Source of the DNA: Ophiura sarsii
Taxonomy: Eukaryota; Echinodermata; Ophiuroidea; Amphilepidida; Ophiuridae
Direction: 5' to 3'
Assembly (NCBI GenBank): GCA_035610835.1
Contig: CM069457.1
Coordinates: 43,317,319 to 43,381,318 of the forward strand
Length of the DNA stretch: 64,000 nt
Part shown: positions 1 to 64,000 of the stretch, piece by piece
Position numbering within the stretch: the stretch's first letter is position 1
Layout: the number at the start of each line of letters is the position of its first letter
Program-made: the position numbers and the translations under genes
Notes under the pieces: generated by a model
What the model was told of the DNA's origin: nothing
Seen by the model: the letters and a program-made list of their open reading frames with translations, nothing else
Databases searched by the model: none

Positions 1-1192
1 AACAAAACTGACATTATAGTGTACACGTAGTATACAGGGAACCCACATACATATGAGTTAAAATAACTAGGCCTACATGTACATAGTGGTAAGGACAGGG
101 GCGTTACTATAGAGGGCCAGTGGCGGCACCTGCCAGTATCAACATTTTCTTCTTTTTTTTTTTTTGGGGGGGGGGGGGGGGGGTGGGACTTTGGGCAAGA
201 ATAAATGTTAGGAGGGGGCAAGACAAAAAAGTGGGGGTAAGATCACAACCATAATTTTTCAAAATCATTTGGCTTCTATTGTAAAAATGGCCTGAAATTT
301 GTTCAAATTAAAAATTCAGAACAATTTGAAGTTAATTGTAAGTAATGTTGACATTAAAATTTAACATTCTTGATTGTTGGGGTGGAGCTTGAGCTGACTG
401 GGGGACTGGGGCCAAAGGTCGCGAAGGGGGGGGGGGGCATCCCTTGACGCCACTGTGGGGCCAGAACGGGTTAGCCCCCTACCACCGATGCACCCTTATT
501 ACGCCCGATCACATGTGTGCCCCTTTCCGAATGCCCACCGAAATTGAAGACCATAACGCCACGTAAGGGGACTCCAACCCTACCCCAAATAAACGAAGCT
601 AAACAAGTCCATCGGTCATTACCGTCCGTCAATACTGTCGGTTCATTTGGCAAGGTTAACTATAGTTTGTAAATTATAAAGAAACGGCTTCAAAACAGGA
701 AGAATAAACATACAGGTCTTTATCATGTTTTTTCTTTCTTTTCAGTTTTTTAAGTGACCGAATCATATATTTGGTTAAAGTCTCTCGGTTCACTTGCTCA
801 TTTGTATTTCTTACCCAGCCCCTCCACGCCCACCCAATATGAAAAACTTGCTACGGCACTGCATACAAAGTCAATTAATCAAAACGTCGGTGCATACTAT
901 CTGTTAACTGTTAATAAATTCATCTAGATATGCTTGTCCTTCTATCTATGGTAAAGAGATGTCTATTAAAGCAATGTGATTTTTTTCCTTTCTTTTCTCT
1001 CTTATATTTTATAATGAGACTTGCCTTACCAGAAAAGACTTTCCTGGACTCATAAATCTATCTCTACTGTATTTTCCGTGACGGAAAAACCCACCACAGA
1101 ACTAATAATAATAATAATAAACAGGCATTTAAAAGACGCATTTCAAACCGCAAGGAAACACAATGCGCCGCACAAAGATAAAATCAAACAAT

Positions 1193-1295
1193 TAAAAATT
1201 CAAATTTAAAATTTAAAATTTAAAAATTAAAAATTAAAAATTTAAAAATTAAAAATTAAAAATTTAAAAATTTAAAATTTAAAATTTAAAATTTA
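1193..1295. repeat. AT-rich tandem repeat (AAATTTAAA type)
   Basis: Repeated AAATTTAAAATTTAAAA and AAAAATTAAAAATTT units make up nearly the whole stretch. It is a simple-sequence array inside intron 1 of gene B'. Confidence 0.8.
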
Positions 1296-1682
1296 ATAGT
1301 AACTATACTAAATCATATTGGAAAACTGCCTCCAATGTAAGGAATCTTTCAACATATTTCTTTCGATTTTCTTCGTAGAGCATTCCAAACTATAAGTGTG
1401 TTCACTTCTTGTTTAGGGTTGCTGATCGTAGCCGGAAACACTGTAAATAAACGTCGTTAACACGGTAACATTTCGAATTCCATTTACAATCGAAACAAGA
1501 AAGCATACCTCAGCATAAAAAAACAAAGATTTCTGTTTCAATGGGGTTAGGTGTATGATTTTCACAATTTATTCAAAGGAAATGTTAAATGTGTTAAAAT
1601 GTAAAAATAAATTTGTTTTGGCATGTGTGAAGCTTTCTGTTTATCCCCCCCCCCCCCACCTCCGCCCAAATAAATATGTGTG

Positions 1683-1826
1683 TAAGTAAAGTAATGTAAC
1701 GTAATTTAAAGTAACCTAACGAAACGTAAAGTAACGTAACGTAAAGTAACCAAAAGTACCGTAACTTAAAGTAACGTCAAGTAACGTAACGTTAAGTAAC
1801 GCGTGAGTTTCGTAACCTAAAGTTCC
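1683..1826. repeat. GTAACGTAAA short tandem repeat
   Basis: Degenerate units of AAAGTAACGTAACGT repeat with no other content. No gene was seen between 1300 and 2690. Confidence 0.75.
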
Positions 1827-1958
1827 CCTACCCCCATGAATTGCATAAGCAGTTCAGATTTTATGCAAATTCAATTTTGAAATTTGGATCAAGACAACAT
1901 ATTTAAAGTAAAGAACCCATGTGTAAACAGTTTCAGTGGACAGTTATTTTCTCCATAA

Positions 1959-2207
1959 AACACATTTCGGTCTCTTTTCTACTTGAAAAGGTCTTTATTC
2001 TATCACCCTGTATAACAATACATTATTTTATCACCCTGTATAAAAAGACACTGTAAACAATTCCACTGGGAATTACTATACTACATTCATTCCAATAATA
2101 ATAAAAGTCTTTAAAACACATTTCCCCCTCTTTTTTACGTGAAAAGGTCTTTATTCTACCACCCTGTATAACAAGACATTATTTTATCACCCTGTATAGA
2201 CACTCTG
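1959..2207. repeat. Two-copy direct repeat
   Basis: The motif acacattt...ctctttt...gaaaaggtctttattct, followed by two CACCCTGTATA boxes, occurs at about 1959-2065 and again at about 2116-2207. It is a local tandem duplication of unknown origin. Confidence 0.6.
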
Positions 2208-3085
2208 GAATTGATGATCGATGATCGATAGATAGATAGTTTAATATCAATTGAATCGGCACAACTTTGCTCTCAACCCTTCATTATGAATGGAATTTCC
2301 CCGAAATCCACCCCTATCCGTCAATGGAACCATTAGCTGCTTCATATGCATATGATATGCTAATGAAGTAAATGTATAGTAAATCTCATTATGTAATAGC
2401 TCGAGTGATCTTGTGAAACGAATCTGTGTAAAATAAAACACCCACTTCGCGTATAGACAATCCACCCAATTTCCCTATATGAACATGACACTTTCTAATC
2501 ATGACTTTCAGGCCAACAGCTTCACCTTTTCAGGTATCGTATACAATGTACTTATTTATATTATTCCATTAATACAAGTAATACGATATGTTTTTGCAGT
2601 TTAACCCTATTGTTGTCAATGTAGCACGCACAATATACCGCCCAAATGCGCCTTCCCACAGTCGCCAATTCGAATACAGACCGCCTTCGGTGAAAAAACA
2701 CCAAGAAATATTATTAAATGTTGTCTGAGCAGAACGCGACAGTTTATTTCAACCAAGGAGTTATTATATGGAATGGAGACGGCACAATAATTAATTCGAT
2801 GTTGTCAATCGCTTCTTTTCAAGCAAACCCCGACAGTTTATTTCAACCAAGGAGTTGACTTCAATTCAACCCTTTCTTATTTCTGATAGTTTAATTCACA
2901 AAAACAAGCCCGGGGAGTTAGGGTTAAGAAATGAAAGGGTGTTAGTTGGACTTTGGGAAGTGTTTGGTATACGAATTTAGAAGAGGAGTACATACACATT
3001 GCACATTAAATGGCAAGCAGCATTTGTTTGACGTTGGAACAATCAAAATTAAAGTTGAGTGATATTCTTCGAACATTAAGCATAA

Positions 3086-4987
3086 GGCCAAATTGTTTGT
3101 TGTCCTCCACACAGCTAGTGAGAGGTGAAGTGCGGGCGGTCGGATTTAAAAAAAAATTCTACCGCGATGTCACTGCCCAGCCTATTTCTTTCTCCTGCTA
3201 CTTTCACGTTTTTTGTCAACGTCCTTAGACGTTGACATTTGAATTCATATTTAGGCTTCGTGGTAGAGACTATGAATTGCTTTAATGTATCTTGCATCAG
3301 TATTTGTACCCAAATGTGTATTAGATCTGGATATGAAAATATGAACACATAATTATGTTGTTACAATTGTGGAGAAATGGTTTAAATAATATAAAACAAA
3401 CGATAGAGTTTTTCAAAATCTGCGACATTGGTCGTGTTTACTATATTCTGTTTGGTATAATAATAATTTTTCACATTGAAGTTTTGTCAGTACTGGTGGC
3501 CGAGTGGTTTTATATTATTTAAACCATTTCTCGCGTTCATTTCATGTCCTTTTAGAAACATTTACGGGAGTTCGAGCCCGATCCGGAGCGTCTGTACTTT
3601 TCTTGTTTTTCTATAAAATTTGTCATCAATTATATTATTCATTTAGTTTCACACTAATGGCGGTTAAAAGTGTACAAATCATTTTTTTTCTCTGCGAATT
3701 AAATGATGACTAAAAAAACCCCCTGTACTGGACTTTTCACTTAACCTTAATCAACATCAAAACATTTTATATTGCGCATGCCTAGCACGTCTGCGATTAT
3801 TATGGGATATTTACTGCGCAATATTTTGCTTTGTTATTTCGCTGGTGCTTAGTTTTAAATAGAGAGTTATGTATTAGATGTAACTACTGGGGTCCAAGGG
3901 TGATTATTATGGGATAACAACGTGTTGGAAAGTCGCGATTACTATGGGATGGTTGGATATTAGAGAAAAGTTGGGCCAGGGGTAAAACAAAGTGTTTTTG
4001 TTAAAATACATCATACACCGTCTAAATCTTCTTTTTCATATTTCCTTTGTCCTCTGTTAATTTCATTTTTAGGACGTTGACCAATTATTTTTAAATATCT
4101 TGTTTACGATCAGCTCTGCATGGTCCTCCCCATCCACTATTATAGTTTTGAAGACCTCCAATATTGTGCAATGTGTTGCAATACTGCAAACTCGGTCAGA
4201 TAATGTTTTTGAACCGAGCTTACAATGTGCAGACACAGTGTGATAGGTCGCCATATTGCTTTGGGGATTTCTGCCTTATTTTGCCCAAAAGGACGTTGCG
4301 TTGAGGTGCAAGTTTTGTTAGCAATTTACGTTTGAAAGAAGTAATAAAACCTATAGTTTACGTACTAAATGCAGAAGAAAATGTTTTATACAATGTTGAA
4401 ATTAATAATAAAGCTGTTATGCGCAAACTTTTGTACACATATGTACCAAAAAACAAATCGCACGTGCGGCGATTCATGATTTTTTTAAACGTTGCGTTGA
4501 TGCGTTTCGTTAGAAATATATACGTGAAAGTATTAATACAATGTTTGTGCTAAATGCAGCAAAATTGTTTCATACAGTGTTTAAATAGTATTAATGCTGT
4601 TGTGGTTCAATATTCAACAAAACAAGATTTTAATATTTTATCACAATACATTTTTTAGTACGTAATAACATTCATCGGCATGTGCGGTCAATTTTTATAG
4701 TCCTTTTAATAGTCTCGACGCCCGTGCGATGTATATACAATTAACATCGTGTTACCACTGGTTACATGGAATTGCGTACTGGGGATGATGTTGAAGTGAC
4801 TAGATTGCCGATGAAACGAAGTTGTTGGGTCGAACGCACCTTGGTCGCATAAAACGGTACATTTGGGCTGTCAAATTGTTCAAAAACAAAATGAGATAAA
4901 AACTTTCTTAAAGATAAAAAGTTATACTTGCGGCCCTTAAATTACGTGCGGGCGGTCGAGGACAACCAAACAATAAAGTGTTTGGAC
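3086..4987. mobile_element. Harbinger-like non-autonomous transposon, 1.9 kb
   Basis: This block interrupts the inverted duplication. The paralogue near 47.2 kb runs straight through from the left flank to the right flank. The insertion is bounded by TAA on both sides (3083-3085 and 4988-4990) and has related ends: GGCCAAATTGTTTGTTGTCC on the left and, complemented, GTCCAAACACTTTATTGTTT on the right. A three-base TAA target duplication is typical of PIF/Harbinger elements. No transposase ORF was found. Confidence 0.55.
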
Positions 4988-6018
4988 TAATCATTGACTC
5001 TTTATCATCGACATCTGTTTTTGGTCTTTTAAAATTTGGCACGGTCGGACATTTTTCACAGAAGTTCAAATTTCAATTGTGTCCGGCCTATTTTGACTGA
5101 TCGGAAATGCGACAATTTTCGACGATCGCATTTTGTATCAATATAACGTGTACTTGCCCCCCGGACTTGCCTCATAACTATCGGTGAAGGTTCAATTTCA
5201 ATCGTATTGACATGATCATGACGATTGATGCGACGAGCAAAACCACGGTTGTTTGACTGTCCGATTTATATATAATTAAAATTATGGGATAACAAAAAAT
5301 TGTATAGTGGCCCTTTTATGGTTTGACCTGATTTAGGTAGTGCTAATGAATAAGAGTGTACGGTGAAAATGTCAAGAAAATTGTTCCAGCCCTTTTTAAA
5401 TTATCGGCATTTTCTACTTGATACATATTTGTGGCAATGTTTTTGGAAATGTGGCCGATGAGGGCGCTATTATAGTAAATAATAATATTTAAAGGTCTAT
5501 TTCTCAGAACTGGCACCAACAAATGTTCTGAAATTTCTACAAAAGATGGCCAGTATATTCAGGTATTTGAATCAGTTAAAAACAGAACTGGGCCAGCAAG
5601 TTACGGTGTTCTCAGAATAAAACGGACACATTATGTGGGATCAAACAGCCGTGAAATACGAGTATGGGCATTACCAGCCAGTGATATGACGAGGCCACGT
5701 AATAATAATATAATGCCATGTAGATTCTGATTTCCCTAGAAACACCGGTCGAATAATCTATTCAGACGTTTTTAACCCCGGTTGTTAATGTCTCATTTCA
5801 AAGATAATTCAATAATAAGCAAATTTAGATAGTCATTTGATGTATCCAAACATAGCTACATACTTCCATATGATTTTCAAAGTGGGTCTATTCCGGGTCT
5901 ATTTTGGTAAAAAAATTACGACTTCAACAATTTCAACTGTGTCACACGTTATAGCTCTTTTAAAAGGAAAACCCGGTTTTATTTTTCCACTCAATTCCGT
6001 TGTCATGGTCAAAGAAAC

Positions 6019-6488
6019 TAAACTGCTCACAAAAAGTATCGAAACAGTTAGAAACGATCCAATATATAACGACTCGAAAGGATATGCATTAATCGAAGCA
6101 AATATCCAAGTGCATAATTTTGTTCTGCGTATTTTGACACCTCGATCGATAAGATACGATATTGCGGAGCGGAGTTATTGTCATTTCAATGGTCGTGGGT
6201 CCAATTTCAAAAGTGACAATCATCCTATAGAAAGAGGTTTGCATTACTGTTTAGAATGATCAGATTCGTGATTTTCAATAGGGATGAGTGTCACTTTTGA
6301 AACTGGACCCACGATCATTGAAATGACAATAACTCCGCTCCGCAACATCGTATCTCAACGATCGAGGTGTCAAAATACGCAGAACAAAATTATGCACTTG
6401 GTTATTTGCTTCGATTAATGCATACCTTTTCGAGCCGTTATATGTTGGATCATTTCTAAGTGTTTCGATACTTTTTGTGAGCAGTTTA
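6019..6488. mobile_element. Foldback MITE family F1, copy 1
   Basis: It begins TAAACTGCTCACAAAAAGTA and ends with the exact reverse complement. The arms continue to pair for about 200 bases, so the element is almost one long hairpin. A second copy lies at 21108-21581. The 140-aa open frame at 5837-6259 runs into the left arm and is not a gene. Confidence 0.75.
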
Positions 6489-6734
6489 GTATAAACACAT
6501 TTATATAGTCAGTTAGTCAGTTGATTTATCCAAACGTGGACACGTAGCATAGCAAGTGGTATAAATTCACGATTATCAACTTTCAACTCTGTTACACGTG
6601 TGGGATCATTTTAAAATGAATATCCGGTTTAATTTTGTTAATCTAAATTCCGTCTGATTAAATTGAATATATGGGTTGCATTTTTTACACAATGCCCAGG
6701 ATACAATGCCCCTTGTTTCGAATGTGGTAGCATC

Positions 6735-7279
6735 TACAGTCATCCAAAAAAGTAACTATACAGGTAATAAATGGGCTTCTAACTTTAAAAATATAGTATC
6801 CTACCTAAAAATATTAAATTATAAAGTTGTTGAGAAATTTGTCTTCCTTAATATGAGATATTGCACGCTAGGATTGGGTGATTATTGAGGAAATGACTCT
6901 CTTAAATGTAAGGTGAAGTCCGATTTTCATTTTCACATTTTTATTTTCTACACGCGGACCCATCTACGGGTACCTTATCGATTACGGGTAGTGCAATTGG
7001 GGGATGCATGCGTAGGTTGGCCAGTCGGCCGTATTGTTCCGAAGGATCAATACGCTCTCCCCGTGTTGAAATGTAAAATGTGAAAATAAAATTGTGACTT
7101 TACTTTACATTTTGGATTGTCACTTCTTCAATATTTAACCAATCCTAGCGTGCAATATCTCATATTAAAGACAATACATTTCTCAACAACTTTATAATTT
7201 AATATTTGTAGGTAGGATATATATTTCTAGAGTTAAAAGTTCATTTATTACCTGTATAGTTACTTTTTTGATGACTGTA
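6735..7279. mobile_element. Foldback MITE family F2, copy 1
   Basis: Arms of the type AGTCATCcAAAAAAGTAACT, then ATACAGGTAATAAATGGGCT, occur inverted at both ends. The interior has CTACACGCGGACC and TTATCGATTACGGGT. Other copies are at 31462-32025, 56878-57284 (short) and 58808-59363. Confidence 0.75.
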
Positions 7280-7348
7280 TATATCCATTTCAATTTGAGT
7301 GCGCCATCCCCAAACCCCTCATCAAGCAACAATAACAACCAATACAAC

Positions 7349-8030
7349 TAAACTGCGCCAATAAAGTATCGAAACACTTACAAATGGTCAGATTTATCAG
7401 AACCTGAATTAGTATGCAAACAAATAATTAAATAATTTGATTCACAGTTATCTTCTGCGCATTTTGACACTTCTTTTGTTGCGCTATGATGTTGTTTGGC
7501 GGATTTATGGGCACTTGAGTGGCTTAAAGTCGAATTTTAAAGTTGCAAAAGCCCCTATTCCAGCAACGAATAAGATCATCATTATTTTTGCCCGCCTTTT
7601 TTAAATGATGTGTATGTCGCGTGTTGGATAAATCGATTGCAATGAATATCAGCATTAATTTTCAATAACAAAACAAAAGGGTCAGAGATGGGAGGCATAA
7701 ATCAATAATTAATCAATCATTAATTGTCATGGTTAAGTAAACAGAACAAATTGGTGTCTTTTGTCTTAATTTTGTATGTGTGTGATGCTTTGTGCGAGTT
7801 CCTTTCTGGAATTGGGGTGAATAGGAGCTTTTGCAACTTTATAATTTGAATTTAAGCCACTCAAGTGCCCATAAATCCGCCAAACAACATCATAGCGCAA
7901 CAAAAGAGGTGTCAAAATGCGCAGAAGATAACTGTGAATCGAATTATTTAACTATTTGTTTGCATACTAATTCAGGTTCCGATAAATCTGACCATTTGTA
8001 AGTGTTTCGATACTTTATTGGCGCAGTTTA
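7349..8030. mobile_element. Foldback MITE related to F1, 0.68 kb
   Basis: The ends are TAAACTGCGCCAATAAAGTA and its reverse complement, sharing TAAACTG, AAAGTATCGAAACACTTA and nearby bases with family F1. The arms pair over more than 200 bases. No coding content. Confidence 0.7.
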
Positions 8031-8099
8031 CATAAAACACCGTATGTGTGTGGTGAACTCGAGTTTTTATAAAACTAGAAAACACCAAACCAAAAAAGC

Positions 8100-9770
8100 G
8101 CCCAAACCGGAAAAGCGGCCACATCTGATTTGGCTACCTTTCCATGTTGTGGTCTGTTGGCGCTAAAGAAACCGACCGTTTTGTTTGTACATGTTTTGTG
8201 ACATATGTGAGACGTACGAATCATGGATAGAGGGCCTCACTAGAAAAACATATTATCTGTCACAATTGTATCCTTTATTATATTATATTATATTGACGAT
8301 CTTGACGACTTGCGAAGCATTTAGTTACAGACATGGATAACTAGTCCCATTGTCCCATACCTTTATTTTGCTAAATGAAATGCTATTCTCAATTGCCTGT
8401 TAACGACATTCACAATTATAATTTATAGCTTTCAAGATTTAAAATATTTCGGAAATAAAGCACATGAAAATGGATTCAAATTGTTAAATATAATACATGT
8501 AGTATACTTTTGCAAATATAACAAGAAATATCGCGATATATTTTCTTTAATGACCTTCATTATTCAAAATATATCTATCGAATTGAGCACCTTATTCGTT
8601 CAAAGGATATGCCCGTTTGATCTCGCCCAACCATTTTGATAAACACACACATGTTCTACTATAGATAAAACTATGCTCTTCGAGAGATAGACATATATTA
8701 GGGTTAAAAGAAAGCCCCCACTAAAACTCAACACACAATTGAACGTTTTGATAAATTGAAACGTTTATGAAAAGACAAAACGCTTGGCTACTAATAGATA
8801 GTTTTTTCTTATCAATATCATATTCCCTTTTACCAAAACAATCACATTTCTCCAAAATGATGCTTTCAGAAAAAGTGTCAATTTCAAAATCGTATGCTAG
8901 ATAGTTACAAAAGTGTCTCAAGTTCTTTCTAAAATTAATTTCAATTTCAGTCAATTTTAATTGTCTTTATTTTCAATAAAAGAAAGTCTTGTCTGGTCCT
9001 TTTTTGAAATAAAAATAAAGATTTTTGTATGCATGACTAGGCAATTGTGTCCACCATTCACATCTATAACTTCCCTGTATCGTTGAAAGTGACACTTTTC
9101 GAAAAACATCACTTTGGGGAAATAGACTGTTTTGGGAAAAGTAAACATGATATTGAAAAGGGAGTAAGTGTGTGGGTAGCCACGCGTTTTAGCTTTTCGT
9201 AAGTGTTTAAATCTCTTAAAACGCCTGTGTGGGGTTGTGAACATAAACTCGTATAGGAACTTGAACTTTTTCTGAAAAAAATAATAGTTGGGGAACAAAT
9301 AGTTGTTGGGGAAATGTGACTATTGTGGGAAAAGTAATAATAATATTGAAAGGGGGAAACTTTCTATAAGTATTTTTACTTTTCACAAGTGTTTCAATCC
9401 CGGGGTTTCTATCTCACAAATCGTCCAATTGTGTGTGACATTGGAAAGGGATACATGTATGTGACATCCTGTAGACCCTACACCCACTTTTCACCCTCGT
9501 TTGCATGTTTGAGCCTGCAAGACCCCCATTTTATTGAAAATTCTAAAATCGCGAACATTTTCATTCAAAAGCCTCAATTTTACGAACATTTGCGTTCTTA
9601 CTAATCAAATTAAAAAACACACAAACCAGTTCTTAAGACAATTCCGAAGCCCCCTTTTCTTAAGACCCTGGGCGGTTATAACCCTACCAAAATAAAAGAA
9701 TGTAAGTGTCTATAAATATATTTCACTCAACCATTTTGACAAAGACATGTACTAACGCCCTACAAGAGAT
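8100..9770. other. Intronic stretch without recognised genes
   Basis: AT-rich sequence in intron 1 of gene B'. A diverged two-copy repeat (GGGGAAAT..TGGGAAAAGTAA..ATATTGAAA) sits at about 9115-9225 and 9307-9405. The open frames of 77 and 113 aa on the minus strand show no family features. Confidence 0.5.
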
Positions 9771-10198
9771 GAACCTACATTTTGCTCAACAATTCTGATT
9801 CTACCATACCAAGCACTAACGAGATAGATCTACTTAAAATGGGTATTTCGATGCATTGCAATTGTCCCGAATTTGTTCTTTCTTTCTGTAACTTAAGTGA
9901 CACTAAAGCCGCACGACCTTTGTATATTGTACCTGGGAAAAGCTGTATTATATTTTTTATTTTGCTAATGGATTGTATTTTGCATGACCTCGCAATGATA
10001 CACTTCACTGCAATAGAAGAATTCATTCACTCGGGACATGAATAGCTGATAACACGCACGGACACCACCACACACAATCATAATCTTTTTTATATTGGTG
10101 TATTGTCAAATACTTGTACTATACTATACGTTTATACTACTAGACAATAATGTAATGATATAATTGAAAATGATAAAAATGATTTTTAATATAATTAC

Positions 10199-10259
10199 CT
10201 GCACTTGTGAAATAAACCAGCACACTCATTATCATCGCTACTTTCATCGTAACGGCCAT
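10199..10259 (-). CDS. Gene B' exon 1: signal peptide of a second nAChR-like gene (partial)
   Basis: On the minus strand this 61-bp exon starts with ATG (10257-10259) and ends with a GTAATTAT donor, the same length and phase as gene B exon 1. It encodes MAVTMKVAMIMSVLVYFTSA, differing from gene B at four of 20 residues. Upstream sequence (10260-10400) also matches the gene B promoter region. Intron 1 runs leftward to position 1. The first bases of the window match the 20 or so bases before gene B exon 2, so exon 2 should lie immediately outside the window. Whether the rest of the gene is intact cannot be seen. Confidence 0.75.
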
Positions 10260-10518
10260 CTCACCCTTAATTCACGATATTACGATTAGTATCGGCTTAT
10301 TATCAACATTCACGGGCAATCTTCTTCTCAGCTCCACGATGCCAAACTTTCTAGTGAGACAGGGCGCGCGTGACTAGTGACAGGGACTTTAATAACTAAG
10401 GGACAAGTATCCCGAAACCGTCAACCCCGCCTACCTGTACCTAAATTGAGGGGGCGCTCCATGCGTTGTTAAAATGCCCAGAGGATGTTAGACATGTTTT
10501 GCCTACAGCAGGAAGGCC

Positions 10519-10520
<2 letters not shown>

Positions 10521-10565
<45 letters not shown>
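10521..10565. repeat. Poly(G) tract, 45 bases
   Basis: An uninterrupted run of G on the plus strand. Similar runs recur across the window: 13046-13065, 22305-22332, 34583-34625 and 63426-63451 as G, and 47949-47968 and 53493-53522 as C. Confidence 0.9.
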
Positions 10566-10567
<2 letters not shown>

Positions 10568-10842
10568 GAAGAGGAATCTGACATGTGATATTCGGGTAAC
10601 AAGTGTTGCGGCAAATTACTAATTGAAATTTACTAAACAGCTAAAATTAAAATTAAAATCAATCAAGCACTAAATCAATCAATCAGTCAGGATAAAAAGC
10701 TAGATAAAAAAATAAACAATAAGCACAATAAACAAACACCAATACCGACTTGCAGTTACATTTTGGAAGTACGACCACAATCAGGCGTCGCATTCCGTCT
10801 TTATATATATAATCCGTGTTCTTATTTATGTATCCTCAAGTC

Positions 10843-11203
10843 TATAGATGAGGTGACCGTTGTTTACATCAGCAGTGTTTACAAATTGATTAGCGCCTGG
10901 TCTAAAGACATGCTAGAGGTACTAGTCCATGACTACTGCATACATCATACTATTTGAAAGCAAAACACACATCACTGAGCGCCAATTTTAAAAGCACATG
11001 CCCTTATGGTGCGTACGCATACTGACGGGCAACCATATTTAGTACCTGGTCTCTCATTGTGCTTAGGGATGCAGACCATGACTACTGCACTATTACACCG
11101 TAAGCATGGTAAGTAATGATCAATCAAGTGTGAATTAAAGCACATTCCCTGTAGGTGCGCACGCATACTGCCGGGCACTACGTCACCGGACACACCATCT
11201 ATA
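10843..11203. mobile_element. MITE with TATAGATG ends, copy 1 (361 bp)
   Basis: The ends are TATAGATGAGGTGACCG and, complemented, TATAGATGGTGTGTCCG. Copies of the family lie at 32969-33309 and 48872-49231. The flanks TCCTCAAGTC and CAATCAT(C/T)G(A/G)TGTAAACG are joined by a single TATA at 39144-39147 (minus strand), an empty site showing a TATA target duplication. Confidence 0.75.
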
Positions 11204-11214
11204 CAATCATCGAT

Positions 11215-11340
11215 GTAAACGGTAGAAAAACGTAAGTTAATGACGATAGAGGGTGTAGATGCCCGAATGTATACAAATCCAGAAGACGATGGACACGAAT
11301 GAATCCCCATTGGTTTCAATGTAAAATGGATTTTTTTTGA
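11215..11340. repeat. Dispersed repeat, partner of 38950-39160
   Basis: The sequence with GACGATAGAGGGTGTAGATG and CCCATTGGTTTCAATGTAAA is found inverted at 38960-39080. It flanks the TATAGATG element here and the empty site there. Confidence 0.55.
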
Positions 11341-12183
11341 ATATAAATAAATTATTTATCAGACATGAGACACCTTTAAGAGATCACGTCATATTTTGAA
11401 AATACAAAACGCCAGAAGGGAGGAAAATGTTTTAAAATACTATAGCAAAATCAGTTTAGGGCTAGGCGCATAGGAAAAGGTAAAGTTACTAAATCACTTT
11501 CACACATATAAAAATGAAGAACAAATCATGTAAATAGTAGCCCTCCTCGTAGGGCCACTATCCAGAGAAATAAAAGATAGAATATAGAAACACTGAGTCA
11601 GCCATCCTCCCAGCTGAGTCAAAAGAGTGGCCCTACAGTTTTGGACAAATGTGTGCCGGGAATCTGGTACAATCCCACAATGCAACCTGATCCAACTGAC
11701 CAATAGCTACTGAGCACAATTTGTATTGACTATGCTACAATCAATGCACTAATTAAAACGCAGACCATAGCCAGACCACATGTCACTTATCAAACTGCGT
11801 GATACATTTCACGGACATAAATTATGCTAATGAGCTAATTCGTGAAGGGCGCTGCTCATTAAATGACGTCACTCGCATCATCGGGGTTTTCCCGATGTTA
11901 GCAGAAAATTCCAAATCGATTCACTGGTAAATTGACTTCATACATTGAACGGCTGCGCAGAAGATTTTGCTAGCCACTGATTGCCCTCGTGTCAGTTTTT
12001 TCTGTATTTGTGCGAATTGATATATCAACATACTTTTTACCGGATCAAAATTGGCCAAGCCAGTCGAGAGTAACAGAATTTTCAAAAATCTTCTTCCGAT
12101 ATATTCGGAACGCCAAATTTGTAAGTTTGAAACATGACAAACCAAAACATGAACATGACAAACCAAAACAGCCTAGCAATATA

Positions 12184-12257
12184 ACCGCCGTGGCGCAATT
12201 GGTTAGTGCGTTCGACTGTTAACCGAAAGGTTGGTGGTTCGAGTCAACCCGGGGGCG
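12184..12257 (+). tRNA. tRNA-Asn(GTT)-like sequence, probably a pseudogene
   Basis: The sequence has GTGGCGCAATTGGTTAGTGC (D arm and A box), CTGTTAA (anticodon GTT) and GGTTCGAGTC (B box). Mismatches occur in the acceptor stem (A1-C72, G4-G69), at the base of the anticodon loop (A-C) and in the T stem (G-A). This suggests a decayed gene or SINE head rather than a working tRNA. Confidence 0.55.
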
Positions 12258-12703
12258 TTGTTTCATTTTGCATTTAATGCAGATCGACAAATCACAGTAA
12301 AAGTATAATATTGACAAAATCACAGACCACTTACACAAAAATTGCATCTGCGCATGCTCCTGTCGCGATCGAAATCCAACACACAAGCAATGGGCGAGTT
12401 TTATGTGCATGTGGTGATGATTGGCCAAAACCACAAACCGTGCCAGGGGCAAGTGAAATGTAGACCATTACAGATTTGTGATTTAATAATGTAATTATGA
12501 TATCATGATTTAACTGGAAAGCAAATTATATCTTGCAGGGGCTTTGATTTTAGCACAGATCCATCATCCTTATGATCTAGTCATATTTTGGAACTGTAGT
12601 GAACCATTGCTAATGCTATTTATATATTTATAAGCATTTTTTTGAAACTAATGTGATATCCATATGGTCAACCTAAGCTAAATGTGTTAAACAATTAATG
12701 GTT

Positions 12704-12845
12704 CAAAACTACAATAACATTTATTATTTATGTCAAAATAATAAAAACTACAATAACATTTTATTATTTATATTAAAATAATCAAAACTACAATTACATT
12801 TATTATTTATGTCAAAATAATCAAAACTATATAATAACATTATCT
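12704..12845. repeat. Tandem repeat, unit about 42 bp, 3+ copies
   Basis: Units of the form CAAAACTACAATAACATTTA followed by TTATTTATGTCAAAATAAT repeat three times and then decay. No gene was seen from 12.5 to 15.1 kb; that interval also holds a 20-base G run at 13046. Confidence 0.75.
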
Positions 12846-15528
12846 TAATTATTTACTTACTGTTATTTATTTATTCATTTAGTTACTGGTTATTGATTTA
12901 CTTTATTTTATATTTAACCACTTATTTTTTATTAATTGATAAATGTCTACACAAATTCAAATGAAAGAAATTAAACAATTCAATGCCCTATCTCATACCA
13001 TAGCTCCTTGACTTCTCAAGGATCTATGCTCCAACAAACAGTTATGGGGGGGGGGGGGGGGGGGGTGGCGGTACTGTAGAACTGGAATCGGTCACTTACG
13101 GCCTTTACACTGATTTCGAATACCTCGATAGGGACTAAGGAATTAAAACCACAGTTCCCAATCCTAACACAATCCAGATTTCAACAAATTGAAAATGAAA
13201 ATTTACCTATCTTTTGAGAAACAAATTGCCCTAAATTTCCGTAAATAGTCATCATTTGTAACAGATTTCACCAACTTTTATTTTTCATTAAAAAGGTATA
13301 AACCTCAGAAAATTAGATCGTTGACTTCCTCATCCATGTGGCCAACATTTTTTGAATGAAATTCCATATCTCAAGAAATTAAACCACCACTGGTTTGAAT
13401 TTCAAACTGCATAGAACCATTGTAAAACACACCAAAGTACAAATAATTACCTTAAACTGAATCATTTATAGGTTGGGCGTTTTCCACTGAGGATAGTTGG
13501 TATTTTTTTACGACAGACAATAGTTAACTTCACATGGATCAGATATGAAAGGAAATACCATATACATCGTGACACGGAAACTGTGCACGCTCCGAGTCCC
13601 GTTTGTACAAATTTAAAGCCCAAGTCCATGTATCTTCAATATCTATACCAAATATAGTCCGTCATTGTATCACCCCCACCAATGAATGCATTGGAATTGG
13701 AACTGGGTACTCTCTAAATGTAAAACGAGTGGAAAGAGTGAAAATTCACTCGAAAAGGAGTGAAGGGAGTGAAACGCAGGACAACCCGTTTATAGTGGAA
13801 AATGTCCACTCTCAAATGAGTGTGAAAGTTATTTGTTTCACTCTCAATAGAGTAGAACATTGATTGGGAGTTCCTACACCCTACCACTGCGTGTCTTCAA
13901 TGGGGACTGTTAAAGAACGACCCAACTTACACAGTGAGGAAATAAAAATGGTAGGGTATTCTAAGCGTACCCTTTGAATGGTTTTAAGGTGGGTTTCCTA
14001 GGATATTGCATGATACATAAGATTAAAGCTCTTGTAAATATGTATGGAATTGCTATGAAAATATAAACCATGTAACTGTTTACATATCAATGTTTAAAAA
14101 TATCTAAAGAAAAGGCCATTTACCACTAACTGAAAACTACTCGGCGTGGGCCAGTTACCCCATCATTGGGAGCAACTGGTCCTATTATGTTCCAACGGTT
14201 GTCATACACAGAAATCAGTGAATGACCACCGGCGGACACTAGGCAGAATTGTCTTTACAAATACATTTCCATATTATTTAATGTGTAAAAAGGATACATG
14301 TCTCATGAAACAGTTATCGTGGTTAACGAACGTGATAGCAGTAACTCATGATGTATAAAGCAAGCGAAATTTTTGACTGCACATGTTTTAGATAAAACTA
14401 GGAGGGTTATGATAATCAACGGGAGACGTCGTTTAACACATGGGATGGAAGGGCCATGTGGTAATAAAACAATGCGGTTAATGATAAGAATGGTGGGATA
14501 TAGCTGGGGTTAAGGTGCATTACGCTACAAGGCCCGCTTAGCAGCGCTATAAATTGCTGCCCTAAAAACCGGCACCAAATTTAAATATTCGCCTTACATC
14601 AAAGCTGGTTGCTATATGACATAATTCTCGTGTGCAACCAATCGGCTGTATTGCAACGCCTATTGAGTAGTTTAAACGCATGAGCGTGGATGTAATTTGC
14701 AACATAATGGAAACTCACCCATGCAGTTAGCAAGAAGTACCGCTCGTACACGCCCCGAATTTAAATATACAACCAGGCAATCCTCTCGTAGTAATTGATA
14801 ACAATAGGTTTACCAGACCGAATTAATACCGCTCCTAAGCGGGTAATTTATGTCATGTTAACGAAGTAATGGTCAGCCACGGGAGGGCTAATGACGGTAT
14901 GGTTTTGGGTAATTAATGTGTTTTAAGCTCGGGAGAGCCAGGTGCATGAGAGTAAGTAGTTTCTTATAAGTATTAGCCACGAGATATGGCTTGGAGTAGA
15001 GTGTTGATGAAATAATGTGGTTTAAACGACGGGAGGGGTTCAACCTCTACCGTAAATCATCTCCCTTTCGCCTACACCTACATCATGTACATTGCCTCTC
15101 CATGAACTTTTCATGTTCATACTGTGCTTGAATTTATTATTAGTTAAAAATGTGCGAGAACGTTGAAACGGATTCGTCATTAGAGATTAAATTTATCATC
15201 ACAAAGACTTGAAAAGCAGTTGCCCTAAACAGGTATAAAACTGTATTGTCTTTGGTGTAAATATTTAGAGCAATCATCTGTTGTTTCATTTTGCAGGTGT
15301 TCTGGTAGGTTCTACGTAGGCCTATAATTAGCGGGAATAGTTCATTCGCCTCAATATACATCCTTGAAATGAAGGCTAATATATATACTTCAATTGTGAT
15401 TCCGCTGTTGGGATCGACGCCCATGCACGTGACTGTATAATTCCCTAGAATATTTCCTTTTTTTGTGGGGGTGATTTTTCTTCGTTTGGTCATATGTCAC
15501 GCATACGCCCTGGGAATCTAATGGTAGT

Positions 15529-15676
15529 ATAGACGTTATTCATAATTGGCGATTTCAGGCTAAAGAGGGAGACATACTCGACTCGTTGTGTCGTCACTAA
15601 TCATAACGAAAGCGAGGCCAACCGTGGTAAATTACGTCTCTTTAGCCTGGAATCGCCAATTATGAATAACGTCTAT
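15529..15676. mobile_element. Short palindromic MITE, 148 bp
   Basis: The ends ATAGACGTTATTCATAATTG and its exact reverse complement extend through GGCGATT and CAGGCTAAAGAG on both arms. The centre is about 60 bases. No coding content. Confidence 0.7.
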
Positions 15677-15699
15677 TACAGAAAGATCTACATGATAGG

Positions 15700-16770
15700 C
15701 GTAACCAGGTGTGCATCATAGATTTCCTTACATACCTTGAGAGAAACTATTAACCCTATTAAAACATGAAGTTAATCAAGCGATGTAACCTTTGAATATG
15801 ATTAATATTCAAAGGTATCAATTTTCACTAAAAATGCTGATTTCTAAAGTTTTGACCAAAATCATTTTTTTGGCTACAAATTTGCTGCAAACATAGCAAA
15901 TTCAGTGTTGGGTAAAATGCTGAAATTGCACCAAAATCGTCTAAAGACCTACGAAGGAATGTTTTGTTTTGACATACAAATATTCATTCAGTTTTTTAAA
16001 AGTTTGACCAATAAGTGCCAAAAATGTATACTTTTATATACAATCCAGAGTTTTACTCACAATATTTTTATATACATTACATTGATAGTTCAAAAGTTAC
16101 AGCGCTTGATACATTTCATGTTTTTAGGGTTTCCACACCCCTATTTTGTTTTCATAAGCTGGTGTCACACACAACGGTTGCTAACATTCTACTTGAGTAA
16201 ACATCCTTATATGGTATACACTCTTCCCCCAGTGTCACGAAACACGGTCAGTCAAGTAGTGCAATAATGCACGTAGAGCCCGCCCTGATATTTGCATCAC
16301 AGTCTATGTACCAATAGGAATACAATACAGGTGGGTGGGGTGTGTGGGTGGGTGTAGGGGCTTCATGTGGTTTCAGAGGTAGGTAATGTGGCATGACCAT
16401 CTAGCGGGGACCCGAACGTAGCGAGGGTACGCCGCTAGTATTACATAATTGAACAAACCATGGATGGATTCCTGCTAAATTACTTATTTTACGAAAATGA
16501 TTATAAACCTCAACACAAATCATGCTCAAACAATTATAGTGTAACGCTTTATTCCATAATTCTTGGACTTGTTAAAGTCTAGTTTCATTTCTACAGATGC
16601 TGCAGAATATGGTGTTGTTGTACTACCATGGACTTATAAGTCCATGTACTACGTACTAGGTTTCAAGGTTGCCAAATAGTTCCGTGAACCAAGTGAACTA
16701 AAACACTGAGTTGCATTAAAGGGGAACGAGGAGATTGGCGATGAAAATGAAATTTGACAGAAAAAGCGTG
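15700..16770. other. Intergenic stretch, nothing recognised
   Basis: AT-rich sequence with open frames of up to 120 aa (15905-16267) that lack start context, splice partners and family motifs. Some short runs near 15.8 kb are inverted, but no full element could be delimited. Confidence 0.4.
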
Positions 16771-16777
16771 GAAAAAG

Positions 16778-17094
16778 GGTACTTAAATGTTATAAAGTCT
16801 CAGATTCTGGACTGTATCGTCCGATACTGGATCACCCAGTATCATTCGATATTGGAACAAAAAGTAAGTGTTTCAGTATCGGTTGATACTGGGACACATA
16901 AAATGCTCCAGTAACATAATTACGTACCAGTATCGTCCAATACTAGGACAACCCCCACCGGTATCATGTGTACAAGTATCGCCCGATATTGGAACAGTAA
17001 AATTGTACCAGTATCGAGCGATTCCGGCACTCAACTTTAATGTTCCAGTATTGAACGATAGTGGTGCACCAGTATCTGATCTAAAGTACATACA
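16778..17094. mobile_element. Palindromic-array element F3, copy 1
   Basis: Repeated near-palindromes of the form CCAGTATCGNNCGATACTGG are spaced by 12-25 variable bases and mostly followed by AACA. The outer ends resemble those of the copies at 56438-56785 and 61066-61460 (CTTTAGGTCCCAGAT and CAGATTCTGGACTGTATCG, here diverged). ORFs on both strands in it are by-products of the symmetry. Confidence 0.7.
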
Positions 17095-18334
17095 CCTTTT
17101 TCCAACAACAAAAATAGTAAGGTAATATTCCATGGGCAAAAGGTGGAAGTGATGGCGCTAGATAGACTTTCCGGTGAAGCCAGTGTGCCGAATTCTGCTA
17201 TTCAAAATTACCAAATTGTGAAATGTTACATGATATGCAGCGACTATTAATTTGGTGCAAAAAAACACACCAATTGCTAGGAAAATTGAGGGCACACTCC
17301 CATGTATCTCGCAACTTGGCCCTTTAATGTCAAATGGCAATGAAGGACAATTAATTCCTTCTTTCCGATTCCCTATTGTGTACTGTTTCCGGTGCTGTTC
17401 ACGTAATGATACTATTTTAAACTCCATTGTGTAAAATTCCAAGTATATGGAGGACGCTTGTTAATACAAACAAGTACAGTTTCGAAATAATTTTAACGAC
17501 TTGTAGCTCTCTCAAAATAAGTCGCGTTACCAAATTGAAAATATATTTGGAAATAGACAACTTGTAGAATTTTTCCGGTACCTGTCTCCATTTGAGGCCC
17601 CTAATAATATAAAACACACGCTGGAAGGTGTGGCCACATAATATCGCAATGACATACAAAATGATCGATTTGCTGGACGCGCTGTCAACATGGTCAAAGT
17701 CACTGTTATCACATGCATGGTCTCCCACACATTCAATGCATATGTTTTGATTTTGTTCAAAAAAAGATTTTTACTTATTAAATGTTGTGCGCAACATTGA
17801 CAATGTTCATAATACTGATGATAACTTTTACTGATGATGAATTGTTTTAACTGAGATATATCGTTTTGAAAAAGTTTCGAAACTTTTGGGGATACCCTGT
17901 ATTTTGGACTATCAAACATCACTCTGAACGTTGGATTCGAACTCTCGTTTTCGGCGTCACACTACATTGTGGAATTGTAGGTATCCGGGTGGGTGTATAT
18001 TTTGTTATTCAAATTGAACCATATTTTCCGAAATTTGGATTTTGCAAGAACAAACACATCGTCAAATTCTAAAACAAAACATTTTGGAGAGAGTTCTTGA
18101 AATAAGATGTTCCCCAAATATGTACACAGGTAACAGAAACAAACTGTTTTTTTTTTATTGGCCATATCCGGGAGCTTAAAATAAACTTATGACACATTTT
18201 CAATGGTTGCAGGTATATTGTATTGAACGCCCCTCGTATAATATATATATAGCTTACGTTCACGTTTAAAGTTTAATTGTGTGTTCCATAGTACGACTGT
18301 TTAGCTCTATACTCGTGTATCCGAACTGAGAAGG

Positions 18335-18341
18335 TATAAAA
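18335..18341 (+). promoter_or_regulatory. TATA box of gene A
   Basis: TATAAAA lies 43 bases before the gene A start codon, so transcription would begin near 18365. An out-of-frame ATG at 18364 would be at or just upstream of the cap. A sharp TATA promoter would suit an inducible gene, but no induction sites were recognised nearby. Confidence 0.5.
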
Positions 18342-18383
18342 CCAACGCTTTGTAATTAGACGAATGAGAGTTGTAGCAGAACC

Positions 18384-21300
18384 ATGGCCACTAACGAAGT
18401 AAGTGCGATTTGATACAATTATGAAAAAACTCAGACAGAGTGCGCGATGTGTAAACCTCTTAAGATCAGTTCGGGAATTGTTGGTTACAGTTCCCAAACT
18501 ATATTTCATGTATTCCGTGATGTTATTGATGTTCACTCCAAATATAATAAATATCATATCGTTGGTGTCGACCCATAGTAAGCTCTCAACTAGTCTGCGT
18601 TTTAATTTAATTTTTTCGACAGACAATCATGACAATCAGCAATGTAAACAGATAAAAAGTATTTATGATGCGAGTGAGTAAGTAATACGCATAATGCAGC
18701 ATACGCAACAAACGGTTTGCACTTGTTTTTGCACGGGCATGTGTGGCGCAGTGGGTAGAGCACCGGACTCTTAATCTAAAGACTGTGGGTTCGAGTCCCG
18801 CTGTGGTCAACATGTTGTGCTCTTGAGTAAGGCACTTTACCGCAATTACTCCTCTCTACCCAGGTGTATTCAAATGGGTACCGGCATTCTTCAGTGCTGG
18901 GAAGGTAATAGACTCGCGGTGGAGGAGGTGTAGCGAGCCCCACACAGCAATATTATAAAAAAGGAGTGAGTCTAGCCCTATCGCTTTGAAAGCGAGATGG
19001 GCACTTCGCTCCTGGAATTACAGGATCGACCGCCTTTACCTTTACCTTATGCAGAACGCAATTCTGTTAAATTAGTAATTAGACTTATAATGAAGTTGGT
19101 AAGGCGTGATCAGGGTGGCTGTCATATGCTGAGGAAAATCTTAAGATTTGTCGAACATGACTCCGTTGCACGAGACGCACATGCAATCGGGTTCAATTCC
19201 CAGCTCCACACATTGGACCACTATATCGTCTTTGTTCCCAAAACGCGCATTATTTAAGCTCGACAGACAATAAATTAGATTTCTAGCAAGGCATACGCAA
19301 ATGCCACAATATATACCAATGCAAATTGAGGTGAAAGAACAATCCAACCTGACATCGTAGGCCTTATACATTTACGGAATTCCCAAGGTAACTACAGCAT
19401 TATCGAATACAAATATTGCGATAATTCAAAAGAATAGATGTTCAACACTAAACAATGATACATAGCGTCTTCAACAATTATTAATCACAATTCACTTAAA
19501 GGCATATTATGTGATGTTTTCCAGAGAGCGCCCTCTATTCATGATTTCTTTTAGAAAGTAGATTTTCTTGCAGATTTAAATTTCTGACCATAAATCGTAC
19601 ATACATTCCAAATTAGAGAGCGATACGATTCCTAATTACCTCAAAATCATGGTTTTAAAGTGAATTTAGACTATATTTAAATAAGTTGTCGGATATCCGA
19701 CAGTTTATTTTCACTCTAAAACCATGATTTTGAAGTAATTAAGAATCGTATCGCCCTGTAACTTGGAATGTATATCCGATTTATGATCAGAAATGTAAAT
19801 CTGCAAGAAAATCTGCTTTCAATTTTTTTTTTCGATGTTGAGGGCGTTCCATAGAAAGATCACATAATATACCTTTAACTTTATTACAGCCTTCGGTAGA
19901 AACAATACTCAACAATGTCTTTGTTCGTCATCCTACTCATGGCGAGGGCCACCTGGTACCATTTGGAATGTATATACAACCGGCAACCATACACATCGGT
20001 GATGTTATAGTCTCTGGACAAAACGTTGTTAGTAAAGAGGAAGGCGGCTTAGCTGACCAAGCCAAACTATTGTAAGTAAACAATTATCTCGCATATAGAG
20101 AAACATTGGATCATGATTATATCAATACACGGGTAATAAATTAGATAAAGGGTTCAACAAAAGAAAGTATACCACTTTGTTTATGTCATTTTGAGTAACT
20201 TTCAATTTGTTTTTGACCAAACAGGCTAGATAGGCATTTAGATGATTTTTCTAGGCATAATTTGATACCAAATTTGCCCCCTAACAACAAAGATAAACCA
20301 TGATTAGCACCATTTAAAGGAAAATATCCCATTTTCGAAAGTCGCATTTCCAATACACAGCACTAGAAGATTTGGTTAATCTGTCCATGTTCTTTCCATC
20401 CATTAACATTCCTTTACATCCAAATCCTCCACCCATGCATCAGTTTACATTTGAATTAGCCCGCGCATTGAGGGATATGCGCTGTGATCAGTTCGGGATA
20501 AATACGGCATGTGTATGTGTTAACAATTGGCCCTTTCTTCTCGTGCTGTATATTGGAAATGCGACTTTTGAAAATGGGATATTTTCCTTTAAATGGTGCT
20601 AATCATGGTTTATCTTTGTTGTTAGGGGGCAAATTTGGTATCAAATTATGCCTAAAAGATTCATCTAAATGCCTATCTAGCCTGTTTGGACAAGAATAAA
20701 TTGAAAGTTACTCAAAATGACATAAACAAAGTGGTATACTTTCTTTTGTTGAACCCTTTAGATGTAGTACCGCAGGACCATAACCAAAATCAAATCATTA
20801 TGTCATTCCCCTATTGATGTATACGACCATAGACGTAGCTACTCAAACCAAACAGGCTGGGTGGTCGTGTGAATAAAAACGCCGAGGAATACCGGGATTT
20901 CCATAAGGTCGGGAAGATGTCACAGATGTCAACGAGTATATTTATTATGGAAATGCCCCCCATAGTGATTCTGTGGCTTGTGACCGTGGATTGCTGGTTA
21001 CGGCTGTAAGTGTTGTGGGTGGTAGTTTGTGGATTGTGGATTGTGGATTGTGGAGTACGGATTGCGGATTAAGAGCTGTTGTGGATTGTGGGCCGTGTTT
21101 TGGGAAGTAAACTGCTCACAAAAAGTATCGAAACACTTAGAAATGATCCAATACATAACGGCTCGAAAGGGTATGCATTAATCGAAGCAAATAACCAAGT
21201 GCATAATTTTGTTTGCGTATTTTGATACCTCGATCGATGAGACACGATGTTGCGGAGCGGAGTTATTGTCATTTCAATGATCGTGGGTCCAGTTCCAAAA

Positions 21301-24300
21301 GTGACACTCTTCCCTATTGAAAAGCACGAATCTGATCATTCTAAACAGTAATGCAAACCTCTTTCTATAGGATGATTGTCACTTTTGAAACTGGACCCAC
21401 GACCATTGAAATGACAATAACTCCGCTCCGCAACATCGTATCTCATCGATCGAGGTATCAAAATACGCAGAACAAAATTATGCACTTGGTTATTTGCTTC
21501 GATTAATGCATACCCTTTCGAGCCGTTATATATTATATTGGATCATTTCTAAGTGTTTCGATACTTTTTGTGAGCAGTTTAGTTGTTGGTTGCGGATTAT
21601 GGGTTGTGGGTTTAGAACAGACAATGACAAAACTCGTCTTTAAATACGTGTGTTGCATTATGGGATTATACATGTTATGCTTGGTAACTTTTCCAAAACT
21701 GCCCAGGCTGTTTGTATTATTGTTACAGTTTGTAATTTATTTTTACGCAGAGTTGGTGATCTGTTGGTTGCTTTGGATGACGTATTCGTCGATCAAAAAT
21801 CGTTGGAAGACGTCCTCAATTTGTTCGAAACACTTCCTCCGAAATTCAGTATGGTAAGACAAATGGAGGGGTTGGAGAAAAATTCTGCCATGGGAAATAT
21901 TGTCTTGAAAATGATAACTACACCGTAAAAAGTCATGTAGAATTTACATGTAAAACACTGTAAAATGATGGGAATATGACAGTATTTTACCGTTTCTAAA
22001 AAAAACGGTCAAATATTGTATTTTTCACACTTGATTCTTTAAGCCATCGTTGACTAAAATGAAAAGTTGAGCTAGTGGCTTAAAACTTAACATTCTCAAC
22101 ATTAGCTAAAATATTGTCAATTTTTTGACCAAGTCCTAAATTTCATCAATGTTAATTTTACAGGGTTTTGTTGGCAGATTGGCTGCCAGCCTTTTACCGT
22201 TAATTTTACAATTGACCAAGTCCTAAATTTCATCATGTTAATTTGACCGGGGGTTTGTTGGCAGATTGGCTGCCAGCCTTTTAGGGACGCTCCATTAGAT
22301 ACTCGGGGGGGGGGGGGGGGGGGGGGGGGGGGCATGGAAGTTTAAAACAAAAAAACTTGCCCACTATCCAGGAAAAAAAAACAACTTTGCCCACCAACCA
22401 GGAAAAAAAAAAAAATGACCCACTGCTGAGTAAAAAAAAGAAAAAAGAAGATGACTCACCCAAAAGGCCCAACTCAATGTAAAGAAAACCATTAAAACCT
22501 AAAAAAAACAAAACTTTGCCGGCTTTGCTAAAAAAAAAAAAAACTTGCCGCCAAAGGCGGCCAAAACAAATCCGCCCGACCCCAACTTCCATACCCCCCC
22601 TGAAAATCAAATGGTGCGTCCCTTACCGTTAATTTTACAACATTTTCAACAAACGCCTGTAAATTTTACTTTGCATTGTAAAAAAGCAGTAAAATACTGT
22701 AAAATATACAGTATATTGTTTTTGTGTGAATTTTTACAGTAATTGGTTTAAGAAACTGTAACATTTTACAGTGTCCCGTTAAATTTGACAGCTATTTACT
22801 GTAATTTTTTACAGTACAATGTACATTTTACAGGGGTTTGTTGGCAGATTGGCTGCCAGCCTTTTTACCGTTAATTTTACAACATTTTTTTAACAGTGTA
22901 GTCCCAAGCTAATGTAGCAAGCAATGCTAATGAAACAAGTACGAACATCCTACGCATGACTTCAAAATGACGTCATAAACAATCCAACCACCCCTACAGT
23001 AGGACGAGGCTTAATATTGTTTTTAATATGTCTTGATAATTATACAGACTGTGATACGCCAAGATGAACCAGAGGCCGAGGGTGCTCCTAAATACACGGG
23101 TTTGAAAATCACAATAGAGTTGGGAGTGGGTAAGTACATTACAATTACATTAAATGTATATACAGAAAACCCAAGTAATTACATTAGAGCGATGTCGTAA
23201 CTTTCTGAATAAGTAAATAAAGGTAAGTTTAAACTTAATAAGACAATCGGAATCGGGAATTGAATCCGTTGAACAAAAGCAAATGGACGAATGTGTCAGT
23301 AGACACCTATCTCTCAATGTGATAACACGGAATCTGTGGTGCGCAAGAGGTTAGTTCGACCTAGGCTCCGATTGGTAACCGAACTTTTGTGAATTTGCAA
23401 TCATATGCGTAGGAAACAGTTGCGGCCATGAGGTTATGTGCTGTGAATTCATCGATGCCCCAACGAAACCCTCAATAGTCAATATGCTTTACTTGGTGTT
23501 TTTTTTTACAGATGAATCAAAGGAAGTAGTAGTGATCTCTAGCTCCTGCGAGAAAGTAGTTCTCTATCAGTACAACCAGACAGTAAAATCGGTGATGGTT
23601 TGGCAAGATTTGAACAACCTGACGAAATACATCAAAGCAAGAAGTAAAACCACTGTTGCCATGCAAACATGGCCTGGACAAAGATCAGGCCTGGACAAAG
23701 ATCAGTGTAAGCCTGCCCTCTGCGTCCACAAATATAAATTTAGTTTGTGTTTTAAAACATTTTAAAGCTTTTAGTCATGCATATTTTCGTATACTTCCTT
23801 CTTGAATCAAAACACTAAATGTCCTAGAAGTATAATACTTATTCCAGAAACTACCTTTCGACCAATGTTCTTTATAAAGGGGTACAACTTTGAAATTAAG
23901 GAATATCAATTAATGAAAATGCTAACACTTTGCATGCGGCTATTGGTTTTACCAATTACAAAACAGATTTTCAGAAACCGTTCCCAACTTTCATGGTCTA
24001 TTTCGAAAATGACTGATGTAATACTATGCCTGTGTGAACCCGTGACGATATCAAATGTGGTAATTAAATAAAATAATTTTGACATTTTTTAAACATTTTG
24101 TGACATTTTGGAATGTCGTCTGCAGACGCCTGCCGCGTGGGCAGTGTTAAGTTCATTCTAAAGGGAAAAGGGACAGCAAAACATGTATTACACTACACAA
24201 CATACGGTTACGTAATAGACTGATAAAACTTTCATTATTTAAAATTGAGAGCTTAGTATAACAACTCTCCAATTGCTACCGATAGTTATATACATGGAGC

Positions 24301-27300
24301 ATGCGGAGCATATAGACGAAAACTAAACGTAACACAAAGCAGCTATTGTACGATATTTTTGTTCTGATACACAATGATGTGAAAGGTAACTATAATAATA
24401 GCTCCCATGTGCTATATATTTATGTGATGATATTGTGCACCCTTTCAACCTTATGTCAGTCATATTGTAGGTATGACATAGAAATGTTACCATCCTATTT
24501 TCGGGTTTCCCCACCAATCAACGTTGCGAGGCTGAAGGAATTGAACAGTCACTACACGGTAGACCTAGTAAATATCTATTTCAAAACATCGTTAATAGCC
24601 ACTTTAAAATGTGAAACACAAACAAAATGTTATACTCCTTGGGGCTATGACATGTTTCAGACAACAATGATAATAATAACTAATATTGATGATAATGTCT
24701 CTTTCAGATCTTTTCGATTTATACGTATACAACGCAGTGTCTGGCGACACAACGGCCGTAGTCTTTTACAATAATAAGTACGGTGCATCAATCACTGTCA
24801 ATTACTATGGGGGAAAGGACAGCGCGATAGTTCTGAACCAGGTTAGTGTCTACACACTGACAAATTGAGTGTCATTTGACACCAACAGGGGTGTTACGAT
24901 TTGGGTCCTCAGGCGAACATCCAAAGGTGACAGGAAGACCCCTTAAAGTGTGCCATGACACCTATATTTGTTCTAGACACATTTGGATGTTCACTTGAGG
25001 ACCCATTTCTTCTGGTGTCAAATGACACTCATATAAGGCCTAGTTAATTTACTATTTTGGTCTACTATATTTATCTATTGTCTAGCCATTTCCTGTCCAT
25101 TGTCGCTTACCTTCTTAACACCACACATGCATAATGCATGATGTGTTATCTATTGATTTATTGTACATGTTTTGTTAGTTTACCTAGCAACATGGATCTG
25201 TGTTCTATATCTATACTGGCATTGTGCTATAATTACAGTGGTGGACTTGTCTAGTTCGTTATCTTATTTATAGTTCTTAACACTTTTGTTTTTATATTTT
25301 GTCCCTGATAAAGGGTGGTATATCCACTTGAAACGTCGTTTTTTGTTGTTACTTTATATCTTTGTTGTTTTATTGCACAGCAATTTGTATTGCTTGACCC
25401 AGTGCATTTCCGTGTGTTATTTTGTTGTTGTTATTTATATGTTTTATTGCGTTATTCTCCCGCGTTATTACCTGTTCCCTCACACTTGTTGGTATATGTT
25501 TCTTATACTCTTTGCACCTTCAGTGGTGTTAATCATTGTCCGAATTAAGTTTAAAAAACCTGGTTGCTGACAACCAAACTTGTGGTTGTCCGCCACAATT
25601 TGTAGTTGTCAGTATTGTATTGGTTTATTTGGTTTAATGGTTTAGCTTAATTAACTTAACTTAACTTAACGAAAGTTGTCTCACCGCAAATTGCAATGCC
25701 TAGCCCGTAATAAGACACGGATAGTCTTGATAATATTCACTATTGTATAACAACACAACGGCCATAACATTTTACAATGAAAAGTACCGTGCATCAATTC
25801 CTGTCAGTGAACGGCAAGATAGTTTTGGAGCCGGTAAGTGTCTATAGTAGAATCAGTTCCAAATTGGAGAGAAATATTCGGTTTTTATCTCTCCGATGGC
25901 CGTACGTGTGTGCTTTTGGCAGTACACATGCATGCTTATATCAAATCATTTGGTCATCATTCTGTGATTCCCTACACACCAACATCGGTAGTAGGCCTAT
26001 GCGTCGTTCTTAAAAATCACGCACTTTGAATCCCCCTGTAAAGAGTATAACATAATTACTCCTATATTTGTTTATTTAGAGGTTCTTCTTGGGCAAATTC
26101 TACAATTTCTGCTGTTGTTGTTTTATTCCAGACCAAAAAGCCTCACACATCTCTAGTATCACCGACCTACAATTTCTTTGCTGATAATTCTACGGGAACA
26201 ATGTTCGAGTTCGGCTTTGAATCCATTTTGACACCAAGTAAGACTTTATCGGCAGACAGTTCTTTCAATTATAAGGGTTCAACAAAAGAAAGTATACACT
26301 TTGTTTATGTCATTTTGAGTAACATTGAATTTTTGTTTTGACCAAACAGGCTAGATAGGCAAGACGAATCTTTTAGGCATCATTTGATACCAAATTTCCC
26401 CCCTAACAACAAAAATAAACTATGATTAGCACCATTTAAAGAAAATTGGTCACTTTTCAAAAGTCACATTTTCAACGCACGCAAGCCGCGAGAAAATGCT
26501 GTGCGTGACACTGTAAATGGCCGGGAATGAAATGGATATTGATCACACAGCGTGAGCGGGCTATTTGATTATGGACAGGTAACACGTGTTCTTTTCTTCC
26601 CGCGTAGTGTATTGAAAATGTGACTTTTGAAAAGTGACTAATTTTCTTTAAATGGTGCTAGTCACACTCTTAGAAGGTCAGGATCAAATATGAGACGAAA
26701 AGGATCAATTTTGATCCAGAAGCGGTATCACATATGAGCTTACCCTTTCCGGATCAAAGTGATCCGACAAGCAGGATCAAAAAGTTTGATCCGAAATGGG
26801 ATCAAATATTTCTGTCAAATGATACTGAAACGGATCAAAATACTGATCCTTAATCGGATGTACCTGTAGCTTATGATCCTACTCCAGGATCAAACTGAAT
26901 CAAAGAAAAAGTGAAAACATAGGGGGTCATCGGGTGACAGATTGTAAAAACAAGCATGCATGCAAGGGTCTTTCGGTGACACCGGGCCAAAAAAGGGGGG
27001 TATTTTTGATGGAGCCTGGTGTGAAACCTAATATTGATTGAGTGCCCCCACCCCCGGGTGCACACTGCAGACTATATATCGAGTGCAGTAAGCTTACTAC
27101 ATCGTGTAGGCCTAGTACATCGCAGTGATCGTGACATTTTGTGAGGAGCATTTTGACCGAAAATCGTACTGATGGCACTGGTCAGGTACAAGAAATTTGT
27201 TCACAAGAATAGAGCATGTTCAAACATAAAAAATAAAACTACTTTACCGACAAAATCATGTAACATTTTACAGATTAGACTGGATAACTTACCGCGGTAT

Positions 27301-30300
27301 TTCACCCTTGTTTCAATGTGGCGACCGAATTCAAAAGATCGTCTGCTTGTCGTCTATCGGTTTGCGAAAGAGTGACGTCAGTCAATTATTGACCAATGAA
27401 CTGTTTCATCGAATTGATCCGGAAATCAGATCAAAGTTGATCAAGGTGAATTTGATCCGTTTGTTGATATCTATCTGGAAACGGATCAAAACGATCCGAA
27501 AACGGATCAAAACGATCCGAAAATGATCCTTAAAGGATCAAAACAAAGTGAGCCGGAAATCTACTCATGTATTTGATCCTGACCTTCTAAGAGTGCATGC
27601 TTTAGTAAGGGGCCAGTATATAGACAGGATACATATATAGCGTTGTTACAAATTGTTGTTAAAATGGGCAGGCAGTTCGTTTAAGTAGTAGTAGAAGGGA
27701 CCAGCATCTAGACTCGACAGATATCTTGTTTATTAAAGGCACAGTAAGTGGTGTTGAAAATTTAAATGTTTAAAAATTTACTTCAGAATTCAAGATGAAC
27801 ATTAAAAATGGCCATTACTGTTGTTTCTACTAACAAAAACACAGCAAAACTTGATTAAAACAATATCATCGCTATTTATTGAAAAACGCCCTCTATGCAA
27901 ATATGGTTCACGTTATGTATCACGCGTACTGCAGGGGGATACTGTCGGACGTAAAATGCTCGTCCCGCGGGACGAGCATTTTTTGAATCGACGTTTTCTT
28001 GTACATAGAGGGCTGATTTTTCTTAATACTTATAGGTGTAAGTTCATACATGTAATATATTTACCCCGACTATGGGTTAAATAGTTCCAAACTATGGGTT
28101 AAATAGTTCCCAACTATGGATTAAATAGTGCACCCGGACCAAAGCTAATCAGGGCTAATCACCCGTATAGCTTGCCAGACCGGGCCAAAATAATTCTGGC
28201 ACCAAATTCGATTACGAAAACCACAATGAAAAAACCAAGTACTACAAACTCGAATGTAGCTGGGCGGCTGTCAACAAATGACTCTATGACGGGCCAGCGG
28301 GAACTCGGCACAACAGCACGAACTGTTGGTCCTGAGAAGCGTCGTCTATCTGCCTTCAAACCTCTTGTTGTATCTACATACAACGTGCGTACCCTATACC
28401 AACAAGGGAAGGTACACCAACTAGTTGTAGGCTGTGCAGATGCAGGTATAGACATCATTGGCATACAGGAACATCGCTTGATTACTTCCAAATACACTGA
28501 TGAGTTATGGTCTGATGGCAGAAAATGGGTCCTAATATATAGCTCAGCTACAAATCAGCGTCAGGGAGGTGTTGGTATTTTAGTGTCAAAATACAGACAC
28601 AGATACCTTCAGAGTGTAAATTCCATCAGCAACAGAATCATCACTGCCGCATTCCATGGTAATCCCAAACTTACCATTACGTCCATTTATGCTCCAACTG
28701 AAAGTGCTACTCCTGATGACAAAAATGAGTTCTACAACAACTTGGAGAACCATATTGAGCAGGTGAAAACTCACAACATCCACTTGATTTTGGGAGACTT
28801 TAATTCCCGAATTGGATTAGACAGCCACTCATCACACCCTGAGGTTATTGGACGAAACTGTTTCTATGACTTGACAAACGACAATGGAGAGAGGCTTGTG
28901 AGTATGTGCGAAGAATATAAACTCCGCCCAGCGCAGTCAAGATTCCCTCAACCCAGACGCCGTCTGTGGACATGGATGCACCCAGCCGGGTCTAAACATC
29001 AGCTCGACCACATCCTAATTAACAGCAAATGGACAAACTCCCTAAGGAACTGTAGAGCATACAACTCTGTGGAACTCGACTCAGACCACCGGATTGTCAG
29101 CATCAAGCTCGTGTGTAGCCTAAGATATACCAAAGGGAAACCCTGCACAATACCGAGGTTTGACTGGGAAAAGCTGCAAAATGCTGACACAAAAGAGCTA
29201 TTCCAGATTGAGCTGTCAAATAGATTCGAAATCCTCAAGTGCAACGATACATCCACATCAATAACGGAGAGATACGAACAGTTTGAGAAAGCAGTTTCGG
29301 AAGCAGCCGAAAAAGTTGTTGGAAAACTCAAACCTCATGGCAAGCCAACATGGGTTACGGACAAGACTATTCACCTAAAGTCTGAGAGGGACGTGGCAAA
29401 AAGACGTTACCTTGTCTCAAAGTCACGGCAATCCAGAGACAGATGGAAGAAGCTCAACACCTGTTTGAATGAGTCTTACAAGGCAGATGAATCGTCCATG
29501 CTCAATAAACAGATGGAAGATCTTCATCAGGCTGACCAGAAAGGTGACTATTCCACCACATGGAAAATCATCCATGATCTCTCTGGGAAAGATAGGAAGT
29601 CCAGCGTCAAGGTCAAGAAAAGAGATGGTACCACCCCAAAGAATGACAAAGACCTGCTTGCAGAATGGAGAAAGTATTTCAGCTCACTGCTAAACAATGA
29701 CAGTGGTCAAATCCCATCTGACCTACCATCACCTGCTACTCAGGACCTGCCCATCAACATTGATCCTCCCACACTTGAGGAAACGCAAGAAGCCATTAAT
29801 CAAATGAAACCCAAGAAGGCTGCAGGTCTTGACTGTGCAATCACAGCAGAAGCACGCCAAGATGGCGGTGACATATTGGTACAAGTTGTCCATGGGTTCT
29901 GCATGGAAGTTTACACCACCCTGAAACCACCCAACCAGTGGACCACCAGTGTTATTGTTCCTCTACCTAAGAAAGGGGACCTCTCTCTTATGACTAACTA
30001 TAGAGGAATATCTCTTCTGTCAACATGGTCAATTGCAGCTAAAGTATACAACAAGATCCTGCTCAACAGAATTAGAGATCATGTCGACCCCATCTTGAGG
30101 AATAACCAGGCTGGCTTTCGCCCTGGCAGAAGTTGTGCTCAGCAAATCCACATCCTGAGGAGAATCATGGAAGGGTTTAAAGACCAGCAGCTACCTCTCA
30201 CAGTCACATTCATAGACTTCAAGAAAGCCTTCGACTCCATAAACAGGAAAGTTATGTTTGCATTACTGCGACATTACGGAATCCCAAAAGCTGTAGTCGA

Positions 30301-32474
30301 CGCTATAGGTGTACTGTACAACAACTCCAGAAGTGCTGTGATGGTCGATGGCAGTATCTCTGATCCTTTCGCGGTCTCCACTGGAGTGCTACAGGGCGAT
30401 GTTCTGGCTCCATTCATATTTGTGATATTGGTAGACTACCTTTTGAAGAAGGCCACATCTGAACTTGACTCAGGAGTTGTGACACATCCACGTCGTTCGA
30501 GGCGTCATCCTGCCATTGTTCTCAACGACTTAGACTTTGCTGATGACATTGCCTTACTCGAGACAACAATTCCACGAGCCCAGACTCAGCTGACAGAAAC
30601 TGCTGCAGCAGCAAAAGACCTTGGCCTCTACATTAGCGTATCTAAAACAGAGTACATGACTGCCAACTGCAATCCTCACCCGACTCTTCAGGTCTATGGG
30701 GATCCCATCAACCATGTGACAGATTTCAGGTATCTTGGCTCTATGATGGCATCGGGTGCAAGTGATCTTAAAAGACGCAAGGCATTAGCATGGTGCGCTT
30801 TCTGGAAGTTAGAACGCCTCTGGAGGAGCCCTCAAATAGGTATCACAACATGAAATTATTCAATACCACCTGTGTGACTATCTTACTGTATGGATGTGAA
30901 TCCTGGGTGATATCCCATGATATGGAATGCAAAATAAATGCCTTCGCTACCTCTTGCTACAGGATAATGCTAAACATCAAGCGCATGGATCATGTCCCAA
31001 ACACCACAATTTATGACATGACCAAGGCAGAGCCTCTTATCCACCGTGTAAAGCGCCGCCAGCTGAGATTCCTTGGCCATATACTCCGTCTCCCTGATGA
31101 AGAGCCTGCTAAAAAGTATGCCACATACGCACCAACACATGGCCGAAGGAAACCTGGTCGTCCCTGCACATCATATCTTACATATATACAACTCTTACTA
31201 GGGGACAATGAAGGCATGATTGAAGATCGACATATTGTCACTCTTGCTCAAAACCGTCGTGCATGGAAGAAACTTGTGGTCGCCTGCTCCGCAGCCGAAG
31301 GATGATGATGATGATATTGATGACATGTAATACAATTATAAAAATATACTAATCCCAGTTTTTATCATAATTGATGGCGCATCCTCCAACACATCTCTTA
31401 GTGCCCCTTTAACGGAATTGTCGGGCTTAAACTTTTGCATGTTTATGGAGGCGATTGGCTATACAGTCCTCAAAATATGTAACTGACCAGGTAATAAATA
31501 TACTCTCAACTCCAAAACTATAACTCCTACGTAAAAATATTAGATAATAAAGTTGTAAGGAAATTTCTTTTTTTTAATTTGAGATATTACACGTGAAGAT
31601 TGAATGAATATTTACTCAGTTATGTGCCCTAAACCAAAACAAAGTCCGGTTTTCATTTTAACATTTCGATCGTCTACACGCAGCCTCGGCCTAGTAACAT
31701 GCAGATTATTGATTAACTGGTAGCGACAACTCACTGCTCGATAGTAAGACGGGGATTGGGGATGCATCAATTAATCAATGCAACCCATACACATACCTGT
31801 CACACTGTCCTGCGTGTTCAAACCCCAAGTGTTAAAATGTTAACTGCACTTTGTTCTACCCTTTTCAATGTCGCGGTCTTAATTATTAACTGATCTTAAT
31901 GAAAATGTATCAAGTTAAAGAGGAGAAATTTCTTTACAGCTTTATTGTATAATATTTTTATGCAGAAGCTATAGTTTTGGAGTTACGAGTATATTTATTA
32001 CCTGGTCAGTTACTTATTTTGAGGTTTAGGGTTTAGGACACATAACTGAGTAAAACCAGCTACCAGTTAAACAAAGGACTGTACATGTAGTGTTAGTACT
32101 TTTATTGAAATATACATGATATTGAAATTGCCAGTTTCATCTGAATGACTTGGGGACAGTTTTTGATAGTAAAACATTAAGTACGAGAATGTAAGGGCTC
32201 TTGCTCAAACACAATATTGTTAAAAAAGGGTCGGTGATTAAAACACGTCACTGAATGTGTACTTGCAAGAGCCCTACATTTAAATGATACAATATTAAAG
32301 GAGCAATTATTACTTTCGCACTCACGCTATCTATGATATGTTTGTATTATTTGTTCAGATGGGTACATGACTACTAGCACCAATGACTTATTATTTCTAA
32401 AAAAGACGGATAAAAACGCCAAAGATCTTCCTATGGCAAGCCGATATTTTATGACGATGGTACCCCGGAAATGA
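18384..32474 (+). CDS. Gene A: leaderless IL-1-family-like beta-trefoil protein, 8 exons, 310 aa
   Basis: Exons: 18384-18398, 19890-20071, 21751-21853, 23048-23129, 23512-23706, 24708-24841, 26132-26237 and 32359-32474 (stop TGA). All introns are GT-AG and every phase joins (0,2,0,1,1,0,1), giving 310 residues. The start has a strong Kozak context (ACCATGG) 43 bases after a TATAAAA box. No signal peptide or membrane segment is seen. Residues 1-128 look like a prodomain. Residues about 130-310 alternate short beta-strand-like stretches. Residues 262-286 read FEFGFES, then P272, Y275, T278 and L286, the spacing of the interleukin-1 family signature as I recall it (F-x-S-x3-P-x2-Y-x2-T-x7-L), with conservative changes at three positions. 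The segment DLYVY..VVFYNNKYGASITV fits the central trefoil repeat, and the C-terminus ends YFMTMV like the last IL-1 strand. IL-1 ligands are secreted without a leader and signal through IL-1R/TIR receptors; that role here is inference. Another beta-trefoil family (for example FGF) is possible. Gene structure is secure; the family call is moderate. Confidence 0.75.
18733..19045 (+). mobile_element. tRNA-Lys-derived SINE
   Basis: The head resembles tRNA-Lys (anticodon CTT in CTCTTAA, with A box TGTGGCGCAGTGGGTAGAGC and B box GGGTTCGAGTC). The body contains CTTGAGTAAGGCACTTTACC and CAGGTGTATTCAAATGGGTA, and the tail is (CCTTTA)n. Mismatches in the anticodon stem show that the head is not a working tRNA. 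It lies in intron 1 of gene A. Confidence 0.8.
19496..19878. mobile_element. Foldback MITE family F4 abutting gene A exon 2
   Basis: It starts TTAAAGGCATATTATGTGAT and ends ATCACATAATATACCTTTAA, bounded by TTAA on both sides. The arms pair through GATTTTCTTGCAGATTTA and AAAATCATGGTTTTA around a GTCGGATATCCGAC core. It ends only 11 bases before exon 2, so it borders the splice acceptor. A second copy with a nested insert lies at 54547-55536. Confidence 0.8.
20146..20760. mobile_element. Foldback MITE family F5, copy 1
   Basis: The ends TAAAGGGTTCAACAAAAGAA and its reverse complement lead into arms that pair over about 250 bases (GTCATTTTGAGTAACTTTCAA, CCCCCTAACAACAAAGATAA). It lies in intron 2 of gene A. 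A truncated copy is at 26272-26664. Confidence 0.75.
21108..21581. mobile_element. Foldback MITE family F1, copy 2
   Basis: Both ends are identical to those of the 6019-6488 element and the interior is closely similar. It lies in intron 2 of gene A, within a GGATTGTGGATTGTGG microsatellite (about 21000-21100 and 21582-21610) that it seems to have split. Confidence 0.75.
21918..22901. mobile_element. Non-autonomous element with CTACACYGT ends, 0.98 kb
   Basis: The left end CTACACCGTAAAAAG and the right end TTTTTTTAACAGTGTAG are inverted. Inside are three copies of GTTGGCAGATTGGCTGCCAG, several TTACCGTTAATTTTACA blocks and a 28-base G run (22305-22332) followed by an A-rich stretch. It lies in intron 3 of gene A. 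Confidence 0.55.
23720..24700. other. Gene A intron 5, nothing recognised
   Basis: AT-rich intronic sequence between exons 5 and 6. Open frames of 89 and 142 aa have no family features; the longer one stays open past the exon 6 acceptor in another frame. No repeat was delimited. Confidence 0.4.
24867..25031. mobile_element. Short foldback element, 165 bp
   Basis: GAGTGTCATTTGACACC and GGTGTCAAATGACACTC form inverted ends, followed by pairing GGGTCCTCAGGCGAACATCC and GGATGTTCACTTGAGGACCC. It lies 25 bases after gene A exon 6. Confidence 0.7.
25741..25845 (+). pseudogene. Decayed duplicate of gene A exon 6
   Basis: The sequence around ACAACGGCCATAACATTTTA aligns with exon 6 (24708-24841) from ACAACGGCC through the 3' splice donor (GTAAGTGTCTA here, GTTAGTGTCTA in exon 6). 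It has lost about 15 bases near its 5' side and about 14 near the donor, so its frame is broken, and no acceptor AG is visible at the expected place. It lies 0.9 kb after the true exon, in the same orientation, inside intron 6. It is probably a dead tandem exon duplication. Confidence 0.6.
26272..26664. mobile_element. Foldback MITE family F5, copy 2, truncated
   Basis: The left arm TAAGGGTTCAACAAAAGAAA and following bases match 20146 onward. The right arm stops after AAATGGTGCTAGTCA, where the GATC-rich element at 26665 begins. The rest of the right arm is not found after that element. Confidence 0.65.
26665..27595. mobile_element. GATC-rich foldback element F6, 0.93 kb
   Basis: The ends CACTCTTAGAAGGTCAGGAT and the exact reverse complement lead into subterminal regions packed with GGATCAAAA and TTTGATCC motifs (more than 20 in all). 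Such subterminal motif clusters are typical of cut-and-paste transposons. No transposase ORF was found. It lies in intron 7 of gene A. Confidence 0.7.
28058..31322 (+). mobile_element. RTE-like non-LTR retrotransposon, 3.27 kb
   Basis: It is flanked by a 10-base target duplication ACATGTAATA (28048-28057 and 31323-31332). The empty site exists in the MITE copy at 43.7 kb. The 5' end has three tandem units around ACTATGGGTTAAATAGTTCC. The 3' end is a short GATGAT repeat without poly(A), as in RTE-clade LINEs. It lies in the last intron of gene A in the sense orientation. Confidence 0.85.
28172..31308 (+). pseudogene. LINE endonuclease-reverse transcriptase, one frameshift
   Basis: The main frame (28172-30853, 893 codons) has an apurinic endonuclease domain: STYNVRTL at about 68-75, IIGIQEHR with E100, LILGDFNSRIG with D209 and N211, QLDHIL near 277, and SDH at 304-306. 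The reverse transcriptase follows: FIDFKKAFDS near 679, GVLQGD near 738 and FADD near 788. The frame breaks near 30835, and the C-terminal part continues in another frame to the TGA... stop region at 31308 (KLFNTTCVTILLYGCESW, then RRRQLRFLGHILR-type and GRRKPGRP motifs). A single small indel explains the break, so the copy is recent but probably inactive. Its product copies its own RNA by target-primed reverse transcription. Confidence 0.85.
31462..32025. mobile_element. Foldback MITE family F2, copy 2
   Basis: ACAGTCCTCAAAATATGTAA and its approximate reverse complement at the right end pair together with ACCAGGTAATAAATATACTC. The interior keeps the CTACACGCAGCC block of the family. It sits 0.33 kb before gene A exon 8. 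Confidence 0.7.
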
Positions 32475-32568
32475 ATTAGCTCCATTCAGATCGAAGTGAA
32501 GATCAAGGGAAGACAGCTTGGCATGTGTGTATGGTGCCGATGGTGGGTTGTAAATACGAGGGGCATTC

Positions 32569-32574
32569 AATAAA
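32569..32574 (+). promoter_or_regulatory. Candidate poly(A) signal of gene A
   Basis: AATAAA lies 95 bases after the gene A stop codon. It is part of the left terminal inverted repeat of a mariner-like element (starts 32555, CGAGGGGCATTCAATAAATA), so the transposon may supply the 3' end of the transcript. Confidence 0.45.
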
Positions 32575-32968
32575 TACTTGCAACCATTAACAATCTCTGA
32601 AATGTGACATGTGTCAATACAATAAACTTATGATACTTAAACCGTTAATCTCACCCCTTTCACACTTTCAAACATATCGTCGCTGTTCTGACATACCGGC
32701 ACATCACAACAGAAAGAAGTAAAGAGATGTGCCGGTATGTCAGAACAGCGACGATATATATGTCATTTTTATCATGTAACTTCAGTACTATAAACATTAT
32801 GGTCTCTGGGCACTGAAACTTGAATCAGCATTATGATGACCCAAAAACAAGCGCCAATATTAACACTGTTAACGCATATATAAATGCATGCCATAAACTT
32901 GTCATTCAAATGTCTCGCCATTGTAACATTTAATTCCCACCAGTGCCCTGAGATCACAGTATACATAG

Positions 32969-33309
32969 TATAGATGAGGTGACCGTTGTTTACATTTATG
33001 ACGCCCTCTGTTGATTTGAGACAAAACACACCGGGCAAGAGTTCCTATAGTTTACATAGGCCAGATCAGGTTTTTTAACTAGATTGTGGTGTTACAGCAA
33101 ATTGTTATCAAAACTGTCTTTAAACTTGCTTAGGAATGATATAAGCTATCGCATTTCACATTTTTTAAAAAAAATAAATGAGTTTTACAATTCATTAGAA
33201 AGAAATTTCATGTTGTCTTCATTAACTTTACTGTATATTCTGCCTGGAGGGAATCAACAGAGGGTGTCCCATTTGTAAATACATGACGTCACCGGTCACA
33301 CCATCTATA
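32969..33309. mobile_element. MITE with TATAGATG ends, copy 2
   Basis: TATAGATGAGGTGACCGTTG on the left and CGGTCACACCATCTATA on the right. The interior diverges from copies 1 and 3. It is nested inside the mariner-like element. Confidence 0.7.
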
Positions 33310-33553
33310 GTGCTGACATCTTATGATAAAAATGAACCACGTGTTTGATATTATCTGTGATAAAAGAGTAAGACGTACAGTTTAAGTATCATAAGTTTAT
33401 TTTACTGACATGTGTCACGGTTCAGACATTTTCAATGGTTGCAGGTATTTGTTGAATGCCCCTCGTATGTTACAAATAACGAAGTGTTTTAGCTTCATAC
33501 AACATGCATCCTTAGCTTTATATCGTCAACAATTACAACGTAATATTGTTTTG

Positions 33554-33759
33554 TTAACCCCCTGAGAACTACCGGCCGATTGGTCAGAAAGATGGATACA
33601 TCATTTATTGCACCAATCAGAGACATTGTTTAAATAATTGTATCCCTGATAAAGATCGGGGTGAAATAGTTTAAAAGCTGTATCGTAATTGGTTATACAA
33701 ATGAGTATATCTTGTAATTAACCAATCAGAAGGGCTGTTAGATAGACCCCAGGGGTTAA
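33554..33759. mobile_element. piggyBac-like MITE, copy 1
   Basis: TTAACCCCCTGAGAACTACC on the left and CCCCAGGGGTTAA on the right. The CC-start inverted repeat with TTAA flanks is typical of piggyBac-type elements. Related copies are at 34033-34248 and 35716-35930. Confidence 0.65.
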
Positions 33760-34032
33760 CAATGGGATTAATATTACTTCTATGAATTAGCTTCATTCTG
33801 ATTTATGTTACGTACATTTGACATGCAAATAATTAAGAGCTCTTATAGTGGGGTGCCAGTGTGTTTTGTTTTGGCTATTCGAACAAGGACCAAATCTGTT
33901 CGACGGGTCATGTTTTGGTTTTTTTCCTCTGAAAAATCAACTTGATCATTAACATATTATTAGGATCCTCAACATTACAGTTATATTTTAGTAAATGATT
34001 TGTTGGTTTCTATTTCAGTATTGTTACAATGT

Positions 34033-34248
34033 GGTAACCCCCTGGGCACTATCTGTCTTTCGTACAATAATTCCCATTGGTCAATTACATGAATATAATC
34101 ATCTTGATAACCAATTAAAGTTTTGCTTATAAATATGTTATGCTAATATTTTTGAAAATTCTATTTTTTCTAACAATGTCACTGATTGGCACAATATTTG
34201 ACACGTTCTTAATTTCAACCAATCGGCAGGTAGTTCTCAGGGGGTTTA
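34033..34248. mobile_element. piggyBac-like MITE, copy 2
   Basis: GTAACCCCCTGGGCACTATC on the left and GGTAGTTCTCAGGGGGTTTA on the right. The TTAA flanks have decayed to GTAA and TTTA. The internal CCAAT(T/C) boxes match the other copies. Confidence 0.65.
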
Positions 34249-34435
34249 CTGATGTCACACTATCACTTATGCTATTACAGTAATACTTACAAGGACGTGA
34301 GAGTTGAAAAAAATTGTGAAATATAACTGAGTAACAATGTCTTCAATCGAAGCTTTTTTTCCATCGTTGGTGTGTTTTTCATTTTATTCCCAAACAATAT
34401 TTAATTCTTGGAATAGTTTCATCAGGAATTCAGAA

Positions 34436-34582
34436 GAACATGATCAAATATTCGTTAGAAAATTCCAAATATGAAACTTATGTATTTTCCATACGGGTTT
34501 CGTCAAATGATCTGTTGTGACTGAGTTGGTACGCCCTCGTCGTCAATCATTTTGACAAACAAATCGGAGAAAAGGCGGCACA

Positions 34583-34629
<47 letters not shown>

Positions 34630-34820
34630 CCAACTCAGTCACCTTTACGACACAGTGATCCAGAGGGCGTCATCATCAACTTCAGATGACGTCATCAGCA
34701 AACAGTCTAGAAACACTTCTAGCTCTGGATCAAACACAATCCACTGAGGATCAGTTGTCGAAACCCGTATGGAAAATAAGTAAGTTTCCTATTTGGAATT
34801 TTCTAACGAAAATGTTATCA
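34436..34820. mobile_element. Foldback element with a 43-base G tract
   Basis: The arms TTCGTTAGAAAATTCCAAAT and TTTCCATACGGGTTTCG are repeated inverted at about 34758-34818. The centre holds TGACTGAGTTGGT and its complement around the poly(G) run 34583-34625. Confidence 0.6.
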
Positions 34821-35018
34821 AATATTTAATTCTGATTTGAGATAATCAATTTGTGCTTCAATGGATGAATGATCGAGACATTATAATGTATACACAAGGT
34901 GACTCTACAGATTTAATATGAAACTCGATGTGTGTCGACAAAAAAGTGACCAATTTGAAGCATTCTGAAGATATTTTCCTCTGCCGATTGAGGCAATCTC
35001 CGTATGTATAACTAGACG

Positions 35019-36670
35019 GGACATTATAAACAACAAAGGGCTATATCTAACCTCGTTTCCTATATCGCAAAACCCAGATGTGAGACGCCTTGCGTAAGAA
35101 AAGATGAGCATAATACCTTAAGTTGGAAAGATGTCGAACTGTATCAGACAAGATCTAACAAAATAAAAAAGAAGATTATTGAAATAGTAGAGTTTTAGTT
35201 AAAATATATAATGACTGATCTGATCGGTTTAATAGTATATTTAGTCGTTGTTCTACTTAAAATAATACTATCGTCCGCATTTATGTCAGACAATATAACA
35301 CGGGTACGGTCTAAAAACAATACCTTTATTCTCATTCTTAAACAATCATACTGAAGACCTTTATCAAAGAAATAAGTGCAATTTATTGTCCACATTTGAC
35401 AACTTTTACCCCTTCTAGGATCGAATAACCCACAAACATTCCATCCAATCCCATGCGTAATCGTCGCGGTGCCGGCATAAACGCAGGAAAGGCGCCAAAG
35501 ACGCACTGCAGAAGTGCGCGTTATAGAGCAAACCACGCATTGTGAAGGTCGATCGGACGCACTGTTAAAACGTAAGCCCCACCTCCCCGTGTTAAGTTGT
35601 CTCATCTGAATGTCGCCGATTTCTCTGAGAACCAATGAGATTGCTTACACTTTCTTAGCTGTTTAAGATATTGCATTGTTTCTTTGTGAAAGACGAGTAA
35701 TGAATGAATCGTATATTAACCCCCTGGGCACTACCGGCCTATCTTACAGTGGTTCTGATTGGTTTATTACAAGATATACTCATTTTAATAGCCAATTAAA
35801 ATGCAGCTTGTAAAATATTTCACTCCAATCTTTATCAGGGATACAATTATTTAAACAATGTCTCTGATTGGTGCAATAAATGATGTATCCATCTTTCTGT
35901 CCAATCGGCCGGTAGTTCTCAGGGGGTTAATGGATCAACATTGATGTGTCAGGATGTGTCCATGTTTTATTGAAAATAATATAGATCGTTGGAAGGGTCC
36001 TTGTACAGTTTAATACTACATAGTTAGAGCCCATGTCTGGGGAGTATCATTGTGAGCATGGTGAAGGGATCCGCAGAATGTGCTCAGGGGTGTGCTTATT
36101 AGTTTCGGGAAAGGCCTGTAGTCACCCTCTAATGGTAAAAGTGGAAGAGACATTATAAACAACAAAGGGCTAACCTGGTTTCCTATCGTAAAATGTGAAA
36201 CGCCTTACACACTGCGTAATATGTGAAGAGCATACTCTTGTTAACTTTATTTCTTGGGATTTTTTTTTTTAACTTCATTCTTTTCTTTCATCTTTCCTTA
36301 CTATCATTTCATTCAGCCATCATGCATTCAGGCCCGTGCATTTCGCTCGAGTCTGGTATCTTACGGACCCAAGCGTGTGTCTGTAAGGACCGACCGTGTA
36401 AACAAGCAAACCAACAATAACATCGAAAGTTGGGAAGATGTCGAACGTTATTATACAAGATCTAACAAAATAAAACGAAGATTATTTGAAGAGTAGAGGT
36501 TCAATTAATATATAATAACACTTATCGGATCAGTTATCATGGTTATGTATATAACTACATTATTTCTTTGGGAAAGACATGTAATGAATAAATCACTTAT
36601 TAATGGATCAAAATTGATGTGTCAGTGCAGAATTTGTCCATGTTTTATTGAAAATAATATAGATCGTTAA
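35019..36670. repeat. Two-copy direct segment duplication
   Basis: Segment 35019-35220 plus 35686-35999 matches 36147-36540 plus 36560-36668 (landmarks CATTATAAACAACAAAGGGCT, ACAAGATCTAACAAAATAAAA, TCCATGTTTTATTGAAAATA). Copy 1 carries a piggyBac-like MITE and about 0.45 kb of extra sequence; copy 2 carries about 0.18 kb of extra sequence. Both copies read as SWxDVExYxTRSNKIKxxxxE in one plus frame, so a coding origin is possible but unproven. Confidence 0.6.
35716..35930. mobile_element. piggyBac-like MITE, copy 3, with empty site
   Basis: TTAACCCCCTGGGCACTACC on the left and GGTAGTTCTCAGGGGGTTAA on the right. The duplicated segment at 36.6 kb has the joined flanks around one TTAA (36600-36603), proving a TTAA target duplication. 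Confidence 0.8.
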
Positions 36671-36905
36671 CTAACTTAACCCAACCTAAAGGGTTGCTTT
36701 CATAAAGTATAGAAAGACACATAGCTTAGTACTAAAACAAATATATATAGGTCTATATAATATTCTATTTGTTCTATGTATCGTTTGGATAACAAGCAAA
36801 TGGAAATAAAAGGATCGATAAGTGTAAGAGTGTCATTATTCTGCATTTAATGTATCGAAAATCTTGAGCGAGTTTGTGTTGTCTTATTGACTAGTTATTG
36901 TGTTT

Positions 36906-37038
36906 CAGTGGCGGATCCAGGATTAAAATTTACGGGGGTGGTGACCAAGGTTTTTTGAATTGGTAGCCCCCCAAAAAATCGTAAAAGGTCCCAATTTTTG
37001 TTTTGCCGTCAGCTTACCCACCCCTGTATCCGCCACTG
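36906..37038. mobile_element. Short MITE with CAGTGGCGGAT ends
   Basis: CAGTGGCGGATCCAGGA on the left and TGTATCCGCCACTG on the right enclose 130 bases. The end type resembles hAT elements, but no clear 8-base target duplication was seen. Confidence 0.55.
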
Positions 37039-37953
37039 GAAATAGTACATCAATGGTAGCAAAAAGGTGATTGTGATTTAGAGTGGCACTGAATTGCTTT
37101 GATGATGACAGAATTTAGTTCTTATATGATACGAAACATTCAGAATTGTTTATTTGAAATTAATTTTAACATGGAACAAAATACGAATTTGAAATTGTGG
37201 ATGGCTTCGTCTGGCAGTGACAGAGGAGGGGCGTGGCGTCATTTGCATCTAATGAGATCCCGACTGCGTATGTGCGGTTTCATTCTTGAAAGCCTATATT
37301 ATTTGTTTATTATGATGACGCTTGTGACACGATGACCCGGACTAATGAATAGTCATATTGTCTGAATATTGATTCACAACGAATGATTGACAGTTTGCGC
37401 TTTACTGCTTGCCTAATTGCAGGTGAAGGCTCGTATCGAGTGCGCTATACACCTCTATACTGTGAACCAAATCTCAACAATAGGCAGATGTTTGTTTCAT
37501 AGGCCTGGTAGTGAGACCAAAACACTGAACATTCAATACTATTGAGGGCGCACTATTCAATGCATAATTATCATTCAGACGACGCTGGACACGATTTTCC
37601 TAAATTTTGCCAATTCGTATTGGCGGACACTCCCATCGAAAAAATCTAAATATTACATTCCTAGGTATAACTAAAAACTAAATTAAATAATCCCAAAACC
37701 AATGGATAACTAACTGTAGACTAAGTGTCACGTATTTACATGTTTGTAAGTCAAACAATGAACAAGTCCAGTATTACATTATTAGTCACGTGTGTGGCTC
37801 GACATTTTATAGGCACCTCAGTTTTGAGGCGCCTAGTGTGGTAATCATAGCCAATAATATATCATACGTGACGATATTCTGGCCTTATGTTATAGTTTTA
37901 TGAACATTTTTCAATTCAGTGTTGCCGTTGTGTTTTAACAGTACCAGCTAGGG

Positions 37954-38285
37954 CAGGCTTTCTCAAGTAGATTTACTGATGCGCCACATTTAAGTAACAA
38001 ACTTGTTGAAGCTCCACTTGGTCATATTTTTTTAGAATTTACAATGGCAAAATTGCCTTTATAACATTAATTTTCAAAATATTTTAACGTATTTGTAGGC
38101 AGCATAATAACTAATATTACTCTTTTGAGGGCACATGCGCGAGAACAATTGCTGTATTCATACATCAGACCGTCATAGGCCTATGAAATCTGGCTATATC
38201 ATGATATGATTTGTTTAAAAAACAAATTTTAACCACTCTCGCGCCACTTAGGATGTATTGGTGCGCCACCAGTTGAGAATGCCTG
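37954..38285. mobile_element. hAT-like MITE, 332 bp, with exact 8-bp target duplication
   Basis: CAGGCTTTCTCAAGTAG on the left and CCAGTTGAGAATGCCTG on the right are imperfect inverted repeats. The perfect direct repeat AGCTAGGG flanks them at 37946-37953 and 38286-38293. The interior repeats GCGCCAC motifs. Confidence 0.8.
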
Positions 38286-38639
38286 AGCTAGGGTCTTTCC
38301 CAGTGATGTATATAATAGTCGTAATAACTTTTTGGCATTATACGCTTAATTTCTAGAACGCTAAAGGGGATCCGACTACTCTGATTACCCCAATCCAGTG
38401 TCCGTCTGATGCAGCCGTGGCCAAATCCATGCGCATGATGATGCAATATATCATGGCCTAAAAAAAGCAAGGTTGAATTGCCCTTTCCTGACCGACAGTA
38501 ACAATCGAAAAACAAAACTCAGTCGCAGCTAATCTGTCAGTCAATTTTTATTTCAATTTCTATAAATAACAACTTAGTCACCTAAATGACCTCAATTGAC
38601 CCCTGCGTGACCCCATACCATGTCGATTTTTCCCTCCCT

Positions 38640-39400
38640 GGTTGTTTTACCTCGTGAATTATAATCCATTGTTTGATACCGTGTTTACGCCGTTGGCAGT
38701 GTTTCCTGCAACGGATCATAATTATACACAGATGAGCAGAATATTATGAAATGTTTTATGATCAAAATCGAAGCAAATTACTTAAAATTGAAAGCAGATT
38801 TCCAAATGATTTACAGTTTTGTAATTGTTTTTCAAAGAAAATACAGTTAATGATCGATGTATGAGTCCATGAAAGTATTTCCTGATAAGTCAAACTTTAT
38901 AATATGAGAGAAAAAAATGTGTAACAATTTGAAAAAGATCACATAATATTGCTTTAATCAAAATCCATTTTACATTGGAACCAATGGGGATTCCACATTT
39001 ACGGCCATTCGTGTCTATCGACGTCCGGATTTTCTACATTCGGGCATCTACCCCCTCTATCGTCATTTACAAACTAAGTTTACCCGACTCCGTGAAAACA
39101 TTCATTGGTGCTAACGTTTTTCCAACGTTTACACCAATGATTGTATAGACTTGAGGATATATATAAGAAAAAGGAGTATATATAATAAGAGAGGACACTA
39201 ATGTGCATACGGACGTTCATTAATTTTCAATGAGAAACGCCCTCAGGGAGACGAGCACCAACAGGCATTGGCACACCTATGATTGTATACACTCGAGGAC
39301 ATAAGAACAACGAGTAGCAGAGGACACTGGCTAATTTTTATATGGACATTCATTATTTTTTAATGAGAAACGCCCATATGGAGACGGGTGGCCTTTCTTT
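38640..39400. repeat. Dispersed repeats shared with 0.95-1.5, 11.2 and 51.6-52.0 kb
   Basis: Segment 38700-38970 aligns with 51700-51965 (TATGAGAGAAAAAAATGTG, CATTGCTTTAAT). Segment 38950-39160 aligns inverted with 11215-11340 and the flank of the TATAGATG element. At 39130-39390 a block with GGACATTCATTA and AATGAGAAACGCCC is present twice. No gene was seen. Confidence 0.5.
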
Positions 39401-39847
39401 GGTTCTCGAGCCAAAATAATTCTTCAACGCTACTGCGTATCTCTTTGAAAGCTAATTTCAGGCAATTTTTACATTTAAAAGCAAAAAAATAACCCCAATT
39501 ATGTATCTTTCCCCACCCCCTTCCTGTTTGACCTCCAATAATTTTGACTTTGCTGGTGCCGTCGCTATACGGGGTGTGTGTATTACTTGTGCGTGGTTCC
39601 GAGCTGCTTATTAAAAATCAGTTGTTGATAGAGAATTTTTGTTCAGTAGGTATTTCATGGCATGTTTGGGAGGGATCATACGACTTTTTGTGTAGCCTTT
39701 GAGAGGGGTTATACGGTTTCGTGAAGTTGTAAAAACAAACAGCATATGAAAGGTTATTTAGTTATCTTGATCCATCAAATCCAAATACGAAATGTTTAAT
39801 GATGCACAAGTTCAAGGAAGCAATAAACCGGAACAAATCCTATCACT

Positions 39848-40492
39848 TTATGAAGAGCTTTGTTGCAAAAAGGGCCACCAGACCACTCCAACATGTTACT
39901 CATTTACTGTTTCTATCAGCGTGTTTCTGCTGGGCACTGCAAAAAGTAAACGCTAACAAACGCTAAGTTTCAATTGGTCAGTTTTTAATCCCCCTGTTTC
40001 TACTCGCGAAAAGTTACCGCTAAGTTTATCGATCCTAGTCGATGGGCCACGACATTTGACATTTTGTAATACCAAACAATGCCACCGCACCTGAAAAAGA
40101 TTGCTTCACAATATTGTGTATAACCCAGCGTGACACGGTTCACGGCGCAAACCGCTTAGAATCGCCTTTCTGTTTCTATTGGGTTTATTGCCGATTATTG
40201 CCGATTATTGCCGGTTCCAAACCTGGTTTGTGAAGGTTTTTGGGATTACCAAAATACCGATTATAGCGGGGTTCTGCTTGTTTCTACTGGGTAAACTTAG
40301 CGTTTATTAGCAGTGTCTTCCCCAGCAGAAACACGCTCTATATGACTTGGATTAGTGCATCCATGCACGCCAATTGAGGCACCAACAATACAAGCCACAT
40401 TCCACATAAATGAATAGCCATCCATTCAATAATGCAAAATGAGTAACAGGTAAAAATGGATGTTGGCCCTTTTGCAACACAGCTCTTCATAT
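39848..40492. mobile_element. Nested foldback elements
   Basis: The outer arms TATGAAGAGCTTTGTTGCAA and TTGCAACACAGCTCTTCATA enclose inner arms AGCGTGTTTCTGCTGGG and CCCAGCAGAAACACGCT (about 39918-40340). The interior has ATTGCCGATTATTGCCGATT repeats. Confidence 0.6.
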
Positions 40493-40746
40493 ATGCACAT
40501 CCCAAACACACATTTGAAAATATCCACTGACATGTTGGTCATGATTCCTTGACTATTTGTAATGATATTCTATCTTTGTTTCAAAAGAAAGAAGGGATAA
40601 ATTAGATACCCTTAGTAGGCCTACATCAACGGTGCTCAGAAGAAACTCACTCTAGTTTTAGAGTTGGTACTCCACAAGTTTAGGCTTCGTTATATAGATA
40701 TTATGTTATTCATACACCCTTAGTAGTGTCGAACCAAACAGAAAGC

Positions 40747-40777
<31 letters not shown>

Positions 40778-41189
40778 GCATTTATAATGCGCCGTCAATC
40801 TAGGTAAAACTATTCTGAGGCGCAACATATAAAACAAAAATACAAATTAACATGAAAAATACATAAACAAGGATGATTTGCATATACATGTACATGTATA
40901 TAATACAAAGAAATCAATTATAAACTGAGTCAAATAATCTTGTTTTCAACAAGTTCTTAAAAGAGTCAAGTGAATCACAGCATCTTAAATTATAAGGTAG
41001 TGAGTTCCAGAGAGTTGGTGCAGCAACCGAGAAACTAAAATGCGCGGAGAACATTAGAAGTATCTAATGCCCTCCGCGTGTGCGCCGTTAAATGTGCGCA
41101 CAAGCAATGGGCGAGTTTTATAAGTGTGCAGCAGACAATAGTTATATTTGTTAGATATCAATGCTCAAATGTAATTTTTATCAATTGAG

Positions 41190-42246
41190 CATATACCTAG
41201 ACATGGCAAGGCGAATTACTCAGTCTTAGCTCACATTAATATAGTCCGTCCAATTATGTAGGCCATAAGAGCCTTCTAGATACGTACTGACCTGGAATGC
41301 TGTACAGGGTGTCTCAAAAAAATAAGGACTCTGTTTCAAAATGGTGTAAATCTTATTATAATCATTGGACCATGACCAATTTAGTCTCAATGTAAAGCCC
41401 AATTAATTATTATGATATCCTGGAAATATAAGATCAATCCGATGCAAAATAAGAAAACTAGCGTACTTTGCGTAAACCATGTCATTTACTGGTTTGTACA
41501 ATTATGATTAATAAATAATGAAACAGAGTCCTAATTTTTTTGTGACACCCTGATTAATTATTTATTCATTAATTACTGATCATTGATTATTTATTATTGA
41601 TTAATCATTAGTTAATTATTTATTAATCATTAATTACTCAATACTAAATTGATGATTAATAAGTATTAATATTCAGGGGAGTTTGTTTATGTAAACAATC
41701 ATGTACAATATAACTATGACTCTATGTTATAAAAACAGATCTTGAAACTTGATTTCAAGAACTAAAAGTGTTTGTTTTGTCACGACACGGTTCTCAAGCC
41801 CCTCTAAGCGATGTTTGTGTTTTTCAGCGCCCTTGGGCGTCTGTACTGAAATAATTTTGTTCAACCTGTACTGGTACAAGTTCATGCTCGTTGCAGAGAT
41901 CAACTACAAGGTCACATCATGGATACAGCCTGTGTATTTGCTACTGCGCAACATAAACATAGTGTTAGATAGGGCCACCCAAAACGTTGAGTACACTTGG
42001 TTTCGTTGGTTCACATAAGCCAAAGCATTAGTCAAAGTACACTAACACAACGCCCTGTCATCCAATCACCGCAGCCGACACAACTCACTATTGTTGGACA
42101 TGTAAGATATTTATGCGCAACTGTGATTTTTTTGCAAGCATATACCTAGACATGGCAAGGCGAATTACTCACAGTCTTAGCTTACAGTCTTAGCTCACAT
42201 TATTAATATAGTCCGTCCAATTATTCTAAATACTGACCTGGAATGA
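41190..42246. repeat. Direct repeat pair (about 110 bp)
   Basis: GCATATACCTAGACATGGCAAGGCG and the following AATATAGTCCGTCCAATTAT occur at 41190-41297 and again at 42137-42246, enclosing 0.84 kb. It could be a tandem duplication or the two ends of an unknown element. Confidence 0.5.
41305..41552. mobile_element. Mariner-like MITE, 248 bp
   Basis: CAGGGTGTCTCAAAAAAATA on the left, with AGGACTCTGTTTCA, is repeated inverted on the right (TGAAACAGAGTCCTAA, GACACCCTG). It sits at the end of one copy of a 110-base direct repeat. Confidence 0.65.
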
Positions 42247-42594
42247 AGTTATTAAAATGGTACTGTTGTATTGGTTTGCTGAGAGAAATTTATACTTGGA
42301 GCTAACTAACTTTACTTTGACTTTAGATGGGCATATATCAAACTGGCCTTGCTGTTAATGAAAGGCTTGAATAGGTGTCTGTTGTGAATTATTTTTAAAG
42401 ACGTTGCAACTGTGACATAGAGAGGTAAAATATAGGTATTAAATATGAACATAAAAGAGTTATTGTTAAAGATATTGTGAGTTTGTTTTAAAGGGTGTTA
42501 ATAATTATGATGGAAATGGAAGTACAGTACTAGATTCTGACTCATCTAGTTTATAATGATACATTATGCTTATATAGAAACAATACAATTTTAG

Positions 42595-42722
42595 ATGCCG
42601 CGGAAGACAAATGGTTCACAGGCCAGTTCGTATGTGAAGTGCGCATGAGGAATGGTCAGCAGTATTCAATCGATGTACACGATAGTTTTACATCTTGTTT
42701 TTATAATTACTCTTCAAATTGA
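42595..42722 (+). pseudogene. Exon-like fragment, unrecognised
   Basis: After an acceptor-like CAATTTTAG the plus frame reads DAAEDKWFTGQFVCEVRMRN, then GQQYSIDVHDS, before a TGA stop. Composition and codon use look coding, unlike the surrounding sequence, but no matching donor, upstream exon or family was recognised. It could be a terminal exon or a captured gene fragment. Confidence 0.3.
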
Positions 42723-43156
42723 ATCAAAATGAAGAAGTAATTAAGGATTTGAACAACCATAACAGACAACAGTTTAAAATAGAAACGAACAAAAGATATT
42801 AGCAGACCAGATATTAAGAGAATATATTTGTTTCGCCCTGGCGACAAATGGAGTAGTTCAGTGAAAGTCCGTATGATGATAGATGCCAGCGCCAATGAGG
42901 GTAATATATTTACTGCTTAAAACATTTACATTTGTTTGTTTGGTTCCCACGTGAACAGGGGATATTTTATATATTTTTTATTTTATAACAATTGGCGAAA
43001 CAGCCAGGACAAACCCAATAGTGACATAAGCACTAAATTAAAGGGATGCCCAAAAACATCAGACAAACAAAGAAACATACACACACAAAAAATACGCAAA
43101 AACAACCCCCACACCCACCCCCACCCAACCCCCACATGAAACACAGAGACACCAGG

Positions 43157-43588
43157 CTATGAATAGAGATGGAGGCGGAGAGCAGTTTTAAAAGCAGGCA
43201 GAGAGGCACAGTTTACTATGTACTCCGGAAGGTAGTTCCATAATGTGGGAGCATAAGGGTAGAAAGACCTTTGTGAAAGAGTTAGCCTGCAAAAAGGTGG
43301 ATTGAGAGAAAGGCTATTGAGATTACGGAGAGTTGGCCGAGGATGAGGCTTGAAAGGATTGGGAGATGTGCAGAGGTGGTTCATAATCTTGAAAAGATGA
43401 CACAGGTCGGCAATATCACGGCGCTTGGATAATCTAGGGAGATCGGCTTTGAGGAGGAGGTTTTCATGAGAGAGCTTCCATGATTGAAGAATGACTCTAC
43501 AGGCAAACCTGAGAGTGGATTCAAGCCTATTGGTAAGGGTGATATAGTATGCTACTACATGTACACGGGCATGTAGGCCTACATTCAT
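43157..43588 (-). pseudogene. C-terminal fragment of a LINE reverse transcriptase
   Basis: The 143-aa minus frame has the tail pattern of CR1/L2/jockey-type retrotransposon proteins: LPRLSKRRDIADLCHLFKI, then RSFYPYAPTLWNYLPEYI, then LPAFKTALRLHL. No reverse transcriptase core is attached, so this is a 5'-truncated remnant. It is unrelated in frame and family to the LINE at 28 kb. Confidence 0.65.
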
Positions 43589-43623
43589 TTCAAGTATGAT
43601 ATATTACCATTTTACTCTTAATT

Positions 43624-44011
43624 TTAAGGGGCACTAAGAGATGTGTTGGAGGATGCGCCCTCAATTATGATAAAAACTGGGATTAGTTTATTTTTATAAC
43701 TGTATTACATGTATGAACTTACACCTATAAGTATTAAGAAAAATCAGCCCTCTATGTACAAGAAAACGTCGATTCAAAAAATGCTCGTCCCGCGGGACGA
43801 GCATTTTACGTCCGCCAGTATCCCCCTGCAGTACGCGTGATACATAACGTGAACCATATTTGCATAGAGGGCGTTTTTCAATAAATAGCGATGATATTGT
43901 TTTAATCAAGTTTTGCTGTGTTTTTGCTAGTAGAAACAACAGTAATGGCCATTTTTAATGTTCATCTTGAATTCTGGAGTAAATTTTTAACACCACTTAA
44001 TGTGCCTTTAA
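43624..44011. mobile_element. TTAA-bounded MITE family F7, intact copy (minus orientation)
   Basis: It is the uninterrupted partner of 27733-31412, bounded by TTAA at both ends, with the same perfect palindrome (43778-43807). The 81-aa open frame inside, nearly identical to one at 27.8 kb, reflects MITE identity and not a gene. Confidence 0.8.
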
Positions 44012-44019
44012 CTAAAACC

Positions 44020-45690
44020 ATCAAAGAGAACATCTTAAATCACTGAATATTGTTTGCTTTCCTTATGAAATAATAATAGCATTGAGGACAGTCTGTAATT
44101 ATTAACATAGATCCAGCTATAAGGAGTCAAGTCACACACTATACTACACACAGAGTAAGCAGTGAGGATCAATAGGAAATAATGTTAGAGTTGGGTTTTT
44201 AATTGTATCTTGGCGACAGTTTTATCATTTTACTCCAATCCTGGCTTGGTCAACTCACAGTCAACTAAAATACTAGCCTGCCTGCAGGTGAAATATAGGG
44301 TGTATACGAAATGCAATATAAATGTATCACATTCATCAGTGCAGCTGGTTTTCCAGATAAATTCATAAATTAATACGTTCATAAATTCATATAATGTATG
44401 TTTACCCGGAAATTGAAAACAACAAAAGACAGAAGTAGGTTAAATAGCTCTGGGGCTCCATACCAATAAGATTTTATTACACAACTACATTTACCAAAGT
44501 TGTAGCACAATTTAGCAGGAGCATCAGCCATTATCATGCTTATATAACATTGATAACATATTTTAAATTGATCAAACCGTTAGCCAAAATGCCAACTGGT
44601 GTGTGGCTGTAAAAAAAGATATGAGTACATAAAAGGTTAATAATACAAAGTTATCAAACCGGAATTGGAGAGGGCCTAGTGATTTATTCCTAAGGGACAT
44701 GATACTTAGAGAACAGCTCAAAAGAACTCCAACGATTTTTAAAGATGGTTATAACCTTTAAACTTGGCCTCATTTATCAATGCTTTCTTTCAATGTTATT
44801 CAATTTGTAAATCATCAATTTGAAATATAAAATAATCAAATCTGGAGGGATGTGGCAGGTGACCGACAACCCTACCACCGATAATAGCTTATCAAGTGAT
44901 AGTTTCAAATAATTGATTTTTTTAACGGTAATTAACTAGTTGACAACTATAAATGAGTTGGCCTATTAATAGAATACCAATTATACAATGAAGCAGTAAT
45001 ACATTTCTTTTGACTTAATAATAAAGTGAATAACTTACTTTAACCATTTAAAAGTATTTCTTATATTAAAGAGTCAATAATTGGGATTTAAATCCCGGAC
45101 CTTTCAAAAAATTCTCCTTAAAATTACAATATTTGCCTTTCACTGCTTCTCGCAATGGAACATGTAGTAACTACAATGGAAGGGGGCCAAGGATACACCA
45201 AAACAGAGGCCCGATTCAGTGAGAAACCAAAACCGTTATGGTAAAGGTCAGTTTGTGTACTCGTGGATAAATGTCATGTCACCTGGTGCTTCTATGATAA
45301 GAACCATTGGAGTTATCCAACTCAAACTGTGAATTACAACTATTTTAAGGATGACTCTTCATGTATTATAGAAAACATCAAGTTGATAACCGGGCTAGAT
45401 ATCGAAACACCATTCACATACATGTTTCAAGGTGTGACTGGTAACACCTTACACTTCTCTTAAATCACATTTTCCTCTTCATTTAAATGTACCCACCCCT
45501 TCTGAGCTGTTTGTCTTTTTTAAGACTCTTCTTGTTAACGCTCTTCTTGTTAATACTCTTCTTGTTGTCCTTGTTGCCGGTGTGTTATTATGATACCAGC
45601 ACGTGACAACAGGGGTCTTACGTTTACCCCTATGATATTTTGTGATCGTCTAAATTATTCAGCGTTGGATAGTGCGCCCTCAGCAGTATT
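44020..45690. other. Intergenic stretch, nothing recognised
   Basis: AT-rich sequence. A 66-aa plus frame at 45263-45463 has no splice context or family motif. The promoter-proximal part homologous to gene B' begins near 45690. Confidence 0.4.
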
Positions 45691-45827
45691 GAATTTTCAG
45701 TGTTTTGGTCTCACTCACTGTCTCACTACATGTAGAAAGTTTAGCATCGTGGAGCTGAGAAAAAGTTTGCCGGGGAATGTTGATTATAAGCCTTTGACTG
45801 ATAATAATTTCGTGGATTGAGGGTGAG

Positions 45828-48800
45828 ATGGCCGTTACGATGAAAGTGGTGATTCTTATGAGTGCGCTGGTTTATTTCACAAGTGCAGGTAATTATATGA
45901 ATTTATTTTCATCATTTTCAATTATACCCTTACATTATTGCCTTGTATAAACGCATAGGCCTACAGAGCAGGAACTTCAATTTTTTTTTCCACCAGCCAG
46001 TCGGGCGGCATTTACTCACAAAAATACCTTCCCAGAAGAAATTCCACCAGCCAGTGCAACGCACTTACGAAAAATGTTACCTGCCAGTCGGGCGGGTACT
46101 TTTATATATTTTACCCGCCCGACACAAAAGTTACCCACTATGGGCAGGCGGGTGGGTGCTATTTCCAGGCATAAACGTATAATAGTAAGTACAACAGTTA
46201 GTTTAGTACTTGACAATGACACCCATACATGTACAATATCCAACAGATGTGATTGGGTGTGGTGTCAGCGCGTAACGGTCACCTATATTCAAGTCCTGAT
46301 TGATGATAAATTCTTCTATTGCAGTGAAATGTTTCATCATGAGGTTATCAGCATAACCCAAATAGACCCACTTCGAAACCCATCTGGCTGTATTTAGCCA
46401 TGTTTGGATATACATGGACTACAGGCCCGTAAGAAGGGGGGGGGGGGCGATGGTGGCGATCGCCCCCCCTTTGAAAATCTTACCCGGAAAATGTGTACAC
46501 AGATCAAAAAATTTCGCGCGCTGCGCGCGCATTTGTCTTCACAAAATGCAATATTCTTTGCTACAAGCTTGTTTAGAGCCAAAATGTACCTCGATCGTGC
46601 ACAAAATAGGTGCAAATTCGAAAATTTTCGCGCGCTACGAGCGCATATTTTACTCACATTTTTGTTGTTGTTGAAAACGCCCCCCCCCCTCTTTAAAAAA
46701 GTGTCTTACGGGCCTGGACTATCTTAATTTTGTTATTATTGAATTATCTTTGAAAATGAAATGAGACATTTAAAACGTCTGAAGATAGATTATTCGACCG
46801 GTGTTCCTTGGGAAATCGGGATTTACATGGCATAATATTATTATTATGTGGCCTCGTCATCACTGGCTGGTGATCTAGTGATGCCCATACTCGTATGATC
46901 ATGTTAATACGATTAAAATTGAATCTATCGCCGATAGTTAACCCTGTTGGGGTATAGTACATATACTCGTATTTTGCTCGTCGCATCAATCGTCATGATC
47001 ACGTCAATGCGATCGAAATTGAATCTTTCGCCGATAGTTATGGGGCAAGTACACGTAATATTGATACAAAATACAATCGTCGAACATGGTCGCATTCCGA
47101 TCGGTCAAAATAGGACGGACACAATTGAAATTTGAACTTCTGTGAACATATTATTTTCGACCGTGCCAAATTTCAAAAGACCAAAAACAGATGTCGATGA
47201 CCCCGTGTATACAAAGAGTGATTATGCTTAATGTTCGAAGAATATCACTCAACTTTAATGTTGATTGTACCAACATCTAACAAATGCTACTTACCATTTA
47301 ATGTGCAATTATGATAAATGTGTATGTACTCCTCTTCTAAATTCGTATAACAAACACTTCGCAAGGTTCAACTAACACCCTTTCATTTCTTAACCCTAAC
47401 TCCCCGGGCGTATTTTTGTGAATTAATCCGGGGAATTAAACTACCAGGGGAGAAAAACGGGTCAAGTTTGAGGGGAAAATCAGGTTCCGCACACAGAGAA
47501 TATTAATTCGTTAAAAATTTGGTCTTATTTGATAAATTAAAAACTTGTCATAAGAAATGGCAGGTTTGTGATTCAAGAAATATTCTGTAAAAATGGTGCA
47601 CATTTATTTATGATGCTAATAAAAGAACAGTTTAGAGTGTTTCTAGTTAAATTTCATCGTTACAAACATCTCCTTGACTGAAATATATTTAACTTTTAAT
47701 AACAAATTAATGAATGATAATTGAAATGATTAAGATTTAGTCATATAATTTGCCATTTACTTTGTCATTCATATTTAATGACTAAATATTGATTAAAAAG
47801 TATTCTCTTAATTTGTCAATTTATTTGTCATTCATTCATTCATTTGTCATTGAAAGTCTAATATTTATGAGACGTGAAAATATTTTCTATGTTGAAAATT
47901 AATTAAAATACTACTAGTACTAATTGGAAAAAAATCTTTATGATGTTGCCCCCCCCCCCCCCCCCCCCATATGCTGTGTTTTTCTTGATCCCCACTTTTA
48001 AGAACTTTTGTTTTTGTTTTGATCCCCCCCCCCCGCCCGTTCATGTTCTATAACCGAAACAAAAACAATATTCTATATAAACCTATAGACATAGTCACAA
48101 TCACTTTTATTATGGTATGTATTAAGGTATACACAAACGAAGATATATAATTATTATGACACAATTGAGAAGTCAAACAAAATCTGTGTAGGTCTTCTTC
48201 TTTATAATCCTGCCCGACACTCGTGATCGCTGTGGTACATGTATGTCCTCCGCTTCTTCTTCCTCTGAATCCACCCCATCCTCTTCATCCTCCTCTTCAT
48301 CCTCACTCTCTGTTTCACCATTTCCAATTTCCCCTAGTACTATATCCTCTTTTTTTCTTCCGAGTCATCAACTATTCTTTTTTCGATAATAAATGTAGTA
48401 TGCTTTGTATCAAATATATTTGGCTTCTGTATGATCCCTTCACAAGATCATTTGATGAGCTCCTCGTTGTCACCTTGCTCCCGCTGCCATTGTGTTAAGA
48501 ACTATGGCTATCAAGTTTCAACTGAATATTCAACAATTTAAGCTGATTTGAGTTTTACATTCATTGATCCAAGTTTATTTTTCAATTTGTATTGTTCCAT
48601 AAATATTGGTAGGTATTAACATGTAATAGTAGTCCTCGGTTTTCTCTCAACTCTTTCAAAATACTGCTTTGTCATAAAATACCCACCTTTTTTCCACCAC
48701 CCTGAGACTAATACATTTAGGTATATTAGTCTCAGGCCCCACCAAAGTATTTATGAACACTCCCTAAGCACAACTACAGCGCCAACAGTTACACAAAGCT

Positions 48801-51800
48801 TTCCCAAAAACAAACATTGCAAATCACGTGTTAAAGTATGTTAACAGCTTCAGGTCGTCTGACTTCAATCCTATAGATGAGGTGACCGTTGTTTACATCA
48901 GTAGTGTTTACATATTGATTAGCGCCTGGTCTAAAGACATGCTAGGGGTACTAGTTCATGACTACTGCATACATCATACTATGAAAGCAAAACACACATC
49001 ACTGAGCGCCAATTTGAAAAGCACATGCCCTTATGGTGCGCACGCAAACCGCCGGGCAACCAGATTTAGTACCTGGTCTCTCATTGTGCTTAGGGATGCA
49101 TACCATGACTTCTGCACTATTACACCGTAAGCATGGTAAGTAATGATCAATCAAGTGTGAATTAAAGCACCGTTCCCTGTAGGTGCGCACGCAAACCGCC
49201 GGGCACTACGTCACCGGTCACACCATCTATATTAAATCAGGGACAATCGGTTAAATGGTACAGATAGGTATAACTTTAGAACAAGTTGAATCCCTACACA
49301 ACATACAATTGTGTTATTCCAAAAATACAAGGTCTTTAAAAAAACCAAGAAAGGATTCAATTGAAGTCAACTCCTTGGTTGAAATAAACTGTCGGGGTCT
49401 GCTTGAACACCGATTCTGCACGGAATTAGCCTAGCACAAAATCTGTGTTAAACTGTGTTAAAGGAATAAAGGATTATACAGCTTTATTCAGTAATAGAGG
49501 CTTATCACCAGTCTAACTCATAAATGAATTACACCAGGGACAATCGAATGGAGGGACTAGAAACGGCCTATTGTATCGTTCCATCATCGTATTCAATTAC
49601 AAAAAAACAAAAAAAACATGCGTGTTGCGGGTTAGCTGTATTAGTTGCGGTGTGTTTTTATTTAAGGAACTTAAAGGTTGCCCTATAATCTTTCGAAAAA
49701 TGATCAAAATATGATTTTCCCAAAAAATTGGGCCTAGGTCAAACTGAATACAATTTATATGTGATTTGTTCAAAAAATAACGTTCTAGTGTTAATAATAA
49801 TCGGTATATTTGAGAAAAATGTGACAATTTTAGATTTATAAAAAATGTGACAACATGCTAGAACAAAGTAATTAATATTTTTCCTGGGAAGTTTTAACTC
49901 TATACATTTTGTTCCTATTGATTCCAATATCCAAATTAATCGGAAAATGATGTTCTTTGATAATATATATTTGCATTTCTAGAGTATAATAGTTCAGTAG
50001 GAATTGCACAGGTATGTAGTCAAGTGGATATCTTCACAATTATGACATGACCGTGAAGTAGGGTACAAATGCAATTTTATTGCTGAAAATGATACATGAG
50101 GGAGGGAGTATGTCTAGATTCAGAATATTTTTTATTGACGTCAAGCCACGCCCTTTTCGATAATGTTATAATTATGACGAATATAGTTTGTCTTATAAAC
50201 AAAATATAATGTTTGGTATCAAATTAAAGCTGTTGACTCCTGGAATAAAATGATATAATGAATACCTAAAAAAGTCAAAAGAGGTCAAACGTGATTAAAA
50301 TGTATTCATACAGGTCATGTCACCTGTAATTTCATGTCACCTGTGATTTCATGTCACCTGTAATTTCATGTCACCTGTAATTTCATGTCACCTGTAATTT
50401 CATGTCACCTGTAATTTCATGTCACCTGTAATTTCATGTCACCTGTAATTTCATGTCACCTGTAATTTCATGTCACGTACATTTGTCAATTTGAAGATGT
50501 GATACTTCATCCATGGTACAAATAAAACTGTCAACTTCATCAATGCCTGTCTCCATACACATCAGGTGCTTGTTAGTAATATATTTGGAGTTAGAGGCAC
50601 ATCAGCATACTGATAATTATTTGTTTTGAAAACGTTCAAATATTTAATACAAGTAGATTGAGACTATGGTCTTCATTATTTGTGGTTATTTTGATTAATT
50701 AAAACCGTGCCTTGTTGAAGGGCATACAGTATATAATACTTCACAATTCCACCCTCAGAACATAAGAAACCCCTACACTGCAGTTACCAGTATTCTCTCA
50801 TTATATTACTTTTCCACTGATTTTCTTAAGGACATATGAATAGTTGCGTACAGGCATGTAAATCAACATTAGGCCTCCATTAATTTGGAAACACTGTGAG
50901 ATAGCACAACATTGCTGGTAAAGTGATTCAAAATAAGCTGGAAATAGAAGCAAAGACTTATATTTTGAAACTAACAACATTGAGAACAGCTAAGCCACTA
51001 AAAATGCTCAGATAAAAACGATTGCGTCATTAGCCTGAATTTGAATATATAGGCCGTGCTTTAATTTCATACCAAACACGATATGCTTGTGTTGCAAATA
51101 TATTTGTCATTATTATAACATAACCGATAAAGGGTGTGTGGCTTTAAAGACGTCAATAAAAAAAAGTTGCCCAAGAGTGCCATTTTGGCACCCGGTGGTG
51201 TGAATCTAGACTTACTCATCCATGATTTTCAGCAATAAAATCACATTTGTACCCTACTTAACGGTCATGTCGAGCTTTCACCCGACTAAGGGTCCATCCG
51301 TATTGAGCAAGACACACAGCGAGTCGTGCAGTATGATTGCTGAGATTTGTACCAGTGCCCATTCATGAATGTATTGTGTATGCTTGCTCAACTGATGATA
51401 TTTGTACCCCCGCAACACGCATACTTATATAATTGTACAATAGTTTCTTGTCCCTCCATTCGATTTTCCCTGATTACACCAGGGATACACCTTGAAAAGA
51501 ATCGATTGACAATACCGACTCTACTTGCTTGTGCCGTCTCCATTCCATGATATTAACTCCTTGGGTGAAATAAACTGTCGGGTGTGCGCGGACAACATTT
51601 AATTATATCTTAGTGTTTTTTTCGTTTGTAAATGGAATTCCATAGTTCACGTGTTAACGCAGTTTAATTAACAGTTTTTCCAGCTACGATCGGCAACCCT
51701 AGACAAGAAGTGAACACAATTATAGTTTGGAATCATCTACGATGAAAATCGAAACAAATACTAGTATCTTGAAAGATTCCTTATATTGGAGGCAGATTTC

Positions 51801-53491
51801 GATTATGATTTAGTAATAGTTCTGTGGTGTTTTTTTTCTTCATGGAGAATACAGTAAAGATAGCTTCATAAGTCCAGGAAAGTCTTTTCTGGTTATTCAA
51901 ATCTTATTATAAAATATATGAGAGAAAAGAAATGTGGATCACATTGCTTTAATAGACATCTCTTTTTTAATTTTTAAGGGGTCCATCACAGAAGTAAGTC
52001 AAAGAAAGTCCACTCAGTAGTAATGTTGAATTTTCTTTTTTTATAGTTTCATCGAATGTTATCTTAACATGGTTTTATAGTCTTAACATGGTTTTATACT
52101 CAAAATGAATTATGATTTATATATTCAACCTATTGTAGCAAGCCTATATGCTTTCACACCTACAAGAGTCCATATTAAAACGCATTTATGCTCGGTAATG
52201 TCAGTAAAATAGTTTGATATCAAGTATTAAACCAAACATGAAATACATTATAACATTGCGTGCATCCGCTATGATTTATGGGTGAAGGGAGTGAAGTTCA
52301 CAATCATTATAATGACTGTATCAAGTAAACACCACGTCTCCCCTCTTTCCACACTTTCTATTCAGGGATGTGATGCACAGTTCATTGGATGCCTGGTTTG
52401 TGACGTAGCAACCATTTTCTTAAGGGTTGTGCACCTTCAGGTACAGCCTCCGTAAAACTGCCTTAACTTCTTCATTATTCATTTAATCTATATAATGAAA
52501 GTATACATTTTTTTGCAGGAAAGGGTTCAATGAATCCAACCATGATCATGAAATTGACCATTTTGGAAAAAATTATAAAAAACACGTTTTTTTGCCCCGT
52601 TTTAGGTTTGGAAAAGATAACTCAAAATATATTTTGTCAAATTTTGTCATACTAGTTTTATTATATTCCTCAAACAATTCCCTAGGAATGTTTTTTTTTT
52701 CTTGGAAAATATTTATTATTTTTTGAATTAGAGACCAAAAAAGTGCCAAAAAATGTGATTTTTTACCAAAAATTGTGATTTTCACGATTTTGGACGATGT
52801 GCGTATAATTATAGAGGCCCTGATTGTGACGTAATAAACATTACATTTAAGACAAAGTGTGTGTATATGGATTTCTTAGGAATGAGTTCTTTATTTTATT
52901 CTATTTTTTTCCAAATTTATTTTCATTCATCATTCACAATACATATATTCACAAATTCAGAAATTAATCTATGTTTGAATCACTTGACTAAATCATACAG
53001 TATAACAAATAGATTGGTACATTCAAAACATCTATAATTGTAATAATCTCCTTATATTCAAAACCGGCATAATCACCTATATATAATTCAATTTCTTCTA
53101 TTTTGTAAAAGACATTTTATAAACTGAATCTTTTTGTTTACATAGCATGATCACATTCACTAGTTTAGAAAATAATCTATGTTTGCATCACATGACCAAA
53201 TCATTCTGGCTCCACATATATATTCTTGCCCCCCCCCCCCACACCACCACCTCCGTTCGGCCACTGCCCCTCTATAGTAACGCCCCTACCCAGGGGCGGA
53301 CTGGCCACTGTGGCGTTGTGGCGATCGCCACATGGGCCGCTTGGTTTTGGGCCTCTCAGGGCCGGTTACTCAAATTTTGTGGACGTGCGAAAATTTGTGA
53401 CTGTGCGAAATTTTGTGACCGTGCGAAAATGTGTGACTGTGTGAAATTTTGTGGCCGTGCGAAATTTTTTGACCGTGCGAAATTTTTTTGC

Positions 53492-53522
<31 letters not shown>

Positions 53523-56500
53523 ACACTTACGTGAAATTCACGAGGTGACCGACTGGGAAAAAAAATTGGGGCAACCTTTTACGAAAATTTACTACCGGGA
53601 CGACATACTTCTGCCTGACATGGTCAAAAAGGGCCGCTTTAATAATTTTGCCACGGCCGCTTTCAGGTCCCAGTCCGCCCCTGCCCATACCCCTTACCAC
53701 TGTAGTTATTTTAATTCATATTTCTGTGGGTTCCCTGTATAATACGTTTCCCGTATGTCAATTTTGTTCTTTTTAATCGTACAGAAATCAATGAGTACTA
53801 CCGCTACCAACCAGAAAACCAAGCCAGGCTTCTCAATGACCTACTTATAAACTACCATAAAGGAGTCCCTCCTACCCATGAAGGGCCGATTAATGTGGAA
53901 ATGAACTTCGCCCTGACAAACTTTGATTTTATTGTAAGTTCATGAATTGTTTTGATTAAAAAAGGCATACTTCTCTATGTAAAACCTTGTGAATGTTAGG
54001 AACGTGAATATTTTTTTGTTGTTGCCAGGGTTATAATAATTAAAGCTTTCTTGGCATAGCTACATCTCAGACATTTTATTTAACAATAGTTTCACCACAG
54101 AGAGTTTCACCTGAAGCGTTCGCAACAGACGAACTGGTTATTCACTTGATGGCAGACTATTCATAATTACATCAGTACTAGGCATGTTTGTACTTATCTT
54201 AATGCATTTCTCATGGTGATTCCAAATATATGAAATTCAATATTGTTGATATTTTTGAAACATTTTGAAATCAGAACTGTCGTCTGCAGACAACTGACGC
54301 GTGGAAAGCGTGAATTTGAGAATGATGGCTCCAAAAATAAGATTTCACATTTATTGATTTGACTCTGGAGTAGCCTCGTTTAAAATGTCAATAGGCTAAC
54401 TTGACGGTATAAAATAAATGCTTTTTTATACTCCTCTTTGCAGGATGAGGCAAATTTCCTAGCAAGTGTCCACGGATGGTCTTTTCAGGTAAGCTTGGCT
54501 ACCTGCATGGGTGACTCCGTTTGAAATTCACTCCCTGTGTGGAACATTAAAGGTATATTATGTGATCTTTTACAGGAACGCCCTCAACATCGAAAAAATA
54601 TTGAAAGCAGATTTTCTTGCAGATTTACATTTCTGATCATAAATCGTACATACACCTAGCACATAAAGTCCCTGACCAAACAGGTGCTTTGAGGTTGGCT
54701 AATTCAAAATATATGATCGGTACCAAAAATCTGAGATATACAATAAATGAGCAAATTTCTTCTCCGCAGTTTGATACCTCATTCAACAAAATCGAATGGA
54801 TACTTTTAAAGTTATGTCGATTTCAATGACCGCGCATGCAACAGAAAAGTTGCACTAGGTATAGGAAATCATTGATTTGTGTGTGATTTACCACTGTCAC
54901 TGAAAACTTACAGCTTATCAGCTAAGACTTGTATTCTTCACAGCCAGATACACCCTTTGTCCCGCACATTGCGGTTATCACTAAAGACCCATTCATCTGT
55001 CTCGTTCAGATAGCACACAGTTATGACAGTAATCCCACACAAATCAATGATTCCTATACCTAGTGCAACTTTTCTGTTGCATGCGCGGTCATTGAAATCG
55101 ACATAACTTTAAAAGTATCTATTCGATTTTGTTGAATGAGGTATCAAACTGCGGAGAAGAAATTTTGCTCATTTAATGTATATATCTGATTTTTGGTACC
55201 GATCATATATTTTGAATAAATCAACCTCAAAGCACCTGGTCAGGGACTTTATGTGCTAGGTGTACATTCCAAGTTACAGGGCGATACGATTCTTAATTAC
55301 TTCAAAATCATGGTTTTAGAGTGACAATAAACTGTCGGATATCCGACAACTTATTTTACTCTAGTCTAAATTCACTCTAACCATGATTTTGCGGTAATTG
55401 GGAATCGTATCCCTCTGTAACTTGGAATGTATGTACGATTTATGATCAGAAATGTAAATCTGCAAGAAAATCTACTTTCTAAAAAAAATCATGAATAGAG
55501 GGCGCTCCTGGAAAAGATCACATAATATGCCTTTAAGGCCATGTCTTCCACAGGGGGTGGTGTATGGATTTCAAATGGAATAGCAGTAAATACAGTTTGC
55601 ACGATACAGATGCAGTCGTGTGGAAAAAGATGTTACCTAATTGGATATCTGAAACCTGAATTTTGTGATTTGTTGACTAAAAGTGAGGGTAATATAAATC
55701 ACAAGTAATGTAATAACACCGTTTTCTCATATGCTTATTGTACGCGCCTTATCGACCCATCTTCTTAGAAGTACACATTTAAACAAAAATAAAATGTAAA
55801 AAATGACTCCCGAACAGTTGGTGCATAGGTAACCCTTGTCTAAACGATCAAAAATGAAAGGGTTACAATAATATAATTAGTCAATTTTGACTATTTATTA
55901 GTCAATTTTGACTATTTATTAGGCAATTTTGACCCTGTAATTAGTCCATTTTTATCCTTAAATGAGGGTCAAATATGCACCAATTGCACTGGAATCATTT
56001 TTTACTACACATTTTGTAAGTGTGTAAGGCGTTGGGTTGACAACTGAAGCAACGTGTATTCATTTTATTAGTAACACATCTGTGTTAAGGCTGTATTTTA
56101 CAAGGTTCCAGAAGTTAAGTGTATAACATAATATGGCCGCTATTACATATAGTGACTTTTTATCACTAAGCTTCTCAACAAAACGACCACAATCTGCAAT
56201 AGCTGTTCCGATCCGAGTTACATTTAGTTTATACCAGTTACTCTTTCTATTTCCAGACTTGGACTGATCCTCGTTTACGTTGGGATACCGAATCGTATAA
56301 TGGAACCAAAAACGTCATAATGGAATTGGACGACATTTGGACTCCAGATATAGAGCTATACAACAGGTAAAATAATAATGATAACTGTGATGCTGCTGCT
56401 AACGGCAATACGCAAATCTAAAAGGCGAAAAAATTGCATTTTAGGTCCCAAATAACTGGATACCAGTATCTTTCAATACTGGAACATAAAGGTTGCCAGT

Positions 56501-58333
56501 GTCGGTCAATACCGGTACGATTTTACTGTTCCACTATCGGTCAATACTGGAACACCAAACTAGTATCGACCGATACTTGAACATTTAGTATCGGGGGATA
56601 CTGGTACACGTAATACTAGTGAGATTTGTCCCAGTATTAACGATACTGGTACATAATTATGTTCTAGTATCGCCCGACACTGGAACATTTTATATGTGCC
56701 AGTATCGGCCGATACTGGAACACTTACTTTGTACCAGTGTCGGACGATATTAATACAGTCCAGAATCTGTGACTTAAAATACACTTTTCCAAACAAAGAC
56801 GCATTGCTTGCCAGATGACAACAGCAATAGTAGATTTAGCATCAATATTCCGAAAAACCTGAACAAAATACCACACTATCATCTAAAATGTAACTTATCA
56901 GGTAATTAATGCGCTTGTTACTCTTAAAAGCATTTCTCCTACTTGAAATTATCAAATTGTTTGGAATGTCAATAATGGTTTGATATCAAAGAAGTTACAG
57001 TACCAAAAATGAGATTTCCATTTACGCATTTTACTTTTCTACACGCGGACTCAATTAACGGGTAAATTATTGATTACTGGCACCGGTACCTAATTCACCG
57101 GTCGATGCCCAGGTTGGATAGTCGGCCGGCTGCTTTGTTCCGATGGATCAGCACACTATTTACCTGTCATACTCTCCCCCGTGTTGAAAATAAAAATGTA
57201 AAAATAAAAATCGTACTTTACCTTACCGTTAGAGTTATCAGCATATGTTATTAATTGGTATAAGGTTACTTTTTTATGACTTTCTATTATGGTATTGCCA
57301 TCTTAGACAGCTTTGTTTTATACTAACAATTGTTCATTATATTAATTGTAGGTCTATATTTGTGATTAAAAGGGTTTTACTTATGCGTTCCTTTCAGCGT
57401 AAGCGTCACCGAAACCACAGATACCAAGGCAATTGTCTCCAACGAGGGCGTAGTCAGCAGAGTACCCGTGTACCTAATCACCTTCAAGTGTGCCATGAAC
57501 TTATACCATTTTCCATATGATAAACAAAGATGTTCGCTCAAGTTCGGTTCCTGGCATCATCATTCCGAGACAATCAATCTTACGGCATCGCAATATGCGG
57601 ATTTGTCAATGTCCCACGATTCCGCAGATTTCATGTTGAAAGATATGACGGTTAAAAGACACGCGATTAAATATGACTGTTGCCCTGAAACCTACATTGA
57701 TGTGACTTACTATATCGATGTAAATCGTAAAACCGGTGCCTACGGTGCCAAACTTGTCATGCCATCTGTTCTTACTGGATTCCTGGTGTTAGCAACGTTT
57801 CTTTTGCCAACAGGATCTCACGAGAAGATCACCTTGTGTTCAATTCTATTCCTGTGTCTTCTTCTCCTGTTGACATACCTACATGACATCATCCCAAACA
57901 GTGGAAAAACCATCCTAGGAGAGTACCTTGCATTTACACTTGCTATTGATTTCATTGCTACCATAATAGCAGTGGTGGCTTACAAATTAGACGCGAGTTC
58001 ATCGACAGGGAAGGCAGGTCCACCAATCGTCAATGGTATTGAACTACAAAATGATGATCAGGATCTCAGAGTCAAAAGGCCTAAAAATGTAAGTAAATTG
58101 GCATTGCAACAACATTATGTTACGCAAAATCTGTTACTGTAGTGTTTCGTAATACGTAAACGTGACCGAAGCGTCATAACGATCATTGCATTCATTATTT
58201 CGGACTTATAATTATATCTTGTTTTGTTTTACAGGGCGCTAAGGAATGGCTTGGATACCTGGACATCGGCTGTTTCCTTTTGTTTTCCGTTGTGTATATC
58301 ATTGGATTGGCCATCCTCCTCGGACGTCTTTAG
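45828..58333 (+). CDS. Gene B: nicotinic acetylcholine receptor-like (alpha-type) Cys-loop subunit, 6 exons, 384 aa
   Basis: Exons: 45828-45888, 53785-53933, 54444-54488, 56257-56366, 57398-58088 and 58235-58333 (TAG). All introns are GT-AG and in phase; the 45- and 110-bp exons are sizes typical of nAChR genes. Residues 1-20 are a signal peptide (MAVTMKVVILMSALVYFTSA). The ligand-binding domain shows loop D W87, loop A PDIELY (Y120), the Cys loop C153-x13-C167, loop B GSW (W174) and loop C Y214-x-C216-C217-x3-Y221. The vicinal cysteines mark an alpha-type subunit. M1 is about 238-259. M2 starts at E264-K265, the cation-selective position, with Leu at 9' (L274). M3 is about 296-317 and M4 about 360-384, with no tail. 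The M3-M4 loop is only about 40 residues against more than 100 in usual nAChRs, so the protein is short. It would form a pentameric, probably acetylcholine-gated cation channel in the plasma membrane. Fast neuronal or non-neuronal use cannot be told. Confidence 0.92.
46422..46716. mobile_element. MITE with CAGGCCCGTAAGA ends, 295 bp
   Basis: CAGGCCCGTAAGA on the left and TCTTACGGGCCTG on the right are perfect inverted repeats. G-rich and C-rich runs lie just inside the ends. CAGG termini suggest the hAT type; no clean target duplication was found. Confidence 0.6.
46790..49350. other. Gene B intron 1, left part
   Basis: Segment 46930-47405 pairs with the left duplication (2885-3085 and 4988-5245). 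The rest is AT-rich with a 20-base C run (47949-47968) and a pyrimidine-rich stretch (48240-48370). No exon was seen. Confidence 0.45.
48872..49231. mobile_element. MITE with TATAGATG ends, copy 3
   Basis: TATAGATGAGGTGACCG on the left and CGGTCACACCATCTATA on the right. The whole interior is closely similar to copy 1 at 10843-11203. It has no counterpart in the left duplication at the matching place, so it probably inserted after the duplication. Confidence 0.75.
49535..51472. mobile_element. hAT-like foldback element, 1.94 kb, carrying a minisatellite
   Basis: CAGGGACAATCGAATGGAGG on the left and CCTCCATTCGATTTTCCCTG on the right are inverted, flanked by the direct repeat ATTACAC. Further inverted pairs (GCGTGTTGCGGG near 49620 and 51410; GTAGGGTACAAATG near 50057 and 51250) run inward. 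The left duplication lacks it. No transposase ORF was found. Confidence 0.65.
50317..50476. repeat. 17-bp minisatellite, 9.4 copies
   Basis: Nine units of ATGTCACCTGTAATTTC (one with GTGATTTC) are followed by a partial unit. They lie inside the hAT-like foldback element. Confidence 0.9.
51970..53280. other. Gene B intron 1, right part
   Basis: AT-rich intronic sequence without recognised exons. A short repeat (CACTAGTTTAGAAAATAATC and CACAAATTCAGAAATTAATC, each followed by TATGTTTG) occurs near 52950 and 53155. Confidence 0.4.
53291..53683. mobile_element. hAT-like MITE with internal minisatellite
   Basis: CAGGGGCGGACTGG on the left and CCAGTCCGCCCCTG (with one mismatch) on the right are flanked by CCCCTACC and CCCATACC, a near-match 8-base duplication. 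Inside are about six units of GTGCGAAATTTTGTGACC and a 30-base C run. The left duplication (positions 80-115) has the flanks joined without it. Confidence 0.7.
54547..55536. mobile_element. Foldback MITE family F4, copy 2, with a nested insert
   Basis: TTAAAGGTATATTATGTGAT on the left and ATCACATAATATGCCTTTAA on the right match the element at 19496-19878. It is split by the insert at 54653-55262. It lies in intron 3 of gene B. Confidence 0.8.
54653..55262. mobile_element. TA-inserted foldback element nested in F4, 610 bp
   Basis: CACCTAGCACATAAAGTCCC and the exact reverse complement form the ends, and the arms pair over about 250 bases. Comparison with the unsplit F4 copy shows that TA was duplicated on insertion, the Tc1/mariner mode. 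Confidence 0.8.
56438..56785. mobile_element. Palindromic-array element F3, copy 2
   Basis: CATTTTAGGTCCCAAATAAC on the left and CAGAATCTGTGACTTAAAAT on the right enclose about nine CCAGTATCGNNCGATACTGG-like palindromes. It lies in intron 4 of gene B, 71 bases after exon 4. Confidence 0.75.
56878..57284. mobile_element. Foldback MITE family F2, copy 3 (diverged)
   Basis: TGTAACTTATCAGGTAATTAATGCG on the left pairs with TTATTAATTGGTATAAGGTTACT on the right. The interior keeps TCTACACGCGGACTC and GTCGGCCGGCTG. It ends about 110 bases before gene B exon 5. Confidence 0.6.
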
Positions 58334-58807
58334 CTCATAATTACGCTCGTATGTTACTGGTTCCATCAATCCTGGGCCCCACACTCCGAATTATGAAACT
58401 TCCATAGGCTTTGTGTTATGATCAATGTGATCAGTGGCAGGAGGCCTGATCAGTGGTTCATTACCAAGTTTGTGCGAGCCAGTTGACCTGTCAATTCTAA
58501 TGTGCACTACGCCAGTGATTACACCCTATTATTCCTCCTGCCGTTGATGGGGTAAGAATCATTATCCCGCGTAACGAAAGCGAGGAATTGCAATTACACG
58601 CGTAGTGATGTAGGCCCGCGTAAACGGCGACAACAACATATTTTAGTCTTATATATTGTAGAGTTACATTTTGTAGAGTTAGAAAGGGGTCATTGGATTG
58701 TATTATAGTAAAAATTAACATACGACAAATAACACCACCAGTGAGGGTCACAGTATTGGAAACAGGACACTTCGCCTCTCGTAAATATCGCCTTTTGTAA
58801 AGGACCT

Positions 58808-59363
58808 CCAGTCATCAAAAAAAGTAACTATACAGGTAATAAATGGGCTTCTAACTCTAGGAATATACATTCTACCTGAAAATATTACATTATAAAGTTA
58901 TTGAAAAAAGCACCTTCTTTAATATGAGATATTGTATGCTAGGATCGGGTGATTTTTGAGGAAATGACACTGCCAAATGTAAGGTGAAGTCAGATTTTCA
59001 TTTTCACACGCGGACCATCTACGGATACCTTATCGATTACCGGTAGTGCAATTGGGGGATGCATACGCAGGTTGGACAGTCGGCCGTATTGCTCCGATGG
59101 ATCAATACGCCACACACACGCTACCTGTCATACTCTCCCCGTGTTGAAATGTAAAATGTGAAAATGAAATTGTGACTTTACCTTACATTTTGTATTGTCA
59201 CCTCTTCAATATTCAACCGATCCTAGCATGCAATATCTCATATTAAAGAAGATAATTTTTTTTTTCAACAACTTTATAATTTAATATTTGTAGGTAGGAT
59301 ATATATTTTTAGATTTAAAAGTCCATTTATTACCTGTATAGTATACTTATTTTGATGACTGTA
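58808..59363. mobile_element. Foldback MITE family F2, copy 4
   Basis: CAGTCATCAAAAAAAGTAAC and ATACAGGTAATAAATGGGCT on the left are mirrored on the right. The interior is almost the same as 6735-7279. It lies 0.47 kb after the gene B stop and contains the nearest AATAAA (58838-58843) that I see. Confidence 0.75.
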
Positions 59364-59820
59364 TATGGATTTGAATGGGAATCAGCCCATGATGAATGTT
59401 TGGCACTTCTCTAAAATAATTTGACATGATTCTGCCAGGAGCATATCAATTAATTGACAGAATTTAAGGACTTAAAATGATGGAAACCCGACACGTCCAA
59501 ACAACAAGTTTTAAAATAACAACAGACGGGCTTTAGATCTCCGATTGTGGCAAATACTATACGCTCACCTTCATTTTTTCAAAAGACCTTTTAAGCGAAG
59601 CTATACATACCATTTTTAATGGATTTCTATGTATAAATTTTTATTTATGCCCCGAACTATTTTCAGATTCTTAGGTGATTTGAACCATTTTCTGGCAACA
59701 ATTAGTTGAAATGTGCACATAGAAAACCATTCAATGTGGCATTAAACTCTAGCTGTTTTAACAAGCTATCGATTAAAATCGTAAAAATATCAAACGTAAA
59801 CAGATAGATTCCACTGTCGG

Positions 59821-60082
59821 GCATATACTGCCCTCCCATGACAAAACGGCATAACAGACAGTTTTGTCAAAATTGAGTTATTACCATTAGTTGGTCATGG
59901 ATTGCAAAACCTACCCATTACACATATCAAACTATTCAGTTTCAAGCCCAAAACACCAACAAATACACCTACAAAATTAAATATGATGTACAAGTCAATG
60001 GTGGCTCAGCACAGTCAATACAGATTATCTCAAAATAATCAATTAGTCTGTTATGCCGTTTTGTCATGGGAGGGCAGTATAC
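59821..60082. mobile_element. Foldback element, 0.26 kb
   Basis: ACTGCCCTCCCATGACAAAA and CGGCATAACAGAC on the left are exactly mirrored by GTCTGTTATGCCG and TTTTGTCATGGGAGGGCAGT on the right. The outer bases (CCCCTCTATCGTCATTT) recur in the dispersed repeat at 39060. Confidence 0.65.
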
Positions 60083-60407
60083 CCCTCTATCGTCATTTTA
60101 CTAGCTGAATGTTCGCACGACTTCATTTTTTCGCCGTGAAAGTATGACTGATATTTATTAACACATTTGGTTACATTTTATATGATTGTATATCACCATG
60201 TGTCGCATTTGGATACATTATTATTAAGCGTATTATATGCATTTGTATTACTCTGTATTTTTGTACTTTTCTGTATCTGTAAATGACCTCCTGTGTTGCA
60301 AGTTTTAAAAATAAAAATAAATAGAAAAAACCAAAAAACCACCAAAATAACCATAACTTTAACATAACAATTTCATATTTACCGGAGGCTAGATTAGTCA
60401 GATCAAA

Positions 60408-60498
60408 GCTTTGTTGCTAGACGTCTCCACGGAATAAACCGTGTAAAAAGTACACTTCTACGCATTCTAATTGTTTTTAGCGTGCGCACTTTGGTTAC
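60408..60498. repeat. Short inverted repeat
   Basis: TTGTTGCTAGACGTC and GACGTCTAGCAACA enclose 60 bases. The rest of 60.1-61.0 kb holds C-rich low-complexity sequence (60520-60575) and nothing coding. Confidence 0.5.
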
Positions 60499-61065
60499 GG
60501 GACGTCTAGCAACACATTGCCCCCCCTCCACTCCACCCCACACCCACCTTCCACTCCACCCCACCCCCCCCATTTCCCGCAAAAATCTAATCGAAGTGGT
60601 TGAATTTTCATTTTCAGCAATATCTTGCCATCTTGCTAAATGTCCCGTCCCATAAACCGTGTATTATACCATCGACTTATCCATGATTTATATATTACAC
60701 AGTCACAGTGATTGGTAGCATGCGAACATCAACCGGTACCGGGATCAGTACGGGATGTCTAACAAAACATTAGAGGCCTTGGGTCTCTAAATTACTCGAA
60801 AAATTAGCTTCAGAAATGTTGCAGAATACTACTACACTGCTAAATTGTTGAGTAAAACGTTTACTCAATGTTGAGTACCTATGCAACAGTTATGCCCAGG
60901 CATAGTCGCGAACTGCAAAATTCGTCTGATTTCTTGTAACGATTTGAAAATGATTCATCCTTATTTGTTGACATTTCTTATTATTGTTTTGTTTTTCAAA
61001 TGTTCTGATTTCTGTTAAAGATTTGAAAATGTAACTTGTCAAGATCTTATACAACAATTGGAAAA

Positions 61066-61460
61066 GTGTACTTTAGGTCCCAGATACTGGTGTACCAGTA
61101 TCGGTAAATACTGGAACATAACAATTGCCAGTATCGCTCGATACTGGTACGATTCTACTGTTCCAGTATCGGTCGATACTTGAACACCAAATTGGGTTCC
61201 AGTATCGACCGATACTGGAACGTTTTTATGTTCCAGTATTGATCGATACCGGTACACGTACTACCAGTTGTAATTTGATCCAGTATTGAACGATACTGGT
61301 ACATAATTGTGTTCCAGTATCGCCCGATACTGGACCATTTTATATGTGCCAGTATCGACCGATACTGGAACACTAATTTTGTACCAGTTTCGAGCGATAC
61401 TGGGTGTTCCAGTAGCGGACGATACTAGTACAGTCCAGAATCTGGGACCTAAAGTACACC
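61066..61460. mobile_element. Palindromic-array element F3, copy 3 (best preserved)
   Basis: GTGTACTTTAGGTCCCAGAT and ATCTGGGACCTAAAGTACAC form near-perfect inverted ends. About ten CCAGTATCGNNCGATACTGG palindromes with 12-28 base spacers fill the interior. Open frames on both strands (69-76 aa) are caused by the repeats. Confidence 0.8.
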
Positions 61461-61469
61461 GTTCCCACA

Positions 61470-63010
61470 ACCATAAGTACATTTCGAACATATTTCTGAC
61501 ATATCCAAATGAATAACATTCTTACATCTCAATGTGATCAAGCAAAATGAGTCCGGAAGTCGCGTCGCTAAAATCGATTTGAAGAGCTGAGATATTGGGT
61601 GATATTATTTGAAAATGTTGGCTAAGAGTTTCAAATGACGGCCCAAACGGCTAATAAATAAACCCACCCCAAACAATCAAGTTTGAATTCCTGACTCTTT
61701 GGTTCTTGAAATAGACAAATCATAAAAACCAAAAGTTTCCGAAGAAGGCAACAAATCACAATAGCACGAGGCATTATACTAGAAAGGGTTTTGGTTTCAT
61801 ATTATATTATTTCTTCAATTGACACGATTTACCTGAATGCTGTGCAAACCCAGTTATACGAGTACATGTACAACGTATTGCATTGACCACGTAGTTCACG
61901 TTAGCAAATCGGTTAACAAAGGGAATTTTATGGAAACGTAAACACTGGCGATAAAACACCTTGTTGACTTTTGATAAATATCGAGATAGCATAATACTTA
62001 CTGACCTATAATGACAATAATATTAATACAAACAGTACAAAGGGCAATACTCTGAATCAAAGTCGACTTGTTGTGTAGCCCAGCATGCATAGCGCTACTA
62101 CAATGCCAATTTTGAAGGGATCTTGCCCAAAAGAAACAGTGCAACACATGTGTTAAAGTAATTAACAGCTGCAGGTCACCCTGTAATGCATGGTACAGAA
62201 AGGCATAACTTTAATAGAAAATAATTTGAATCAACTAAAATGTGCATACTGTATGTGTTATTTAAAGAATAAAGGGTCTTTAAGAAAAAACAAAGGAGGA
62301 CTGAATTGAAGTCATACCAATTGTACTACTTGCAGCAGGATTTTCTTACAGACCATGGTTTAACAACATTATATGCCTTTCATTGCAATGTAAAATCAAT
62401 GGGAACAAGTATGTCAATGGGAACCAATAGTCACTGGTGTCAGAAACCAGTGGGCATGTGATGAGAGTGAAGCATGCTGGACCGGCACACGAAATCCTAT
62501 TTGGTACCATATCGCAAAACGTTCGTTATGCTGACATCATACTATATACAAATAGTGGTTATAAGTTTTGATTTCGAGATCCGGTCTAAATAAATGCAGG
62601 TTAGACGACTCACAACAATTTGTCTACGATGGAGTCAACACCCGTTAGAACATCAAATATCGTATGGTAATTAATTTAACCAGTAAGGGAAATGGTGAAA
62701 GGTAATCGGACTTGAGGGATCCCATGGAAATCGGCTTTGAATCAAGTCTATGACTCTTTCTACAACCTGCCAATACTGATTGGTAATAACCATTGTCTAT
62801 TTAGATTCTTTACTTTAACCTGCCTGGTGTATATCAGTGTCTTCATTGTCTTCAGTTATATGCAGCGACCAACCACAAATGCCAATGGACATATGAGCCC
62901 TCTGTCTACGGACACACCGCATACTGCTTGAACATGTTGAATGGGCATGTCAGCACCCAGTTTATTGACACATCGCATTAGGATCCTTAATATATACCCG
63001 TCTGTTGACA
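61470..63010. other. Intergenic stretch upstream of gene C
   Basis: No repeat or exon could be fixed. A 64-aa plus frame at 62737-62931 contains a hydrophobic stretch but has no supported start or splice partner. The promoter of gene C should lie here; no TATA box was recognised. Confidence 0.35.
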
Positions 63011-63017
63011 TCACACT

Positions 63018-63380
63018 ATGGATAACGCACTTTACGAAGAGTACTTAGAGCAGCTGGTCGTTGAGGTGGAAGCTAAGGTTGGCACCATGCCAGAATGTCT
63101 TCTGAATCCACTGTCCAATGAACCTCCACCTAGCAACGGTCATCGGATGTCAGTTGTTGATGAAGGCGTTTTGGCTGATACAAACCCGCCTCAGGATCTG
63201 ACCCAGCAGCAGCAAGACCATTCCGAGAAAGATATTGACACCTCAGAAGAAGCATCATCACAAGCATGCAACAAACAATCCACGACAAAGAGTTGTAAAA
63301 GTGGGGATAGGGTCAGATCTAGTTGGATGGAACGATATAATACTCTTGACAGGGATTTGCGCAGTCTGAAAGATTCAATG
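63018..63380 (+). CDS. Gene C first coding exon, acidic unknown protein (partial)
   Basis: ATG at 63018 has a good context (A at -3, G at +4) and an in-frame TGA 12 bases upstream, supporting it as the true start. The exon encodes 121 residues and ends at a GTAAGA donor (63381) in phase 0. The protein starts MDNALYEEYLEQLVVEVEAK and is rich in Asp, Glu, Ser and Gln (a QQQQ run) with few hydrophobic residues. It ends with a basic-acidic stretch that could be helical (SWMERYNTLDRDLRSLKDSM). No family was recognised. The next exon is beyond the window, or in the last 0.6 kb, where none was seen. Confidence 0.5.
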
Positions 63381-63799
63381 GTAAGATTTATAACGCACTT
63401 GATTTTTAGGTATATAGCTTAATTAGGGGGGGGGGGGGGGGGGGGGGGGGGTGGGGTACCGCGCCATTTTGTCTCGAAGCAATGGTCATGACGTCATATT
63501 TTGGTCGATTTTCTGAACTTTTGTATTGGATTTACGTGCAAAATATATGCCCTTGGCAGCATACTTTCCCGGGTGTGTGGGTGCACTTTAAATTTCAGAT
63601 GTTCTAAAATGGACGGATATCTAACCAATTTGATAAAAAAACACGATCCACACACCCCAGAATTGCAAAAAAAGCATAAAATAAGTCAACTTTTTTGTGC
63701 CTTTGAACAGAGTGGCGGCCGGGATTGTAGAATTTAACACGTGCATTAACCTATGACCCATGATATAAATAAATTATTTGCGTTATATTTTGCCAATTA

Positions 63800-63871
63800 G
63801 CACGGTTAGTCTAGTGGAAAGGAACTCGCTTAAGGAGCGAGATGTTGTGGGTTCGAGTCCCATTAGGAGCA
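63800..63871 (+). tRNA. tRNA-like sequence (anticodon AAG), probably a pseudogene
   Basis: A D arm (TTAGTCTAGTGG), a perfect anticodon stem (CTCGC/GCGAG) around TTAAGGA, a B box (GGTTCGAGTCC) and a T-run terminator are present. The acceptor stem pairs poorly, and the variable arm is short although AAG would be leucine, which needs a long one. It lies in intron 1 of gene C or beyond it. Confidence 0.45.
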
Positions 63872-64000
63872 CTTTTTGTTTTATATGCTGGATTTGCTTA
63901 GCATCATCTGTATGCTTGCCCACGCGGACACCACACTGCTGGCGTTTACCGTATCAGGGTTACGCCATTTTTTTCTCGAAAATGTCAAAAAAAATTACCG

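Follow-up and report, generated by a model that had tools for sequence, protein, structure and literature searches.

Gene A of the brittle star Ophiura sarsii, a member of an expanded PDZ gene family with a probable interleukin-1-like C-terminal half

The question raised by this locus is whether an invertebrate genome carries a ligand gene of the interleukin-1 (IL-1) family. According to excerpts of a 2022 review (PMC9020223), IL-1 gene orthologues have not been found beyond vertebrates, although IL-1R-like receptors have, and molecular characterisation of invertebrate IL-1-like activities is missing; its reference list includes an IL-1-like activity of starfish described in 1986. Another paper of 2022, used in excerpt like all sources cited here, describes invertebrates and jawless vertebrates as lacking an IL-1 gene (PMC9382457). 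Among the matches listed in a literature that is thin on subscription papers, neither an IL-1 ligand nor nIL-1F, the PDZ-bearing IL-1 family member of fish, was reported from an invertebrate.

Gene model and PDZ half

The window, i.e., the whole stretch of 64,000 nucleotides analysed (C17:43317319-43381318), contains gene A, whose eight exons have AG/GT borders throughout and encode 310 amino acids, terminating at position 32474. The intron phases are, in order, 0, II, 0, I, I, 0, I. The eight-exon model with fitting intron phases, proposed previously, was borne out by splicing. The features of the locus are as follows:

18335..18340, + strand: TATA-box-like TATAAA from a pattern scan, 49 bases 5' of the start codon, function presumed
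18384..18398, + strand: exon 1 (MATNE), hydrophobic leader absent by inspection
19890..20071, + strand: exon 2, initial part of the PDZ half, 20 genome matches including gene A
21751..21853, + strand: exon 3, PDZ core, PDZ_6 match on residues 55-104
23048..23129, + strand: exon 4, end of the PDZ domain and linker into the C-terminal domain
23512..23706, + strand: exon 5, first predicted trefoil strands and insert, phase-I entry; putative strand assignment
24708..24841, + strand: exon 6, predicted strands 4-7; flanking phase-I and phase-0 introns resemble the IL-1 family
25734..25805, + strand: incomplete repeat of exon 6 within intron 6 (54% identity across 24 amino acids by tblastn)
26132..26237, + strand: exon 7, predicted strands 8-9, FEFGFESILTP
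32359..32474, + strand: exon 8, predicted strands 10-12 and stop; phase-I entry by an intron absent from the vertebrate IL-1beta series
32569..32574, + strand: AATAAA polyadenylation-like signal from a pattern scan, function presumed

The 20 kb past exon 7 contain 1056 AG sites, of which seven give a tail of 30-60 amino acids and have a pyrimidine-rich tract upstream. The acceptor at 32359 is the second of these seven along the sequence and the top of the five scored by the profile; without the tail and pyrimidine filter, it ranks 49th among 469 scored. The choice of exon 8 is better supported by the paralogs described below than by this ranking: of the 14 other loci, 10 have an exon-8 match located 3' of exon 7, with weak scores in two (21.5 and 31.5) and with exons sitting in separately fetched stretches in two of the ten, and the plain genome search gave seven exon-8 matches beyond gene A (E 0.006 to 4.4). 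No signal peptide was seen in the gene A product by inspection of MATNEPSVETILNNVF, in agreement with the earlier description. Upstream of the gene, no NF-kappaB-like sites were found within 2 kb.

The partial exon 6 copy has counterparts in some paralogs, in which close exon-6 matches are paired (L040, C14:18854414/18854682, and C6:6722286/6731631); tandem alternative copies of exon 6 may once have exchanged the predicted strands 4-7.

Other elements were also detected in the window. The last intron of gene A holds a LINE (28103-31305) with endonuclease and reverse-transcriptase domains and an interrupted frame. Copies of an inverted-repeat element with the peptide-like reading EANNQVHNFVLRILTPRS or a close one lie at 5819-6259, 6275-6508, and 21120-21590, the last within intron 2. 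Rfam tRNA matches were obtained at 12184-12257, 18737-18809, and 63800-63871, of which ARAGORN calls only the first (tRNA-Asn); the match in intron 1 of gene A (18737-18809) may represent the head of a tRNA-derived SINE. At 53780-58334 lies a gene for a ligand-gated channel of the nicotinic-receptor-like type that has a Cys-Cys pair; its closest PDB relatives are vertebrate nicotinic subunits, which are distant (169.5 bits at best). The GC content per 2-kb bin ranges between 34% and 45%, with 25 out of 32 bins at 35-39%.

The N-terminal half of the product contains a PDZ domain that was overlooked by the first-pass annotation, the account of which, directed at the C-terminal half, stands in part. 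PDZ_6 matched residues 55-104 with 28.4 bits when residues 1-116 were used as query, which is above the cut-off of 27, and with 25.6 bits, just under the cut-off, when the whole protein was used. Six of eight family members gave a PDZ match at E<=10.

Related copies in the brittle star genome

To place gene A within its own genome, 1,573,662,873 bases on 748 contigs were searched, yielding 92 exon matches at E<=10, of which 20 (gene A included) represent exon 2. The matches are concentrated on C14 between 18.6 and 19.25 Mb, and further ones lie on C2, C6, C16, C11, C15, C9, and C14 near 6.2 Mb. Gene A is one member among about twenty related copies and does not stand alone.

Seven of the 14 other loci (C2, C16, C14_19239, C14_19203, C14_19132, C6b, and C14_18651) allow splicing of exons 2-8 with the frames open. 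In these models, the phases were imposed by the script, and the AG/GT borders, the exon order, and the similarity are findings; C14_18651 has an exon 8 just above the threshold of 20 (score 21.5), and three separate stretches were combined for C6b. At C6a, exons 2-8 were placed by profile, and the remaining six loci were incomplete within the stretches fetched. More divergent loci gave exons 2-4 (L052) or exon 2 only (L053). At L040 (C14:19167000-19176900), neither exon 3 nor exon 4 was detected, and the exon 8 match is partial; this locus is possibly a decaying copy.

The seven spliced proteins share between 53% and 80% identity with gene A. The FES triplet is retained in six of them and reads FEC in the remaining one, and P272 of gene A is replaced by alanine in all seven. 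Compared with these paralogs, dN of the C-terminal half (0.18-0.48) exceeds that of the PDZ half (0.03-0.23) by a factor of 2.1 to 5.4. The dN/dS values are 0.48-0.96 for the C-terminal half, 0.70-1.07 for exons 7-8, and 0.39-1.21 for the PDZ half, where both values above 1 rest on dS of 0.03 and 0.06. A conserved PDZ half joined to a fast-changing ligand half would fit the pattern of an immune ligand.

The C-terminal half against IL-1 and FGF profiles

The C-terminal half had previously attracted attention by the spacing F266-x-S268-x3-P272-x2-Y275-x2-T278-x7-L286 and by an FEFGFES block, and both are present in gene A. The strict PROSITE IL-1 pattern is one that we take to contain P-x(2), which a published printing of it lacks. 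From the strict signature, gene A departs by I for [ASLV], M for [LI], and T for [SCA], with the spacing kept. Since the motif led to the finding, its significance is inflated.

At E<=10, the Pfam IL1 model (PF00340) matched neither gene A nor its pieces nor any of eight family members; it did not match the genome either, in a search whose controls likewise matched nowhere. With a profile of ten human IL-1 family proteins, residues 113-310 of gene A obtained 8.4 bits, and 4 of 20,000 shuffles scored as well; the corresponding counts were 18 of 20,000 for residues 130-310 and 17 of 20,000 for the whole protein. When chicken IL-1beta was added (11 sequences), gene A obtained 9.4 bits (equalled by 1 of 10,000 shuffles), and when IL-18 and IL-33 were removed, 6.2 bits (15 of 10,000). 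As controls, left-out members scored 7.2 bits (IL-33, 16 of 10,000), 24.0 bits (IL-18), and 41.2 bits (IL-1A, as for IL-18 0 of 10,000). In a background of 63 E. coli ORFs, the best score was 1.1 bits on the 11-sequence profile and 4.6 bits, compared to 6.2 bits for gene A, on the profile without IL-18 and IL-33.

The signal came mostly from the motif: the post-motif part of gene A alone was equalled by 37 of 20,000 shuffles, and the pre-motif part alone was at chance (3485 of 20,000). Tests of intron-anchored blocks were weak for exon 6 (252 of 5000) and negative for exon 7 (4656 of 5000). In hhalign, gene A alone against the IL-1 profile gave P between 0.03 and 0.08 and probabilities of 0.7-1.7%, and residues 113-310 obtained a score of 18.5, equalled by 9 of 400 shuffles; the left-out IL-33 control gave P 0.012 and 3.6%.

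A profile of the family, built from gene A and eight paralogs, aligned with the 11-sequence IL-1 profile over 103 columns (score 21.4, P 0.013, probability only 3.4%), and 1 of 300 column shuffles matched this score. The aligned columns run from strand 4 to strand 11, the strands following our own assignment. By column shuffling, the segment of the family profile ahead of the motif was matched on its own by 11 of 300, and the post-motif part by 1 of 300. In the reverse direction, the family HMM was run on 80 targets (11 IL-1, 6 FGF, and 63 E. coli ORFs) and ranked IL1A (7.0), IL1B (5.5), and IL18 (5.5) as the top three, followed by a next score of 1.2; IL33, IL1RN, IL36A, and IL1F10 were at background.

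These values also bear on the alternative that the C-terminal half is a different type of beta-trefoil (FGF-like, lectin-like, or actin-binding), with only the fold in common with IL-1. Trefoils do cross-match, as FGF2 (15.8 bits) and FGF4 (11.1 bits) both scored above gene A on the IL-1 profile, with four other FGFs at 2.7 bits or below; the IL-1 profile score therefore marks a trefoil-like pattern and cannot single out IL-1. In addition, a 2018 study considers multiple origins of trefoil cytokines possible (PMC5861070, in excerpt), which bears on claims made from fold alone. On the FGF profile, the only other trefoil profile used, gene A scored at chance (4709 of 10,000 shuffles) and the family profile gave P 0.33, whereby an assignment of gene A to the FGFs was ruled out. 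With intron phases of the IL-1 type and a PDZ domain as partner, both fitting nIL-1F, another trefoil type appears highly improbable.

Neither gene A nor its C-terminal half found anything at E<=10 among 5.8 billion proteins (including nr and UniRef entries), a search that needs shared 5-residue words and hence excludes close relatives, not all relatives. Nine weak PDB matches to gene A by sequence included some PDZ proteins and no trefoil cytokines. An alignment query with gene A first and six IL-1 family members gave 249 matches; among the best 120, the named ones were mammalian IL-1 family members, as far as read.

Intron positions and comparison with known systems

The coding introns of vertebrate IL-1beta have the phases II, 0, I, I, 0, and the last three exons hold the twelve strands (PMC4880838, in excerpt). 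The phases of gene A contain this series plus one more intron at each end, which is expected within a random seven-phase string with P 0.014. Introns 4-6 (I, I, 0) correspond to those around the IL-1 trefoil exons, with one further phase-I intron downstream. In IL1RN, a donor variant at c.318+2 places a phase-0 intron directly behind codon 106, and the skip of that exon, giving p.Glu69Glyfs, places another intron within codon 69, which we deduce to be phase I (PMC11026629, in excerpt). IL36RN has a phase-I donor after c.115 (PMC5258799, in excerpt), and its exon-3 skip p.Arg10Argfs indicates that the neighbouring intron on the 5' side has a phase other than I, which is a mismatch at that place. 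Measured from the F of FES, the introns lie at -84 and -218 nt in gene A, -87 and -200 in IL1RN, and -215 in IL36RN, with equal phases. Random placement of four introns reproduces both offsets with P 0.0013, the tolerances having been chosen after the values were seen. In the family-profile alignment, which is blind to introns, the members of both intron pairs are, as judged by eye, only some two or three residues apart, and this register is also obtained when the motif is left out of the profile.

These results have to be weighed against a rival view, in which gene A encodes a PDZ protein particular to its lineage, and the beta-rich C-terminal domain is unrelated to IL-1 and owes its likeness to the IL-1 signature to chance. 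The unmatched PF00340 in all eight members, the low hhalign probabilities, the chance-level pre-motif part of gene A, and the motif as the prompt of the finding would suit such a resemblance. The introns, the nIL-1F architecture, and the register of the family alignment, all independent of the motif, agree in pointing to IL-1, and a chance resemblance is accordingly considered unlikely. The lines in favour of IL-1 homology (motif, intron phases and positions, nIL-1F-like architecture, and weak above-chance profile scores) agree with each other, each being moderate alone, and make IL-1 homology of the C-terminal half likely. Of the IL-1-like ligand proposed by the first-pass annotation, the motif, introns, PDZ-plus-IL-1 architecture, and weak profiles thus speak in favour, and the missing PF00340 match against. 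In our best reading, gene A is part of an echinoderm family of IL-1-like ligands that has diverged and expanded, and we give a probability of roughly 0.8 to its members combining a PDZ domain with a likely IL-1-family beta-trefoil that is homologous to the PDZ-bearing nIL-1F of fish.

We infer a trefoil fold, release, a receptor, and an immune role for the gene A product. The precursor, which has no apparent signal peptide, would be synthesised in the cytosol and tethered or regulated by its PDZ half, and cell damage or proteolysis might release the C-terminal 170-180 residues. The released part could bind an Ig-TIR (IL-1R-like) receptor as an agonist or, alternatively, act as an antagonist, the role reported for nIL-1F of trout and grass carp. 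If the IL-1 reading is true, the echinoderm PDZ-IL-1 family would provide a candidate ligand for invertebrate IL-1R-like receptors and candidate genes for the starfish activity of 1986, fish nIL-1F would change from an oddity to the ancestral form, and the IL-1 family of immune signals would originate before vertebrates.

A broader proposal, which we hold tentatively and at somewhat under even odds, is that the IL-1 superfamily descends as a whole from a PDZ-plus-IL-1 form that predates the echinoderm/vertebrate split. This form would have been kept by nIL-1F, expanded to about twenty fast-evolving ligands in the brittle star, and reduced in vertebrate IL-1 and IL-18 by loss or erosion of the PDZ domain; the phase II and 0 introns of the PDZ half would then survive in the IL-1 propeptide. 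The IL-1beta propeptide as a decayed PDZ domain was considered separately and rejected; it has no sequence similarity to the N-terminal half of gene A, and only the intron phases favour it.

Compared to vertebrate IL-1 genes, gene A resembles IL-1beta in the phases II, 0, I, I, 0 and in the distance from FES to the C-terminus (45 residues, and 42 in IL-1beta), and it resembles IL-1RN and IL-36RN in similarly spaced phase-I and phase-0 introns before FES. However, aligned identity to IL-1beta, IL-1RN, and IL-36RN is only 9-17%, IL-1beta has a propeptide where gene A has its PDZ domain, an insert of some 35 residues is predicted for gene A ahead of strand 4, and the signature P is lost in its paralogs. 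With the FGF family, gene A has the predicted fold in common, but not profile similarity.

The closest known system is nIL-1F, in which an IL-1 domain is combined with a PDZ domain, encoded by seven coding exons, and which occurs in teleosts, coelacanth, and elephant shark (PMC7144542, in excerpt). A signal peptide is absent from nIL-1Fm; in trout, expression induced by IL-1beta is inhibited by the 169 residues at the C-terminus of the protein, and work on grass carp nIL-1Fm indicated receptor competition (PMC4929537, in excerpt). That gene A is simply a known nIL-1F of a fish or another vertebrate, as its architecture might suggest, has next to no probability, given that the adjoining channel gene matches vertebrate nicotinic subunits only distantly and that the lumpfish nIL-1F has a recognised IL-1 domain, whereas gene A has no Pfam IL1 match. 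Gene A further differs by an intron within the signature, by about twenty copies, and by eight coding exons instead of seven, both genes being multi-exon. Of the nIL-1F-type layout, the PDZ domain is found in gene A, and the IL-1 domain is weakly supported by profiles. The two are likened by architecture, not by sequence: a PDZ domain and an IL-1 or IL-1-like part are united in one protein of similar length (352 amino acids in lumpfish, 310 in gene A), the cytokine part is C-terminal, and a signal peptide is neither present in the fish protein nor seen in gene A.
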